A DNA stretch of 64,000 bases, from assembly GCF_902770715.1 (NCBI RefSeq), contig NZ_CACXTS010000012.1, positions 441 through 64,440 of the forward strand. Direction: 5' to 3'. Position 1 is the first letter of the stretch; each line of letters begins with the position of its first letter. The stretch comes from an uncultured Methanobrevibacter sp. (GTDB lineage: Archaea > Methanobacteriota > Methanobacteria > Methanobacteriales > Methanobacteriaceae). The position numbers and the translations under genes are program-made. Positions 1-64,000 of this stretch are shown here, in pieces. The notes beneath the pieces were generated by a model. The model ran no database searches and was not told where the DNA came from. It saw only the letters and a program-made list of their open reading frames with translations.

Positions 1-129
1 TGTTCTGTTTTTGGTTGTTTTTTCTGTTGTTTTTGTGGTTGTTCTGTTTTTGGTTGTTTTTTCTGTTGTTTTTGTGGTTGTTCTGTTTTTGGTTGTTTTG
101 GTTGTTTTTTCTGTTGTTTTTGTTTTCCC
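1..129 (-). repeat. 39-bp in-frame tandem repeat
   Basis: Two copies of a 39-base unit (1-39 and 40-78) are identical. A third copy (from 79) carries an extra 9-base sub-repeat and then degenerates by about 125. On the minus strand each unit encodes 13 residues rich in Gln, Lys and Pro. The array continues past the window edge, so its total length is unknown. Confidence 0.9.
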
Positions 130-455
130 TGTTTAACTCCATCTTTTTGCCTATCTAAAACATGCTGTGGAGTAATGGTTTCACTATGAGTATAATTTTC
201 AGGACGTTTAAGTTTTGTTTTTTTATTATTCAAGTTATTTTTTTCATGTTTAGGAGATTTTGCAGGGGTTTTATTCCAAGATTTTCCTTCAAGTTCCCTT
301 AATTTTTCTTCAGCTTCATCTTCAGATAAATTAAACTTTTTAATCAAGTTCTCTTTTATTCTTTGACGCCTAATGTCGTCTTCTGTTTTTTGAGGATTTT
401 CTTTTTCTAAACTTGTTATTGTTTTTGTAAATTTCAATTGTTCTTTATCACTCAT
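1..455 (-). CDS. Lys/Gln/Pro-rich protein, N-terminal part (cut by window edge)
   Basis: An open frame runs from ATG at 455 off the left edge of the window (about 151 residues visible). It starts MSDKEQLKFTKTITSLEKEN, is very hydrophilic, and after residue 105 turns into tandem 13-residue repeats made of Gln, Lys, Pro and Thr-Glu. AGGG precedes the start, and only 10 bases separate it from the ABC permease stop, so the two genes are probably one operon. In exporter operons of this type the permease is usually paired with an ATPase subunit. This could be an ATPase with a long disordered N-terminal extension, but no ATPase motif is visible here, so the function is unknown. Confidence 0.75.
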   Translation of the reverse strand, partial: MSDKEQLKFTKTITSLEKENPQKTEDDIRRQRIKENLIKKFNLSEDEAEEKLRELEGKSWNKTPAKSPKHEKNNLNNKKTKLKRPENYTHSETITPQHVLDRQKDGVKQGKQKQQKKQPKQPKTEQPQKQQKKQPKTEQPQKQQKKQPKTE

Positions 456-465
456 TTAAAACCCT

Positions 466-1236
466 CTAGAATCTTTTAGAAACTCTGTCCCTATAAGCTT
501 GGAATACGATTATTCCAAATATTAATATGATAATGGAAAGCAGCATTGAATTGATTGTATTTGACATGGAATGCATTGTTCCTAAGTATACATAATCCCT
601 GACCTGATCGATAATCCAGAATACAGGACTTAAAATTGCATAGCTGCGGAAAGGTTCAGAAATAATGTCCATAGGGTAGAATATCGCTGATGTATATAGG
701 ATTAACAGTGAAACTACTCCCCATAAGTGTATTATATCTGAATAGTAAACGGCCAATATTGAAACAACTAAACTAAAACCGGTAGTCATCATTATCAATG
801 ATATGACTGGAATTATCATATATGGGATTGTATTGAAGTAGAATGGAGCGTGGGTTGCAATCATCACGCCAACTACCAGTATTAAACTAATCAAATAATT
901 AAGAAACTCAGTAATGACTGAGGCCAACACGAAAATATGTTTAGGTGCAGCCGTTTGTATCAAAATGTTTCTATTACCTCTAAGTGCATTCATTGAAGAT
1001 GTTATACTTCCATTAAAAAAATCAAGCACGGTTCTACCTACTAAATAGTAAACTGGATAGTTCTTAATAGTCCTTCCAAACACTGTTGAGAACACAATGG
1101 TAAATACCATCATGATTAATAACGGCCTCAACAGGCTCCAAAGAATACCTAATGATGAATCTTTATATTTTGATGAAAAATTCTTTTTAACTAATTCATG
1201 CAGTAAAAAGAGGTGATTAGTATTTAATATATTCAT
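466..1236 (-). CDS. ABC-2 type polysaccharide exporter permease (TagG/Wzm-like)
   Basis: This 256-residue membrane protein belongs to the ABC-2 permease family that carries lipid-linked polysaccharide or teichoic-acid-like polymers across the membrane. The N-terminus has the amphipathic stretch and the SSLGILWSLLRPL signature of TagG/Wzm proteins. About six hydrophobic segments follow, with the EPFRSYAILSPVFWIIDQVRD loop before the last pair. Length is normal for the family. No strong ribosome binding site precedes the ATG. The matching ATPase is not visible; it may lie beyond the left edge. Its position beside a glycopolymer gene set supports a role in exporting the product of those genes. 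Confidence 0.9.
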   Translation of the reverse strand: MNILNTNHLFLLHELVKKNFSSKYKDSSLGILWSLLRPLLIMMVFTIVFSTVFGRTIKNYPVYYLVGRTVLDFFNGSITSSMNALRGNRNILIQTAAPKHIFVLASVITEFLNYLISLILVVGVMIATHAPFYFNTIPYMIIPVISLIMMTTGFSLVVSILAVYYSDIIHLWGVVSLLILYTSAIFYPMDIISEPFRSYAILSPVFWIIDQVRDYVYLGTMHSMSNTINSMLLSIIILIFGIIVFQAYRDRVSKRF

Positions 1237-1303
1237 ATAACCAACAATATTTTTTTTAATTAAGATTTAGTTTTTCTTCTTATTTAAAATTGTCTTGAGT
1301 TTT

Positions 1304-2371
1304 TTACTCATTTTTATTAAGTAATTTGCAAATTTCATCAGCCACTTTGAACATGCCATAGTCTGTATAATGGGATGAATCGATGGTGATAAAATCATAT
1401 TCATCCGCACTGAATAGTTCGTGCTGGTTTATGAGAAATGTATTTTCATTATTTTCAATAGCGTTGGCGTATGTTGTCTTGACAATTTCATCAAATTTAT
1501 CATATACGCTCCAGCCGTTAAAGCATTCTGATGTTAATAGGATGATTGGCACATCAGGATGGTATTTCCTGATTCTTTTATAAAATCTCTCATGGGACTT
1601 GATGAAGACTTCAGGAGCATGGGCGTTTCTGGTATAATCGATCACGATTGCATAACAGCTTATTTCACCAATTAGATCTGCCATGCCCAGGGTTCCCCTG
1701 CAGCATGATGAACAAGATAAATTAATGATGTCCCTATTAAGCTTTTTGCTGACCACATTAGGAAATGTGTTCCCGCTTCTTGATGCGGCAGCTCCCTGTG
1801 TCACTGAATTTCCATAGAATATGACTGGTAAACTGTTTTGCTCAGGATAGTCAAAATTTGCAATTTCGCTTCCTTTTTCTATTCCGATATGCATTTTTTC
1901 TATTGTGTTGTAATTGGGTAGGAAAATACATAATTTTCCATTTTGAGGAACATTTATGACTTCAGAAAATGTGTCATAGCCGCTGGCAGGTCCAAATACT
2001 GTCCTGTGGGAATATTTGTCATTTTTCAATGCATATACATCAAATCCGGATGCATTCCAGTTGGTCATCTTTTGATATTCCCATTTTCTTTTCAATTTGA
2101 CTTTAAGCACTAAAACTTTTGAGTCAGTTGATATGCGCAATCTAGTTCCGCAGGCGGAACTGTTCAAATTGGCCATTTCTTTGACGGCAAGCTCCCCATA
2201 TCTTTCCATTTCCTTTTGAACATCCTGAGGGTATTTGCAGAAATCCAATCCTTCACCTGATAAATTTAAGGTGCCGTAAACTAATTCTGGGTGCTGGAAT
2301 AAATCGATGTATTCAATATTATTCTCATCAACACTTGTTATGGAATCATCTATTGAATTTAAATATTCCAT
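1304..2371 (-). CDS. SGNH/GDSL-type hydrolase with N-terminal beta domain
   Basis: This 355-residue protein looks like a two-domain SGNH esterase: residues 1-175 form a probable beta-sandwich and residues 180-355 the hydrolase. Block I reads FYGNSVTQG (Ser nucleophile in GNSxTxG) and block V reads DSSHYTDYG (Asp and His of the triad). Such enzymes typically remove or transfer acetyl groups on carbohydrates. There is no signal peptide, so it probably acts in the cytoplasm. Its start overlaps the end of the upstream paralogue by 26 bases, so the two are co-transcribed and probably translationally coupled. The exact substrate cannot be told. Confidence 0.8.
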   Translation of the reverse strand: MEYLNSIDDSITSVDENNIEYIDLFQHPELVYGTLNLSGEGLDFCKYPQDVQKEMERYGELAVKEMANLNSSACGTRLRISTDSKVLVLKVKLKRKWEYQKMTNWNASGFDVYALKNDKYSHRTVFGPASGYDTFSEVINVPQNGKLCIFLPNYNTIEKMHIGIEKGSEIANFDYPEQNSLPVIFYGNSVTQGAAASRSGNTFPNVVSKKLNRDIINLSCSSCCRGTLGMADLIGEISCYAIVIDYTRNAHAPEVFIKSHERFYKRIRKYHPDVPIILLTSECFNGWSVYDKFDEIVKTTYANAIENNENTFLINQHELFSADEYDFITIDSSHYTDYGMFKVADEICKLLNKNE

Positions 2372-3323
2372 TTCTTAACCCCCTTAACTTTTCATTTAAA
2401 TTAGATTTGGTCGGTTCTTCATCCTTTTGGTTAATTTGTTCATATAACTTCTTATAAATCATTATATTCCCAGTATCATTAATGAAATTTTTACTGTGAG
2501 TGCACATTTCTGAAAATTCCTCATCATAAATGAATGACAAATCGAGAATTGTGATGCCTCTTTTTTTGGAATATTTTTCCGCAAATTCATTCAATTTGGA
2601 ATATTTTTCCTCAGATTTGGGAATTGCATACCAACAAATTAAATTTTTGCATCTTGATTTTAATTTTTTAATGACTTTTTCAGCATATTTATCAAAAACA
2701 GCTTCATCTTGACGGATGTAATCCAATTCTAGAATTATGGTGTCATATTTTCCTAGGTTATAGCTATTTAACTTTTCATGAATTGTTTTCAGGTAATTGA
2801 TTTCATTAAAAGAGATATTCTGGAAGTGCTTGTCAAATCTTCTTGCAAGTATATTTGGAAACATCACTCCTGATGCGGTACATCCGATACCGGAACTGTG
2901 AATTCCTCCAACAAAAAGAAGATCGTTTGAAATGTCATTGCTTAGAAGAGTGATTTTTGAGCTGTCTTCAACTTCAATTTTCAGCAATTTGATTTCGCTG
3001 AAGACTGGCCCATATATTAAAATCTCGTAAGATTGGTCATCATTGGCCAGATACTTCATATTTACGTTTATTGGTGAATTTCTATAAGTATAGGCATCTA
3101 CATTAAGCCATTGTGTAGTGCCACTAATTCTATATAAAACGTGAATTCCTTCTCTGGCAGTAACGCCCATATGAGGATAATTTCCGGAAAGCTCATCAGG
3201 TATCTGATAATGGATTCTGAATCGTTGAGCATCAGCTTCAAACTTAAAGATATGTGGCTTGACTGAGTTTCCATTATTCAAGCTTTCCTGCAATAAATCC
3301 AATATGATTCTTACACTCTCCAA
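2346..3323 (-). CDS. SGNH-hydrolase-like protein with degenerate active site
   Basis: This 325-residue protein has the layout of the next gene downstream (N-terminal beta region, then an SGNH-like domain) and is probably a diverged paralogue. The nucleophile block reads FVGGIHSSGIGCTASGVMFP, so the usual G-(D/N)-S start is lost although a Ser-Gly remains. The C-terminal block has THSKNFINDTG instead of a clean DxxH. Catalysis is therefore doubtful; a binding or partner role for the downstream hydrolase is possible. The start is uncertain: TTG at 3323 has no clear ribosome binding site, and a TATA-like sequence lies near 3357-3367. Confidence 0.65.
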   Translation of the reverse strand: MESVRIILDLLQESLNNGNSVKPHIFKFEADAQRFRIHYQIPDELSGNYPHMGVTAREGIHVLYRISGTTQWLNVDAYTYRNSPINVNMKYLANDDQSYEILIYGPVFSEIKLLKIEVEDSSKITLLSNDISNDLLFVGGIHSSGIGCTASGVMFPNILARRFDKHFQNISFNEINYLKTIHEKLNSYNLGKYDTIILELDYIRQDEAVFDKYAEKVIKKLKSRCKNLICWYAIPKSEEKYSKLNEFAEKYSKKRGITILDLSFIYDEEFSEMCTHSKNFINDTGNIMIYKKLYEQINQKDEEPTKSNLNEKLRGLRNGIFKFNR

Positions 3324-3406
3324 AATGTTCGTACATACAATTTATGTCATTAATTTAATATATAATTTAAGAAAGTCATTATCTTTTTAATAATTTTCCG
3401 CGGAAA

Positions 3407-5695
3407 TTATTTAACAACAATTTTAGCAGTCTTTTTGCTTGCTTTGTATTTTTTATCACCTGCAAATCTAACAACTGCTTTGTAAGTTTTCTTTTTAGTC
3501 AATTTAATTTTTATTGTCACTTTACCTTTAGAGTTTGTAATTCTCTTGTAGGTTTTGCCATTGACTTTTAATGTAACTTTTTTCTTTGCAATTCCCTTTC
3601 CAGCCGGTGTTTTCAATGTGATTGTAACCTTCTTGCTTTTTGCAGATTTTTTAAATTTCTTGTTAGGCATTGTTAATTTTGTTGTCTGTTTTTTCACTTT
3701 CAAAAAGAGTGATTTGGATGATGCCAAGTTATATTTGTCCTTGTTGAATTTAATTATGCATTTGTAGTTTCCTAGTTTAGGCAATTTCAATTTCGCTGTT
3801 ACTTTACCTTTGGAATTGGTTATGGCTTTGTATGTTTTGCCGTTTGCCCTTATTGAAATTGTCTTGCCGGTAATTGCCAACCCTTTGGAATTGAGAAGGG
3901 TAACAGTTAATGGTTTGGAGCTTGTAATGGAATATGTTTTGGCTGAAACCACCAATTTTGTTTTATCAATAATTCCTTTATTGTCTTGAATATTGAGATT
4001 TTTTCCATAATACAATATGGAATTGGAGTTATAGTCCATGAAGTTGTTTTTGGTTATTTTTGTGTTGTCTCCATTCCAGACAAGGATGCTTGATCCTTTT
4101 CCTGCGGTATTTTTATTGAAAATGTTTTCTGTTATTTTGGCACTGCTTCCAGTAGTTCTTATCGCCCCTCCTTTTGAGGCTTTACCTGCATGGTTTGATA
4201 TGAAACTGTTTTTGTAGATATTGGCATTTGCACCATTGACATATACTGCACCGCCAAAGCTGGCCGCAGTATTGTCTGTAAATTGGTTATTTGAAACTAC
4301 GGCGTTTTTTCCTTCAACATAAACTGCACCGCTGTGAGATCCTGCAGTGGAATTTATGATATTGTTCTTGTTGATGATTGTGTTATTTCCTTTTACATAA
4401 ATTGCTCCACCGCCTGTAACAGCTTTGGAATTTGTTATTCTGTTTGAGCTTATTTTCGCATTGTTTCCATCGATATAAATCGCACCACCGCATGTGCCTG
4501 CAGTGCTGCTGCTGATTTCATTGTCGGATATTGAAATATCGTTACCCAATGCATTGATTATGCCACCACCTTGTTTGGCTGCAGTATTGTTGATGAATGT
4601 ATTTTTGGTTATTTTGATGTTGTTTCCATAGATATAGAATGCTCCTCCTGTTACTGATGCGTTGTTATTTCTAATTTTGTTTCCTGTAATAATGCTTGTG
4701 GTTTTAAAGTCAATCAAATAAACTCTTGCGGCCGCACCAAGACCCAATTCTCCATCAGCATAGTTTTCTGTGAATTCATTGTTCCTCAAAGTGAAATAGC
4801 TTGTGTTGTAAATGCTGATGCCTGCACCATAATCGGCACCATTGTGTATGAAAGTGTTGTTTTCAATCAAATCTCCGGAACTGTGCTGTAATTCAACTGC
4901 TCCACCACCCATTCCGGCATAATTGTCCTTGAATATGTTATATCTTATTATGCTGTTCTGGCCTCTTCCAATCTGCATAGCCCCACCGTTCATGTGGCGG
5001 AGAGCTTTGTTGTTTTCAAAATAATTGTGTTCGACTACGCAGCTTTTTCCATCAAGGGCAAGTCCTCCACCACTGCCTCCAACTGTATTGTTTATGAAAG
5101 TGTTGTAAATTATGTGGTTGTAATTACCGTTTATATAAATTCCTCCGCCAACGATTCCAGTTCCGTCCCTGTCGCCTGCAGAAGATCCGTTAGCATTGTT
5201 ATTGATAAAAGTACAATTGGAAATGATGATGTTATTACCATGGCAGCGTAAGGCTCCAATGCTTTCGGCCGAATAACCATTAATGAAAGTTATGTTGTTT
5301 AAAACCACGTTATCCGCAAGTATATTCAGGGTTCTTGCTTTGTTCTTACCATCTAATGTATGTCCGTTTCCATTGATGGTCAATGATTTATTGATGATTT
5401 CAACGCCGATATCCTTGAAATCAGTGTCATATTCATAATCTGAGTCCAAATCAATGGTGTCTCCAACTTCAGAATTATTAAAAATAGTTTCCAACTCTGT
5501 GAATGTCCTTGCTTTAGCAGAATTGCCTGCTGCAATGCTTTCATCAATATCACTAATTGCTAAATTATCATAATTAGTATCAGGTTCTTCCAATTCAATT
5601 ATATCTGTTTCTGAATCTTCGTTTGCAAATGCAAAAGATAATGATAGCAGGAATATTATCAAAAATAATGGAATAATTTTTAAATTTGCTTTCAT
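3407..5695 (-). CDS. Adhesin-like secreted beta-helix protein with Ig-like C-terminus
   Basis: This 762-residue protein starts with a signal peptide (MKANLKIIPLFLIIFLLSLS, then AFAN). Residues about 70-560 are short repeats of the N-x-F-x-N-N-x-A-x-x-G-G-A type that build a right-handed parallel beta-helix, as in Methanobrevibacter adhesin-like proteins. Two Ig-like beta domains of about 90 residues follow, each with a VKVNGKTYK..TNSKGK motif. There is no C-terminal membrane anchor or sortase motif. I chose ATG 5695 over 5701 because AGGT at 5703-5706 is 7 bases from the former but only 1 from the latter. It probably sits on the cell surface and binds other cells or matrix. Confidence 0.85.
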   Translation of the reverse strand: MKANLKIIPLFLIIFLLSLSFAFANEDSETDIIELEEPDTNYDNLAISDIDESIAAGNSAKARTFTELETIFNNSEVGDTIDLDSDYEYDTDFKDIGVEIINKSLTINGNGHTLDGKNKARTLNILADNVVLNNITFINGYSAESIGALRCHGNNIIISNCTFINNNANGSSAGDRDGTGIVGGGIYINGNYNHIIYNTFINNTVGGSGGGLALDGKSCVVEHNYFENNKALRHMNGGAMQIGRGQNSIIRYNIFKDNYAGMGGGAVELQHSSGDLIENNTFIHNGADYGAGISIYNTSYFTLRNNEFTENYADGELGLGAAARVYLIDFKTTSIITGNKIRNNNASVTGGAFYIYGNNIKITKNTFINNTAAKQGGGIINALGNDISISDNEISSSTAGTCGGAIYIDGNNAKISSNRITNSKAVTGGGAIYVKGNNTIINKNNIINSTAGSHSGAVYVEGKNAVVSNNQFTDNTAASFGGAVYVNGANANIYKNSFISNHAGKASKGGAIRTTGSSAKITENIFNKNTAGKGSSILVWNGDNTKITKNNFMDYNSNSILYYGKNLNIQDNKGIIDKTKLVVSAKTYSITSSKPLTVTLLNSKGLAITGKTISIRANGKTYKAITNSKGKVTAKLKLPKLGNYKCIIKFNKDKYNLASSKSLFLKVKKQTTKLTMPNKKFKKSAKSKKVTITLKTPAGKGIAKKKVTLKVNGKTYKRITNSKGKVTIKIKLTKKKTYKAVVRFAGDKKYKASKKTAKIVVK

Positions 5696-5742
5696 ACCCA
5701 TTACCTAACAGTTTTTATGTATATTATTGTTATTTGTTGTTG

Positions 5743-5752
5743 TATAAATAGG
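5743..5752 (-). promoter_or_regulatory. TATA box for adhesin-like gene
   Basis: On the minus strand this reads CCTATTTATA. The same ten bases occur at 7949-7958, in the same position relative to the next adhesin-like gene, which supports a shared core promoter. The implied leader is short and contains the ribosome binding site. Confidence 0.55.
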
Positions 5753-5801
5753 TATTATATTGATTTTAAAAAAAGAAAAATAAATTTGGCATTTAGCCAA
5801 A

Positions 5802-7899
5802 TTATTTGATTTTAATTGTAACTTTACCGGTGCATGCCTTATAGGTTTTGTTACCTGTATATTTCAGGGTTCCTTTGAAGGAACCTTTTTTGGTTATTTT
5901 AATTTTAATTGTTGCCTTACCTCTTGCATTGGTAGTTTTTGTGTATTTTTTACCATTGATTTTTAAAGTAACTTTTTTCTTTGCAAGGACTTTCTTACCG
6001 GATTTAAGGGTTACCACGACTTTTTTAACTGCTGATTTCTTGAATGTTTTTGCAGGGGAACTTATTATTGGTAGCTGCTTTGGTTACATATAGGTAGAAT
6101 GAGTTTTTGGCAGCGAGATTAGTATCGTCACCTGCAAATTTAACTGTACAGGAGTATTTTTTGATTGCTGAAATTGCAATTTTGGTTTTGTATTTACCAT
6201 TTGCATTGGTTGTGCCTGTGTAGGTTTTGCCGTTGAGTGAAATGGTAAGGGTTTTGCCTGAAACTCCAGTTCCTCTTGAATTTTTAAGGACAACGGTCAA
6301 GTATTTTGTAGTGGTTGTAACAGCATAGTTTTTGTTTAAAGTCTCTATTTTGAGTGTTTCTTTAATTCCTTTGTTGTCTTGGATTTCAACGGGTACACTA
6401 AAAGTAACTATTGATTTAGTGGTGTAAGTGACAAAGTCATTATTTTTTATTTGAGAAACTTTGCTGCCTGTATAATAAATCAGTATGTCTGATCCCTTAT
6501 CAGTTGCGGTGTTGCTTTTGAAAGTATTTTCTGTGACTATGACTTTTGTATCACTTTTAATTGCCCCTCCTCTATTTGATGCACTGCATTTGGTGAAATT
6601 ATTGGATTTGATTGTTGCTGCACCGCTTTCCACATGGATTGCTCCACCATCGTTAGCGTTTGCATTTGTAATGTTGTTTGATTGGATTGTTATTGAAGTG
6701 CCTGTTTTCACTACGATTGCTCCACCGTTAGTTTTAGCGTTTGTATTTGAGATATTATTGTTTAAGATTTTTATGTTATTTCCGTTGATTTGCATGGAAC
6801 CGGCGTAACCTTGTGTAGCTTTATTGCCGTCAAATTCATTTGTGTTTATTTCCACTTTGCTTCCGTCAATGTGCAATGCACCACTATTTGGCGCACTATT
6901 GCTTTTGAACTTGTTGTTTGAAATGGTTGTTTTAGTATCGGAATCAGTAATAGATTCTCTTACAGCACCACCCAGTACAGTTGCATTGTTGCTTGTAAAT
7001 GTATTGTTGGTAATTGTTGAGTATCCTGCTTCATATAAACTGACAGCTCCACCTCTCATTGCTGTATTTTTAATGAATATATTATCGCTAATTTCATCAC
7101 CATTTGTTTTATCTAAGTATAAAGCTCCAGCGTCACCTTTGGTTGCTTTATTGTTTTCGAATGTATTTCCTTTAATTATATTTTGACCTGCGGTATTTTG
7201 ACCTGTGATAGCTATAGCCCCTCCATTTTTGGATGTAGCCACATTATTTTTAAAAGTGTTATTTATGAGGGTATTTTCGTTGTTGTTAATGTTTAATGCT
7301 CCTCCGCTTTGAGCAGCAGTATTATTTTCAAAAATACAATTTATGATTGTATTTCCACTCAAAGGACTATAAAATGCACCACCATAACCAGTAGCTTTAT
7401 TATTGATAAATGTACAATTGATAAGGGTAATGCTACCTTCTTTAGCCCATACTCCAGCACCTGAATCGGATTGTCCATTTTTAAAAATAATGTTTTGTAA
7501 AGTCACATCGGTTGTACGAGCCGCAATAACTCTAACTGTATTTTTTCCATTAAGGGTGTGACCTTGTCCATCAAGTGTTATTTTATTATCAATGCAAATA
7601 GTTGCGTCTAAATCATAATCTTTATCCAATACAATTGTATCTCCATCTTCGACACCATTATTATTTGCTGCACTAATCTTATTTCCTTTTAATACTTCAT
7701 TTAGTGTCTTCTGAATATTGGATTCTCCTCCGTCCGTTTCTTGACCAGCATCATCATTATTTACCATGCCATTATCAGCATCATCAGTCGCCGGCAAATC
7801 GCCGGTATCAGTTTGATTATCTCCATCTGCAGATACTGCAGATAGTGAGAGTAGGCATATGATGGCTAATAATGCAATAAATTTAATATTTATCTTCAT
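5802..7899 (-). pseudogene. Adhesin-like beta-helix protein, interrupted by a frameshift
   Basis: The first frame (7899 to 6025) gives a signal peptide, a beta-helix domain of N-N-x-A-x-x-G-G-A type repeats and one Ig-like domain. It then ends in an unrelated tail after NNKFP. The missing second Ig-like domain lies in another frame, in an open stretch that starts at 6017 and stops at 5802. Removing one C from the CCCC tract (GGGG on the plus strand, 6055-6058) restores NNKFPAKTFKKSAVKKVVV and joins both parts into a protein of about 700 residues like its neighbour. The gene is thus frameshifted by mutation, phase variation or sequencing error. ATG 7899 is preferred because AAGGTGA lies 8 bases before it. 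Confidence 0.8.
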
Positions 7900-7948
7900 A
7901 TCCTTTTTCACCTTTTATTGGTTATACACTCATTTTTATTCTTTCTAT

Positions 7949-7958
7949 TATAAATAGG
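7949..7958 (-). promoter_or_regulatory. TATA box for the frameshifted adhesin-like gene
   Basis: On the minus strand this reads CCTATTTATA, identical to the sequence before the neighbouring adhesin-like gene. It lies about 50 bases before the chosen ATG, leaving room for a short leader with the AAGGTGA ribosome binding site. Confidence 0.55.
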
Positions 7959-8055
7959 AGTAGTTTAAGGATTTTGGAGCTAAATTGAATGTTTTTTTAA
8001 AAAAATTCGTCATTTTAGTGATATTTTTAAATATTGATAACTGAAGTTGATGTAT

Positions 8056-8079
8056 TGACAAATATTTTTGTCATTTTTT
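8056..8079 (+). terminator. Inverted repeat followed by T-run
   Basis: A perfect 7-bp stem (8056-8062 with 8067-8073), a 4-base loop and six T residues give the shape of an intrinsic terminator on the plus strand. No plus-strand gene lies directly upstream, so it may instead be an operator for either divergent gene. Confidence 0.35.
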
Positions 8080-8210
8080 AGAAACTTTAATGATTATTTA
8101 TGTAAACTAATTGCAGTGATTAAATTAAATGTCAATTTAATAATTATTAGCAATGTTTATAGTATAAATTGGTCAAAAATATTCATTGAAGAAATTATTG
8201 ATGTGATTTT

Positions 8211-9194
8211 GTGGATTCTCCAAAGGTTTCGGTTATTGTTCCAGTTTTCAACAGTGAAGATTTATTAGGCAATTGCTTAGAGTCAATTGAAAATCAATCT
8301 TTAAAGGATATTGAAATCATATGTGTTGATGATGGGTCCAGTGATGGATCTTTTGATATTTTAAAGCAATTTTCATCAAAAGATGCTCGTTTCAAGATAT
8401 ATCAACAGGAAAATTCTGGTGCGGGATCTGCAAGAAATAGGGGCATTGAAGAATCCAGTGGAGAATACATCTTATTTGTCGATTCCGATGATTATATAGA
8501 AAGGGAAACCTGTGAAATGTTATATGAACAGGCAAGTCGGTTGGATTGCGATTTAATATTATTTAATTCCATGAGACATTTCCCAAATGATAGGAATTTG
8601 GCTTTAATTCATTTCAAGAAAAGCGACGACATCAATTATCAAATTCGTGTATTTGATTATGAATATTTCAGAGACAGGATTTTTGATGGGGAATATGGTG
8701 TCATATGGAATAAGCTCTACAAATCCTCTTTTATAAGAGACAATAACATCACTTTCCCAGGGCATAAAATCTACAATGATGTGGAATTCCACATAAAGAC
8801 AACTCTTTTGGCAAAAAAGATTTCATATGTCGATGGAACCTTTTATCATTACAACCGCTCAGGACATGCATCTCTGCAGACTTCTTTTGTTAAGACAAGC
8901 AAGGCAATTGTATTTTTTGACGTTTTATATGGAATTGTTGATTTTCTGGTTGAAATTGATATGTTCAATGAATTCAGAAAGGAGTTCATAAACTTCACTA
9001 TCTTTGAGCTAAGAAATAAGTTGAAATCAATCGATGATGATAGCAAACAGGAATTTTTTGAAAAAACTAAGGAATTTTATTATTCCCTTGAATTGAGCAG
9101 TGATGAGGTAAATAGCATTCCTTATGAGTACTTTATGCATTTTATTTTTGTAGTCAACTCAAAGGATTATGAGGAATTTATAAAAAATGAGTAA
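8211..9194 (+). CDS. Family 2 glycosyltransferase
   Basis: This 327-residue protein is a GT-A fold glycosyltransferase of family 2. It begins VSVIVPVFNSEDLLGNCLES, keeps VDDGSSDGS for nucleotide binding, and has FVDSDD as the metal-binding DxD motif near residue 90. It transfers a sugar from a nucleotide-sugar donor onto a growing polymer; donor and linkage cannot be read from sequence. The start is GTG, preceded only by GTGAT. There is no membrane segment. It stands alone on this strand and converges with the methyltransferase gene downstream. Confidence 0.85.
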   Translation: MDSPKVSVIVPVFNSEDLLGNCLESIENQSLKDIEIICVDDGSSDGSFDILKQFSSKDARFKIYQQENSGAGSARNRGIEESSGEYILFVDSDDYIERETCEMLYEQASRLDCDLILFNSMRHFPNDRNLALIHFKKSDDINYQIRVFDYEYFRDRIFDGEYGVIWNKLYKSSFIRDNNITFPGHKIYNDVEFHIKTTLLAKKISYVDGTFYHYNRSGHASLQTSFVKTSKAIVFFDVLYGIVDFLVEIDMFNEFRKEFINFTIFELRNKLKSIDDDSKQEFFEKTKEFYYSLELSSDEVNSIPYEYFMHFIFVVNSKDYEEFIKNE

Positions 9195-9215
9195 AAAAAT
9201 AGAAAAATCGAATTT

Positions 9216-9827
9216 CTATTTTTGAATTGCTTGCAAAATGGCATCTAATTTATTTTCGAGATTATCCATTCTGTTTTCTAGTTTTTTTGTTTCACTGACT
9301 TCGCTAGAGCCGGTTTTATGAGCAACCAGACAAGCGTCATGCCATGGAGCAGCTTTGTCACTGCCGTTTACTTCAGTATGCAAGACTTCCAAATCGACAT
9401 ATTTTGCCATAGCTGCAAGGCCGTCTTCCCTGAATCTATAACAGTTTGGCATATTTCCGCCATGTTTTGGACCTGCTGCAGGTGCAATAATACACACATA
9501 GCCTCCAGGTTTTAAAACACGTTCAATTTCGCTCATTGTCAACCAGAAGTATTCCAAATGTTGGAATAGTTGGCCGGAAATTACCACATCATAGCTATTG
9601 TCCTCCACTTCGGTCCAGTTGTAGATGTCGCTTACGAGAATGTCCACATTATTTCCGTCTTGGAAGTCCAGTCCTGTATAATGCCAGTTTTTTTCGTTGA
9701 ATATTTCGCGATAATTGAATTCACCGGTGCCGTCTAAGGATCCCACATCCAAAATTCTTAAATTGGCAGAGGTGTTGAGATATTTGTTTTTAAACCATTT
9801 CATTTTTAAGTATGAGCTCTTATGCAT
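9216..9827 (-). CDS. SAM-dependent methyltransferase with C-terminal coiled coil
   Basis: The protein (203 residues) has a class I methyltransferase fold: ILDVGSLDGTGEF is the SAM-binding motif I at about residues 24-36, followed by DVVISGQLFQHLEYF and ERVLKPGGYV as in Methyltransf_11 proteins. Residues 175-203 form a short coiled coil. A methylated sugar or chain end is a likely product because it lies in the glycopolymer locus, but that is inference. AGGAGA lies 7 bases before the ATG. It is the last gene of the leftward group starting at 14179. Confidence 0.8.
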   Translation of the reverse strand: MHKSSYLKMKWFKNKYLNTSANLRILDVGSLDGTGEFNYREIFNEKNWHYTGLDFQDGNNVDILVSDIYNWTEVEDNSYDVVISGQLFQHLEYFWLTMSEIERVLKPGGYVCIIAPAAGPKHGGNMPNCYRFREDGLAAMAKYVDLEVLHTEVNGSDKAAPWHDACLVAHKTGSSEVSETKKLENRMDNLENKLDAILQAIQK

Positions 9828-9884
9828 GTTATTTTCTCCTATAATTATTTTTTTTATATTTTTATCATATTATTTAAATTTAAT

Positions 9885-10691
9885 CTAAATTGAAAAACGA
9901 TTGTGAAGCTTGTTTCTAATAAACAGCTTTTCTATAAACTCTATTTTTTTCTCAGGCTCTAAATTGAGAATCAAATCGTTTATTTTAGCAGTATCTAAGC
10001 TTTCACCATTTACGACATCAAACATGAATATTCTGCTGTTGTAATCGTCATAGTTCACTGTTTCTTCTTCAGTAAAGTTTCCGGTGTACTCTTTTGTAAA
10101 GAATACGTCGTCACGAACGGCTGTTGCAGGATTTCCGGAATATAGTTTGTTGGATTTTAATATTGAATGTTTATAAACATGTGAATTGTTGTTGATGATG
10201 GAACCTGAACCGATTCTTGCACCCATTTCAACGTAAACCTGATGCGCTAGCCATACGTGGTCTCCTATAAACACACTTGCGCTGTGATTGATTCTTTTTT
10301 TGGAATTCATGTCATAGACGATATGCGCATCGGCAGTTCTTGCATTGAAATTACTTCCGACTATACAGTCGTCGCCCATGATGAAATTCTGATGTTCCTG
10401 AACATTGATGTGCATTGTAGGGCTTAGCTTGTTGTCCTTTCCGATGAATACTGTACAGTTCTGGAAAACATTTAGGTCTAAAGCGTAATTGCTTTTTGTA
10501 TATCCAAGATAAACAACAGAATCATTCCCATGAAACCTGATGGAACTGTTGACAATGTTGATATTGTCTTCACAGACCAAAATGTTATTTTTTCCGGTAA
10601 ATGCTATTGTTGTATTGGATAGTTTAGGATTTCCTATAATTTCATTATCTCTTAAATCGTCACGATTTTTAATATCCTTAATGGATTCCAT
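9885..10691 (-). CDS. Hexapeptide-repeat acyltransferase-like protein
   Basis: This 268-residue protein has the repeated I-G-x-x-x-x-I pattern of left-handed beta-helix acyltransferases. The clearest part is VFIGDHVWLAHQVYVEMGARIGSGSIINNNSHV with a downstream YSGNPATAVRD, typical of sugar O-acetyltransferases. The catalytic His is probably the one in GDHVWLAH. Residues 190-268 are an extra helical tail. AAGGAGTGA precedes the ATG by a suitable distance. It lies 15 bases after the glycerophosphotransferase-like gene, so it probably decorates the same polymer. Confidence 0.75.
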   Translation of the reverse strand: MESIKDIKNRDDLRDNEIIGNPKLSNTTIAFTGKNNILVCEDNINIVNSSIRFHGNDSVVYLGYTKSNYALDLNVFQNCTVFIGKDNKLSPTMHINVQEHQNFIMGDDCIVGSNFNARTADAHIVYDMNSKKRINHSASVFIGDHVWLAHQVYVEMGARIGSGSIINNNSHVYKHSILKSNKLYSGNPATAVRDDVFFTKEYTGNFTEEETVNYDDYNSRIFMFDVVNGESLDTAKINDLILNLEPEKKIEFIEKLFIRNKLHNRFSI

Positions 10692-10706
10692 AAGTCACTC
10701 CTTCAT

Positions 10707-12473
10707 TCATTTTATTTTTAAAATTGCATCATAAACACGTTTACAATTATTTTTATCGTTATACCTATAAAATTTATTCGCACGTTCACGATAGATATCT
10801 TTCATTTCACAGTCATTATTCAAGTATTCTTCGATTTCATCGATTAGTTTGTCTTCATCTTTTATGACTTCACCGAAGCCCATAGTTTCATAATCGAAGA
10901 ACTGGTCGCCAAAGTGATAGTCATTTCCGTATTGGTAGTACAATAAAGGCTTTTTGATGTATGCAAAATCAAAGGCAAGGCTTGAATAGTCTGTAATCAT
11001 CAATGAAGAATTGTTGAACAGGTCCTGATATTTGCTTTCGCTGTCGATTGTGACATAATCATTTTCTTCGAATAATTCAATGAAGCGGAATGTATTTGGA
11101 TGAGGTTTGAATATTATTTTATATCCTTTGGATTTGGCCAATTCTATTAAGCGTTCGTTGTTGATTAGTGAATTGAACCTTAAGAAATATTGTGATTTTG
11201 CAATCTGGTCATTGTCCAAATGAATAAGGCTGCGTCTCCAGGAAGGCATAATAAGAATCTGTTTGCTTTTGGAGTTGTTTTCTAAATTGTCATACCTTGG
11301 AAGCCCCAATACCTGCACAATTCCATCTCTGTAATGATATTCGTATTTTTTAAATGATTCCGCTTCGATATCTGCAGTAGTAACTAACAGTTGCACATTT
11401 TTATCATATTTCCTAAGCCAATTGGACATGTCGTCCTTTATGACTCCATGCTGCAGGAATATCTTGTCTGCATTGGCAATTCCTGCGTATAGCTGGATGT
11501 GCTTTCCAAAAAATGGGTTCACGTTTTCATCATCCACCTGGGATGACACGATCTTGTCTGCAAATATGTACAGTAGCCTTTGCTTAATTGAATAATATGG
11601 AATCACGTTATTGAATGTCTCTGATAATCTATTGAAGTCTTTTGATTCCTTGGAAATAGTAAAGTATTTGTCGATTCCGTCTTCCATTTTGCTTGCGTAT
11701 CTGTAGAAATGTTCCGCATTGTCGTCAGCCATATCTTTCCTGTCCATAACCATCCATATTTTCCGGTTCCTGTAGAACGGAAATAGGATTACATATGCCA
11801 AATGGAAAAAGAACGCTGAAGTCCAATATGGCCATCTGTGATAAATTAACCTTAAAAGAATGCGCAATTCATATTTTAAAAGTTTTAAATAACTGGCTTT
11901 AGTTATGAAAAATGTGTTGTCTTTAAATGATATCAGATAATCGTCCCATACAGCGCAGGTGGAGAAATGGGATAGTCTTGCATGATTTAAGAATTTTACA
12001 TACAGGTCAATTGGGATGTCCCTGCCATGGTCATGGAACCTTACCTGAAGCTTGACAGTTGAATTTTCACTTGAGTCAACCGGAACTTCGAAATCAAAGC
12101 AGAGTTGGGATTCTGAATATGATGATTCCCTCCTGTTGCTGTAGCTGACGATTTTGGATTCAAAAACCTCTTCGGCTCCATTAACGGTCTTGATAAGCAC
12201 GATATCCATATCCTTGCTATTGAAATATGAAGACAGCACTCCTGAAATGTATAGGGTGTTATTTTTAATCTCTACAATGTCCAAATAAAAGATATGGTCA
12301 TTTAAAGTATCCAGCTTCTGACCGGGAATGCTGATGGAGACCTGATCATTTTCAGTACTTAATGTAAAACCATCATATTTGATTCTGTACATGTGGTTCC
12401 TGACTTTATAGGGGTCTTCCTTAAAGTGGAAGTTTATAACTTCATCGTCGATGTTTGCAAGGACATATCTCAT
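10707..12473 (-). CDS. TagB/TagF-like CDP-glycerol glycerophosphotransferase family protein
   Basis: The C-terminal half of this 588-residue protein is a GT-B type Glyphos_transf domain. It shows QHGVIKDD (341-348), FKPHPN (455-460) and MITDYSS (492-498), motifs of teichoic acid glycerophosphotransferases. The first 165 residues are a beta-rich accessory domain, and residues 215-235 are hydrophobic. Family members add glycerol-phosphate or other polyol-phosphate units from a CDP donor. No gene for CDP-glycerol synthesis is visible in the window, so the donor is open. The start overlaps the stop of the upstream gene (ATGA), so the two are coupled. The same domain is fused to a glycosyltransferase in the gene at 37484-40162. 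Confidence 0.82.
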   Translation of the reverse strand: MRYVLANIDDEVINFHFKEDPYKVRNHMYRIKYDGFTLSTENDQVSISIPGQKLDTLNDHIFYLDIVEIKNNTLYISGVLSSYFNSKDMDIVLIKTVNGAEEVFESKIVSYSNRRESSYSESQLCFDFEVPVDSSENSTVKLQVRFHDHGRDIPIDLYVKFLNHARLSHFSTCAVWDDYLISFKDNTFFITKASYLKLLKYELRILLRLIYHRWPYWTSAFFFHLAYVILFPFYRNRKIWMVMDRKDMADDNAEHFYRYASKMEDGIDKYFTISKESKDFNRLSETFNNVIPYYSIKQRLLYIFADKIVSSQVDDENVNPFFGKHIQLYAGIANADKIFLQHGVIKDDMSNWLRKYDKNVQLLVTTADIEAESFKKYEYHYRDGIVQVLGLPRYDNLENNSKSKQILIMPSWRRSLIHLDNDQIAKSQYFLRFNSLINNERLIELAKSKGYKIIFKPHPNTFRFIELFEENDYVTIDSESKYQDLFNNSSLMITDYSSLAFDFAYIKKPLLYYQYGNDYHFGDQFFDYETMGFGEVIKDEDKLIDEIEEYLNNDCEMKDIYRERANKFYRYNDKNNCKRVYDAILKIK

Positions 12474-14179
12474 GTGCTGATTAAATTCTTTGGAACGTAT
12501 CCCACCTTTTCTTTTGAATAGTCGATTAATTCTCGGAAATATCCTTTTAGGCGGCCATTGAAGAATTCCTTATCCTGAATAGTGGTATCAATGGTTGAAG
12601 ACTCATCAAAACGCTTGCGATAGTTGTAACCCGCCTCTTTAACAACTCCATATGCTTTTTTCTCAAGCAAAATCTTATTGACCATAACTGAATCTTCAGA
12701 GCTGATTAATGTGGTGTCGAATTCAAACTTGTCGAAAAGGCTTCTTTTAAACACTGCAGATGAAGCGGACAGCTGAGGATAGTCCCAGTATTCATCAAGA
12801 TTAACCACCATTGTCTTTTTGAACTTATAGTTTAAAAGATGATTTCCCGTTTTTCTTCCGAAGAAGTACATCGGAAAGGCAACCAGATCGATTTCGGAAT
12901 AATGCTGTTCAAAGAAGTTTATGACATTGGAAAAGGTATTTTTCCATAATGTGTCATCGGCATCAAGGAAATTGACATATTTTCCGGTTGCATATTGCAG
13001 CCCCACATTTCTGGCGGTGGCCTGTCCCTGATTTTGCTGATGAATCACTTTGATGTTGTCAGGGTATTTCTTTTCATATCTTCTGCAGATTTCCAGTGTA
13101 TCGTCCCGGCTTCCATCATCAACCAAAACAAGCTCGATATTTCCTCTAAAATCAAGGGTCTGCCCAATTACAGAGTCAAGAGTTTCATGGATGTAATCTT
13201 CTGCATTATAACATGGAATAATTACGGAAATCAATTTGTCGCTGGTTTTCAGATAATCTGAATAATCTTTTGAATTCAGAATTCTGCTGATGGCTAAGGT
13301 ATGCTGAGCACTTAATTTGGAAAAGATTGCCTCATCATGAGTCAAATCTTCCAATTCTTTTTTAAACTCGTTATAAAACTCTTCTTTGTGTTCATCTGAA
13401 GTAATTGCGAAATAGTGAAAAATTCTTTTAATGTATAGATTCACGACATCAACTTTGCAGAATTGCCAGCAATCGGCGGCAATCAGTTTTTCCTTTATTG
13501 ACCTGAAAGCGAAGAGTATGTCGGTATAGTCACCATAGCTCTCCCCCTTTATGAAACGGTTATTGAATCTTCTAACATAAAGAGGGTCCTTGACGAGTGA
13601 AATCCTATCCGCTTTTAGGATTGTATCGTAGAAAAATATTTCATCATGAAACTTGTTTTCGGTAAAGTCAATTTCATTGTCCTTTAGAAATGAAGATTTG
13701 AACAGTTTATTGAAAGGTTTAGAATAAATTCGTGTAATGACATCAATAATATCGTCACGATTGAAAACGTCTTTTTCCAATCCTTTTAAGATATCTAATG
13801 ATAAATCATGCAGGTCTTCATCAAATTCATTTGTTAAATCATCATGTGAGGTCAATTGGCACATTGCAATATCCAAATCATTTTTTTCAGATGCATTGGC
13901 TAATTTTTCAATCATGCCCTCATTAAGATAATCATTGCTGTCTATAAAACTGATATACTTTCCGTCGGCCTCATTGATTGCAGATTCCAAATCATTTACA
14001 ACTAGGACATCATTAAATTTCTCACAATATTGCCCTATCAATTTATCGATATTATTTTCTGCATTGTTGACTAAAATAATTTCTAAATCTTGGAAGTTCT
14101 GGTTTAAAACACTTTCAAAACATGTAGGAAAATAAATAGAGTCATTAGAAACGGAAATAATTACAGAGACTTCATTCAT
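12470..14179 (-). CDS. Tandem family 2 glycosyltransferase; first domain degenerate
   Basis: The protein (569 residues) has two GT2 domains. The first (1-300) has lost key residues: VNNAEN replaces the usual VDDGS and FIDSND replaces DSDD. The second (313-569) is intact, with LVDDGSRDDT and NFLDADD. The second domain closely resembles the N-terminal domain of the gene at 37484-40162, including PMYFFG and LNYKFKKT. It stops just where the other protein runs on into a linker and glycerophosphotransferase. No ribosome binding site is present; a TATA-like sequence about 25 bases before the ATG suggests a leaderless transcript. It heads a four-gene leftward group. Confidence 0.82.
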   Translation of the reverse strand: MNEVSVIISVSNDSIYFPTCFESVLNQNFQDLEIILVNNAENNIDKLIGQYCEKFNDVLVVNDLESAINEADGKYISFIDSNDYLNEGMIEKLANASEKNDLDIAMCQLTSHDDLTNEFDEDLHDLSLDILKGLEKDVFNRDDIIDVITRIYSKPFNKLFKSSFLKDNEIDFTENKFHDEIFFYDTILKADRISLVKDPLYVRRFNNRFIKGESYGDYTDILFAFRSIKEKLIAADCWQFCKVDVVNLYIKRIFHYFAITSDEHKEEFYNEFKKELEDLTHDEAIFSKLSAQHTLAISRILNSKDYSDYLKTSDKLISVIIPCYNAEDYIHETLDSVIGQTLDFRGNIELVLVDDGSRDDTLEICRRYEKKYPDNIKVIHQQNQGQATARNVGLQYATGKYVNFLDADDTLWKNTFSNVINFFEQHYSEIDLVAFPMYFFGRKTGNHLLNYKFKKTMVVNLDEYWDYPQLSASSAVFKRSLFDKFEFDTTLISSEDSVMVNKILLEKKAYGVVKEAGYNYRKRFDESSTIDTTIQDKEFFNGRLKGYFRELIDYSKEKVGYVPKNLIST

Positions 14180-14244
14180 AATAATATATTAGAAAAACAT
14201 ATTATATATAAATTGATTTCAAATATAATAATCGAGGAGTTTTT
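14180..14244. promoter_or_regulatory. Divergent promoter region
   Basis: This short AT-rich spacer separates two divergent genes. On the minus strand TTTATATATAATA (about 14198-14210) lies about 25 bases before ATG 14179, the spacing of a leaderless archaeal transcript. On the plus strand GAGGAG at 14234-14239 is the ribosome binding site for GTG 14245. Confidence 0.5.
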
Positions 14245-15300
14245 GTGTCGTTTAAAGAAAAGATTTTATCCAAAAGCAATTCTTATGCATATTACAAAAA
14301 GGAAAACGAAAGGCTGACAAATGAGAACCAATCTCTTAGGAATGAAATAAAAGACCTAAAAGAGAGCAAGCAGAAGAATTTAAAAAATGAGTTTTTTGAA
14401 ATTTATGACGATGCCAGTTCATTCTGCAATTGGAAATACTTAGATTACTACCTAAAAGATGATTTTGAGGATATCTTAAAGAATGTTACCGAAAATTTGG
14501 ACAGCGACGCAAAAAGAAAATTCAAACTGATTCTGCTTAGGGTATTGATGGTGAACATGATTAGACAGGACTCATTGTATTTTGATGAAGAGCTTGAAAA
14601 TCAGGAAAAATTCCTTGAGTTTAGGAAAAATAACTGCAAGGACAATAAAATCGGAAAATATAATTTCAATGGAAATTATAATCTGCACATGTTTATTGAT
14701 TTAGGATTTAACGATGGGGAAATGGATTTTATTAAGGATAAGCATATAATAGATGCAGGTGCTTTCACAGGAGATACTGCCATTCCCCTTTCAGAGATTA
14801 CAGAAAAAAATGTTTATGCATTTGAACCTTTCCAGGAATCCTTTGATTTGCTTAACAAAAACGTGAAAGATAACAATATCGAAAACATAGTTCCTATCAA
14901 CAAGTCTTTAGGCGATATAAACGGTGAAAGAACCTTGTTTTTGGCTGGAGATAATGTTCAGGGAATAACCAATGATCCGAATATCAGAAAGCATGACAAG
15001 GAAATCAAGGTTGAAGAAACAACAATTGACAAATTCGTTGAGGATAATGGACTGGATATAGGATTGATAAGTGTGGATGTTGAAGGGGCTGAAATGGATT
15101 TGCTGAAAGGAGCTATTGAGACCATCAAAAGCCAAAAGCCGATTTTAACAATAAGCATTTACCATAAGGCGTCAGACTTTTTTGAGATTATTCCCTGGAT
15201 TGCAAATTTAGGTTTGGGATATGAATTTGAAATAGAAAAGGACCATCCATGGCCATTTTTAGCAGATACGGTTGTCAAATGTAGGACAAAATTGATTTAA
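14245..15300 (+). CDS. FkbM-family methyltransferase with N-terminal coiled coil
   Basis: This 351-residue protein begins with a coiled coil (about 15-50). A FkbM-type SAM methyltransferase domain lies in the second half: HIIDAGAFTGDTA (motif I, about 170-182), VYAFEPF (acidic ribose-binding residue), ISVDVEGAEMDLLKGA and PILTISIYH. FkbM enzymes O-methylate sugars or polyketides. The start is GTG, with GAGGAG 5 bases before it. It is a single gene between the leftward glycosyltransferase group and glf. The target is probably a sugar hydroxyl of the surface polymer, which is inference. Confidence 0.82.
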   Translation: MSFKEKILSKSNSYAYYKKENERLTNENQSLRNEIKDLKESKQKNLKNEFFEIYDDASSFCNWKYLDYYLKDDFEDILKNVTENLDSDAKRKFKLILLRVLMVNMIRQDSLYFDEELENQEKFLEFRKNNCKDNKIGKYNFNGNYNLHMFIDLGFNDGEMDFIKDKHIIDAGAFTGDTAIPLSEITEKNVYAFEPFQESFDLLNKNVKDNNIENIVPINKSLGDINGERTLFLAGDNVQGITNDPNIRKHDKEIKVEETTIDKFVEDNGLDIGLISVDVEGAEMDLLKGAIETIKSQKPILTISIYHKASDFFEIIPWIANLGLGYEFEIEKDHPWPFLADTVVKCRTKLI

Positions 15301-15354
15301 GATTTAATGATGATGGTGGTTTTTTTTAAAGGTTAAAGAATGGAAAATGATAAT

Positions 15355-16452
15355 TTAATCAAATTTTTCCACAAGTTTCAAGGATTCTTCAATAACCTTC
15401 CACATGTCAAAGTATTGATACATTCCTAGTCTTCCACCGAAGATAACATTTTCCTCCTTGGAAGCTAATTCCTGATATTTTTTGAACAATTCCGAATTTT
15501 TTTCATCATTTAAAGGATAATAAGCTTCTTCACCCTTTATCCAAGTTTTCGGATACTCTTTTGTAATGACTGTTTTAGGAGATTCTGATCCTTCAAAATG
15601 TTTATGTTCAATTATTCTGGTATATGGAGTTTCGGCATCAGTATAGTTTATGACGGCATTTCCTTGATAGTTTTCAATATCCAAGGTTTCAAACTCGAAG
15701 TCCAATCCTCTGTAATCGAGTTCACCAAAACAATAGTCATAATACTCATCAATCATTCCAGTAAATAGGATGGTGTCGGCAATATTTAACCATTTTTCTT
15801 TGTCATCAAAGAAATTTGTATTTAATTTGACTTCAATTCCATCAAGCATCTTTTCGATGATTTTTGTATATCCTCCCATGGGGATTCCTTGATATAAGTC
15901 ATTGAAGTAATTGTTATCAAAAATAAACCTTACAGGCAATCTTTTAATAATTGAGGATGGCAATTCTTCGCATTTTCTTCCCCATTGCTTTTCGGTATAT
16001 CCTTTTACAAGTTTTTCATATATATCTTTACCGACAAGGGAGATTGCTTGCTCTTCAAGATTTTTAGGATTTTCAATATTCGCTTCGCTTTTCTGCTTTT
16101 CAATAATGTCTTTGGCTTCTTGAGGTGTTTTTACTCCCCACATTTGATAGAATGTGTTCATATTGAATGGGAGATTGTATAATTCTCCATTGTAATTGGC
16201 AACAGGGGAGTTTGTGTACCTGTTAAAGTCAGCAAATTGATTAATATATTCCCAAATTTCCTTTTTGTCTGTGTGGAATATATGCGCACCATATTTATGG
16301 ACATTAATGTTTTCCACTTCCTCAGTATAAACATTTCCACCAATATGGCCTCTTTTTTCTATAATTAAACATTTTTTACCTTTCTTTGTCATTTCATGGG
16401 CGAATACGGAACCGAATAAGCCGGATCCTACAATTAGAAAATCATATTTCAT
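15355..16452 (-). CDS. glf: UDP-galactopyranose mutase
   Basis: This 365-residue flavoprotein converts UDP-galactopyranose to UDP-galactofuranose, the donor for galactofuranose in surface glycans. It starts with the FAD-binding FLIVGSGLFGSVFAHE and has EKRGHIGGNVYTE, YGAHIFHT, GYTEKQWG and VRFIFDNNYFND, all typical of bacterial-type Glf. Length is normal. ATG 16452 is preferred over 16458 because GGAG ends 7 bases before the former and 1 base before the latter. It stands alone on this strand. Its presence implies that some product of this region contains galactofuranose. Confidence 0.93.
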   Translation of the reverse strand: MKYDFLIVGSGLFGSVFAHEMTKKGKKCLIIEKRGHIGGNVYTEEVENINVHKYGAHIFHTDKKEIWEYINQFADFNRYTNSPVANYNGELYNLPFNMNTFYQMWGVKTPQEAKDIIEKQKSEANIENPKNLEEQAISLVGKDIYEKLVKGYTEKQWGRKCEELPSSIIKRLPVRFIFDNNYFNDLYQGIPMGGYTKIIEKMLDGIEVKLNTNFFDDKEKWLNIADTILFTGMIDEYYDYCFGELDYRGLDFEFETLDIENYQGNAVINYTDAETPYTRIIEHKHFEGSESPKTVITKEYPKTWIKGEEAYYPLNDEKNSELFKKYQELASKEENVIFGGRLGMYQYFDMWKVIEESLKLVEKFD

Positions 16453-16621
16453 TTTCATTCTCCTTTTCGTAATATTAATTAGATATATGTTGCATCAAAT
16501 ATATAAAAAAGTGTTCTTTATACATCACATAAATTCATTTAATTGATGTTGCAATTACTAGATGCACTTTCAATTAAATAATACAATATTTTTATATGTT
16601 TATTCAATTAAATTATTCATT

Positions 16622-19273
16622 ATGGAAAGTTTCAATGACATTAGTGGAACGGAAAAAAGTGAATATGAAAAATTATTTGGGGATGAATTTTTTATTATTG
16701 ACTCAAATAACATTAATTCATTAGAAAATAAATTATATGGATATGCACTAAATGGTGATGAAGTTATATATGATGCAAGCAAGGTCAAAAAAGAATTGGC
16801 CGGAGAGGGTGCATATGTTTACATAGATGTCAGAGATAATGATATTTCTATTTTTCAGGATATTAACGGAAGTTATGGATTATATTTATTTAGGAAAGAT
16901 GATTATTTTGCTATATCCAATTCATTCCTTAAATTAGTGGAATTTTTAAAACATGATTTTAAATTAACCCTGAATTCAGATTATGCTTATGGATTAATTT
17001 CTGCAGGATTATGTTCACATATTTTTGAAAAAACATTAATTAATGAAGTAATGTCCATACCTAGAAATTATATTGTGCATATTGATAAGTGGAAAAAATT
17101 TGTTTCATTTGATAAACTTGATTTTAAAGAAAAAACAATCGATTTAGATTCCAAAGAAGGACTGGAGGTATTGGATAATTGGTTTTATAAATATATTAAT
17201 ATTCTTAGGTCTATTAAGGCGAAAACCAACAATATAATAATTGATTTGAGTGGTGGATTTGACTCAAGGATGACATTTATTTTCGCGTTATGTTCAAACA
17301 TTGATTTAAATAAAGTAAAAATTGGGTCTATGAATCATAAAACCAATAAATCAATTCAGGAAGATTTTGAAATTGCAAGTGAAATAGCAAAAGAATTTAA
17401 TTTTAAGTTAAATGAGGAAGTATTCTTTGAAAAAAGAATTACTTTTAAGGACATTTTAACCATATTAAACATATCATTTAATGTTAAATTGGGTTTTAAT
17501 AATCAAATGAATTATATTTTCTATAAAAGCGAAGAACCAGTATACTCATTTAGTGGTGCTGGTGGAGAGAAATTAAGAAGTTACAACCAAAAAAATCCTG
17601 AGGAATTCTTATTAAATACAGAAAAAAATTCTAAAAGATTTGATAACAGTTTAATAGAACCTTCTTTAAGATTAATGCAATCAAATATTAATAGGGTAGC
17701 TGAAGAATTTGAAATTGATGACCCCACTTCAAAAAGAATAATTGACTTATTGTACAGTGAAAATAGATTTAAGAATCATTTTGGTAAGCTATCTGTAGAA
17801 CGTTATATGAGGAATTTAATTAGATTTACTCCACTTTTGGATTCTGAGATAAATAAATTAAAATTGACAACAAAAAATTGTGATGATGAAAACATTTTAA
17901 TGGCAGTAATTTTCTTGAGGTACTGTCCAAAATTACTTAAATTCAGAGTTCAGGGAGGTAGGGAAATAGATGCGGAAACTATTCGAATTGCTAAAGAAAT
18001 TAACAGAATAAAACCATTCAAACCTAAGCATTATGAATTTATTTCAGGACCTCCTATAAATATAGGAGAGATAAATGAGAATAAGAAAAATTTCAATTAT
18101 CCTTTAGGAACAAATTATGCAGTGAATGAATACTTGAAGAAAATTTTCTATTCAAGAAAATTTGAAATGGAATTTAAGAAATATTTCACAGATAATTTGT
18201 ATAATAATATCTCAAAAAGTATTGAAACAAAGCAATATTTCCCATTACAATATGCATTTCCAATTTTTTCAATAATGAAAATAATAAATGACATAAAATT
18301 CAGCCAGTCCAAAAAGGATTATTCATTTTCATCATGGTTGACCAGTCACATTGAGGAGGAATATGGCAATAATGATAGTGTTCCACCAATTTCAAGAGAG
18401 TTGTTATTGAATTATGGAACTGCAAGAATTGACCTGATGAATATGGGAAATCAAGATAATAATATAGAAATTTTAGAAAAATCCGATAACTTCTCTGAAT
18501 TAACTTATCCAGAATGGCTTGGAGGGTCTGACGGAAATGGTTTGATTATCTTAAGTCATGTAGGTTCATTAAATTTAAAAGTAAAATGCATAAATGATGG
18601 GGAATTGAATATCCGCCTTAGATCTAGGGATCTTAAAGATAAAAATCAAAAGAGATTTCCAGTTTTCATTGATTATACAAAATGCACTATTAATGGTGAA
18701 GAATTTTTGGAGGATAGTTCTCTAGTTACTCATGGCAAACCTTACCTGATTACCCGTCCTGTAAAAGATTCAGAAATTTTAGACATTTGCTTTGAGTGGA
18801 AACCATTTGACAACACTAGTGACTACCAAGATGAAGGAAGGCAAATTCTTCAAAGAGTAGGTAATAAATTAAATAAATATAATACTGCAAGAATTGATGT
18901 TTATTTAGATGGAAAAGATAAAACAGGAAACACATTAAAACTTGCCGAAATTGATGATTATACGAATCTATCTAAACTTACTTGGATGGAAAATCCCAAT
19001 TCAAGTTTAAGTATTACTAATAGGAATAACGCTATAGACTTTAAATTAATTTGTCTTGATGATGGAGATTTGTCCCTTAAATTGAGGGGAGTATCATTCA
19101 AAATGGGTAATCAAAGAATTCCTATCTTTATTAATTATACCAAGTTCATTGTCAACGATGATGATATTATTGGGGATAATACTGTTGTTGATCATAATCA
19201 TCCATTCATTTATAATAAAAATGTTGAAAATGGAGAAATGGTGAAAGTCCATATTGAATGGACGCCTTGTTAA
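16622..19273 (+). CDS. Asparagine-synthetase-like protein with two C-terminal beta-sandwich modules
   Basis: From ATG 16622 the protein has 883 residues. The N-terminal part resembles the glutaminase half of asparagine synthetases but has no Cys at position 2, so it should not use glutamine in the usual way. [13 protein letters not shown] (about 205-217) is an intact ATP-binding PP-loop. Residues about 597-726 and 753-883 are two copies of a beta-rich module (start ARID, end EW) that also occurs in genes at 23642 and 31095. It could amidate a uronic acid or other carboxylate in the polymer. ATG 16622 is chosen over 16562 because TTTTATATG lies about 27 bases before it, fitting a leaderless transcript. 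Confidence 0.75.
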
Positions 19274-19375
19274 TAATTAATATTTTTAATGGAAATAGGG
19301 TACACTAGTTATAAATGAGATTTATTTTGTTAAAATTTAATATTAAAAATTTAATTTTAAATTAGTGATTAGTTT

Positions 19376-20935
19376 TCAGAAGTTTTCATTCACTTCCTTA
19401 AATATTGAGATAATTTTTTCAAACACTTCATCATTGTTTTCATTATATCTAAGCATTGACATTCTTCTATGCTTATGAAGTATTTTAGGTATGCTCATGT
19501 AATCGCCATAACTGCCTTTCATGTACCTGTGCGGATTATTTGGGCATGGAAACATTCTGTCCTCAAATTTTATTTCTTTGAGAGGGAATAAGTTTTTAGT
19601 TTCAATTACTGATCTGTTGATTTCGAGGGCATCAACACCTGGAATAATATATTTTGACCTTTCGAAAGTTAAATTTAATTCATCATAATATTGTTTCAGA
19701 TATTCTTCTCTACTGACATTTTTAAGTTTATTTCTATACAGATTTTCTTTGCTCGCTTTGACTCTTTGTTTAAATCCTTTTTCTTCATATTCAGTCATAA
19801 AATCGTATGGTACCACGTCAATATTAGAAATTATTCTTTTGCCTTTGTATGATTTCATTTCGGAATAAACTCGGATAGCCATAAATGTTTCCACGGGTTG
19901 ATTATCAATTTTTCGAGGGTGATATGCTATTCTAACATATTCACCAAGGTTGTGCTCATCAATTTCTTTTTGCAGAATTTCTTCGAATTTAATGAAATCT
20001 TCCCTAATCATACCGATGTCTGCATCATCATCCCATGGAATAAAACCACCATGGCGGACAGCACCTAAGAGATTTCCAAAATCTATCCAAAACTCTAAAT
20101 CATATTTGTTACAAACGTTTCTTACAAATTCCATCAATTCAAGAAGTAATGTCTGGAGGTCGCTAAATAATTTCTTAGGTTTTAATTCATAATCTAGGTA
20201 AATATTATTAAACAGGTAATTGTATGAATCCAATACTCTATCAGTAATAATCTTATATTGTTCTAGTTCTTTTTTTAATTCTGGAACTTCATCATCTGGA
20301 TGTTTAATAAGATTTTCCAAATATGCAATTCTTGCTTCTAATAATTCCCTATTTTCAGGCGTGGTTTCATCGGTGTCAATTGATCCAAGTTTAGCATGAA
20401 ACTCTCTAATGTTTACTTCACGATTGTCATTAAAGACTCTAATAACAAACAATGTTTCGTCAGATGCAACAGTTCTAATTAGATTTCCATCTGCAATTAT
20501 GGAAACTATTCCATCTTTCCTAGTAAATTCCATATCGTGCCACACGTTTGTTTTCAATGCAACATCATTTTTGAGGTCTTTATTTCTAAAATTAATTAAA
20601 GTACCAGTTCCCAAATAGAAGTTAACTAAAACTTGATAGTTTAATTTAAATTTTAATTTGAAGTCTCCAGTTAAAGGATGATTTAAGATAATTCCTTTAA
20701 GCATAGAGGACATTTCATGATAGAAATTAATTCCAGTATCTGGGCTGATATTAAATTTGGCTCCTTTATCTATTATCCAAAATTTCTCATCAGTTGTTAA
20801 ATCAATATTTGAAGTAATTAAATCATATTTTCCTTTATTATGGTTTTTAATCGTATTTTCAATGTTCATCAAATTATTTTTTCGTTCGGTTCTAATTTGA
20901 TCATCATCTAAAATGATTTTGGTTTTCTCTTGCAT
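19376..20935 (-). CDS. LicD-family phosphotransferase with N-terminal beta module
   Basis: This 519-residue protein ends in a LicD domain (about 260-515): WIDFGNLLGAVRHGGFIPWD followed by DDADIGM is the nucleotidyltransferase-like active site with metal-binding Asp residues. LicD proteins transfer phosphocholine or related phospho-groups onto surface glycans. Residues about 50-185 form a beta-rich domain (FYHE, LKFKLNYQVLVNFYLG, NVWHDMEF) shared with the LicD protein at 25205-26809. Residues 190-240 are helical. The gene converges with the asparagine-synthetase-like gene. The phospho-group donated is not known. Confidence 0.82.
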   Translation of the reverse strand: MQEKTKIILDDDQIRTERKNNLMNIENTIKNHNKGKYDLITSNIDLTTDEKFWIIDKGAKFNISPDTGINFYHEMSSMLKGIILNHPLTGDFKLKFKLNYQVLVNFYLGTGTLINFRNKDLKNDVALKTNVWHDMEFTRKDGIVSIIADGNLIRTVASDETLFVIRVFNDNREVNIREFHAKLGSIDTDETTPENRELLEARIAYLENLIKHPDDEVPELKKELEQYKIITDRVLDSYNYLFNNIYLDYELKPKKLFSDLQTLLLELMEFVRNVCNKYDLEFWIDFGNLLGAVRHGGFIPWDDDADIGMIREDFIKFEEILQKEIDEHNLGEYVRIAYHPRKIDNQPVETFMAIRVYSEMKSYKGKRIISNIDVVPYDFMTEYEEKGFKQRVKASKENLYRNKLKNVSREEYLKQYYDELNLTFERSKYIIPGVDALEINRSVIETKNLFPLKEIKFEDRMFPCPNNPHRYMKGSYGDYMSIPKILHKHRRMSMLRYNENNDEVFEKIISIFKEVNENF

Positions 20936-21228
20936 ATTAACAACCTTTTGTAATTAACAGAATCTCCTACATTATTGATATTATATTTTTTACATTAACA
21001 TTATAAATCTTATTATATGTTATAAACTCTAAGTATTCTGCGATGATTTTAAAAAAAGGTAAATAGAATTTTAATTTTCATGTTTTCAAATTAAATATCC
21101 TTTTTTAAATGGGTTTTTACTATATTTAAAGAAAATTTTATATTAGAATAATAATATAGTTAACTATAATATATCAAACTTATATTGTAAATTATTTTAG
21201 TTGATTCTTTTATAAATGAGGTTTTTTA
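20936..21228. other. Divergent intergenic region
   Basis: This 293-base, very AT-rich gap lies between a leftward LicD gene and a long rightward gene series. It holds a perfect 14-bp palindrome at 21155-21168 centred on GTTAAC, TATA-like runs on both strands, and GAGG at 21218-21221, the ribosome binding site for ATG 21229. No gene or stable RNA is visible. Confidence 0.55.
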
Positions 21229-23628
21229 ATGGTTAAGGTTTCTGTTGTAATTCCCGTGTATAATGTGGAAAATTATTTGGAAGAATGCTTGGATAGTATT
21301 GTTAATCAGACAATGAAGGACATTGAAATTATCTGTGTCAACGACGGATCTACAGATGGGTCCTTGGATATTTTAAACGACTATGCTGCAAGGGACGAAA
21401 GATTCACTGTCGTTTCCCAAGAAAACGGAGGGCATGCTGTGGCGACCAATAGGGGAATGTCCATGGCAACAGGGAAATATCTCTATTTGATGGATTCTGA
21501 TGACATATTAAAGGTTGAAACTGCTCTTGAAGACACATATAATATTGCGGAAGAGAAAAATCTTGATTTTGTGATTTTCCAATCCATTAATTATTATATG
21601 GATACAAATAAATTGATTAAAAAAGAAAACTACAGTATGAATGCACTTGCCGATTTCATTGGCGATAAGGTATTCAACTGGCGTGACATTAAAGATTACA
21701 TATTTACCATTACCGTAACTCCTTGGAGTAAGCTATACAATAGGGAATTCATTGTAAAATCCGGTGCAAAATTCCCTGAGGGGCTTGTTTTTGAAGATAA
21801 TGTTTTCTTCTGGGAAGTTCTTTTCAGTGCTGAGAGAATATATTTCCATAGGCAACATTATTTCGTACGCCGTTGGCACTCTTCCTCATTTACAGTTTCT
21901 GGAGGGCCTCAGTTTAAAGATTCTATTGATGTGATGAGATTAGTTTGGGAAGTATTTAAAAAATTTGGTGTTTTCCACGAATTTGAGGACATTCTTTATC
22001 ACAGAAGGATTGACCTCGGATACATGAGATTCAGATTAATCAGAGACGAATTTAAGCAGGGTTATCTGGATGCACTTAAGGAATCATTTAATGAAATCAA
22101 ACAGGAAAGCAACTTTGATGAGGTTTTCAATAGATTGTCCAAACGTGACCAAGCAATATTCAATTATGCGCTTGAATCAGAAACTCCTGAGGAGTACAAA
22201 AACATAATGGAGGATTTCGATTCTGGAAGATTGAGAAGAATGGCTCCTAGAGACCCTAACACTCCTATCAAGATATCAATCATGATGCCGGTCTACAATC
22301 TTGAAAATTACCTTGATAGATCAATTGGAAGTATCATTAGCCAAACATTGGATGAACTGGAACTCATTTGCGTTAATGATGGCTCTTCAGATAACTCCCT
22401 GAAGATTTTAAGGGAATTTGAAGAGAAATATAATTTTATTAAAGTATTCACACAGGAAAACCAGGGTGCAGGGCCTGCATTGAACCGCTGTATTGGTGAA
22501 GCCAGCGGGGAATATATCGCATTCCTGGATGCGGATGACATCTATGTTGATGATACTGCTTTGGAAAAAATGTATAATTATGGAATTAAAAATGATGCAG
22601 AAATTGTCGCAGGAAATCTCAAGAGAACCAATCTGAAAGGAGATTTAATGGCAAACTTCAATTATGATGTCGGCAATTATGCATATTGTGATGATTATGG
22701 CACAATGGACCCGAAGGATTATGGAATTCCTTGGGCATTTTATAAAAATATTTACAAAAAATCATTTTTAGATGAAAATAATGTCAGATTCCCTCCATTT
22801 AAGCGTGGTGTGGATCCGGTATTTTTAGCAAAAGCATTGGCTGAAGCTTCTGTGATTTACACAGTGCCTGTAGACTTATACGGATACAATTGGAGTATTG
22901 GAGGAGGATTCAATAACAAGCTATTCGATTATTCATTTAAGAAAAACCATCTGATTGCTTTCAAGTCTTCCTTTGACATTTTGGAAAATGCAGGATTTAG
23001 TGAAGTGGCCCACAGGTTTAAAAAAGAAGTTATAACATATTTAACTCATTTCGGTAATGAAAATGACCTTGAACTATTCAATTTGGTTCATGAAGTCTTT
23101 GGTGAGGATGAACGCTACTTCGATGACTATTCCGATGAGTTCATGCTTTACAAAGTAAAATTGATATTGAATAACATCAATGACCAGAAATTTTTCATTT
23201 ATGCTAAAAATACTTTAAGCGAAACTCCAATTTGGGAGAACAATTTACTAACCAACAGCGTAATTAGGGAAGTCTTTGTTGTGCTGTCATCAAATTCATT
23301 TGAAGAATACAAACTCAATTTACATAAATTTATAATTAATGAATCATCTGGAAATGAGTTAGTGGCTGCTAAAAAGATATTCAATCCTGAATTTGAAGTG
23401 CAAGGTTTAAGCAGTGCTGCAGATTCATTAATTGATGGAAGAAACAGTTTAAATGAGAACATTGCTTCATTATTGGAAAACAATGAAAAATTAAAATTAA
23501 AGATTTATAAATTGACTGAAGATAACAAGTACCTGAAAAAAGAAGTAAGTGAATTAACGGAATTAAATGACAAAAATAATTCTTCAACAGGTTCAAAAAT
23601 TAAAAAAACATTAAAATTGGGTAAATAA
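21229..23628 (+). CDS. Tandem family 2 glycosyltransferase with C-terminal coiled coil
   Basis: This 799-residue protein carries two intact GT2 domains. The first (1-300) has VSVVIPVYNVENYL, VNDGSTDGS and LMDSDD (about 87-92). The second starts near 346 with ISIMMPVYNLENYL and has VNDGSSDNS and FLDADD (about 430). Residues 745-790 form a coiled coil. Two active domains suggest a polymerase adding two sugars in alternation, as in some capsule and teichoic acid enzymes. GAGG lies 7 bases before the ATG. It heads the long rightward series; the next gene starts 13 bases downstream. Confidence 0.87.
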   Translation: MVKVSVVIPVYNVENYLEECLDSIVNQTMKDIEIICVNDGSTDGSLDILNDYAARDERFTVVSQENGGHAVATNRGMSMATGKYLYLMDSDDILKVETALEDTYNIAEEKNLDFVIFQSINYYMDTNKLIKKENYSMNALADFIGDKVFNWRDIKDYIFTITVTPWSKLYNREFIVKSGAKFPEGLVFEDNVFFWEVLFSAERIYFHRQHYFVRRWHSSSFTVSGGPQFKDSIDVMRLVWEVFKKFGVFHEFEDILYHRRIDLGYMRFRLIRDEFKQGYLDALKESFNEIKQESNFDEVFNRLSKRDQAIFNYALESETPEEYKNIMEDFDSGRLRRMAPRDPNTPIKISIMMPVYNLENYLDRSIGSIISQTLDELELICVNDGSSDNSLKILREFEEKYNFIKVFTQENQGAGPALNRCIGEASGEYIAFLDADDIYVDDTALEKMYNYGIKNDAEIVAGNLKRTNLKGDLMANFNYDVGNYAYCDDYGTMDPKDYGIPWAFYKNIYKKSFLDENNVRFPPFKRGVDPVFLAKALAEASVIYTVPVDLYGYNWSIGGGFNNKLFDYSFKKNHLIAFKSSFDILENAGFSEVAHRFKKEVITYLTHFGNENDLELFNLVHEVFGEDERYFDDYSDEFMLYKVKLILNNINDQKFFIYAKNTLSETPIWENNLLTNSVIREVFVVLSSNSFEEYKLNLHKFIINESSGNELVAAKKIFNPEFEVQGLSSAADSLIDGRNSLNENIASLLENNEKLKLKIYKLTEDNKYLKKEVSELTELNDKNNSSTGSKIKKTLKLGK

Positions 23629-23641
23629 TTGGGTGGTTTTG

Positions 23642-25189
23642 ATGGTTAAAGTTTCTATAGTGATGCCGGTTTATAACGGTTATAATTTTCTAGAAAAATC
23701 AATAGAAAGTGTTGCAAAACAAACATTGAAAGATGTGGAGCTAATCTGCATTGATGACGGTTCTACCGACAAGTCTTTGGAACTCTTGAATGAATTGAGT
23801 GAAAAATATGATTTCATCAAAATATTGACTCAAAAGAATCAAGGTTCAGGAATAGCTAGAAATAACGGTATTAAAAATGCCACTGGAGAATATGTCGCCT
23901 TTTTAGATGCCGATGATGAGTTTTTAGATGCTGACGCATTGGAAAGAATGTATAATGCATCCAGTATCAACAATGCGGACATGATTTCAGCTAATCTTCA
24001 ATTCATAAATGAAAATGATGAAATCGTTGATAACATTTTCTATAATAATAAGGATTATCTATTCATATCCAAAGAGGATGTTATTTCACCAAGTGATTAT
24101 GGATTGCCTTTATCTTTCTATAAGAACATATTCAAAAGAAGCTTCCTATTGGATTATGAGATTTATTTCCCTGATTTGAAAAGAGGACAGGATCCTCCAT
24201 TTTTAGCTAAAGCTATTGTTTCAACCAGTGAAATCCCAGTTATTCCTGTTGATTTGTATGGTCATCATTTCCAATCCGGAGGGGGTGCTGAAAGCAAGGT
24301 AAACAGTTTCCCTAAAAGACATGACTACATCACTCATTACAAACTTACTTATGATATTTTAGAGAAAAAAGGATACTTTGATTTGGTGGAAAGGTATAAG
24401 AAGAAATTATTCATTTATCTCAATAACAATTTCAATAATGATTTTGAATTAACCGGCTTTAAAATAGTCAATGATGTTTTCGGTTCCGGAAACGAGTATT
24501 TTGAAGGATTCGAAGATCAAATCGCGGAATTCCGTATAAAACAGATTACTGATTATCTAAGCAGTTCCGATGATTATGACTTTTTTATGAAAGCTAAAAA
24601 ATTAATTTTAAGCTATAGAATTTGGAACAATAAGCTATTATCAACTCCATTGCTCAAAAAGTGTTTTTTAATATTGACCGCTAATTCTCTTGATGACTTC
24701 AAAAACAAAGAGACAAAAATCAATGAAAGAATCAACAATGATGATTCTGCAAAAAAATCCTCCGGTAAGGATTCAGCTATTTTATCAAAATATATCACTG
24801 GCAGAATTGACATTAAAAACTTCGGAGGAAAAGACAATAAGGTGGAAGTTATCGAGAATTCCGACATGGATGCAACAGTTACCCAACCTAAATGGTTTAC
24901 AAATCAAAAAGGTATCGGAACCCAAATTCAAAGTAAAAAGGGCAACATTCGCTTAAAAATACGATGTATCAATAATGGAAAATTAAATGTAACACTTAGA
25001 GGTATTGACTTTAGAGATGATTACGACAACAGAATTCCTATTTATGTTAAATACACTAAGTTAATGATTGATGATGAGAACGTTATTGAAAATCCTGCAT
25101 TTATTTGGCATGATGAACCACTTTCCCATGAAATTGATGTTGAAGATGGTCAAACTGTAGACCTTCTTGTTGAATGGGGTGCAGTTTAA
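23642..25189 (+). CDS. Family 2 glycosyltransferase with C-terminal beta-sandwich module
   Basis: The protein (515 residues) has an N-terminal GT2 domain: VSIVMPVYNGYNFL, IDDGSTDKS, FLDADDEF. This domain is most like the second domain of the gene before it (shared PSDYGLPLSFYKNIFKRSFL-type stretch and the RGQDPPFLAKA site). Residues about 382-515 are one copy of the beta module seen in genes at 16622 and 31095 (GRIDIKNFG at its start, VEWGAV at its end). GGGTGGT lies before ATG 23642, which decides the start; a GTG 9 bases upstream overlaps that site. Spacing to both neighbours is short, so it belongs to their operon. Confidence 0.85.
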   Translation: MVKVSIVMPVYNGYNFLEKSIESVAKQTLKDVELICIDDGSTDKSLELLNELSEKYDFIKILTQKNQGSGIARNNGIKNATGEYVAFLDADDEFLDADALERMYNASSINNADMISANLQFINENDEIVDNIFYNNKDYLFISKEDVISPSDYGLPLSFYKNIFKRSFLLDYEIYFPDLKRGQDPPFLAKAIVSTSEIPVIPVDLYGHHFQSGGGAESKVNSFPKRHDYITHYKLTYDILEKKGYFDLVERYKKKLFIYLNNNFNNDFELTGFKIVNDVFGSGNEYFEGFEDQIAEFRIKQITDYLSSSDDYDFFMKAKKLILSYRIWNNKLLSTPLLKKCFLILTANSLDDFKNKETKINERINNDDSAKKSSGKDSAILSKYITGRIDIKNFGGKDNKVEVIENSDMDATVTQPKWFTNQKGIGTQIQSKKGNIRLKIRCINNGKLNVTLRGIDFRDDYDNRIPIYVKYTKLMIDDENVIENPAFIWHDEPLSHEIDVEDGQTVDLLVEWGAV

Positions 25190-25204
25190 TGAGGGGGTGA
25201 TAAA

Positions 25205-26809
25205 ATGAAACCAGAGAATAAACCTACAAAAAGCAGAGATGAAATTAAAATATCTTATTTAAACAATTTATTAAATCTTAAAGAGGTAACCATCAAACAT
25301 AAGGATGGGGACCATGGAATCATTCCTTCAGAATTTTCTGATTTAACAAACAATAGAGGTTTGTGGATAACTGATGAGGGAACCTTTTTTGAGAGGGACT
25401 ATAATCAGGGAATTACTTTTTACCATGAATATCCCTTATTGGAGAAAGGAGTAATTTTAAATTATCCTTTAAAGGGTGATTTCACATTAAAATTCAAGTT
25501 AAATTATCAGGTTCTTGTTAATTTTTACTTGGGCACAAAACATTTGATAAACTTCCGAAATAAACAAATGAAAAATGATGTTGCATTGGAAACAAACGTT
25601 TGGCATGATATGGAATTTAGCAGAGAAGGAGACATTGTTTCCATTAAAGCTGATGGTTCTCTAGTTAGAACAGTTGTATCTAATGAGGAATTGTTTGTCA
25701 TTAGGATTTATAATAGTGGCCGTAAAGTCAATATTAAAGAATTCTATGCTAATGTTGCTCCGGTAGCGGGCAGGGAATACATTACTAAAAGTAGGGAAAC
25801 TCAACTTTTGGAAGATAAAATTTCACAGCTGGAAAATTACATTTATGCTTTGCCTCATGGTGAGGATTTCATTGGTTTGGAAAATAAATTCGAAACTCAT
25901 GAACAAATATTGGATTCTTATAATTATTATTTTGATACATTGTTCATTGATTATAACTTACAGCCAAAAGGGTTGTTAAAAAGTGTCCAGGATTTATGTG
26001 AGGAATTATTGTTTTTTGTCGGCAATGTATGTGATAAATATGACCTTCCATGGTGGATTGATAGCGGTAATATGTTAGGCGGTTTGAGACATGGTGGTTT
26101 CATACCGTGGGATGATGATGTTGATATTGGTATGATGAGAAAAGATTACCATGAGCTTAATAAAGTTCTGCCGTTGGAAATTAAGGAACTTAACTTGTCC
26201 GATTTTGTTGATGTGCAGTACAGGTATCGTAAATATCAAAGAAAAGATGTTGTAAATGGTTTCCTTCAAGTTTTCGTTAGAGATTTGCCTGATAAAACAG
26301 TATTTGCAGGCGTTGACGTTTTCCCATATGACTTTTTAGTTTCTTATGATAATTCTACAATTGGAGATTTATATGAAAAAGCTAAAAACGATTTTTATAA
26401 GAAATTAACTGAGGGGTCTGATACAAAACAGTTGTACATGGGGTTAAATGAAGATGAAGTCATGGATGATTATTTCAAAACCTTAAATCTATCCTACGAA
26501 CCTACAAAGTACCTTGTTCATGGTGTTGAAGGGTCCTTCGGATATGGGGGAACCAATTTGCTTGAAGTATTTGTCATGAATTATGACGATATATTCCCGT
26601 TAGGTAAAGTGAAGTATTGCAACCATGTATTTCCGGTACATAATAATCCTGATGCTTATTTGACTCAAGTTTATGGAAATAATTATATGCACGTCCCTAA
26701 ATCTATAAGATCTCATGGTAGGGTTGATAACTTCAGAAACAGGAAAGATGCAAGCGCAAAATTCGAGGAGTTTCTTTCAAAACTTAAAGAGGCAAATGAT
26801 AAATTTTAA
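25205..26809 (+). CDS. LicD-family phosphotransferase with N-terminal beta module
   Basis: This 534-residue protein is a paralogue of the one at 19376-20935. The beta module (about 55-185) has FYHE, LKFKLNYQVLVNFYLG and NVWHDMEF. The LicD domain (about 265-520) has WWIDSGNMLGGLRHGGFIPW followed by DDDVDIGMM. It probably transfers a phospho-group such as phosphocholine to a sugar of the polymer; the donor cannot be read. GGGGGTGAT gives a strong ribosome binding site. It follows the glycosyltransferase by 15 bases. That the two LicD proteins share the extra module suggests it recognises the acceptor polymer. Confidence 0.85.
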   Translation: MKPENKPTKSRDEIKISYLNNLLNLKEVTIKHKDGDHGIIPSEFSDLTNNRGLWITDEGTFFERDYNQGITFYHEYPLLEKGVILNYPLKGDFTLKFKLNYQVLVNFYLGTKHLINFRNKQMKNDVALETNVWHDMEFSREGDIVSIKADGSLVRTVVSNEELFVIRIYNSGRKVNIKEFYANVAPVAGREYITKSRETQLLEDKISQLENYIYALPHGEDFIGLENKFETHEQILDSYNYYFDTLFIDYNLQPKGLLKSVQDLCEELLFFVGNVCDKYDLPWWIDSGNMLGGLRHGGFIPWDDDVDIGMMRKDYHELNKVLPLEIKELNLSDFVDVQYRYRKYQRKDVVNGFLQVFVRDLPDKTVFAGVDVFPYDFLVSYDNSTIGDLYEKAKNDFYKKLTEGSDTKQLYMGLNEDEVMDDYFKTLNLSYEPTKYLVHGVEGSFGYGGTNLLEVFVMNYDDIFPLGKVKYCNHVFPVHNNPDAYLTQVYGNNYMHVPKSIRSHGRVDNFRNRKDASAKFEEFLSKLKEANDKF

Positions 26810-26866
26810 TATTCTTGGCTGTTAATGTCTTAAAATAAAAATTCTTGAAATAATGTAGGTAATAAC

Positions 26867-28138
26867 ATGTCTGAAAATGATGAAAATATTGATGTTTTAT
26901 TGGAAGGGATTTCCAAATTTACAGAAGAGTTAGTTAAGCTTGAAAACTGCTTTGAAAATCAAGATAATCTAATCAATAATAAATTAGAGGGATATGATGC
27001 TAAAATTAATAATCTAAACAATGATTTCTCTAATTTAAATGAAACCATCAATAAACTCAAGGAGTATCTGTTATTGGAGCTAGAATCCAGTTTGGATAAG
27101 CAGAAACAGATACAACTGAAAAATGAACATAAATACAATGATTTGCTTGTCATTTTAAAAAATAATGATGATGAAAAAATATTTTCATTAAATCAAGAAA
27201 TTGGGGCATTAAAACAAACATTAGCTAATAAAACTGAAGAAATCAATGAGTTGTCTTTCAAAAATGAAGATTTAAACAGCATTTTAAGGCAAAAAGAACA
27301 AGAAACCGATGAATTAAATAAAAAAATTGATGAAGTTTCTTCTATTAAGGATTTGGAGATTGAAAAGGTTTTCGATGAGAAAAATTCTGAAATTGATAAT
27401 TTAAATATTATTCTGAATGAACGTGATGATGAAATCGTTTCCTTAAATGAAAAGATTGATGAAATTTCTTCAATAAAAGATTTAGAGATAAAAAACGTAT
27501 TTGAAGAGAAGACTAAGATTATTGATGATTTAAAGAATAGTTTAAAGGAACGTGATGATGAGCTTGTTTCTTTGAAGGAGAAGATTGATGAAATTTCTTC
27601 TGATAAGGATTTGGAGATTAAGAGGATTTCTGATGATTTGAGTTCTGCTCTGAAAGATTATGATGAAAGTGATGGTCTTATTGATGATTTAAAGAATAGT
27701 TTAAAGGAACGTGATGATGAGATTGTTTCTTTGAAGGGGAAGATTGGTGAGATTTCTTCTGTTAAGGATTTGGAGATTAAGAGGATTGTTGAGGAGAAGG
27801 ATTCTGAAATTGATGATTTGAATAGTGCCTTGAAGAAACGTGATGAAGAAATCGATGCTTTAAATCAAAAAGTTGGTATTGTCAATGACTTTATCCAAAT
27901 TGTGGATGAAAATGATAAAATTATTAATGCAATTGGAGATGATATTTCCAAATTTGAATCAGACTTATCTGATAAAGCAGACCAAAATTCAATTTTAAAT
28001 GATGAGAATGATTTCCTTAAAAAGAATCTAAAAGAAAAAAATGCTCAAATTGATTATTTGAATGAAGAAATCCAAATTTTAAAAGAAATCATAGCAGAAA
28101 AGGATAAAACTATTGGTTATTTAAAAGGAGATGATTAA
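26867..28138 (+). CDS. Long coiled-coil protein with internal repeats
   Basis: This 423-residue protein is almost entirely coiled coil, rich in Glu, Lys, Asp, Asn, Ile and Leu, without signal peptide or membrane segment. Residues 152-333 hold four copies of a 43-residue repeat (I-D-E-I-S-S-x-K-D-L-E-I-K at its core); the third copy has a 10-residue insert. AGGT lies before the ATG. The stop is 1 base from the next start, so it is co-translated with the methyltransferase-like coiled-coil protein. It could be a scaffold or length-setting partner for the glycosyltransferases; I know of no named family. Confidence 0.8.
   Translation: MSENDENIDVLLEGISKFTEELVKLENCFENQDNLINNKLEGYDAKINNLNNDFSNLNETINKLKEYLLLELESSLDKQKQIQLKNEHKYNDLLVILKNNDDEKIFSLNQEIGALKQTLANKTEEINELSFKNEDLNSILRQKEQETDELNKKIDEVSSIKDLEIEKVFDEKNSEIDNLNIILNERDDEIVSLNEKIDEISSIKDLEIKNVFEEKTKIIDDLKNSLKERDDELVSLKEKIDEISSDKDLEIKRISDDLSSALKDYDESDGLIDDLKNSLKERDDEIVSLKGKIGEISSVKDLEIKRIVEEKDSEIDDLNSALKKRDEEIDALNQKVGIVNDFIQIVDENDKIINAIGDDISKFESDLSDKADQNSILNDENDFLKKNLKEKNAQIDYLNEEIQILKEIIAEKDKTIGYLKGDD
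27320..27865 (+). repeat. Four in-frame coiled-coil repeats with near-identical DNA
   Basis: The 129-base units encode 43 residues; the third is lengthened by 30 bases. The stretch from 27521 and that from 27680 (offset 159 bases) are nearly identical in DNA for about 108 bases. Codon choice there (AAG, GAG) differs from the AAA/GAA used around it, which suggests a recent duplication or homogenisation. Confidence 0.85.
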
Positions 28139-28139
28139 T

Positions 28140-29831
28140 ATGTCCAAATTTTATGATTCCAATACGATTCTTGAGATTCTAAGAATTTTCAAGGTAAAAG
28201 ATGTGGTCTTATCCAATGTATCTAATAGGAATCTGATTGATGCTATTAAAAAATCTGATTTCAATTTAATCAATGCAGATGAAGAAAACAATAATCCCTT
28301 GGATGTTCTTCCGGAATTAACAAATTACGATGCCATATTTATAGATGGAGATGCAAATTGGTACACTGTCTTCAATGAATTGAATATTGTAAAACAGTCA
28401 AATAAGGATTTCCCATTGGTTTTCATTTGCAATAATGTTTTTCCAAACAAAAGGAGGGATTCATATAAAAATCCTGAATCTATTCCTTCAGAATTCAGGC
28501 AAAAATTTGCAAAGGAATTGCCTTTGGTCTATGATGGTGAAACAATTAACATTGTTGATGAGTGTTATCATGCCTGTGAGGAAAACACTCCTAGAAATGG
28601 TGTATTAACCGCAATTGAAGATTTTTTAAGCGAAAATTCTCATATTAGTCTCATGAATATCAACTTTGTAGATGGAACTACAATTTTATATCCGAAACTT
28701 CAGATTAATGAAAAAAGAATCAATATCATCAATAACTTGACTAAAAATGATGAAACCGAATCAGTTAACTTATCAGATAAATTAATTGAAAATGATTTAT
28801 TGGTTTCTCATATTAACAAATATAATGAATATTGTGAAAATTTCATTGAGTTTGAAGATGAACTCTCTAAGAAAGATAATCTTATTGCAAATTATGAAAA
28901 GGAACTCAGCATTAAAAATTCAGAAATGACTTTAATGGATAGTCAGATTAAGAGTATAGAATCCAAATTAAATCTAAAAGATTCCCAAATTGAAAATTTT
29001 GAGTCTAAATTAGTCAATAAGAATGAAATGATAACTACTCTGGAAGACCAGATTAAATCTAATAATGCTGATTTTTCTGAGAGGGAGTCTTCTTTTAATG
29101 AGAGGATTAATGCTCTTGAGGGTCAGATTAAATCTAATAATGCTGATTTTTCTGAGAGGGAGTCTTCTTTTAATGAGAGGATTAATGCTCTTGAGGGTCA
29201 GCTTGACTCTGCTAATGCTGATTTTTCTCAAAAGGAGACATCATTCAATAGTCAAATCATTTCCCTTGAAAATAAGTTAATGAGAAAGCAGGGTGAATTT
29301 GACACATTATCCCGCAACATTAAACAAAAAGACAATCAACTTAAAATCAAACAACATGAATTGGATGATGTGGAAAGGGAATTAAGTGATGTGGAAAGTG
29401 AATTAGATAATTTGCAACATAATTATACAAAGCAATTATCCAAATTAGATTCAAATAGGTATTGCATCAGCTGTTTTAAGGATGAGATTTCTAACAATCA
29501 TTTGGAAATCAACTATCTTAAAAAGAGTCCAATTCTTAAAAAGATTTTAAGTCCTGTAGCTTACTTATATTTAATTTTCAAATCCAAACCAAAGGAGTTG
29601 TCATTAAATATTGATTTATACAAAGCTCTTAAGGACAGCAACTGTTTTGATATTGGATTTTATCTAAATAAGAATAAGGATTTAATAGATAGTAAATGGT
29701 GTAAATACTTTTCACCAGAATTGCATTATGTTTGTGAAGGCTTTAAAGAGGATAGGCTGTTTAATAAGAGATATTTCAATACGAATTCCAAAAAGGAATT
29801 ATTGGATTATTTATTGGAATGTGATAAGTAA
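28140..29831 (+). CDS. Methyltransferase-like protein with repeat-containing coiled coil and C-terminal HYV module
   Basis: The protein (563 residues) has three parts. Residues 1-190 resemble a class I methyltransferase of the Methyltransf_24 kind (YDAIFIDGDANWYTVFNEL, then VFICNNVFP), but a glycine-rich SAM motif is not clear. Residues 210-440 are coiled coil with two identical 25-residue repeats. The last 110 residues form a module (ALKDSNCFDIGFYL, FSPELHYVCEGF) also found at the end of the protein at 35149-37320. ATG 28140 is preferred over 28131, because GGAG ends directly before 28131. The layout recalls WbdD, a capping enzyme with a coiled-coil ruler; that parallel is inference. Confidence 0.72.
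   Translation: MSKFYDSNTILEILRIFKVKDVVLSNVSNRNLIDAIKKSDFNLINADEENNNPLDVLPELTNYDAIFIDGDANWYTVFNELNIVKQSNKDFPLVFICNNVFPNKRRDSYKNPESIPSEFRQKFAKELPLVYDGETINIVDECYHACEENTPRNGVLTAIEDFLSENSHISLMNINFVDGTTILYPKLQINEKRINIINNLTKNDETESVNLSDKLIENDLLVSHINKYNEYCENFIEFEDELSKKDNLIANYEKELSIKNSEMTLMDSQIKSIESKLNLKDSQIENFESKLVNKNEMITTLEDQIKSNNADFSERESSFNERINALEGQIKSNNADFSERESSFNERINALEGQLDSANADFSQKETSFNSQIISLENKLMRKQGEFDTLSRNIKQKDNQLKIKQHELDDVERELSDVESELDNLQHNYTKQLSKLDSNRYCISCFKDEISNNHLEINYLKKSPILKKILSPVAYLYLIFKSKPKELSLNIDLYKALKDSNCFDIGFYLNKNKDLIDSKWCKYFSPELHYVCEGFKEDRLFNKRYFNTNSKKELLDYLLECDK
29049..29198 (+). repeat. Perfect 75-bp tandem repeat in coding sequence
   Basis: Two identical 75-base units (29049-29123 and 29124-29198) encode 25 residues each, and a diverged partial third unit follows to about 29250. 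Perfect identity at synonymous sites points to a very recent duplication. The unit is in frame, so changes in copy number would alter coiled-coil length without breaking the gene. Confidence 0.95.
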
Positions 29832-29833
29832 CC

Positions 29834-29905
29834 ATGTGGGGCATTTTTTTAAAATGGGATGCTCCCCGGCGCATGTTTCTCATAAAAACATGTGGATGTG
29901 AGTTT
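29834..29905 (+). terminator. Two neighbouring inverted repeats between genes
   Basis: After the stop at 29831 a GGGGCAT arm pairs with a later ATGCTCCCC arm (with a bulge), and CATGTTT pairs with AAACATG further on. No long T-run follows, so they may be attenuators or RNA stability elements rather than terminators. The 111-base gap ends with AAGGTGA before the next gene. Confidence 0.35.
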
Positions 29906-29942
29906 AAATATTTCGAATCATGAATAATACCAAGGTGAAAGT

Positions 29943-30914
29943 GTGATTTCTGTTATTGTTCCAGTGTATAATGTTGAAGACTATTTGCATGTTTGCTTAA
30001 ATAGTATTTTAAACCAAACTTTTCAAGATTTTGAGATTATTTGCATTGATGATGAATCAACAGATTCCTCTAGTGAAATTCTTGAATATTTTGCAAGCAA
30101 AGATTCAAGAATTAAAATTCTTCGCAATGAGAGGAATATTGGATTAGGTCCTAGCCGTAATAGGGGTATTGATGCCGCAAAGGGCAAGTATATAATTTTC
30201 TTAGACAGTGATGACTGGTACAGCTTCGATACTCTAGAGACATTTTTCAATGAAGCCGAAAAAAATAATTTGGATATGGTAATGGGCAAGCCTATCGTTT
30301 TTTATGAAGAGGAAAAATCTTTTGGCAGGGAAAGATATTATGATGCCGAATTCATGGGCAAATTTGATCATAAGGTATTTGACCATTGGGATTTGGATAA
30401 AACAAGGTTGTTTGACATTCCAATTGCCGTTTGGAATAAGCTATACTTAAAATCCTTTTTGGATGAGAATAACATAAGGTTTCCCGATGAGGATTATATT
30501 CATGAAGACAATCCGTTTTCATGCAGGGTAATGACTCATGCTAAAAGAATCTCTTTTATAAATAAGTATTTTTACAATCGTCGAAGACGTCCTGGTTCTT
30601 TAATGGCTTTGAATGATGATAGGTTATTCGATAACATTGCGATAGTCCGTCTTGTTCTTGATGTTTTCATGGAAGATGCTGAACTTTATGAATATTATAA
30701 GAAGGAAGTGTTGACTTATATCTTCAAAACTGTTTTAAATTGGAAATACCAACAAATTGAGGACCAGTACAAGGAAAGGTTTTTCAGTGAAGTTCAAGGG
30801 GTCTATAGGACCTTCATTGAAGATTATGGATTATATAATGATATTAGGGATAATGTTGATAAGGAAATTCTTGATTTTTTCAAATTTGAAGATATCGTCT
30901 CAGAAATGTTATAA
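29943..30914 (+). CDS. Family 2 glycosyltransferase
   Basis: This 323-residue single-domain GT2 enzyme begins ISVIVPVYNVEDYLHVCLNS and has IDDESTDSS and FLDSDD. An E in place of G in the usual DDGS is a minor change. A later EDYIHEDNPFSCRV stretch, with the conserved ED, probably holds the catalytic base. It transfers one sugar to the growing polymer; donor unknown. The start is GTG with AAGGTGA 4 bases before it. Closely related domains open the proteins at 21229 and 32696. Confidence 0.87.
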   Translation: MISVIVPVYNVEDYLHVCLNSILNQTFQDFEIICIDDESTDSSSEILEYFASKDSRIKILRNERNIGLGPSRNRGIDAAKGKYIIFLDSDDWYSFDTLETFFNEAEKNNLDMVMGKPIVFYEEEKSFGRERYYDAEFMGKFDHKVFDHWDLDKTRLFDIPIAVWNKLYLKSFLDENNIRFPDEDYIHEDNPFSCRVMTHAKRISFINKYFYNRRRRPGSLMALNDDRLFDNIAIVRLVLDVFMEDAELYEYYKKEVLTYIFKTVLNWKYQQIEDQYKERFFSEVQGVYRTFIEDYGLYNDIRDNVDKEILDFFKFEDIVSEML

Positions 30915-31094
30915 TATATTAATTACCTTTTTCAATTTATTATTTTAAAGTCAAACGACTTAATTTTAAATATTATTAAATAAAAATATTCAATCAATCA
31001 TAAAATGGGTTCCTATCGGATTTTTAAATTAGATAGATTTATAAAGTTTACTTTACTAATAATAATATATAATTTATATTTAATGGGTGCGTTT

Positions 31095-32429
31095 ATGGTG
31101 GATAACGATGTTGAAAGTCATGAGTTCCAGAATGTAGGGATATTAAAAGCCAAAATGTTGAGTTCCTTTTCAAATTATTTCAATGAACTTTATGACAGTT
31201 TTCTTAATGAGGACATTAGTTTAGCCGAATTTATAGATAATAAGAATTTATTCGTTGACCAATGGGGTTTCACACGCATCGATATTAAAAACAGAGGGGA
31301 TTCTGCCAATTCTATAAAAGTTATAAATCTCGATGATGATGTTACGGTATCCTCTGCAAAATGGCTGACCGATGAAACAGGTGAAGGGTTTAAGATCACA
31401 TCCCGAAAAAATAAGTTAAGAGTTACATTTCGCTGTGTCAATGCAGGCGAGCTAGTTTTAAGATTCAGAGGTCCTGAGTTTAGGCACATATTAAATAAGA
31501 ATAGGATACCTGTTAAAATTTTCATTTCTGATGTTAAATTAAATAATGAGACAGTTTTAACCGATAAGCTATTGTGGCATGATGATTCGGTTTCATACAC
31601 ATATTCCTGTGTGGATGGCGAGATTATCACAATGGACATCGAAACAAAATTCATTTATGATTATTTCCCAAGCCTATTGGATTTGTGCAATAATATTGTC
31701 GATGATGATGATTTCATTTCGTCTGTAAATAGTCTAAAAAAATATTTCATAAGCAATGGTGATGGCAATCCTAAAGAATTTAAGGACGTATATCTTGATA
31801 ATCATTATTTGAATCAGAAATATGTCGAATTAAGTAGAAACGACAAGTCCAATATTGATGATTTTATGGATTCCAATAAAAATCTATATGACATCCTAAA
31901 TATTGTTAGGCAGGAGGATAGCCAAATTTTGATTCAGCAATTCCAGGAATTTTTAAATGTCTCATCATTCAACGGTGCCTTTGATTCAAATAGATTTAAA
32001 AATCTGCTTATTTACATGTCAGGCAGGGTGGATATCATCAATTTTGGTGAAGACTGCGATGTCGAGCTTGTCTACAGTTCAGATAATGAGAATAACATCC
32101 GCATTCCTCACTGGATTAAAGGGGGATCTGGTGTTGTAGTCGAAAGCAACAAGGGAATTTTGGATGTGATAGTTAGATTTGTCGGTGATGGGAACTTGAA
32201 GCTTTCATTTAGAAGCACAGACGTTCGTGACAAAAATAAAAAGCCTAGATTGCCGATATACATTGACTTTACAGATATAAAAATCAACGGCAAGCCAGTT
32301 TTAGATGAAAGGAAATTGGTAACTCACAATAAGCCATTTAACTTCAATAGGAAGGTTAAAGATGGCCAATCCATGTCCATACATATGGAATGGACTTCAT
32401 TTGACCCGAATAATTCCTCTTTTGAGTAA
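31095..32429 (+). CDS. Stand-alone protein with two beta-sandwich modules
   Basis: From ATG 31095 the protein has 444 residues and no recognisable enzyme domain. Residues about 58-186 and 307-436 are two copies of the module found at the C-termini of the proteins at 16622 and 23642: each starts with a short R-(I/V)-D-I segment, has a central Trp, an R-(I/L)-P strand and ends near an acidic or Glu-Trp strand. The region between them is helical. There is no signal peptide if 31095 is the start. GGGTG lies 5 bases before that ATG; earlier in-frame ATGs at 31005 and 31083 lack one. It may bind the polymer or bring enzymes together. Confidence 0.65.
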   Translation: MVDNDVESHEFQNVGILKAKMLSSFSNYFNELYDSFLNEDISLAEFIDNKNLFVDQWGFTRIDIKNRGDSANSIKVINLDDDVTVSSAKWLTDETGEGFKITSRKNKLRVTFRCVNAGELVLRFRGPEFRHILNKNRIPVKIFISDVKLNNETVLTDKLLWHDDSVSYTYSCVDGEIITMDIETKFIYDYFPSLLDLCNNIVDDDDFISSVNSLKKYFISNGDGNPKEFKDVYLDNHYLNQKYVELSRNDKSNIDDFMDSNKNLYDILNIVRQEDSQILIQQFQEFLNVSSFNGAFDSNRFKNLLIYMSGRVDIINFGEDCDVELVYSSDNENNIRIPHWIKGGSGVVVESNKGILDVIVRFVGDGNLKLSFRSTDVRDKNKKPRLPIYIDFTDIKINGKPVLDERKLVTHNKPFNFNRKVKDGQSMSIHMEWTSFDPNNSSFE

Positions 32430-32695
32430 TTTTTAAAAAAGTTCTTTAGAAGTAATTAGGTGATATTCAAAAGCAGATATTGTTAAATGTCGTTTAAGTT
32501 TCAAGGAAAGTTAATAATTTTATTTATAGTAAGTAATATGTTCTATTTTCTTTTTAGAATATATATTTAAATACTTATTCCTATAAAATTATATTTATTA
32601 AAGTAATTTGAGAATTTATCCAGTTTTCCTTTATTTATTTTGAATTTAAAGGAATTCTCCAAATAAAATTGGATTTTCAAATTTTTGGTGTTATG

Positions 32696-35140
32696 ATGAA
32701 TCCGTCAGTATCAGTTGTTGTTCCAGTTTATAATGTTGAAATGTATCTAAAAGAATGTTTAGACAGTTTAATCAACCAAACATTCAAGGATATTGAAATT
32801 ATTTGCGTCAATGACGGGTCAACAGATAATTCATTAAATATTCTAAATGAATATGCATCAAGAGATGAGAGAATAAAAGTATTTTCAAAGGAAAATTCAG
32901 GTCCTGGTTCAACCCGTAATTACGGTATTGACAATGCCCAAGGGGAGTATCTGCTGTTCGTGGACTCCGACGACTGGTTGGATTTGGATGCCATCAAGAT
33001 TTTATATGAAACATCTAAATCTCAGGATTTGGATTTGCTGATCTTTTTGGCTGAAGACTATGATGACCTTCAGGATAAATTTTATGAAGAGGATTACTAC
33101 AATAACTCATTATTGCCAAATTCCCTTGATGAAACCGTATTTAATCATAGGGATATTCAAAAATATCTATTTTCTATAGCTGTTGTACCCTATAACAAAT
33201 TGTACAGACGCAGCATACTTGAAAAATACCATATTCGTTTTCCTGAAAACATTTTTTTTGAGGACAACCCGTTCCATTATGAAGTGCTTTTAAGCTCAAG
33301 GAAAATGTCAATATTGAGAAAGCATTTTGTAATGAGACGTAGGCGCGAGGATTCCATTACTTCAGATATAGACAAGAAGTTCTTGGATGTCATTGAAATC
33401 AGCAACATGGTTCCGGACGTATTCCGGAAGCATAATCTGTTCAATGAATATGTTGTGCAGATAGTGGATTTCAAATTGCGTTATGTCAGCATGTGGTATG
33501 ACTTGATAGAAGAGAAATTCAAGCCTCAGTACTGGGAATTGATGCATGACGATTTCTTAAGGATTTACAATGACAAGCAGCAACATAACCTATTTTTAAA
33601 TAATCTTGTGGACAAATATAGGGAATTTTATTCGGCCGCTTTAGAATCAAACAGCTATCAGGAACTCGACATGCTGCTTTTGTCAAATCAATTGGATTTA
33701 AAAAAGAAAAATCATATGAACCAGATTGATAAAGAAAAAAGAAGAATTTACAACCGGTCCCGTGTACTGGATTCAATGGAAGAGGACCTCTTGAATAAAA
33801 ATGCGAAATTGGTCGGGGAAATCAAGAGGGTCGAATCTAAGGAAAAGATTCTTGACATCAAAAATGATAATATTGAACGATACTTTGCAGAAAAGAAAGC
33901 CTATTATGATGCCCGTGAGCGTGAACTGGTGGAACGACAGGCAGATTTCGAAAAGTTGATTTTGGAAAAAAACGCATTAGTCGATGAAAAGCAGGCAAGC
34001 TTTGAAAGTTATGTGGAAGAGAAGGAAGCCTATCTTGATAAGCGTGAGAAGGAATTGGCTGATAAGCAATCAGAATTTGAGAATTTAATTTTAAAAAGGC
34101 AAAAAGAGTTAATTGAAAAAGAAAAACAATTAAGCGAAAGGGAAATTAGATTTAATGAGAACATGTCCAGAAAAAATGACATGCTATATCTAAAAGAGAT
34201 GGAGCTATTGGAAATCGCTTCAAATCCAAGCTCAAATTCACGTCAAAACTTTGCTAATGTCGGGCCGAAAATCTCAATAGTCATTGCAGCATATGATGCA
34301 GAGAAATGCCTAAAAAGATGTTTGGAAAGCGTTTCAAATCAAACATTAAGAAATATTGAGGTTGTTTGTGTCGATTGCGGATCAATTGATGATTCTTTAA
34401 AACTATTAAATGATTATTCTAAACTAGATTCAAGGGTGAAGGTTCATGCCCAGAATAATTTGAACATTGCCGAAGCCAAAAGATATGGTTTCGAAAAGTC
34501 ATCAGGGGAATATGTGATGTTCTTAGACGCTTCAGATTGTTTAAAGATGGATGCATGCGAAAGTGTCTATGCAGATGCTAAACTAAATAATGTGGATTTA
34601 TTGATTCTCTCAAATGATGATATCGATTTGGAGGGCAATGTTTTAAGCCATAACAATATGGGAAGCGAAATGTTCAATATTCAGGCAGCCGGTTGTCAAC
34701 AGTTATATAAACGGGAATTGTTGAAAGGTATTGATTTCTTTGATGAGGTTCCCTTATTTTGGGAGGCTGCATTGTCATCAAATTCATTTAAGATAGATAG
34801 TAATCGATGCATTGATATGGATGCCACTTCAAACAACTCATTCAGCATAATATCAGATATGAATAAGATATTTGACATTTTCAAAAGGCATGATGTTGAT
34901 GGACAGTACGGCAAGGAGTTAATCAATTATAAAATCAGATCAGTTAAACAGTCATATTATTCTTTCGATGAAAGTGAAAAGCAAGATTTCTGGAACATGA
35001 TGCAGAATGATTTTTCAAAAATTAAAGAGGAATCCATAGAAGATTTAACAGATGAAAATAGGGATTTCTACAATAAGGTAATCCAGTCCAGAAGCTTCAA
35101 GGAATTGGAATATTTGGAAAAATATGGAGATAGCATATAA
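32696..35140 (+). CDS. Two GT2 domains joined by a long coiled coil; second domain degenerate
   Basis: This 814-residue protein opens with an intact GT2 domain (VSVVVPVYNVEMYL, VNDGSTDNS, FVDSDD). Residues about 340-508 are a long, charged coiled coil. A second GT2-like domain starts near 524 (ISIVIAAYDAEKCL) but has VDCGS for VDDGS and FLDASD for the DxD site, so it is probably inactive or altered. GGTG lies 5 bases before ATG 32696, chosen over 32693. The rigid spacer would hold the two domains apart, perhaps along the polymer. The next gene starts 8 bases downstream. Confidence 0.82.
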   Translation: MNPSVSVVVPVYNVEMYLKECLDSLINQTFKDIEIICVNDGSTDNSLNILNEYASRDERIKVFSKENSGPGSTRNYGIDNAQGEYLLFVDSDDWLDLDAIKILYETSKSQDLDLLIFLAEDYDDLQDKFYEEDYYNNSLLPNSLDETVFNHRDIQKYLFSIAVVPYNKLYRRSILEKYHIRFPENIFFEDNPFHYEVLLSSRKMSILRKHFVMRRRREDSITSDIDKKFLDVIEISNMVPDVFRKHNLFNEYVVQIVDFKLRYVSMWYDLIEEKFKPQYWELMHDDFLRIYNDKQQHNLFLNNLVDKYREFYSAALESNSYQELDMLLLSNQLDLKKKNHMNQIDKEKRRIYNRSRVLDSMEEDLLNKNAKLVGEIKRVESKEKILDIKNDNIERYFAEKKAYYDARERELVERQADFEKLILEKNALVDEKQASFESYVEEKEAYLDKREKELADKQSEFENLILKRQKELIEKEKQLSEREIRFNENMSRKNDMLYLKEMELLEIASNPSSNSRQNFANVGPKISIVIAAYDAEKCLKRCLESVSNQTLRNIEVVCVDCGSIDDSLKLLNDYSKLDSRVKVHAQNNLNIAEAKRYGFEKSSGEYVMFLDASDCLKMDACESVYADAKLNNVDLLILSNDDIDLEGNVLSHNNMGSEMFNIQAAGCQQLYKRELLKGIDFFDEVPLFWEAALSSNSFKIDSNRCIDMDATSNNSFSIISDMNKIFDIFKRHDVDGQYGKELINYKIRSVKQSYYSFDESEKQDFWNMMQNDFSKIKEESIEDLTDENRDFYNKVIQSRSFKELEYLEKYGDSI

Positions 35141-35148
35141 GTGATAAA

Positions 35149-37320
35149 ATGAGTCCCAATAAAAGATTTCGAGATGATTTAACATTAATTGATGAGTTGG
35201 ACAATGAGGTTGAAGATTTATACATCACTTCCAGGTTTCCTCCACTCAATGACGTAAGCGGAATCGTTTTTTCCAAAAGAATCATGGTTGCAGGCAAAAA
35301 GGTCGATGTATTATGTTCTGATTTTATTGGAGATGAGGACAAGTCTTTTGATAAATTGATAAACAATTTCATCTCTGAAAAATTCCTTCTTGGTGGGGAT
35401 TTTGCTCCAAACACCATCCCTGAAATCAATTACTTTAGAAAGGAAGGGTTAAAGAGATTAAATGAGTCCGGCAAGAAATACAAAACAGTTGTAAGTAGGG
35501 CCTGGACTATCGAATCACATTTTTTAGCTTTGGATTATAAGCTCCAGAACCCGGACGTCACATGGATTGCCGAGTTTTCGGATCCTATTGCTTATGATAT
35601 GAATCGTGCTTTCAGGGGCAACAAGCCATATCATCTTGATGATGACTTTGTTGAAAAGCTCAATGAACTGATTTCAAATATTAATAAGGAGCAATTTGGC
35701 GATAACGTTGATAAATACTTCCCAGATGTCAAATCTGATGAGGAAGTCTATTATTTAGTTGAATACCTGCCATATCTTTTTGCAGATGTCGTCAGGTATA
35801 CAAATGAAATTCAATGTCAGGTCATGCTGGACATGTTCCCAGTTGACATGAGGGAATTTGTTTTGAAAAAGACTGAAGTTTCAGTACATCCGACATTGGA
35901 TTCTGAATTTTATTTCCTCAAGAGTTCCTCATATGATGTTGATCCTAATTATTTAAATTTCGCATATTTCGGAACATATGTGGGAAAAAGGCACTTAGAA
36001 TACTTATTCAAATCATTTGAAGAGCTGAATGATGATGTCAAATCTAAAATAAAACTGCATATGTTCGTTCCAAATCCAGACGTCCTGAAGTTAAACGTTA
36101 ATGATTTGGACATGAAGGACAACATTGAAATAGGTAAGAAGCTTCCATTTTTGGAATTCTTAAACTTAACAACTAAAATCGATGTTTTGATTGTAAATGA
36201 CACCATAACAGAGGGTGCTTTTGACATAAATCCATTTTTGCCTTCAAAAGTGTCAGATTATCTAGGATCAGGCAATGATATTTGGTACATCTGTGAAAAG
36301 AACAGCTGCATGGATTTGAAAGACGGAAAATACAAGTCTTATGTCACTGACTATGAATCCTCCAGAAACATGCTTGAAAAGATAATTAATGATAAGTTGG
36401 GTGTTGATGGCATATTTGATGAGGTTCTCGACATTGAGTATTACCAAAACAGGCTGACAAACCTGAACAATGTCATTCACGATTTATACGGTCAGAGGAT
36501 GTATTGGTTTAATCAGACACAACTGTATAAAGGCAAAACAAATGAGCTGAATTCAAGCCTTAAAAGAATCAAACCAATGGAAAGTAAGTATGGCTCCCTG
36601 GTCAAGGAAATGGATGCAAAGGATGAGCGCATAGAATCTTTAAGAAAAGACTGCGATTCTCTGATTGAGGACATTCATCTAAAGGATGAACAAATCAATG
36701 CTCTGGCGATTGATGCAAGTTCCAAGGAAGACGAAATTTCTTCCCTCCAAAAGGAATGTGACTCTCTACGTGATGATCTTCGATTGAAGGATGAACGGAT
36801 TTCTGAACTGGTTGCTGAAGTGGGAGAGGCCAAGAATGAAATTTCAACATTTAAAAGTCAGATGGAATCTGATTATCTGGAAAAGACTAAATTAAAAAAT
36901 GATTATGATGATTTGCATAAGTTAACTAACGAATCCTTTGAGTTAGTTCAGATTAAGGATGACATAATCAATGATAAGAATAATGAGTTGCAGTTCTATA
37001 AGAATCATGGAAACCTGTTTAACAGAATCATATCAAATCCCTTAAGCCATGTTTACATATTCCTTACTTCAGGATCTGAAAGGAGTTTGAATCGTGATTT
37101 ATACAACGCCTTAAAGGATAGTGATTGGTTCAATGTCGGCTTTTATCTTAGTGAAAATGAGGATATTTCAAGGTTTAAGTGGGTAAGGCTGTTCTCACCA
37201 TACCTTCATTATGTATGTCACGGATTTGATGAAAAGAGAAGTCCAAACAGAGAGGAAAAAACGGATTTTACCAAAAAAGAGCTGTTGGATAAGCTATTGC
37301 TGTTGGGTGAGAACGAGTAA
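35149..37320 (+). CDS. GT-B glycosyltransferase-like protein with coiled coil and C-terminal HYV module
   Basis: The protein (723 residues) has a first part (1-440) that resembles GT4-type GT-B glycosyltransferases: YFGTYVGKRHLEYLFKSF, a LHMFVPNP strand, and a C-terminal donor-side stretch with PFLPSKVSDYLGSG. Residues about 473-619 are coiled coil. Residues 620-723 are a module (LYNALKDSDWFNVGFYLSEN, SPYLHYVCHGFDEKRSPN) that also ends the protein at 28140-29831. GTGAT precedes the ATG. It follows the coiled-coil GT2 protein by 8 bases, so both are made together. Confidence 0.75.
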   Translation: MSPNKRFRDDLTLIDELDNEVEDLYITSRFPPLNDVSGIVFSKRIMVAGKKVDVLCSDFIGDEDKSFDKLINNFISEKFLLGGDFAPNTIPEINYFRKEGLKRLNESGKKYKTVVSRAWTIESHFLALDYKLQNPDVTWIAEFSDPIAYDMNRAFRGNKPYHLDDDFVEKLNELISNINKEQFGDNVDKYFPDVKSDEEVYYLVEYLPYLFADVVRYTNEIQCQVMLDMFPVDMREFVLKKTEVSVHPTLDSEFYFLKSSSYDVDPNYLNFAYFGTYVGKRHLEYLFKSFEELNDDVKSKIKLHMFVPNPDVLKLNVNDLDMKDNIEIGKKLPFLEFLNLTTKIDVLIVNDTITEGAFDINPFLPSKVSDYLGSGNDIWYICEKNSCMDLKDGKYKSYVTDYESSRNMLEKIINDKLGVDGIFDEVLDIEYYQNRLTNLNNVIHDLYGQRMYWFNQTQLYKGKTNELNSSLKRIKPMESKYGSLVKEMDAKDERIESLRKDCDSLIEDIHLKDEQINALAIDASSKEDEISSLQKECDSLRDDLRLKDERISELVAEVGEAKNEISTFKSQMESDYLEKTKLKNDYDDLHKLTNESFELVQIKDDIINDKNNELQFYKNHGNLFNRIISNPLSHVYIFLTSGSERSLNRDLYNALKDSDWFNVGFYLSENEDISRFKWVRLFSPYLHYVCHGFDEKRSPNREEKTDFTKKELLDKLLLLGENE

Positions 37321-37483
37321 ATGAAATAATCCGTTGATGTTCCAACTTGCAATAAAAGTTGCTGTATGTTTATCATTTAAGATTTAAAGCATATTTGATA
37401 GTTTATATATGAATTTGAATTTAATTAATCGTGGAATTGTTTAAATATTATGTTTAACTTATAAAAGAATAGGAGGATTTTCT

Positions 37484-40162
37484 TTGGGATTTAAGGTTGC
37501 AGTTGTGATGCCGGCATATAATACGGGAAAATATATTTCAAAGGCATTGGATTCAATTATAAATCAGAGTATGGATTTTAAAAAAGATATTCAAGTCATC
37601 ATTGTTGACGATGCCAGTTCTGACAATACTCTGGACAAAGCAATTAAATATCAAAGGGAATATCCTAATAATATAACTGTCGTCCATAATGAGACTAACT
37701 GCGGTCCGAGCTATGCGAGAAATGTCGGTCTCAGTCATGTTGATGCGGAATTTGTTAATTTTCTAGACAGTGATGATTACATCTCAAGGCATGCATTCAG
37801 AAAGGCATATATCTTTTTAAAGAAGAATCCTGATGTGGATATTGCATCCATTCCTATGTATTTTTTTGGAGTCAGAAAAGGACCTCATAATTTGAATTAT
37901 AAGTTTAAAAAGACTCAGGTTGTTGATTTAAGGCAACATCCGGAATTCATTCAGCTATCCGGACCATCAAGTTTTTTCAGATTTAGCAAACTTAAGGACT
38001 ATAGGTTCAATGAAAAGTTGAGGGTTTCTGAAGATCCTCTATTAATCAATCAAATGCTTTTGGACAATCCGAAAATTGGTCTTTTGCATGGCGTCAAATA
38101 TTATTATAGACGAAATGCGCTTGGAAACTCTTTAATTGCAACTTCAACTCATTTCAAGTCTTATTTTACTACAAGGGTTGATGAATACTTCATTGGCCTT
38201 TTAAATTATACATTAAATAAGTGGGGTCATGTTCCAAAGTTTATTCAGCATTTGCTGATGTATGACCTGCAGTGGATTGTTGAAATCAAGTCTGTCAATA
38301 AGATTCTTGACAAAAATGAAATCGATGAACTGTATGACAAAATATTCTATCTTTTGAAATATATCGATAAAGATGTCATTGACTTTCAGGCTTCCATATC
38401 TGAAGAACTAAAGTGTCATTTAAAGCTTTTAAAGGATTATGGTACTGGTTACAGATTAAATAAGGATAGTTTTCAGGAAGATACCAATTTAAGAACAGTG
38501 TATATAGACCATTTTGAGTTTATAAATAAAAATCATGTCTTCATTGGCGGGATTTTAACAAATTTCATTAAAAACGATGATGTTTATGCGGTTGTAAACG
38601 GCCAAGTTGTCGAAACAACAAAAGTGGAATATCCCCAAAGGGACAATTATTCCCTTAATTTTAATTATGCTTATAATCACTGTTTTGAAGTCGTTTTGCC
38701 TATTGGAAAGGATTTAAAGATTTCATTCAAATCAAAAAGGAACAATCTGACCATTGATTATAATCATACTTCAAGACTCAGTAAAACTTCAAAATACAGA
38801 TTTGGGAAAGATTATCTTGCTATTGATAATGGAGATTATATTGAAATCACAGAAAAAACTTTCAAAAAGTGCATTAAATTAGAACGTGAAGTTTTATCAA
38901 TGATTTTAAGCGAAAAAAAGCAGGGATGGCGTACTGGTGTAATTCTAAGAATATTGTACTTCATGTCTTATTACTATTTTAAAAATAAGCATCTGTGGAT
39001 ATTTATGGATTTGCCGAATATAGCGGGAGATAATGGATTTTTCTTATTTAAAAAAGCGATTGATAACGATAAACTTAAAGACATTAAGAAATATTTCGTT
39101 TTTTCAAAGTCACCTACTCTTTCCGCTAATTTGCCTGAAATGGAAAAATTATATGTTGCAAGTTCACGATGGGATAAAATCAAAAAGTTATTGGGCTTGG
39201 AAAGCGGAAATAGCGAATATGATAAAATCAACAAGATTGGGAATGTGCTTCCAAGCATGTCCTTGAAGCATAGGCTTTATCTATTGTTTGCGGATTATAT
39301 TATTTCTTCTCACCCCGACAATGAACTTATCTATCCATATTGGGGCAATTATTCTCACCTTTCCGGTCTTGCAAAATCCAAGACAGTATTCTTGCAGCAT
39401 GGTGTGACTAAGGATGATATTTCATACTGGCTCAACAAGTATGACAAGAGGATATCTTTAATCGTTACAGTTTCCGAAAAGGAAAGGGAATCGTTTTTAA
39501 CATATGATTATGGTTATCCTGAAGATTTTATTCAGGTTCTTGGATTTCCGAGATTTGACTTTTTGGAAAGTTTTGTCGATAGAAAGGAAGTTGTTTTCAT
39601 GCCGTCCTGGAGAAGGCAATATGACCAGCTTGAAGATGATGAATTCGTCCAAACCAATTACTTCAAAGGCATCAATGAAGTTTTGAATGATGCAGAATTG
39701 CTGGAATTTTTGGATTCAAAAGGGTATAAATTCATATTCAAACCGCATAGGAATATTTTGAAATTTTCTCATCTGTTTGATATTCCATCAAATGTTCAGA
39801 TGGGCAGCGATATCTCTTATACAGATATATTTAATAATTCTTCTTTGATCATTACCGATTATTCATCAGTAGCATTTGATTTCGCTTATCTTGCAAAACC
39901 TCTAATTTATTATCAACATGACAAAGATTATCACTTTGATATAGATAGGTCATACTTCAAATATGAAACTATGGGGTTCGGTCCAGTTACTAAAACAAGT
40001 GATGAATTAAAACAACAGGTCATGAGGTTGGTTGAAAATAATTGCATCATGGATGAAGAATATGTACAACGTGTCAATGACTTCTTCAAGTATGTTGACA
40101 AGAACAATTCGGAAAGGGTCATTGATGCAATCTTGGAGTTGGATGAGAATTTCTATTATTAG
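37484..40162 (+). CDS. Fused family 2 glycosyltransferase and TagB/TagF-like glycerophosphotransferase
   Basis: The protein (892 residues) has an N-terminal GT2 domain (VAVVMPAYNTGKYI, VDDASSDNT, NFLDSDD), a helical linker, a beta-rich part and a C-terminal Glyphos_transf domain with QHGVTKDD (about 637-644), FKPHRN and ITDYSS (about 789-794). A single protein that adds a sugar and then a polyol-phosphate would fit a repeating sugar-phosphate polymer. The start is TTG, 6 bases after AGGAGGA. The two halves match the separate genes at 12470-14179 and 10707-12473. Confidence 0.87.
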   Translation: MGFKVAVVMPAYNTGKYISKALDSIINQSMDFKKDIQVIIVDDASSDNTLDKAIKYQREYPNNITVVHNETNCGPSYARNVGLSHVDAEFVNFLDSDDYISRHAFRKAYIFLKKNPDVDIASIPMYFFGVRKGPHNLNYKFKKTQVVDLRQHPEFIQLSGPSSFFRFSKLKDYRFNEKLRVSEDPLLINQMLLDNPKIGLLHGVKYYYRRNALGNSLIATSTHFKSYFTTRVDEYFIGLLNYTLNKWGHVPKFIQHLLMYDLQWIVEIKSVNKILDKNEIDELYDKIFYLLKYIDKDVIDFQASISEELKCHLKLLKDYGTGYRLNKDSFQEDTNLRTVYIDHFEFINKNHVFIGGILTNFIKNDDVYAVVNGQVVETTKVEYPQRDNYSLNFNYAYNHCFEVVLPIGKDLKISFKSKRNNLTIDYNHTSRLSKTSKYRFGKDYLAIDNGDYIEITEKTFKKCIKLEREVLSMILSEKKQGWRTGVILRILYFMSYYYFKNKHLWIFMDLPNIAGDNGFFLFKKAIDNDKLKDIKKYFVFSKSPTLSANLPEMEKLYVASSRWDKIKKLLGLESGNSEYDKINKIGNVLPSMSLKHRLYLLFADYIISSHPDNELIYPYWGNYSHLSGLAKSKTVFLQHGVTKDDISYWLNKYDKRISLIVTVSEKERESFLTYDYGYPEDFIQVLGFPRFDFLESFVDRKEVVFMPSWRRQYDQLEDDEFVQTNYFKGINEVLNDAELLEFLDSKGYKFIFKPHRNILKFSHLFDIPSNVQMGSDISYTDIFNNSSLIITDYSSVAFDFAYLAKPLIYYQHDKDYHFDIDRSYFKYETMGFGPVTKTSDELKQQVMRLVENNCIMDEEYVQRVNDFFKYVDKNNSERVIDAILELDENFYY

Positions 40163-40234
40163 ATTTTAAGAATAATTTTTTATGTTTCTATAAACAAAAA
40201 TATATGTAATTATTTTTTCACATGAGGATTTATT

Positions 40235-41557
40235 ATGAATTTAACTGTTATTGGAACCGGATATGTTGGTCTTGTTACAGGGGCTTGCTTTTCTAAAATG
40301 GGAAACAAGGTATACTGTGTAGATATCGATGAAACTAAAATTGACGGATTGAAAAAAGGAATTTTACCTATTTTTGAACCGCATTTGGGGACTATGGTCA
40401 TTAACGGCCAGGAAAGAGGTGATTTGGTCTTCACAACAGACATTAAAGAAGCGCTTGATGATTCCAATATTGTTTTTATTGCTGTTGGAACTCCTATGGC
40501 TGAAGATGGAAGCGCTAATCTTGACTATATTTTCTCAGCAGCATCTGATATTGCAAACAACATTACAAAAGATTCCCTTGTTGTAATAAAATCAACAGTT
40601 CCGATAGGCACATGCTTTAAAGTTAAGGAACATATAGAAAAAATCCTTGAAGAAAAGAACTCTGATGTAAAGATTGACATTGCTTCAAATCCCGAATTTT
40701 TAAAGGAGGGTAGGGCGATTGATGATTGCATGAGTCCTGACAGAGTAGTTATAGGTGCTGAAAAGGAAGAGGTTTTCCTAAAATTAAGAGAACTTTACTC
40801 TCCGTTTGTCTTAAATCATGACCGTTTTGTTCTTATGGATGTCAAATCATCAGAGATGACAAAATATGTTGCAAATGCAATGCTTGCAACAAAAATATCC
40901 TTCATGAATGAGATTGCAAACATCTGTGAAGTCACTGGTGCTGATGTTCAAAAGGTTCGATTGGGTATTGGATCTGATAAAAGAATTGGATATCACTTCA
41001 TTTATGCAGGATGCGGATATGGGGGCAGCTGTTTTCCAAAAGATGTGCAGGCCTTAATCAATACTGCACAATCTAACGGATATGAGCCTGAAATTTTATC
41101 TCATGTGGAAATTGTAAACCAAAGGCAAAAGCTTGTCCTGGTAGATAAGATAACTAAAAGATTCGGTGAGGATTTGAACGGTTTTACATTTGCCATTTGG
41201 GGACTTGCATTTAAGCCTGGAACTGATGATGTAAGGGAGGCAACATCCCTTGTCGTTGCATCTGAACTCATTAAGAGAGGTGCAAAAATCAAGGCTTATG
41301 ATTCACAGGCAGTTGAAGAGTTTAAAAAAGCAATTGGCGACAAATGCTTGGAATCCATTTCATTTACCAACAACAGGTATGAAACTGTTGAAAATGCAGA
41401 TGCATTGATATTGATTACTGAATGGAAAGAATTCAGAACACCTGATTGGGAATATCTAAAAGAAAAATTGAATCATAATGTCATATTTGACGGAAGAAAT
41501 ATTTATGATAAAAAAATCATGGATTTAGGTTTTGAATTATATCAAATTGGGTGTTAA
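40235..41557 (+). CDS. ugd: UDP-glucose 6-dehydrogenase
   Basis: This 440-residue enzyme oxidises UDP-glucose to UDP-glucuronate with two NAD+. The Rossmann motif VIGTGYVGLVTGACFSKMGN opens the protein. IKSTVPIGT, NPEFLKEG, SPDRVVIG and the catalytic Cys motif GYGGSCFPKDVQAL follow, and the C-terminal domain has WGLAFKPGTDDVREA. Length matches the bacterial Ugd/TuaD type. GAGGA lies 6 bases before the ATG. It closes the glycosyltransferase series and implies uronic acid in the polymer, which could be the substrate of the asparagine-synthetase-like protein. Confidence 0.93.
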   Translation: MNLTVIGTGYVGLVTGACFSKMGNKVYCVDIDETKIDGLKKGILPIFEPHLGTMVINGQERGDLVFTTDIKEALDDSNIVFIAVGTPMAEDGSANLDYIFSAASDIANNITKDSLVVIKSTVPIGTCFKVKEHIEKILEEKNSDVKIDIASNPEFLKEGRAIDDCMSPDRVVIGAEKEEVFLKLRELYSPFVLNHDRFVLMDVKSSEMTKYVANAMLATKISFMNEIANICEVTGADVQKVRLGIGSDKRIGYHFIYAGCGYGGSCFPKDVQALINTAQSNGYEPEILSHVEIVNQRQKLVLVDKITKRFGEDLNGFTFAIWGLAFKPGTDDVREATSLVVASELIKRGAKIKAYDSQAVEEFKKAIGDKCLESISFTNNRYETVENADALILITEWKEFRTPDWEYLKEKLNHNVIFDGRNIYDKKIMDLGFELYQIGC

Positions 41558-41559
41558 AA

Positions 41560-41567
41560 TTTTTATA
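41560..41567 (+). promoter_or_regulatory. TATA box for the nitroreductase gene
   Basis: TTTTATAT is centred about 26 bases before ATG 41590, directly after the ugd stop. No ribosome binding site precedes the ATG, so a leaderless transcript is likely. Confidence 0.5.
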
Positions 41568-41589
41568 TCCTAAAAACTAATTTTTATAC

Positions 41590-42108
41590 ATGACATTAAT
41601 TGACATAATGCTCAAAAGAAGGAGTACAAGAAAATTCAATGATGAGCCGGTTACTAAGGAGGAACTTGAAAAGATTCTTCAAGCGGCACTTCTTGCTCCA
41701 ACCAGCATGAATAGAAAGCCATGTAATTTTTTGGTGGTCGAAAGAAAAGAGACTTTAGTTGAACTTTCAAAATGCAAGAACCATGGCGCTGAGCTAATTG
41801 CAAATGCTGATAAGGCTATTGTTGTTGTTGCAGATACTATGATTGCCGATACTTGGTGTGAAGATTCATCAATTGCTCTAACTCATATGCATTTAATGGC
41901 AACAGAATTAAATTTAGGCAGTTGTTGGGTACAGATTCACCTAAGGGATAAAGATGGTGTAGATGCAGAGGAAGTCTTACGCGATATTGTTAAAATTGAT
42001 GACCATTACAGGATTGTTGGAATCCTGGCGCTTGGCCATTCTGATGACATTCCGCAGCCTCACACATTGGACGACATTGATAAAAGCAAGATTCATTTTT
42101 TAGTTTAA
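41590..42108 (+). CDS. Nitroreductase-family FMN protein
   Basis: This 172-residue protein has the nitroreductase fold: MLKRRSTRKFNDEPV near the start binds FMN phosphate, followed by LLAPTSMNRKPCNFLVVE and, towards the end, VGILALGH. Such proteins are FMN-dependent NAD(P)H oxidoreductases with varied substrates. No ribosome binding site is present, and a TATA box 26 bases upstream suggests a leaderless transcript. The next gene begins 1 base after its stop. A link to polymer synthesis is not evident. Confidence 0.85.
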   Translation: MTLIDIMLKRRSTRKFNDEPVTKEELEKILQAALLAPTSMNRKPCNFLVVERKETLVELSKCKNHGAELIANADKAIVVVADTMIADTWCEDSSIALTHMHLMATELNLGSCWVQIHLRDKDGVDAEEVLRDIVKIDDHYRIVGILALGHSDDIPQPHTLDDIDKSKIHFLV

Positions 42109-42109
42109 C

Positions 42110-42505
42110 ATGTCAAAAAGAGTTTTAATTGCAAACGGCGAAGTCATCGATGATACTTTCATCGAGGATTTCATAAGCACTCCTGATGCTCTTCCAATTC
42201 TGTTGATGAACATTTTGGATGAATTCGATGAGGACATTGAATTGAAGCGATTCAATATTTATGAAACCCATCCTGAATTTGAAGAGCTTGACAATAAGGA
42301 AATTAGATTGACTTCTGAATTGTTGAAAGAAGGTAAATTTGATGAAGCTGAGGAATTTCAAATTGATTTTGCTCTTGATTTTTTGAATAAGCATCCTCAA
42401 TTCAAATCTATGATTAAAGGAGTGGAATCGGTGGGTCATAATGATCTTCGCATTGCCCTTTCATCTATCAAGGAAGCGTTTCTTGGAGATTTTGACTACT
42501 TTTAA
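42110..42505 (+). CDS. Unrecognised acidic protein
   Basis: This 131-residue acidic protein has no signal peptide or membrane segment. It looks mainly helical and starts MSKRVLIANGEVID. I do not recognise a family. It starts 1 base after the nitroreductase stop and lacks a ribosome binding site of its own, so translation is probably coupled to that gene. Confidence 0.7.
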   Translation: MSKRVLIANGEVIDDTFIEDFISTPDALPILLMNILDEFDEDIELKRFNIYETHPEFEELDNKEIRLTSELLKEGKFDEAEEFQIDFALDFLNKHPQFKSMIKGVESVGHNDLRIALSSIKEAFLGDFDYF

Positions 42506-42586
42506 CCCTTGGAAAGTTACAATATATTTATATATATTTTTCCATAGAATTTTATTTAGATATAACTACTCTAGGAGATTTTTAAA

Positions 42587-42877
42587 ATGCACGTTAAAGA
42601 TATTTTGGATGATTTGGATATTAGAATCAAATTGCCACAGCACTGGTATTCAACAGACGTAAGCAATGATTTTGAAGAACCTGAACTTGTTGAGAATGGT
42701 GAAATAATTAAGATTAAAGCTGAGGGCGAAAAGGACACAAAAGTCATAGTTATTGATGTGAATGACGGTATGAGTGTCGTTACCGTATTTCCGGATAAAA
42801 AGGTCATTGGAGTCAAATATTTGGATAACAAAGATGACTTTGAATATATCGGGCATCCGTCAGATCTTTACTTTTAG
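42587..42877 (+). CDS. Unrecognised small protein
   Basis: This 96-residue protein is predicted to be soluble, with a beta-rich centre (EIIKIKAEGEKDTKVIVIDV). No known motif is visible. TAGGAGAT lies a good distance before the ATG, which supports the gene. Its last 18 bases overlap the end of the convergent PAP2 gene. Confidence 0.7.
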   Translation: MHVKDILDDLDIRIKLPQHWYSTDVSNDFEEPELVENGEIIKIKAEGEKDTKVIVIDVNDGMSVVTVFPDKKVIGVKYLDNKDDFEYIGHPSDLYF

Positions 42878-43384
42878 AATTGCAACGCCACTTAAAATAC
42901 CAACCATTGCTCCCACAATCACATCCAGAGGGTAATGCACACCACAGTACACCCTAGAAAATGCAAGGACACAACCGAATATTATTAATAATGCAATCAA
43001 TGCTTTGTTCTGTTTATATTCATGAATTAAAACGGTTATTATGCTGAAAGTTGATGAAGTATGTCCTGAAGGAAAGGAATTCGGTTCGCTTGGTATAACT
43101 AATTGGTTTACATGGCCCAATACCTTGAACGGGCGTTCTTCAACGATTCCCAGCTTTAGACATGCAACGATTCCTGCAGACAGCAGGAGAGAATATAAAC
43201 ATAGCTTGCTTATTCGGGAATATTTTTCATTATTATAATGTCTTGAAATGATGATGGCCAGAATACATAAAACCAAAAGGCTGATAAACCCTCCAACATT
43301 TGTTAATTGGGGCATTATCAAATCAAAAATCGGATTTGATAGTGTATTGTTTATGAAATAAAAAATATCAATGTTCGGATTCAT
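42860..43384 (-). CDS. PAP2-family membrane phosphatase
   Basis: This 174-residue membrane protein carries all three PAP2 motifs: KLGIVEERP (K-x6-R-P), PSGHTSSTF and SRVYCGVHYPLD (S-R-x5-H-x3-D). About five hydrophobic segments surround them. Relatives remove phosphate from polyprenyl diphosphate or phosphatidic acid on the outer face of the membrane. Next to a glycopolymer locus, recycling of the polyprenyl carrier is the most likely role, though lipid dephosphorylation is possible. No clear ribosome binding site precedes the ATG. Confidence 0.87.
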   Translation of the reverse strand: MNPNIDIFYFINNTLSNPIFDLIMPQLTNVGGFISLLVLCILAIIISRHYNNEKYSRISKLCLYSLLLSAGIVACLKLGIVEERPFKVLGHVNQLVIPSEPNSFPSGHTSSTFSIITVLIHEYKQNKALIALLIIFGCVLAFSRVYCGVHYPLDVIVGAMVGILSGVAILKVKI

Positions 43385-43508
43385 TGGTTTAACTTTTCTT
43401 TTTATTTGTTAAATAATTTTAGTAGTTGCCTTTTCACAAGTAAAGTTTCAAAATATTTAAATATAGTTAAAATATATTTTTAATCACAATGATTAGGAGG
43501 AATTAATC

Positions 43509-44084
43509 ATGGCTGATAAAAAAGCACCTGCAGATGGCTGGCCTGTAATCAGTGGGGATTACATTGTTGGGGACCCTGAAAGTCCCGTGGCTGTTACAAC
43601 TTTGGCTTCTCATATTGAAGCTGATTTATCTGGAGCAGCAATTGCAGGACCATGTAAAACTGAAAACTTAGGTATTGAAAAAGTTGTAGCAAATATTATT
43701 TCAAATCCGAATATTAGGTTCTTGATTTTGGCTGGTGCTGAAGTGCAAGGTCACATTACTGGTCAAAGTATTCAAGCATTGTACGATAACGGTGCGGATC
43801 CAGATAAGAAGAAAATTATCGGCGCTACTGGTGCTATTCCTTTCGTAGAGAATGTCCCTCTCGACGGTATTGAAAGGTTCCAGCAACAATTGGAAATAGT
43901 TGATTTGATTGATACCGAAGATATTGGCGCAATTCAATCAAAGATTAATGAATGCGTTGAAAAGGACCCTGGGGCATTGGAAGAAGATCCTATTGTTATG
44001 GAAGTTGACGAAGAAAATGAGAGACTTGTAATCGTTGAAGATAAGGACGACGATGATGATGAAGAAGATGAGGCTGAAGAATAA
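43509..44084 (+). CDS. Soluble MtrA-like protein (methyl-H4MPT:CoM methyltransferase subunit A paralogue)
   Basis: This 191-residue protein matches the cytoplasmic corrinoid-binding domain of Mtr[41 protein letters not shown] and [20 protein letters not shown], whose His is the likely cobalt ligand. It lacks the C-terminal region and membrane helix of true MtrA and ends instead in an acidic tail with five successive Asp. No other mtr gene is nearby, so it is not the subunit of the mtr operon. It may be a soluble corrinoid carrier. AGGAGG lies before the ATG. Confidence 0.87.
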
Positions 44085-44179
44085 TTCGGCTTCAACTTTA
44101 CTTTTTTTTACTTTTTTTTAAAATTTTTGTGATATTTCACACATGTGTTTTTTTGTCTTTTTTTACTAAATACAAAAAC

Positions 44180-44187
44180 TTTATATA
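44180..44187 (+). promoter_or_regulatory. TATA box, distal promoter
   Basis: TTTATATA with the A-rich BRE-like CAAAAAC directly upstream. A start of transcription near 44210 would place the hairpin at 44221-44239 at the front of the RNA. Confidence 0.5.
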
Positions 44188-44260
44188 TGAGTACAACCAA
44201 AGTAGTAATTGCCTTTCTTATTGATGTATTTTTCATCAAAAAGTAGGAAAAATAGTTAAG

Positions 44261-44268
44261 TTTATATA
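44261..44268 (+). promoter_or_regulatory. TATA box, proximal promoter with overlapping inverted repeat
   Basis: TTTATATA is followed by inverted arms TATAC (44265-44269) and GTATA (44274-44278) that overlap it. A protein bound there would block the TATA-binding protein. It would drive the unit beginning at 44401 with a leader of about 110 bases. Confidence 0.5.
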
Positions 44269-44400
44269 CTATTGTATACAAAATATGATTACAAAATTAA
44301 ATCTTCATTGCAAAAATGCAGATTATTTGTAATTGTATTTTCAAAAAAATATTGTTGAACTCCTCCACAAAAGTGGATTTAAAAAAATAGAGGTGATAAT

Positions 44401-44757
44401 ATGAATGATTACCCAACTAACTCCATCAACTGGAGTGAAAAAGTCAAAAACTTAGACGAAAACATCAGGCGTGAAATCGGGCTTGAAGGGGATAATGAAG
44501 CAAAGCATATCCTAATTAAGGTCCAAACCAAATCCGCCGAAGCCATCGAACCAGCGTTCATAGTAGGGGAAGATGAAACATTCCTTGATTTATTTGTTTT
44601 GTCTCCGCAGGGTGCAGGGATTACATCAACTGCCGTTTTGAAGGACAACATTCAAAGCGTTGGTGTAATAGGCGGCGTTTCTGCTGAAAAATTGGACCCA
44701 TCAGAAGTACCTGATGAAAAGCCATTGATTGACGATGTTAGCGCATTGTATCAGTGA
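44401..44757 (+). CDS. Unrecognised protein, first gene of HsdS/HsdM-like unit
   Basis: This 118-residue soluble acidic protein appears to have a mixed helix and strand fold. I see no catalytic motif and do not recognise the family. AGGTGAT gives a very strong ribosome binding site. Its stop region carries the GAGGT site for the next gene, 7 bases on. It is the first gene of a unit that continues into HsdS-like and HsdM-like genes, so a linked role is possible. Confidence 0.72.
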   Translation: MNDYPTNSINWSEKVKNLDENIRREIGLEGDNEAKHILIKVQTKSAEAIEPAFIVGEDETFLDLFVLSPQGAGITSTAVLKDNIQSVGVIGGVSAEKLDPSEVPDEKPLIDDVSALYQ

Positions 44758-44764
44758 GGTAGAA

Positions 44765-45160
44765 ATGTCCAGATACAGGCATAATAAAAGGTCAAGACAG
44801 TCAAACAATGAGTATTATGAAAGGGAGCAGCTGATTAACCGAAAGATTAAGGAGTTTAAAAACAACTTCTACAATCTTTCAAATCCTCCTATAGCATCTG
44901 AATACCACAAAATGGATGCTTTAAGAAAGGAGATAAAATATCTGCTCGGACTTCAGGAGTATCAAGTCTGGCAAAAATCATACAACCGCAAACATGCTTA
45001 TTTCAGCCAACTCTCCCTTTTTAAATCAATATATATGATGTGGAAACGCTTCACATGCTTTGTATACCTTGAAGAATACCACCACGTTCCCCATCATATT
45101 GCTATGTGGGCCAAAATCATTGGCTCAACATTGGTTCCAGGCAGGTGCTTTGGAACCTAA
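44765..45160 (+). CDS. Unrecognised basic protein
   Basis: From ATG 44765 the protein has 131 residues and a strongly basic N-terminus (MSRYRHNKRSRQ). A helical middle follows, and near the C-terminus there is a His-rich stretch (EEYHHVPHHIAMWAKIIG). It could bind nucleic acid, but no known fold is visible. GAGGT lies 4 bases before this ATG; an in-frame ATG at 44729 lies inside the previous gene and lacks a site. The HsdS-like gene follows after 41 bases. Confidence 0.65.
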   Translation: MSRYRHNKRSRQSNNEYYEREQLINRKIKEFKNNFYNLSNPPIASEYHKMDALRKEIKYLLGLQEYQVWQKSYNRKHAYFSQLSLFKSIYMMWKRFTCFVYLEEYHHVPHHIAMWAKIIGSTLVPGRCFGT

Positions 45161-45201
45161 TTTTTATATTTTATTAAAATAAACTATAATTAGTGAGAAA
45201 G

Positions 45202-45768
45202 ATGCATGATGTAAAACTAAAAGATATTGCAGAGATATACTCTGGTCTTTCATATAGGCGTTATCTAGACGATAACGGAGTGGAATGCGATGTCGTCGTT
45301 CAAAGATCCATCAAGGGAGATGGAGTCATCAACGATTTTGAAAAAATCAGGCTAAATTCAGAAATTAAGGAAAGGTTTTTTTCAAAAAAATGTGACGTGT
45401 TGATGAGAATGCCATATCCATTTGATGTAGTTCACCCAAACCTGGAAGGCCTTGTAATAAGCGATAGAATCGCCATTATAAGACTTCATAACAACCATGA
45501 CCCAGCATTTATTGCTCATTTACTCACCAATGCCCATGTTAAAAAACAATTGCATGACATTGGAAGTACAGAAAGAATACCACATATATCCATCAAAGAA
45601 ATTAAGGAAATCAACCTCAGAGTCCCCGATTATGAAACACAGGTAAAATACGGGGAGCTCCTAAACACCATTAATGAAAAAATCGCCCAGGATTTGAAAG
45701 TTGTGGAATATGACAGGCGTCTCAAAGAGGGAATTTTAAACAAGCTTTGGGGGCAAGATGATGAATAG
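45202..45768 (+). CDS. HsdS-like half-size specificity protein
   Basis: The protein (188 residues) resembles one half of a type I restriction-modification specificity subunit: an N-terminal target-recognition domain (VKLKDIAEIYSGLSYRR to about residue 145) and a C-terminal helix (YGELLNTINEKIAQDL). Full HsdS proteins have two such halves and about 400 residues, so this one would have to act as a dimer. Its end overlaps the start of the HsdM-like gene by 11 bases. ATG 45202 with GTGAG before it is preferred over GTG 45193. No HsdR is nearby. Confidence 0.77.
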   Translation: MHDVKLKDIAEIYSGLSYRRYLDDNGVECDVVVQRSIKGDGVINDFEKIRLNSEIKERFFSKKCDVLMRMPYPFDVVHPNLEGLVISDRIAIIRLHNNHDPAFIAHLLTNAHVKKQLHDIGSTERIPHISIKEIKEINLRVPDYETQVKYGELLNTINEKIAQDLKVVEYDRRLKEGILNKLWGQDDE

Positions 45769-47449
45769 GCAGAAACGATCATCAAACAACACAATTTTCA
45801 GAAACATCAGAACCAAACTTAGACAGGCAGACTACTCCCGAGATGTCTCTTATCTTTTGGTTTTTACATTTTTATATAAATACTGTTCTGATTCACTTAA
45901 GGATTATTTTTTAAGCGCAATTGAAGATAAGGAAATCACCCTGGATGAAGCTTTCAGAGATTCCTATTATCGGGAAGTATTTAGGGATGATGCATTTCAC
46001 ATGTTCGGATACTACATCAACAATCCCGAAGCGTACATTGATGAAGTAATCAACACCAAATATCAGGAAAGATTCTTTTTATCATCATTCTTTTCATCAT
46101 TCAGTAAGAATATCGAGTTTGTTCCGAATTCAAATTATGAAAAATACTTTAAATTCCTGTTTGATGCATTTAAAAGGGAAATCAACATTGACAAGTTGGA
46201 ATATGACTCTGAACATAATCTGCTTTATAAAGACATTATCTATTCCATTTCGAAATTGGATATATATGAAGAAAAATTCCCGTTCAGCGAAGTTTTCAAC
46301 CAGATTTGCCAATTCAGAAACATCAATATTGACCATGATCCCGATTATGTCAATTATATTCTAACGGAATTGGTCTGTGCAAGCAAATCATCGCCGATGG
46401 ATGTTTATAATCCGTTTTTGAATGATGCATCTTCACTGGTTAAATTATCAGAGAAATTTCCATTCAGTTACGGCAAATCTTATGGAAAGGGTTATGATGA
46501 GATTACCTACTGCGTAAGTATTGTAAATATGCTGATGCACTACTTCGATTTGGATAATGTATTTTTAGAATTCGGAAATTCAATTGATTCAGTCGATATC
46601 AATGGAGCTTCATTTGATGTAATCATGTCAAAATTCCCACACATCGGCGGTTGGAGTTCAAAAGCCAGAAATAAGGTTCAGAATATTGAATTGGCAAAGA
46701 GGAACAGAAGAAGAAAACTTGAAAATGTACTTTCAAAAAACTTTAAAATGGATGAAAACTCCTTTGCAAACGATTCACAGCTGAATGATGCTCTGGAAAA
46801 TTTACTCGAACAAATTGATGATGAATTCAACTCCCAAATTCAATTCACAGGCGAGTACGAATCACTCAAGGACAGTGAATATCTGTTCCTTATTAATTTG
46901 ATCAATTGCCTTAAAAATGATGGAGTCATGGTCGTATCACTTTCCCAAAGCTTCCTATTCAAGAATTCGCTTGAGACATTGAGAAAATACTTAACCTATG
47001 AGAATAACTTCATTGACACTATCATAAGCATGCCTGACGTTCTTGGAAGATATTCAAGGCCTGAAATCATTTGTGTATTCAAGAAAAACAAGTCCGATGA
47101 CAATGTTTTATTCATTGATCTCTCACAAGGTTTCGATACAAAAAGAGCCCATAATGCTTTGCCGGGTGCGTTCAAGAGGAACTTGCTATTGGATGATAAA
47201 ACAGTCAGCAAACTTGTTAAAACATACGTCAATAAGGAAATCATTGACAGATATTCAAATGTTGTAAAAATATCAGATATTGTTAGAAATGACTTTAATC
47301 TGTCTGTTTCAAGATATGTTGACACATTTGAAGGCGAATTCATTCAACTAAGTGATTTGACTCATGAAAAAGAAGAAATCACCTCAAATATTAAAGAGTT
47401 AAATAAGAAAATTGATAAAATGATGGATGAATTGGATATTAAGTTTTAG
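45758..47449 (+). CDS. HsdM-like protein with degenerate methyltransferase motifs
   Basis: This 563-residue protein follows the layout of type I N6-adenine methyltransferase subunits: a helical N-terminal domain (RNIRTKLRQADYSRDVSYLL), a central methyltransferase fold, NFIDTIISMPDVLGRYSRPE and the C-terminal FNLSVSRYVDTFEG. The SAM-binding motif reads YNPFLNDASSL where DPxCGSGG is usual (about 216-226). The catalytic NPP(F/Y) reads SKFPHIGG (about 291-298). It has probably lost DNA methylation while keeping its fold and its HsdS-like partner. It is the last gene of the unit, and a terminator hairpin follows. Confidence 0.8.
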   Translation: MMNRQKRSSNNTIFRNIRTKLRQADYSRDVSYLLVFTFLYKYCSDSLKDYFLSAIEDKEITLDEAFRDSYYREVFRDDAFHMFGYYINNPEAYIDEVINTKYQERFFLSSFFSSFSKNIEFVPNSNYEKYFKFLFDAFKREINIDKLEYDSEHNLLYKDIIYSISKLDIYEEKFPFSEVFNQICQFRNINIDHDPDYVNYILTELVCASKSSPMDVYNPFLNDASSLVKLSEKFPFSYGKSYGKGYDEITYCVSIVNMLMHYFDLDNVFLEFGNSIDSVDINGASFDVIMSKFPHIGGWSSKARNKVQNIELAKRNRRRKLENVLSKNFKMDENSFANDSQLNDALENLLEQIDDEFNSQIQFTGEYESLKDSEYLFLINLINCLKNDGVMVVSLSQSFLFKNSLETLRKYLTYENNFIDTIISMPDVLGRYSRPEIICVFKKNKSDDNVLFIDLSQGFDTKRAHNALPGAFKRNLLLDDKTVSKLVKTYVNKEIIDRYSNVVKISDIVRNDFNLSVSRYVDTFEGEFIQLSDLTHEKEEITSNIKELNKKIDKMMDELDIKF

Positions 47450-47480
47450 GACGGAATTTCCTGTCCTCAACATTTTTTTT
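47448..47480 (+). terminator. Intrinsic terminator after the HsdM-like gene
   Basis: AGGAC-GGAA (47448-47456) pairs with TTCC-GTCCT (47458-47467, one bulged T), and eight T residues follow at 47473-47480. The stem begins within the stop codon of the HsdM-like gene. Confidence 0.7.
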
Positions 47481-47512
47481 CGTTTGCTTAAAAAAATAAG
47501 GTGATAGTAGAT

Positions 47513-48121
47513 TTATAATCTACTAATTTTAATTAAAGATTCAACAGGAATTCCTTCAATTTCGGAAAGGCCTGCTTTATCGATTAATACAGTAACGCAT
47601 GTTGGCTCTCCGCCAAGATCTTTTACTGTGTGAATAACTTCTTTTGCAGTTTTTCCACTGGTGATAACGTCATCAACGATTACAACTTTTTTGCCTTCTA
47701 CAGTTCCAAAGTTAGTACTTATTGCACCTTCATCATCGATTTCATCATTGTTTAACCTATGTTTGTTTGGGTGGAAAATAGCAATAGATGTATCCATACC
47801 AGTCATATCCTCAATAAAATCCGCCATTAAGGTTGCAAATGGAACTCCACTAACTGCAACGCCCACAATGGTATCCACATCTCCATGGGTTAATGCCATA
47901 TCACTTAAAGCACCTGATACATAACTTAAACGAGTGGAATTTCCTCCAATGCTTTTCCAGTTGATAGCAAAGTCTACTGGAGCTTCGGTTTTAATTTCAG
48001 CTTTTTGAAGTGTTAACCATCTTGCGGTATCCATACTCACATTAAGTTCGTCAGCAATCTCACCGGTTGTAAAACCGTGTTGTCTTAATTCTTGTGCTTT
48101 TGCAATTAATTTTTCTTTCAC
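47513..48121 (-). CDS. PyrE-like phosphoribosyltransferase regulator (GfcR type)
   Basis: The protein (202 residues) starts with a helix-turn-helix (about 1-40, [20 protein letters not shown]), followed by a phosphoribosyltransferase domain with the PRPP loop [16 protein letters not shown] (about 145-160). Archaeal proteins of this layout are annotated as orotate phosphoribosyltransferase-like; haloarchaeal GfcR is a transcription regulator. A regulator is the likelier role. The start is GTG with AGGTGAT before it. It follows the Gfo/Idh gene by 13 bases. Confidence 0.85.
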
Positions 48122-48134
48122 ATTATCACCTTAA

Positions 48135-49088
48135 TTATAATTCTTCAAAACTAATTGGTTTATGTTCTTTAGAGGATCTGTTAGCAGCAATAACCATTTT
48201 GAGAGCTTTAAGCCCGTCTTCACCAGTTATTTCTGGTTCTATGTTATTCACTACTGCATTTAAGAAGGATTTTAATTCACCTTTTAAAGGTTCTTCATGT
48301 TTGATTTGGATATCTTGTGCGAATTTACCGTAAACTTCAATACTTTGCTTGATATAATCCACAGATATGATTCCTGCAGTACCTGTGAGTTCTAATTCTC
48401 TACGCTTGTATGGGGTTAACCAGTTAACTTCAATAATTCCGGTTGATTCATCATCAAAGTTTACCATAATCTCAGCATGGTCTTCAAATTCACTGTCATC
48501 AAAACTGCAGTTCATTGAACCATAAACCTGAGTCACTTCTTCATCAAATAGATAATTCATAATGTCTAAATCGTGAATAGCCAAGTCTATTGAAACACCA
48601 ACGTCTTTTATTCTTGGTGGGAGGGGCCCTACTCTTTTTGCAAATGCAGATACTACATCGCCAATTACTCCATCATCAATAAGTTCTTTAGCCTTTTGAA
48701 CAGCAGGATTAAATCTTTCAACATGTCCTGTTGCAAGCAATACTCCAGCTTCTTTAGCAGCAGCAATCATTTCTTCAGCTTCTTCAACTGTAAATGCAAT
48801 CGGCTTTTCAACCAAAACGTGTTTTTTGTGTTTGATTGCTTCCATTACCACATCGTGGTGGAAAGTGGTTGGAACACATACGCTTACAGCTTCAATATCC
48901 GGATTTTCAAGCAATTCGCTATACTCTGTAAATCCTTTTGCACCATATTTTTTCTCAATTTTCTTAAGCGCTCTTTCACTTACATCACTTACTGCGACTA
49001 AATTCGCTTCTTCCATTTTGTGATAGACACGAACGTGGTTTTCACCCATTGCACCTACCCCAATAACTCCAACGTTAACAGTTCTCAA
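48135..49088 (-). CDS. Gfo/Idh/MocA-family sugar oxidoreductase
   Basis: This 317-residue NAD(P)-dependent dehydrogenase has the Rossmann motif VGVIGVGAMGENHVRVY, the EKPIAFTVEEAE catalytic Lys region and SIDLAIHDLDIMNYL (His-Asp) of the C-terminal domain. Some archaeal relatives act on UDP-GlcNAc or similar nucleotide sugars; the substrate here is open. The start is TTG with GGAGG 7 bases before it. It lies between hemC and the PyrE-like gene, with short gaps on both sides. Confidence 0.88.
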   Translation of the reverse strand: MRTVNVGVIGVGAMGENHVRVYHKMEEANLVAVSDVSERALKKIEKKYGAKGFTEYSELLENPDIEAVSVCVPTTFHHDVVMEAIKHKKHVLVEKPIAFTVEEAEEMIAAAKEAGVLLATGHVERFNPAVQKAKELIDDGVIGDVVSAFAKRVGPLPPRIKDVGVSIDLAIHDLDIMNYLFDEEVTQVYGSMNCSFDDSEFEDHAEIMVNFDDESTGIIEVNWLTPYKRRELELTGTAGIISVDYIKQSIEVYGKFAQDIQIKHEEPLKGELKSFLNAVVNNIEPEITGEDGLKALKMVIAANRSSKEHKPISFEEL

Positions 49089-49102
49089 TTTAATTCCTCC
49101 GT

Positions 49103-49972
49103 TTAAACATAATCTTGGAAATGTTCCCCAATGCGCCTGCCAAGTTCAAGTGCATTTCTTATAGAACCTTTCTCTTGTTTTTCAGAAAGGATTTCTCCTT
49201 CTTTAGTTAATAATATTGAATAAATATTAAATTCTTTATCATTCATGCGAGCAATAGCTCCGATTGGCCATTGGCAACCTACGCCAAGTTCTTCTAAGAC
49301 CATTTTTTCTGCAAGAACTTCCTGCATGGATATGTAATCATTTAACTTTTGAATTGTCTCTTTCTTATCGGAATCTTTTCTAGTGATGATAGCTAGTGCA
49401 CCTTGGCCTGCAGGCGGTGTGATATAATTAATCGGAAACACCTCTTTGATGTATTTTGTAAGATTCAATCTTTTAAGGCCGGCTTCGGCCATAATGGTTG
49501 CATCCAAATCACTATTAAGCGCCTTATCAATCCTAGTTTCGATATTTCCTCTAATAGGTTTAAGTTCAAATTCTTTATTGTAATGATTACAGAATGCTTC
49601 TCTTCTAAGGCTGCTTGTTCCAAGTTTGGATCCCGGTTCAAGTTCTGCCCATGATTTTGAAGAAATAAGCACCTCATTTGGAGATTCACGTTTGGGAACG
49701 GCCACTATTTCCAAATCTTCATCCAATTCGGTAGGCAAATCCTTAAAACTGTGGACGGCAAAATCAACCTCTTCCTCTAAAAGTGCAATATCAAGTTCTT
49801 TTGTAAAAAGACCTTTTGAATCCATATTGTATAGTTGAGAGGTAGTTATTTTATCTCCTTTAGTTTTAATTATTTCTAAATCAATAGCTTTGCCGGTAAT
49901 CTTTTGTAAATCAGCACATACTTGCTTGGTTTGGGCTAAAGCTAGTTGACTTCCGCGTGTTCCTACAATCAT
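49103..49972 (-). CDS. hemC: Porphobilinogen deaminase (hydroxymethylbilane synthase)
   Basis: This 289-residue enzyme joins four porphobilinogens into hydroxymethylbilane, the precursor of sirohydrochlorin, corrinoids and coenzyme F430. It begins IVGTRGSQLALAQTKQV and has VHSFKDLPTEL, GTSSLRREAF and the region round GVGCQWPIGA that carries the dipyrromethane-cofactor Cys. Length is close to the family norm. AGGAGATT gives a good ribosome binding site. An 8-bp inverted repeat at 49999-50020 lies in the upstream gap. It heads a group with the Gfo/Idh and PyrE-like genes. Confidence 0.94.
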   Translation of the reverse strand: MIVGTRGSQLALAQTKQVCADLQKITGKAIDLEIIKTKGDKITTSQLYNMDSKGLFTKELDIALLEEEVDFAVHSFKDLPTELDEDLEIVAVPKRESPNEVLISSKSWAELEPGSKLGTSSLRREAFCNHYNKEFELKPIRGNIETRIDKALNSDLDATIMAEAGLKRLNLTKYIKEVFPINYITPPAGQGALAIITRKDSDKKETIQKLNDYISMQEVLAEKMVLEELGVGCQWPIGAIARMNDKEFNIYSILLTKEGEILSEKQEKGSIRNALELGRRIGEHFQDYV

Positions 49973-49998
49973 GTATAATCTCCTATTTTCAAATTCAT

Positions 49999-50020
49999 TT
50001 TATAAGGTATAACTTATAAA
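49999..50020 (-). promoter_or_regulatory. Inverted repeat in the hemC promoter region
   Basis: TTTATAAG and CTTATAAA arms of 8 bp are separated by 6 bases, 27 to 48 bases before hemC. The AT-rich arms also look like TATA boxes, so this could simply be the promoter or an operator over it. Confidence 0.35.
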
Positions 50021-50115
50021 GATAGTTACATTGTTAATTTTTGAAGTTAATTATTATTAAATGTTTAGAATTTTTTGTTGAATGGGTTATTTAAAGTCTT
50101 TAAAAATAGCTTAAA

Positions 50116-51534
50116 TCATCTTTGTGAAAGTTTTTTATAATCCGATCTGTAAATAAAAAGAAGATTTTTATTATTTTCAACTGCAATATCGTATACCTTA
50201 TTGTAATCTTCAATAACGGGACACTCTTTGGACATTTTCTTAGAAATGCTAAAGCCAACGTTTCCTGTAAGAATTACTTCAATATCTAGACTATCTAAAA
50301 ATTCGCTTACTTTATCTTCATCAATCTCTTCACAGGTTATGCCATAATCACCGCCGATAGCCACGATATAGTCATCCAAACTGCTGACCATGTTGATGGA
50401 TTCTTCAATGGCTTTTGTGTTTATTCCGGGGTTTATCTCTTCAATGATGGTTGAGTTTTCCATCTGCTTTTTATTGGTTCTTCCAGGTATTCCTTTGAAA
50501 TTTTTAATTCCCCTGACAATTTTATCCGGTGGAATTTCTAGACTCAATGCAGTCAAAACCGCCCCTAAAACATTGCTTACATTATGTTTTCCAGGTGCAA
50601 ATGCTTTTAAAGTGATTTTGCCGCTGAAAATATTGTCGTTTATGGTCTTAACATCTTTAAAGGCAATGCTCATTGTAGTTTCATCCAAGGAATATGCAAC
50701 ATTTTCCAGATATAAGTTGGAAGATTGGTCATTTAATGAGAATGTGTTTACCTTGTCATGCTCCACATCGCTATAATAAGTGTCATATGCATCTTTTTCA
50801 CACACGACTGTGTTGCATCGGAATACTTGCTTTTTCGCTTTTGATGCGCTGCTTTTTCCTTTGGCTATTGGATAGTCTTCTGCAATATTTAACAGAACTC
50901 CAACATCTCCAATGCCGCTTACACCAAGTGATGACTCAAATATTGCAGAATTGTATTTTCTTAAGTTTTGACTTTCAACAATGCCATCTGCAATTTTACA
51001 GATGGGATTCGCTATTTTATAAGCTAGGTCAATTGTTTCCTTAATGTTTGCAGGAGTTATTGAAATATTGCGTTTTAACATTATCTCCCTTTCATCTTCA
51101 TAAAGCAGTGCGCCAAGGCTTGATAAAATCAGAGGATCTTCATCTATTAGGATTTCCTTGAGCATGAAGACGGTTGATGTTTTGCCTTTCACACCTGTAA
51201 CTTCAACTTTTGGAATGTCATCTCCCCAATCCTTGAGAAGTTCAAATATGGCTTCATGGTGGGTTTGAAAAGTATAATTTAATTCAGGGTTGTTTTTTGT
51301 AATATCCTCAAAGGCTAATGGCATATGAATAGGATAGATTACATTCATATCTCCTTTGAAATCACTTAAATCATTTAATTGAATAAGTTCCACATAGTAA
51401 ATGCTGAGCATTTTGGCGTCAATCTTGTCCAATGTATTGTAGAGGTCATAGGCAAGGACATTTTTTCCTTTTTTTGCAAGGCTAATGGCGATTTTGACTC
51501 CGCCATGGGTCAAGTCAATCACTAGATGGTTCAT
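50116..51534 (-). CDS. cfbE: Coenzyme F430 synthase (Mur-ligase-like CfbE)
   Basis: The protein (472 residues) is a Mur-ligase relative of the type that performs the last step of coenzyme F430 synthesis, the ATP-dependent closure of the six-membered ring in seco-F430. The ATP-binding loop is VTGVKGKTSTVFML (about 112-125). FESSLGVSGIGDVGVLLNI and FAPGKHNVSNVLGAVLTAL are further Mur-ligase landmarks. Family members are specific to methanogens and their relatives. GGTGAAATC lies just before the ATG, within the end of nadK, 10 bases away. hemC, a gene of the same tetrapyrrole pathway, is next on the same strand. Confidence 0.88.
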   Translation of the reverse strand: MNHLVIDLTHGGVKIAISLAKKGKNVLAYDLYNTLDKIDAKMLSIYYVELIQLNDLSDFKGDMNVIYPIHMPLAFEDITKNNPELNYTFQTHHEAIFELLKDWGDDIPKVEVTGVKGKTSTVFMLKEILIDEDPLILSSLGALLYEDEREIMLKRNISITPANIKETIDLAYKIANPICKIADGIVESQNLRKYNSAIFESSLGVSGIGDVGVLLNIAEDYPIAKGKSSASKAKKQVFRCNTVVCEKDAYDTYYSDVEHDKVNTFSLNDQSSNLYLENVAYSLDETTMSIAFKDVKTINDNIFSGKITLKAFAPGKHNVSNVLGAVLTALSLEIPPDKIVRGIKNFKGIPGRTNKKQMENSTIIEEINPGINTKAIEESINMVSSLDDYIVAIGGDYGITCEEIDEDKVSEFLDSLDIEVILTGNVGFSISKKMSKECPVIEDYNKVYDIAVENNKNLLFIYRSDYKKLSQR

Positions 51535-51544
51535 GATTTCACCA

Positions 51545-53380
51545 TTAGTGGATTCCGCCTTCGTTTAACTTGTCTTTCACTTTTTCATAGAAGTATTTGG
51601 TGGAAGTTCTTATGAAGTATGCATCTTTATCTGATTTTTTGAATTTGATTTCCTCTTCATATTCCGCTTCCTCGTTGATCTGACCGTCCATTACAAATAC
51701 TGCACTTTTACCCTTTTTAAGTAGTTTAACTGTTATTTCACTATTGTCTGATACTACAAACGGCCTTACTCCAAGTTTGTATGGGCAAATTGGGATAATG
51801 ATGAATCCTTCAACTTTAGGGTCGACAATAGGCCCTCCGGCAGACATGGCATATGCAGTAGAACCGCTTGGTGTTGAAATGATAAGTCCGTCAGCCCGAA
51901 CCTCTTCAATAATTTCGCCGTCCACCTGTATTTCAAAATGAAGCATTTTTGCTGTTTTGTCAGTCATTACGACTACTTCGTTCATTGCACTGTATTTGTG
52001 GTTTTCGTGTGAAACGACAAGTCTTGTTCTTTTTTCTTTATAGTAATCTCCTTTGAGAATGTCGTTCAGTGCTTCAAATGTATGTACAGCTTCAATTTCT
52101 GTTAAAAATCCGACTGTACCCATGTTGATTCCGAATATTGGAATGTCTGGGTTCATTTTTCCCTGCGCTCGTAGAAGTGTTCCGTCCCCTCCTAAAATCA
52201 GTGCCATATCACAGTCGAAGTCAAAGATATTTTCAGATAACTGTTTGAAGTCAATATCAAGGTTAATGTCATCAAGAAGATGGGCTATTTCAGGATATTC
52301 CTCTTTAACTTTGATAATTATGTTGTCAATGTCCGGATCCTCTTTTAATTTAGTCAATTCGTGGGCTAGTCTCTTTTCGATTATCACTTCACGCCCGTTT
52401 GTAAGGAGGTATTCGATGACTTTTGCTGAAAAGAGTATTGGCCTTGTCTGGTCTATTCTTGCAATAATGCCGACTTTTCCTATAAAGTCTGTCTGATTAT
52501 CGTTTAGGATATCAATCAGTTGCTTGTGAAGTATCTTGTTGTTTGCAGCAACAACAACGGCCTTTTCATAAATGCTTAACTTGTTGTTGAGCTTTTGACC
52601 ATATTTGTTTGTGATTGTGCATCCTGCTTCTTCAAGAATTAGTTTGGAAGCTGCAATGTCAATGATTCTACTTCCCCTAAGGTCAAGAAACGCATCGTAT
52701 CTTCCGCTTGCAACATATGACAATTCCAATACAACGCTTCCAAGAACTCTCATACGGCGTGCATTATCGACAAGCTTGGAAGCCTGTGATGTTCCACTTT
52801 TTGTAAATCCTCCTAGAGTCATTTTGCTGATGTTGACATTTGTGCTCGGTGTTACCTCTTCATTGTTTAACCAGCATCCCTTTCCTTTTTCAGCTTCAAA
52901 AAAGTTACCGTTTGCCAAATTGCTAATAAAACCTAGTTCGACATCGTCCAATGTTGCAAGACGACCTTGTGTAACATTTGCGACAGCTATTGAAATGGCG
53001 TATGCAGGAATTTCCTTGATCGCATTGTTTGTTCCATCAACAGGATCGATTAGGAATATGAATTTTGGGATTTCGTCCTCCTCCAGGTCTTCACGTCTAA
53101 GTTCTTGGGTAAGTGTAATGCTTCTTTTAGTCCCACGGCCGAGTTTCAACTCTCCAATCTCTTCGCTAACAATATATGAGAGTACAGGCGCATTTTTTAA
53201 GATGTTGATTAATTTGTCTTCAGCTATGATGTCAATCAGTGATGTCGGTGTGCCGTCCGCTCCCATCTTTACTTTTTCTGCGGATTCGGGTTTTCCGACA
53301 TACGGCCTTATGGCTCTTGAAACTTCGCGGATTATTTCATATGCCAGGTCTGTTGCTATTTGTTTGTCTTTTGCATCCAT
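51545..53380 (-). CDS. nadK: Bifunctional NADP phosphatase/NAD kinase
   Basis: The protein (611 residues) is a fusion. Residues 1-280 are an inositol-monophosphatase-like domain with FLIDPVDGTNNAI and a late DIAASKLI site. Residues 300-611 are an NAD kinase with LILGGDGTLLRA and the SGSTAYAMSAGGPIV motif. The same fusion in Methanocaldococcus jannaschii has both activities and balances NAD and NADP. ATG 53380 is preferred over 53386, as GAGGG ends directly before the latter and 6 bases before the former. It nearly abuts the arginine decarboxylase stop, so the genes are coupled. Confidence 0.92.
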   Translation of the reverse strand: MDAKDKQIATDLAYEIIREVSRAIRPYVGKPESAEKVKMGADGTPTSLIDIIAEDKLINILKNAPVLSYIVSEEIGELKLGRGTKRSITLTQELRREDLEEDEIPKFIFLIDPVDGTNNAIKEIPAYAISIAVANVTQGRLATLDDVELGFISNLANGNFFEAEKGKGCWLNNEEVTPSTNVNISKMTLGGFTKSGTSQASKLVDNARRMRVLGSVVLELSYVASGRYDAFLDLRGSRIIDIAASKLILEEAGCTITNKYGQKLNNKLSIYEKAVVVAANNKILHKQLIDILNDNQTDFIGKVGIIARIDQTRPILFSAKVIEYLLTNGREVIIEKRLAHELTKLKEDPDIDNIIIKVKEEYPEIAHLLDDINLDIDFKQLSENIFDFDCDMALILGGDGTLLRAQGKMNPDIPIFGINMGTVGFLTEIEAVHTFEALNDILKGDYYKEKRTRLVVSHENHKYSAMNEVVVMTDKTAKMLHFEIQVDGEIIEEVRADGLIISTPSGSTAYAMSAGGPIVDPKVEGFIIIPICPYKLGVRPFVVSDNSEITVKLLKKGKSAVFVMDGQINEEAEYEEEIKFKKSDKDAYFIRTSTKYFYEKVKDKLNEGGIH

Positions 53381-53382
53381 TT

Positions 53383-53844
53383 TCATCCCTCAACAATCTC
53401 ATCATTTAGATAAACTACTGATGCAACAACTGATGCTGTTTTGCTAACAGTTGTAGTGGAGCATTCAACAATCAAATCTTTGATTTCAACTCCACGCTTT
53501 TCCATCATATATTCAACCATCATTTTCGCTTCTTCTATTAGGTCATCAGCCTCTTTATTTTTTCCGGTTGTTTCAACCACACAACCGAGTTCAGTTCCGA
53601 TAGCTACTGCAATTACTGCGGTAATTTCATCTCCAGGAACGTCTGATGTGACTTCTGATAAGACACAGTTCACCATGGCTCCAGCTTTTAGTTTAGGCAA
53701 TTCACTGATTTCGGCATTGCCTGCAAGCATACTGGATACTTTTATTAAGTTTACATCACCAATTCCGGCATCGGTCAGAGCATTGTCAAATGCATTCAGT
53801 TTTGTAGGACCTTCATCACTTCCAGATACAATAGCTATTTTCAT
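53383..53844 (-). CDS. pdaD: Pyruvoyl-dependent arginine decarboxylase
   Basis: This 153-residue proenzyme decarboxylates arginine to agmatine, the first step of polyamine synthesis in methanogens. It shows GSDEGPTKLNAFDNALTDAG, then VSSMLAGNAEI. Self-cleavage between the two Ser residues would create the pyruvoyl group. TSDVPGDEITAVIAVAIG completes the core. It is slightly shorter at the N-terminus than the M. jannaschii enzyme. GTGAT precedes the ATG. It is divergent from eIF5A and agmatinase, so the agmatine pathway is clustered here. Confidence 0.9.
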   Translation of the reverse strand: MKIAIVSGSDEGPTKLNAFDNALTDAGIGDVNLIKVSSMLAGNAEISELPKLKAGAMVNCVLSEVTSDVPGDEITAVIAVAIGTELGCVVETTGKNKEADDLIEEAKMMVEYMMEKRGVEIKDLIVECSTTTVSKTASVVASVVYLNDEIVEG

Positions 53845-53943
53845 TTTATCACTGAATCTATTTTTGTATTTTATATTTTAAATAAATATTCAAATATTCT
53901 TTTTTATAAAATTTTTTTCAAAAAACCTATTTTCAACGAATAC

Positions 53944-53952
53944 TTTATATAA
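53944..53952 (+). promoter_or_regulatory. TATA box for eIF5A
   Basis: TTTATATAA lies 85-93 bases before the eIF5A ATG, which implies a leader of about 60 bases that includes the palindrome at 54002-54019. Confidence 0.55.
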
Positions 53953-54001
53953 AATGGAAAAGATAATTTAATATAATCTAATAATATTCCTTATTATCAG
54001 A

Positions 54002-54019
54002 TTAAAAACCGGTTTTTAA
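54002..54019 (+). promoter_or_regulatory. Perfect 18-bp palindrome before the eIF5A ribosome binding site
   Basis: TTAAAAACCGGTTTTTAA is its own reverse complement and ends 5 bases before GGAGG. In RNA it could form a hairpin next to the ribosome binding site; in DNA it could bind a dimeric protein. Confidence 0.6.
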
Positions 54020-54036
54020 ATATGGAGGAAAAATTA

Positions 54037-54435
54037 ATGTCAACAAAAGTTGTAGAAATTAAAACATTAAAAGTTGGAAAATATATTGTTTTAGGCGGAG
54101 AAGCTTGTAAGATTATCAGTTACACAACTTCATCTCCAGGTAAACACGGAGCTGCTAAAGCAAGAATCGAAGCTGTTGGTGTCTTTGACAACCAAAAAAG
54201 AAGTTTAGTAAAACCTGTAGATAACAAAGTAGACACTCCTATCATCGATAAAAGATTAGGACAAGTTATTTCTATCCAAGGTGACACTGTTCAATTAATG
54301 GACATGGAAAATTACGATACTATCGACTTACCAATGCCTGAAGACTTAAAAGATTCTATCGTTGAAGGTATTGAAGTTGAATATATTGTTGCTTTAGGAA
54401 ACATGAAAATAATGAGAACTAGAGGATCTAACTAG
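54037..54435 (+). CDS. eif5A: Translation initiation factor 5A
   Basis: This 132-residue factor helps ribosomes through stalling sequences. The loop [13 protein letters not shown] holds the Lys that is converted to deoxyhypusine or hypusine using a polyamine-derived group. ATG 54037 is chosen because GGAGGAA lies 6 bases before it; an in-frame ATG at 54022 overlaps that site. It is divergent from arginine decarboxylase and followed after 41 bases by agmatinase, so the factor and the enzymes for its modification precursor lie together. Confidence 0.95.
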
Positions 54436-54476
54436 AGATTCTATTCTCTTATTATTTTTTCCTTTTAAGAATAATT

Positions 54477-55343
54477 ATGCTTTTAAATACATATGAACCA
54501 TGGAAATTTGCATTTTCAAAAGAAAATGAGAATTTTAAAGAAAATTCATTTGGAATAATCGGAGTTCCATTTGACAGCACCACTTCTTATCACTCCGGTG
54601 CACGTTTAGGACCAATTGTTGTAAGGGAAGCATCATTTGGTTTTGAAAAATATAATACTGTTTTTAATAAAGACTTGACAACTACTTTTTATGATTTTGG
54701 AGACGTCAATGTCATTCCAGGAAACTGTCAAAAGACTTGTGAAATCGTCGAGGAGACAGTTGGCGAACTCTTGGATTTGAATATCAAGCCAATCATTATT
54801 GGAGGGGAACATTCCGCTTCCATTGGTGCCATCAAGGTATTGTCCGAAAAATATGAAAAGCTGACAGTCATCCATTTGGATGCTCACAGGGATTTGGCAT
54901 TTGAATTCATAGGCGAGAAATATTCCCATGCGACAGTCATGAGAAGAGCACATGAAATGGGTGTCGATTTGGTTCAGATTGGAATCAGGTCATCTTCCAA
55001 GGAGGAGGAAGAATATGTCAAATCGACTTATAATATTCAAACCTTCAAAACTAGGGATGTCCACAAGCACATGGATGCAATCGAATACTTTTTGGTGAAT
55101 ATTGATGGTCCGATTTACATTTCAATAGATATGGATGTGATGAATCCAGCTATTGCTCCTAATGTTGGAAATCCAACACCTGGTGGATTATTCGTATCTG
55201 AAATTGAAACTATTCTTGAAACATTATGCCGCAAGGATGTTGTGGGCTTTGATGTTGTAGAAACCGCAAGCGATAAATTAGGCGATCCGACAGCTGTTGT
55301 TGCAGCAAAAATTATTTATGATTTTTTAACTTTAATCGAATAG
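54477..55343 (+). CDS. speB: Agmatinase
   Basis: This 288-residue ureohydrolase splits agmatine into putrescine and urea. The binuclear manganese site is visible as GGEHSASIG, HLDAHRD and SIDMDVMNPA. The last has Asn where most family members have Asp in the DP pair, but the metal-binding Asp residues are kept. Length is normal. No ribosome binding site is evident; transcription with eIF5A is likely. With the divergent arginine decarboxylase it gives a two-step route from arginine to putrescine. Confidence 0.92.
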   Translation: MLLNTYEPWKFAFSKENENFKENSFGIIGVPFDSTTSYHSGARLGPIVVREASFGFEKYNTVFNKDLTTTFYDFGDVNVIPGNCQKTCEIVEETVGELLDLNIKPIIIGGEHSASIGAIKVLSEKYEKLTVIHLDAHRDLAFEFIGEKYSHATVMRRAHEMGVDLVQIGIRSSSKEEEEYVKSTYNIQTFKTRDVHKHMDAIEYFLVNIDGPIYISIDMDVMNPAIAPNVGNPTPGGLFVSEIETILETLCRKDVVGFDVVETASDKLGDPTAVVAAKIIYDFLTLIE

Positions 55344-55429
55344 CATTTCAATTTTTTTAGTAATATTTAATAATACTTTTTTTTAAAAATAATACTATCG
55401 GAATATATTTTTTTCTGATGAGGTGTTAT

Positions 55430-56767
55430 ATGTTGGACAATTTTTTCAAATTTACGGAAAATGGAACTGATTTTAAAACTGAAATTCTTGCAGGTATCAC
55501 CACATTTCTCGCTATGGCTTACATTTTGGGTGTAAACCCGATAATATTGTCTGATGGTGGAATGCCTGCTACCGGAGTATTCTTTGCTACCGCGATTGCT
55601 TCCGGTGTAGCTAGTATAATTATGGGGCTAGTTGCTAAATATCCAGTCGGATTAGCTCCAGGTATGGGACTTAATGCATTATTCACATATACAATCATTT
55701 TAGGAATGGGAAACACATGGGAAACTGCGCTTGCAGCAGTATTCATTTCAAGCATAATCTTTTTACTCATTACCATTTCCGGTCTAAGGGAAGCTATCTT
55801 AAATGCTATTCCTCTTGACTTGAAATTAGGTATCGGTGCTGCAATCGGATTCTTCCTTGCATTCCTTGGGCTTAAAGGTGCAGGAATTATTGTAGCTGAT
55901 CCTTCTACTTTCGTTACTATGGGATCACTCTTGTCCGCTCCAGCACTTCTTGCATTGATAGGTATTGTTATTACTTTAATTTTATATGTAAGAAAAGTAC
56001 CTGCTGCTGTATTTATCGGATTGGTTGTAACCGCTATCATTGGTGTAATATTCACTTTATGCGGATTTGGTGCAGGAGACATGTTAATGCCTGCTATTCC
56101 AGCTCAATTCATTTCAGCCGATTTTGATTTATCACTATTTGCAGGATTCATGAAAGGATTTGGACAGTTATTCTCAAACATTCCAAACTTAATAATGATG
56201 TTGTTCTCACTTGTATTCGTAACATTCTTCGATACAACTGGAACTTTGATGGCATTAGGTAGACAATGCGGATTTATAGATGAAGAAGGTCAAGCTGTTG
56301 GAATCCAAAATGCATTTTTAGCTGACGCTGTTGGTGGTATTGTTGGTGCAATATTCGGTACAAGTACCGTTACAGCATACGTAGAAAGTGCAACAGGTAT
56401 TGGTCTCGGTGGTAAAACTGGTTTAACTGCTATTGTTACCGGTATCTTATTCATCCTTTCAATATTCTTTGCTCCATTAGTGTTATCATTATTTACTTCT
56501 CCTGTTACTTGTGCAGCACTTGTAATCGTAGGTATTTTAATGATTGCACAATTACAAGAAGTTGAATGGGGTAACTTAATTGTTGCGGCTTCCGTATTCA
56601 TGACCATTATCATGATGATTTTAACCTACTCCATTTCACTCGGTATCGCTTGGGGATTCGTTGTTTACGCAATTGCAAGCTTAGCTAGTGGAAAAGCAAA
56701 AGAGTTAGGCTGGGGTATCTGGTTAATGGTTATTGTATTTGTAATATACCTATTCTTCGGACTTTAA
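55430..56767 (+). CDS. Purine permease of the AzgA/PbuG type
   Basis: This 445-residue membrane protein has about 12-14 hydrophobic segments and the signatures TEILAGITTFLAMAYILGVN, GLAPGMGLNALFTY and FVTFFDTTGTLMALGRQ of the NCS2-related AzgA family, which imports adenine, guanine or hypoxanthine. ATG 55430 is preferred over 55418 because AGGTG lies 4 bases before it. A strong terminator follows. Adenine deaminase near the end of the window may act on the imported base. Confidence 0.9.
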   Translation: MLDNFFKFTENGTDFKTEILAGITTFLAMAYILGVNPIILSDGGMPATGVFFATAIASGVASIIMGLVAKYPVGLAPGMGLNALFTYTIILGMGNTWETALAAVFISSIIFLLITISGLREAILNAIPLDLKLGIGAAIGFFLAFLGLKGAGIIVADPSTFVTMGSLLSAPALLALIGIVITLILYVRKVPAAVFIGLVVTAIIGVIFTLCGFGAGDMLMPAIPAQFISADFDLSLFAGFMKGFGQLFSNIPNLIMMLFSLVFVTFFDTTGTLMALGRQCGFIDEEGQAVGIQNAFLADAVGGIVGAIFGTSTVTAYVESATGIGLGGKTGLTAIVTGILFILSIFFAPLVLSLFTSPVTCAALVIVGILMIAQLQEVEWGNLIVAASVFMTIIMMILTYSISLGIAWGFVVYAIASLASGKAKELGWGIWLMVIVFVIYLFFGL

Positions 56768-56803
56768 ACTCACTTCTGTGAGTTTAATTTTTTTCTTTTT
56801 TTT
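56764..56803 (+). terminator. Intrinsic terminator after the purine permease gene
   Basis: A perfect 10-bp stem (56764-56773 with 56778-56787) encloses the loop TTCT and is followed by long T-runs. The stem includes the stop codon. T-runs on this strand, and the A-rich other strand, would also suit the convergent regulator gene. Confidence 0.8.
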
Positions 56804-56808
56804 TAAAA

Positions 56809-57087
56809 TTAGTCTTTATAATCTTTTTCTACTTTATTAAGATAGTATTTGCCTTTATCTGTAATACTATAGAATCTGTATCTTTTATCCTCTTCATTAA
56901 GACATTCCACTAACTCCGCTTCTTTCAATGTCTTCAGATATTTTGATACATGATTGCTGTTGTCGTCAATGTCCTTGCTGATTTTTGAAGGAATCTTGTC
57001 TTCCTTTTCCAAAGATTTCAGGACTTTGATTCTTTTTTTGGAGCGGACAAGCAGGGATATAATGCTCATATCATCTTTTTTGCTCAT
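56809..57087 (-). CDS. Small winged-helix transcription regulator
   Basis: This 92-residue protein has an ArsR/MarR-like winged helix: RSKKRIKVLKSLEKEDKIPS, recognition region DIDDNSNHVSKYLKTLKEAELV, and wing RYRFYSITDKGKYYLNKV. It has no metal-binding Cys. No ribosome binding site precedes the ATG, so a leaderless transcript is likely. Two perfect palindromes in the divergent promoter region are good candidate operators for this protein and for control of the zinc-ribbon unit opposite. Confidence 0.82.
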   Translation of the reverse strand: MSKKDDMSIISLLVRSKKRIKVLKSLEKEDKIPSKISKDIDDNSNHVSKYLKTLKEAELVECLNEEDKRYRFYSITDKGKYYLNKVEKDYKD

Positions 57088-57114
57088 ATTTAAAAATTTA
57101 ATTTTAGCTATTTA

Positions 57115-57146
57115 ATAGATATCTATACGATATTAGCATGCTAATA
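57115..57146. promoter_or_regulatory. Two perfect palindromes, candidate operators
   Basis: ATAGATATCTAT (57115-57126) and TATTAGCATGCTAATA (57131-57146) are exact palindromes 4 bases apart. The second ends 6 bases before the TTTATATT box (57153-57160) of the rightward unit, a position suited to repressing or helping the promoter. The nearby winged-helix protein is the obvious candidate to bind here. Confidence 0.6.
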
Positions 57147-57197
57147 GCAATGTTTATATTGTGTGTGTAACATAATTATTATCACAGAATAAACGAG

Positions 57198-57704
57198 GTG
57201 ATACTTATCAAGAAAAGATGGTTACTGTTAATCGTTATTTTGGCATTGATCGCCATCACTGCTGTTAGTTCATTTGCAACCGCAACACAGGATTTTGACG
57301 GATTATTCACCATGAATGTTCCATTGGGTCAGCATTATAGTGATGCTGTCTGGTGTTATTCAAATAAACCGTTAGGCTGTGCAAAAGAATATCTAAATGA
57401 TGATGACGCTAATGGGGTCATTGATGAGGATGAATTTGCGGTTTACTATTATGATGATTCCCAAGTGAGGGGAGGTTACTCAAATGCTGCAGATTATTCT
57501 ATTGATGTGTTGACAAAATCATTTGTCTATGATTTTTATCAAAGTGATGGGGATATGCTGGTGTTTAATAATGATATTGGCATGACAAACCTGCCGAAAT
57601 ATGTAGTTGGCGTTAGAAGTGCTGATAATAGTAAGGTCGTTTTTGTTGGTGGATATGACCTTGATATGCTAAAATCTTATGCAAGTTCTGTTAAATTTAA
57701 ATGA
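57198..57704 (+). CDS. Unrecognised exported or membrane-anchored protein
   Basis: This protein of about 165-168 residues has a positively charged start and a hydrophobic segment (WLLLIVILALIAITAVSSFA), then a soluble part rich in Asp and Tyr outside the membrane. The start is odd: GTG 57198 lies inside the strong GAGGTGAT ribosome binding site, and at the proper distance the frame has ATC (57207), where ATG would give MKKRWLLL. Either a rare start or a point change is possible. It heads a five-gene unit with zinc-ribbon proteins. I do not recognise the family. Confidence 0.7.
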   Translation: MILIKKRWLLLIVILALIAITAVSSFATATQDFDGLFTMNVPLGQHYSDAVWCYSNKPLGCAKEYLNDDDANGVIDEDEFAVYYYDDSQVRGGYSNAADYSIDVLTKSFVYDFYQSDGDMLVFNNDIGMTNLPKYVVGVRSADNSKVVFVGGYDLDMLKSYASSVKFK

Positions 57705-57709
57705 GGTAA

Positions 57710-57928
57710 ATGATGGATTTAATAGATTTTTTTGAAAATATGGGACTTGGAGCAGGCATTGTCACTATAATATGCATTGTTCTATTCGCAGTACTGTTCC
57801 TTGGCAGAATTATTCCAGTTTTACTCATAGGATTGGGAAGTGTTTTATCCATTTTGGTATCTTTGGCTATAATTGGCGCTGCTATTTATTTCATAGGAAA
57901 ATTTGCAAAGGATTTTATTAAAAAGTGA
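57710..57928 (+). CDS. Small membrane protein
   Basis: This protein of 71-72 residues is nearly all hydrophobic, with two membrane segments (about 15-35 and 38-60) and a basic end (KFAKDFIKK). The start may be ATG 57710 or 57713; GAGGT precedes both, closer to the first. It lies 5 bases after the exported protein gene and 9 bases before the next. Function unknown. Confidence 0.72.
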   Translation: MMDLIDFFENMGLGAGIVTIICIVLFAVLFLGRIIPVLLIGLGSVLSILVSLAIIGAAIYFIGKFAKDFIKK

Positions 57929-57937
57929 GGTGTTAAA

Positions 57938-58492
57938 ATGTTAGTACGTAATCTAGATTTCTTGTCAATTCCAAAAGAATTCTCAAAAGTGGAAATTGAT
58001 ATTTATGAAAAACAGTCAATAGCATTGGTTTATATTGAAAACAAAGGATATTCTTTAGTGTTGAAAAATGATAATGATGTCCAATCTGTATTTTTACTTA
58101 AAACTGATATTCTGCCGCATAATGTCAATGAACATTCCGACAGGGAAGATTTCATTAATGTGATTAAAATGCTGTTGGATAGGATTTACAGTGTTGAGGA
58201 TATCAAAGAATATGAAAAACAGCATCAGGAACATGTATTCCTAAGATTGATGGACATGTTGAATGAAGGAACTGATGTAGAATTGATTTCAGAAGAAACC
58301 TCAAAAATCTACACTGATATTGAAAAGGGTTTCATGAAATTGGAAATTGATATTATGGACAATAAGATCAATGCATTAAACTCATCCATTTCTAATGTTT
58401 CAAGCAACTTAGACTCCACTGTAAAAAATATTGAAGATAATGCATGGGGAAACAAGATCAAAAGAACTCTTGATCAAAATAATTGGGGTTAA
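57938..58492 (+). CDS. Unrecognised soluble protein
   Basis: This 184-residue protein has a mixed N-terminal domain (1-100) and a helical C-terminal half with a possible coiled coil (about 135-170). There is no signal peptide, Cys cluster or known motif. GAGGTG precedes the ATG. It lies 3 bases before the zinc-ribbon/SHOCT gene in the same unit and may be a partner of those proteins. Confidence 0.7.
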   Translation: MLVRNLDFLSIPKEFSKVEIDIYEKQSIALVYIENKGYSLVLKNDNDVQSVFLLKTDILPHNVNEHSDREDFINVIKMLLDRIYSVEDIKEYEKQHQEHVFLRLMDMLNEGTDVELISEETSKIYTDIEKGFMKLEIDIMDNKINALNSSISNVSSNLDSTVKNIEDNAWGNKIKRTLDQNNWG

Positions 58493-58495
58493 ATC

Positions 58496-59425
58496 ATGGT
58501 TAAATGTAACAATTGCGGTGCAGAAGTTGTAGGGTCTGATTTCTGTTTCAATTGCGGTGAAAAAGTGGAAAAATTTGAATCAACTTCTGATATTTGCCCA
58601 AAATGCGGAACAAAAAACAATCAGAATACCAATTTCTGCGTAGAATGCGGTCATAAATTAGATAACGGCGCTTCAATCTCATTCAAACAACAGGAATGGA
58701 ATGCAAGGCGTGATGAGATACTTGCAAGATATGATAAACTTGCCGAAGAGTTTGGCATCAAGGATGAAGACTACTTCCTAACCAGCGTTAAACGTTTCAA
58801 CATGTTGGAGGAATCAACTTCCAAACACAATACTATCAATAAATTTATTTTAGGATATAATCCTAGTATGTACATAGGTAATGAAACAATGATTGATGGA
58901 TTTTTCTTGATAAAAGAAAATAAATTTGTTTTCATGGAAATTGATAATAGGGATTTCCAAAAAGTAAATGCCGGAATAAACAATTTCTACTTTGATAAAA
59001 TTGTTTCAATGAGAGTGACAAAAAGACTTGGTGATGAAAGTAGATATGAGGATATCACCAAAAGGGCTTGGACTTCTCCTCATGATATTCGTCGTGACAT
59101 TGAGAATAAAATTCAATCTCTTAAAGCAACTAGATTTAAGGATATGGTTGCAAACAATGACAGTGCAAACATGTTCGACAGGTTATTAATAAAACTAGTC
59201 GACAATACTTCTTATGAAATTAGATTGCCTAGTTATGAATTTGGGCAAAATTTAGTTGATTTGTATGAAGCTTTAAGAGATAAACCTCAAACGGTCATTG
59301 TTGAAAATCAAAGTGCCGAACCAACTAAAGCGCAACAATTAAAGGAATTCCAGGAATTGCTTGAAAGTGAAGCAATCACCCAAGAAGAATTTAATCAGCT
59401 TAAACAAGATTTACTGTTCGGGTAA
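58496..59425 (+). CDS. Zinc-ribbon protein with PH-like domain and SHOCT tail
   Basis: The protein (309 residues) starts with two zinc ribbons (CNNCGAEV...CFNCG at 4-21 and CPKCGTKN...CVECG at 34-52). The middle (about 130-265) looks like a bacterial PH-like beta domain. The last 30 residues (LKEFQELLESEAITQEEFNQ) are a SHOCT motif, a short helix pair found at the ends of many membrane-associated proteins. It probably works at the membrane face with its neighbours, but no precise role is known. Confidence 0.78.
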   Translation: MVKCNNCGAEVVGSDFCFNCGEKVEKFESTSDICPKCGTKNNQNTNFCVECGHKLDNGASISFKQQEWNARRDEILARYDKLAEEFGIKDEDYFLTSVKRFNMLEESTSKHNTINKFILGYNPSMYIGNETMIDGFFLIKENKFVFMEIDNRDFQKVNAGINNFYFDKIVSMRVTKRLGDESRYEDITKRAWTSPHDIRRDIENKIQSLKATRFKDMVANNDSANMFDRLLIKLVDNTSYEIRLPSYEFGQNLVDLYEALRDKPQTVIVENQSAEPTKAQQLKEFQELLESEAITQEEFNQLKQDLLFG

Positions 59426-59437
59426 TATGGTGATTTC

Positions 59438-60253
59438 ATGGTAAAATGCGGTAATTGCGGATTGGATGTTTCCGATGATCTGGAAAACTGTCCCAATTGT
59501 GGGAGTAGTCTCGTCAAATCGGAGGAAATAAATGAAGTTGCAGATACTGAAATAGTATGCGGCAATTGCGGTGCACAATTGAAAGAAAATGAATCATTCT
59601 GCCCAAGTTGCGGTTCTGAAGTCAAAATTGAGGAAGATGATTCATTAAAATGTGAAAGCTGTGGTTCAAATTTGCCTGAAAATACATTGTTCTGCCCTAC
59701 ATGCGGAACTAAGGTTGAAAATGTTCAAAAGGCCAACAAGAAGAACTGTCCTAATTGCGGAGCTGAAATTGAAGATGACATTACATTCTGTGATAAGTGC
59801 GGAGCGAATGTGTTCACCGGTGAGAAGAATAAACAGGAATTAGTAACCGCAGGCTCTTTTGCAGAAAAGATTAATCTAAGCACAATCATCAAGCCTTCAA
59901 TCGTCGCTTTGATTGTAGCGTTGATATTGTCAGTAATAGGATTATTAATTGGATTTTCATGGTTTTCATTTGTCATTGCAATCATTTTGTCTGTGGGATT
60001 TTTTGGTGCAGCTATTGATAATGAAGCCAATGCAATAATATTTGGTTTGATTGTTGGATTAATTTTAGGTCTTTTGGAAAATCCATTAGTCGAATTCACT
60101 TATGGGGCTTTTGTCGCAGGATTTTATGAAGGATTTTTCGGGGGACATTTGATATTGATTGTTATTTTAGGAGCGGTTATGGCATATGTCTCAAACAAAT
60201 ACCTTAAAGAAAGTATTCTTGGATTGACAGATAATTTCAAGGGTATGTTATAA
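59438..60253 (+). CDS. Multi-zinc-ribbon membrane protein
   Basis: The first 130 residues of this 271-residue protein hold five CxxC pairs grouped as four or five zinc ribbons (CGNCG..CPNCG, CGNCG..CPSCG, CESCG..CPTCG, CPNCG..CDKCG). Residues about 150-255 form four hydrophobic segments rich in Gly, like DUF5518-type small membrane domains. It is the last gene of the unit and a clear terminator follows. The ribbons face the cytoplasm if the usual positive-inside pattern holds. Function unknown. Confidence 0.78.
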   Translation: MVKCGNCGLDVSDDLENCPNCGSSLVKSEEINEVADTEIVCGNCGAQLKENESFCPSCGSEVKIEEDDSLKCESCGSNLPENTLFCPTCGTKVENVQKANKKNCPNCGAEIEDDITFCDKCGANVFTGEKNKQELVTAGSFAEKINLSTIIKPSIVALIVALILSVIGLLIGFSWFSFVIAIILSVGFFGAAIDNEANAIIFGLIVGLILGLLENPLVEFTYGAFVAGFYEGFFGGHLILIVILGAVMAYVSNKYLKESILGLTDNFKGML

Positions 60254-60295
60254 ATGTGAAAATGTTTTTCACATCCTTTTTTTCTTTTTTTTTCA
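60254..60295 (+). terminator. Intrinsic terminator after the zinc-ribbon unit
   Basis: ATGTGAAAA (60254-60262) and TTTTCACAT (60266-60274) form a perfect 9-bp stem with a TGT loop, followed by two long T-runs. Confidence 0.8.
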
Positions 60296-60365
60296 ACCGT
60301 AACAATACCATTAAATATCACCAAAAACAAAATTATAATATTAACTAAAAATGGAGCATATTGTT

Positions 60366-61583
60366 ATGAACAAAAGAACTATTGAGCTTTCAGGCCATAT
60401 TATTGACTCATTGACATTGACCAGGACAATGGGCATAATAATGGATAAAGGCGGAGAATTTGATATTTTGGAAATTGATGTTGGACGTAAGAAATCAGAT
60501 ATAAGTCATGCGAAAATTGAAGTTTCAGCGGATTCTCCCGAATTATTAGAATCTATTTTAGATGAATTGTCTGTTCTCGGTGCTTCAATTGATGAGATTA
60601 AGGAAGTCAACCTTGTTGCAGCCTCAAAAGATAAGGTCGCTCCTGAAGGTTTTTACTCATCATCTAATCATACCACTCATATTTTTTACAAAGGCAACTG
60701 GATTCCAGTTGAGGAAATCGAAATGGACTGTTTGGTTGTTGTTGACGAAGATCAAAACAGGGCATTTGTAAAGCCTATTGCCGATGTCAAGGCCGGAGAT
60801 AAGATTGTCGTTGGCCTTGACGGCGTAAAGGTAACACCTCCTCACAGGTCAAGGGAAGAACAGCAGGTATTCGAGTTCATGAACAGTGAAGTATCCTCCG
60901 AAAAGCCTTTAATGAATCTAATCAATGGTATTGCCAAAGAAATGAAAGAAATCAAAGCGAAAGGCGGAAAAATCGGTATTGTCGGAGGTCCGGCTATTGT
61001 TCACACAGGTTCCGGAAAATATTTGGCTTCACTCATCAAAGAAGGATACATTGATGTAATCATGGCTGGAAACGCTTTGGCTACTCACGATATTGAATCT
61101 GATTTATTCGGCACTTCTTTAGGTATTGAAGTGGAAACAGGTAAGATTGTGGCTCATGGTCATACACACCATATGAGGGCAATCAATAGGATCAACAATT
61201 CAGGCTCAATTAAAAATGCAGTTGAAGACGGTACTTTAACTAGCGGTATAATGTACGAATGTGTTAAAAACAATGTTCCATATGTTCTTGCAGGTTCAAT
61301 CCGTGATGACGGACCTCTTCCAGATGTCATTACTGATACTGCAGAAGCACAAAAGTTAATGAGACACTATGCTCAGGAAGTTGACATGGTAATCATGATT
61401 GCAACAATGCTCCACTCCATTGCAACTGGTAATCTCTTGCCTTCAAGGGTTAAAAGTATCTGTGTAGATATCAATCCATCTACCGTTACTAAATTATCCG
61501 ATAGGGGAAGTGCGCAGGTTGTAGGGCATTACAGGAGGAATAGACATGTCATTTACAGCTTTCATGTTGGATGTAATTACTAA
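60366..61583 (+). CDS. TIGR00300-family protein, probable archaeal ornithine cyclodeaminase
   Basis: The protein (405 residues) has an N-terminal LOR/SDH-type domain (about 1-100, [20 protein letters not shown]) and a C-terminal nucleotide-binding domain ([52 protein letters not shown]). Members of this family in methanococci convert ornithine to proline and ammonia. GGAG lies 9 bases before ATG 60366, which is chosen over 60351. Its 3' end overlaps the adenine deaminase start by 38 bases, so the two genes are co-transcribed. Confidence 0.85.
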
Positions 61584-63261
61584 TACTTTTTATCCTGCAA
61601 GGATTACTATTGAAGATGGTAAATATAAAGAAATCACACCAATATTCGTTGATGAGGATACCGTATTGGATATGCCTGGATTGATGATGCCAGGATTCAT
61701 AGATTCACATATTCATATTGAAAGCAGTATGCTTACTCCTGCACAATTTGCTAAAATAGCTGTGCGTCATGGAACTACAGGTGTGGTTTGTGACCCTCAT
61801 GAAATTGCAAATGTTTTAGGAATAGAAGGTATTGAAGCAATGATTGATAATGCAAAGAAAGTGCCTTTTAATTTCTTCTTCTCAGCACCTTCCTGTGTGC
61901 CTGCAACACCTTTTGAAACTGCTGGGGCGGTTATAGATTCATCAGATATAAATTATTTGCTTAAAAAAGATGAAATTGTTGCATTGGGTGAAATGATGAA
62001 TTTCCCTGGTGTAATCAATGGTGATGAAGAGGTTTTAAATAAGTTAAAATTGGCTAGAATCCATAACAAACCGATTGACGGTCATGCGCCGTTGCTTTCC
62101 GGTGAGAATTTAAACAAATATCTTAAACAACAGATTTCAACTGACCATGAGTGCAGCAATATTCAAGAGGCCTTTGAAAAGAAGATGAAAGGTATGAAAA
62201 TTATGGTCCGTGATGGGTCATCTGCAGTAGACATGGAAAACCTTTTCAATATTGAAGATATTTATTCGTATGTTGAAGATCCTAAGAGATTTGGGGTAAT
62301 TTTTAGAGATATATTCGAAAAGAAAATCTATGCGCCATTGTTTGATTTCATTGTTAGTGATGATAAAAACCCTAACGATTTACTTGAAGGTCATTTAAAC
62401 AAATCTGTCAAGAAAGCATATGAATTGGGAATCGATATTCTAAATGCCATTAATATGGTGACAATTAACCCGGCATATCATTATAATCTAAACTGCGGAG
62501 CTATAGTGGTTGGTGCAAATGCAGATTTTATCATTGTTGACAGTATTCATGATTTAAATATTCTAGAAACATATATTGGCGGTGAATGTGTATTCGATGG
62601 TGAAAATGTTTTATTTGATGCACCCAAAGTTGAGGGTAGAAACTCAATAAACGCAACAAAAAAATCCGCTAGTGATTTTGACATATCATATGATGGCGAT
62701 GAATGTGAAGTCAATGTAATTGAATGTATTGACGGGGATTTATTGACCAATAAGGCAACTGCAAAATTAAAAACCAAAGATGGAGTTGTTCAGCCGGATA
62801 TCATCCAGGATGTTTTAAAGATATCTGTTGTTGAACGTTATGGTGGAAACAAGGTATCAAATGCTTTCATTAAAGGATTTGGACTTAAAAAAGGAGCTAT
62901 CGCTTCATCAGTTGCTCATGATTCACATAATATAATCGTTGTAGGCTATAACTCAGAAATGATGGCCAAAGCTGTAAATGAGGTTATTGATAATCATGGC
63001 GGAATATCAGTTGTAAGTGAAGATTTCTCTGATTCATTGCCTCTTCCTATTGCAGGTCTTATGTCTAATGAAGATGCAGAAGTTGTTGCAGAGAAATTGA
63101 CTGTATTGCACAATATGGTTTCAGCATTAGGTTCAAACCTCAAGTCTCCATTCATGACAATGGCATTCATGGCATTATTGGTAATTCCATCCATTAAAAT
63201 ATCTGATATGGGATTATTCGATGGAGATGCATTTGAATTTATTGATGTTATTAGAGATTAA
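61546..63261 (+). CDS. ade: Adenine deaminase
   Basis: This 571-residue amidohydrolase converts adenine to hypoxanthine in purine salvage. Metal-binding signatures are [16 protein letters not shown] (H-x-H) and [23 protein letters not shown] and DHECSN follow, and the C-terminal half carries [12 protein letters not shown]. Length is normal. AGGAGGAA lies within the end of the upstream gene, a good distance before the ATG. With the purine permease at 55430 it could form a salvage route. Its last 4 bases overlap the convergent DUF447 gene. Confidence 0.94.
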
Positions 63262-63893
63262 GGCTCATAGCCTTTTTTTCTTAACTCTTCTTTTATTATT
63301 TTCATGGATTTTATATCCTCTTTGTAGCCTACTTTTCTTACAACGCGAAATGCTTCCCTAAAGCGGTTAAGGTATTCCTCTTTTTGCTCTTCACCAACCA
63401 TATCAAAACGTGTAAGGTTGGAAAGGGACTCGATGACATAGCTAAATCCCCTATTCATAGCACGGGTAGGCTGGTTAATTGTCAAATCGGTAACTTTTGA
63501 TTTAATAACGATTGCCTCTTCTTTCTTTCTGATGGGGTCGCTTTGTTTTACTGCCTCGCTAAGGCTAATCACTTCACATTTAAAGTAGGCTTCTGCACAC
63601 TTTAAGGAATTGTCCTCGTTAAAGTAATCCTCACTCAGATTTCCGATGGTTGACAGCATAAATATTTCCGGATCGTGTGTGATGTTTACAATGAATTTCC
63701 TTTGTGAAATGATATTTTCCAAAGTATGGCTGCCTTTAAAAATACGATTCAAAATCATGTCAGGGCCTGAACAAAGTACGCCTATTGGAGCGGCATTTTT
63801 AATTTTTTCACAATTTTCTGTTGTAATCACAGTTTCGTACTGTCTGCCTTTTTCCATCCCTATTAAAGATAAATCTATTTGCATTCTAATCAT
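63258..63893 (-). CDS. DUF447-family protein
   Basis: This 211-residue protein resembles the DUF447 family of archaea, which has a split-barrel FMN-binding-like fold ([20 protein letters not shown], then [20 protein letters not shown]) and a helical C-terminal part. No reaction is firmly assigned. There is no signal peptide. An alternative start is ATG 63884. The gene converges with adenine deaminase and is divergent from the gene starting at 63975. Confidence 0.78.
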
Positions 63894-63974
63894 TGCTAAT
63901 TTTTTAATAAATGTTTTTATATGTTAATAATCAATATATAATTAATATTATTTAATTTTAAAGGAGTTTAAGCT

Positions 63975-64000
63975 ATGAAATATAAGATGTATGATGAAAT
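63975..64000 (+). CDS. Start of a gene cut by the window edge
   Basis: AAGGAG at 63961-63966 lies 8 bases before ATG 63975, and eight complete codons follow (MKYKMYDE). A TATA-like AT run precedes it in the divergent gap. Too little is visible to name a product. Confidence 0.55.

Follow-up and report, generated by a model that had tools for sequence, protein, structure and literature searches.

The operon described here carries genes for what corresponds to the DNA-recognizing core of a type I restriction-modification system, an HsdM-like protein (M) and a half-size HsdS (S). This core appears to have lost catalysis and to have been retained in a clade of gut methanogens. We propose, tentatively, that a single domestication event in the clade's ancestor made it a dedicated DNA- (or nucleic-acid-) binding complex of fixed specificity, with a new small-beta-barrel partner (s1) and a core regulatory role. 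Components of restriction-modification systems tend to be mobile and to evolve quickly; in about 40 gut-methanogen species this recognition core is instead a stable, single-copy feature of the core genome.

In the window (the whole stretch of 64,000 nucleotides that was analysed, part of a 2.1 Mb draft genome), the operon consists of four genes on the forward strand: s1 (44401-44757; 118 aa, acidic), s2 (44765-45160; 131 aa, basic and His-rich), S (45202-45768; 188 aa, with an alternative GTG at 45193) and M (45758-47449; full-length, 563 aa). All four frames are intact, as the first-pass annotation had read them, and the frames of S and M overlap by 11 nt. The tight spacing it had described holds for the unit overall, except for a gap of 41 nt between s2 and S. 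Its promoter-like sequences and terminator could likewise be located. The promoter (44261-44291, + strand) is of archaeal type, with a TATA box TTTATATA (44261-44268) and, about 27-30 nt past it, an Inr-like ATTACA (A at 44291). A structured 5´ leader (44291-44400, +) extends from the inferred transcript start to the s1 start codon and contains, as the last hairpin ahead of the ribosome binding site, the inverted repeat TCCAC-AAAA-GTGGA (44364-44377, +). A terminator-like hairpin followed by a T-rich stretch (47448-47467, +) marks the end of the operon.

M is recognized by the Pfam profile N6_Mtase (E 1e-26), and its score with the hsdM profile TIGR00497 is 63.5 bits, far under the cut-off of 242.75. 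Alignment to EcoR124I M and to the HsdM of PDB entry 3LKD shows the overall layout to be kept, with the SAM loop changed to NDA and the NPPF/Y box to KFPH, just as had been claimed from the window alone: YNPFLNDASSL stands at the motif I position and KFPHI at that of motif IV. The same is true of all relatives. The GxG of motif I is absent from 40/40 M proteins, typically replaced by [DN]PFLxD[GAS]S, and all 40 have lost the Asn and the aromatic residue of motif IV, while each of ten active HsdMs of the same genus, used as controls, shows DP[TA]CGSGSL and NPP[FY]. Homologues with intact motifs in the same gene order were looked for and none occurred among the 40. Judged by its motifs, M is thus not an active gamma-class methyltransferase, which would carry GxG in motif I and NPP(Y/F/W) in motif IV. 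Since the loss is common to all 40 proteins, it must be older than the radiation of the clade. An assembly artefact or chance is excluded, as 40 genomes share the operon and none has either motif.

Homologues of M were searched for in 139 genomes of the family. Full-length M was found in 40 copies (the window's own and 39 homologues with 38-81% identity), one per genome and confined to the window's genus, where 40 of 67 genomes carry it; active HsdMs, which match M mainly over its C-terminal 190 residues, are clearly distinct from this set. The records of named relatives are nearly all Methanobrevibacter, including M. thaueri, and come mostly from ruminants and other animals. All 40 loci have s1, S and M side by side in an unchanged order, S lying directly before M or overlapping it, whereas s2 is found in only 14. 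The expectation that the four genes are kept together is therefore borne out for s1-S-M, and s2 is an optional partner rather than an essential part.

Wherever the flanks are present, the operon occupies a single locus. Its upstream neighbour is usually an orphan mtrA (PF04208), and downstream lies gfcR in convergent orientation; the space between these two often also holds an ARPP-1 gene and a HIRAN-like gene. No HsdR gene adjoins any of the 40 loci; its absence, reported earlier for the window, thus extends to the other genomes. The window's genome does possess HsdR genes, on two other contigs, and true N6-methyltransferases also lie on other contigs. The operon itself is not a type I restriction-modification system in the sense of one that includes HsdR.

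To trace the history of the operon, a tree was built from four flanking core genes of 70 loci; the few carriers in which these markers are missing from the contig are not part of it. A single clade of 41 species (support 100) unites 37 carriers with three genomes that have only s1 and one that has none of the genes, and the carrier state changes five times on the tree. This is best read as one gain of S-M at the base of the clade followed by four losses. The losses are clean, leaving no remnants of S or M, and they mean that S-M is dispensable. The M proteins are monophyletic as well (100/100); the stem of their clade measures 2.96 changes per site, and their placement among the active HsdMs is marked by this long stem and by open forks in the tree. 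Such a neofunctionalisation-like shape would fit fast change following recruitment and then constraint. Protein distances within the operon follow those of the flanking core genes (Mantel correlations of 0.47 for M, 0.35 for S and 0.57 for s1, with 0/999 permutations as high). A mobile or phase-variable restriction-modification island was dropped as an explanation, the operon being present at one locus and in one copy.

Twelve species pairs, several of them near saturation at synonymous sites, gave dN/dS values that mostly lie at 0.02-0.14 (ranges: M, 0.04-0.14; S, 0.03-0.11; s1, 0.015-0.21; s2, 0.08-0.13). Within M, mean identity reaches 71% in residues 361-410 and 65% in residues 511-563, compared with 35-47% in the first 360 residues, the N-terminal half with the old catalytic core; the best-kept C-terminal half should presumably hold the contacts with HsdS. 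These values bear on the simplest alternative, that of a decaying type I remnant whose function is gone. The missing catalytic motifs and HsdR, and the loss of S-M in four lineages, would be expected of a remnant, yet 40 intact frames under such low dN/dS, S and M directly adjacent or overlapping in every locus, and a conserved promoter spacing and leader are not. We consider decay extremely improbable, and the selection test brings it close to refuted; a pseudogene or an assembly error was dropped on the same frames and ratios. The suggestion of the first-pass annotation that loss of catalysis was selected is, by comparison, well supported, by the absence of the motifs in 40/40 and by strong purifying selection on the frames. 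As far as the sequences tell, the motifs were lost, S-M arose once, and it has been kept vertically and under purifying selection.

Vertical inheritance also weighs on a second alternative, in which the operon is an unusual defence module: its dead recognition complex would detect incoming foreign DNA or an attack on DNA, and s1 (and s2) would act as its effector or as a partner that binds RNA. In favour of this are the origin of S-M in a restriction system and the frequent proximity of HIRAN-like and ARPP-1 genes. A fixed core locus, single copy number and strong conservation are unlike a defence module; moreover, the operon encodes no nuclease or ATPase and no recombination-variable target-recognition domains (TRDs), PADLOC yields no system beyond matches to generic type I subunits and weak ones to MADS subunits, and s1 has no relative in the phage records and viral contigs that were searched. 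A defence role, raised when the locus was first read, is therefore not supported and seems to us rather unlikely. Retention as a DNA-binding complex is the reading we prefer.

S matches Methylase_S (PF01420) at 26.1 bits (cut-off 22) over one specificity domain, which confirms that M is accompanied by a half-size HsdS, and its architecture is that of a single specificity domain with a single helical arm. The S proteins of the 40 operons have 59-87% identity to that of the window and their conservation is even along the chain, at 60-78% in each block of some 30 residues; the specificity domain is no exception. The specificity domains of ordinary HsdS subunits vary between strains. The constancy of this domain across species implies either a single fixed target or a structural function. 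Being the reverse of the variable TRDs of restriction systems, it lends indirect support, along with the well-kept C-terminal half of M, to the idea in the first-pass annotation that the complex may read a DNA site without methylating it. By these features S is not a usual type I S subunit with two variable target-recognition domains; it has one domain, in 188 aa, and that domain is conserved.

S is most closely related to the short HsdS subunits found in type I systems. Four active systems of the same genus have a short HsdS (at most 184 aa) immediately upstream of hsdM, and in a fifth system of the genus a short HsdS lies upstream of hsdR. These proteins, together with short HsdS from Fusobacteria and Arcobacter records, give the best scores with the S profile (E 5e-34 to 1e-19), long HsdS scoring lower. 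An arrangement of this kind, R-S(short)-M-S(long), is known as hsdRSMS from Staphylococcus xylosus and S. equorum (PMC10030836). The HsdMs of these staphylococci are clearly related to M (E 1e-67), while for the staphylococcal HsdS_short no match to the S profile was reported up to E 10. On the strength of the short HsdS upstream of hsdM in active relatives and of the S profile ranking, S-M is best seen as the short-S/M portion of an hsdRSMS-like system that would have lost HsdR and the long HsdS. In S. xylosus the short HsdS is invariant, is required for clean modification and has been argued not to read the target (PMC10030836). With such proteins as its nearest relatives, S may by analogy play a structural part instead of reading DNA.

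This ancestry invites a third explanation, that S and M enter active HsdM/HsdS/HsdR complexes as a dominant-negative or assembly modulator and tune restriction. Descent of S from the short HsdS of the genus's own type I systems, the need for a short HsdS in proper modification in S. xylosus (PMC10030836), and the good conservation of the presumed S-contact part of M would all agree with it. Against it, related HsdMs are found in only 8/40 carriers and in 6/27 non-carriers of the genus, so that there is no co-occurrence with resident type I systems; M has diverged on its long stem (2.96 changes per site), which makes mixed complexes unlikely; and the conserved partner s1 belongs to no type I system that we saw. 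We find such modulation less likely than a DNA-binding complex and regard it as quite improbable.

A link between S-M and its own expression is suggested by the region upstream of s1. The TATA-to-ATTR spacing of 27 nt is identical in most S-M carriers, and no matching promoter was seen in the s1-only genomes. The carriers have an untranslated leader of about 105-190 nt with inverted repeats and variable loop lengths. In 39 carriers it folds better than its shuffled versions (mean z -1.63, with 16/39 below -2), as opposed to z -0.02 in four s1-only genomes. In sister clades the repeat takes the form CACC-N12-GGTG. The sister-clade form CACCATTGTWTTTTAAGGTG was found, within 0-2 mismatches, only at this operon in 9/10 genomes, the tenth belonging to a clade with a different form; it is present once per genome tested, and elsewhere only weak matches with three mismatches occur, so no regulon emerged. 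CCAC-N4/5-GTGG was rejected as a genome-wide DNA target: the window's own genome has 17 matches, compared with 17 for the reversed control. Because of this equality, and because the spacer varies between species, we do not call it a binding site.

As to RNA structure, a subclade of six species displays some compensatory changes, with 94.7% of cells pairing and a covariation score reached by 1/500 shuffles, although so few related sequences make for a weak demonstration. RNAalifold on MAFFT alignments of the two larger subclades returned no pairs and four pairs, respectively, so that the claim of RNA structure rests on single-sequence folding and on that one subclade. A search of the leader against Rfam gave nothing near gathering level, and two sub-threshold snoRNA matches were judged to be chance. 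The leader repeats could work as RNA or as DNA operators. Since the structured leader accompanies S-M and its element is unique to the operon, feedback control by S-M is suggested.

The most conserved partner is s1, with 71-97% identity across 40 species and a conserved LYQ at its C-terminus. Its AF2 model (pLDDT 73, moderate) consists of an N-terminal helix and a five-stranded small beta barrel. The topology so predicted is compatible with the Sm fold, and the Foldseek neighbours, all weak (E 0.011 at best), are mostly Hfq, Gemin6/7 (Gemin/Sm folds) and other small barrels. No relative was found in Pfam (LSM included), NCBIfam or PDB, and profile comparison with native Sm proteins (SmAP) by hhalign gave nothing; by profile, then, s1 does not have Sm1/Sm2 motifs and appears to define a new protein family. 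Four genomes have s1 but not S-M, one of them lying basal to the clade plus its sister group. Distant relatives of s1 also exist in another genus of the family, and s1 is thus older than S-M. A divergent paralogue with the same C-terminal tail resides in another conserved cluster of these genomes. The idea of a phage or viral gene was dropped, because s1 turned up in none of the phage records and viral contigs that were searched. For s2 the model is all-helical, and neither a match among Pfam/NCBIfam profiles nor a structural relative in the fold search was obtained. The earlier description of an acidic and a basic, His-rich small protein of no known family ahead of S-M accordingly stands.

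These properties raise the possibility that s1 is the working protein, an Sm/Hfq-like barrel acting as RNA chaperone or scaffold, with S-M acting on RNA such as the leader or serving as an assembly partner. That s1 is the most conserved, the oldest and the last-kept gene, that its model is a small barrel matching mostly Hfq and Gemin6/7, and that the leader has some compensatory changes and variable loop lengths all favour such a role. The structural similarity comes from a moderate model with Foldseek E 0.011 at best and finds no echo in the profiles of native Sm proteins; in addition, type I specificity domains read DNA, and four genomes keep s1 without a structured leader. We regard this explanation as unlikely.

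We lean instead, short of calling it probable, towards reuse of the dead M-S complex as a DNA-binding complex of fixed specificity, probably self-regulating and working with s1. Complex formation, DNA binding, regulation and the role of s1 are what we infer from the observations above. A type I methyltransferase DNA-recognition core would have lost catalysis and then been retained. Two M and two half-size S would assemble as in M.AhdI, and the complex would bind one fixed bipartite, probably palindromic site, neither methylating nor cutting it, and serve as a DNA-binding regulator or as a marker of a chromosomal site. The older small-beta-barrel protein s1 would be its partner, and M-S would probably feed back on its own operon via the leader. 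A site-specific DNA-binding complex is the simplest product to expect, because catalysis is gone and half-HsdS with HsdM recognise bipartite sites.

In the open-access papers searched we found no earlier description of a vertically inherited dead type I M-S complex or operon. If our reading is true, this would be a clear prokaryotic case of a restriction-modification complex turned into a non-enzymatic binding machine. The annotation of these genes as type I restriction-modification subunits M and S would mislead as to their function.

Several known systems resemble the operon in part. Catalytically dead methyltransferase partners such as METTL14 retain the fold for binding instead of catalysis. 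M is likewise a predicted binder with a methyltransferase fold, but the operon encodes no active methyltransferase partner. The solved structures nearest to M are EcoR124I HsdM (7BST) and the HsdM of PDB 3LKD; EcoR124I M and the active relatives retain GSG and NPPF/Y, which M lacks, and their similarity to M is strong in the C-terminal part only. With hsdRSMS (PMC10030836) the operon shares the order short HsdS to HsdM and the size of the short HsdS (191 aa as against 188 aa for S), and active systems of such layout are known from the window's genus as well as from Arcobacter and Fusobacteria records. It differs from hsdRSMS in having neither hsdR nor a long hsdS, and in its dead M, its additional s1 and s2, and its location at a fixed core locus rather than on mobile elements. 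Type 1 1/2 methyltransferases (M.AhdI, M.BsaBI and M.PshAI) methylate adenine in a palindromic bipartite site, an activity that S-M, without motifs I and IV, is predicted to have lost; nor does the operon include a cognate nuclease. M.AhdI is built as 2M+2S (PMC3874165), and in an engineered enzyme HsdM paired with a half-size HsdS forms a dimer that reads a bipartite palindrome (PMC6158711). In both, an S with one TRD works with an M of HsdM type, as in S-M; HsdM and half-size HsdS are separate subunits in the operon too, and by analogy a 2M+2S assembly on a palindromic site would be expected.

Next to the operon formed by s1, s2, the half-size HsdS (S) and the HsdM-like protein (M), the upstream position is occupied by MtrA (PF04208, window 43509-44084), which is located outside any mtr operon and carries a strongly acidic C-terminal tail. 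This stand-alone MtrA adjoins the s1-S-M operon in most species. Downstream, M and gfcR are often separated by a convergent gene pair, one member with an ARPP-1 domain and the other with a weak HIRAN domain; the pair was found 3´ of M in 27 of the 40 loci (for example L036 and L059).

Since the end of s2 carries a terminator-like hairpin and a TATA-like stretch precedes S (window 45133-45190), s2-bearing operons may, judging from sequence, possess a second start site for S-M. On a single short contig (L117:337-4085), a TFB-like transcription factor is flanked by relatives of both s1 and s2, which hints that these two genes were associated before S-M arrived.

Relatives of s1 occur elsewhere, too. 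A divergent paralogue retaining the C-terminal LYQ sits within a conserved gene cluster (L181-L187, e.g. L181:4974-5267). Its neighbours in this cluster are SseB-like, zinc-ribbon and LXG-like proteins, as well as a protein that weakly resembles the C-terminus of BrxL. A different genus of the same family has its s1 relatives arranged as a tandem pair (L188-L191), with a TPR/OB-fold protein nearby in two of these loci.

A short HsdS located 5´ of hsdM is also present in active type I systems, in Methanobrevibacter, Arcobacter and Fusobacteria records (L149, L150, L151 and L154, all active systems; L195 and L196). Because of these active examples, the layout comparable to staphylococcal hsdRSMS (PMC10030836), with short HsdS before hsdM, extends outside staphylococci and its range exceeds that reported there.
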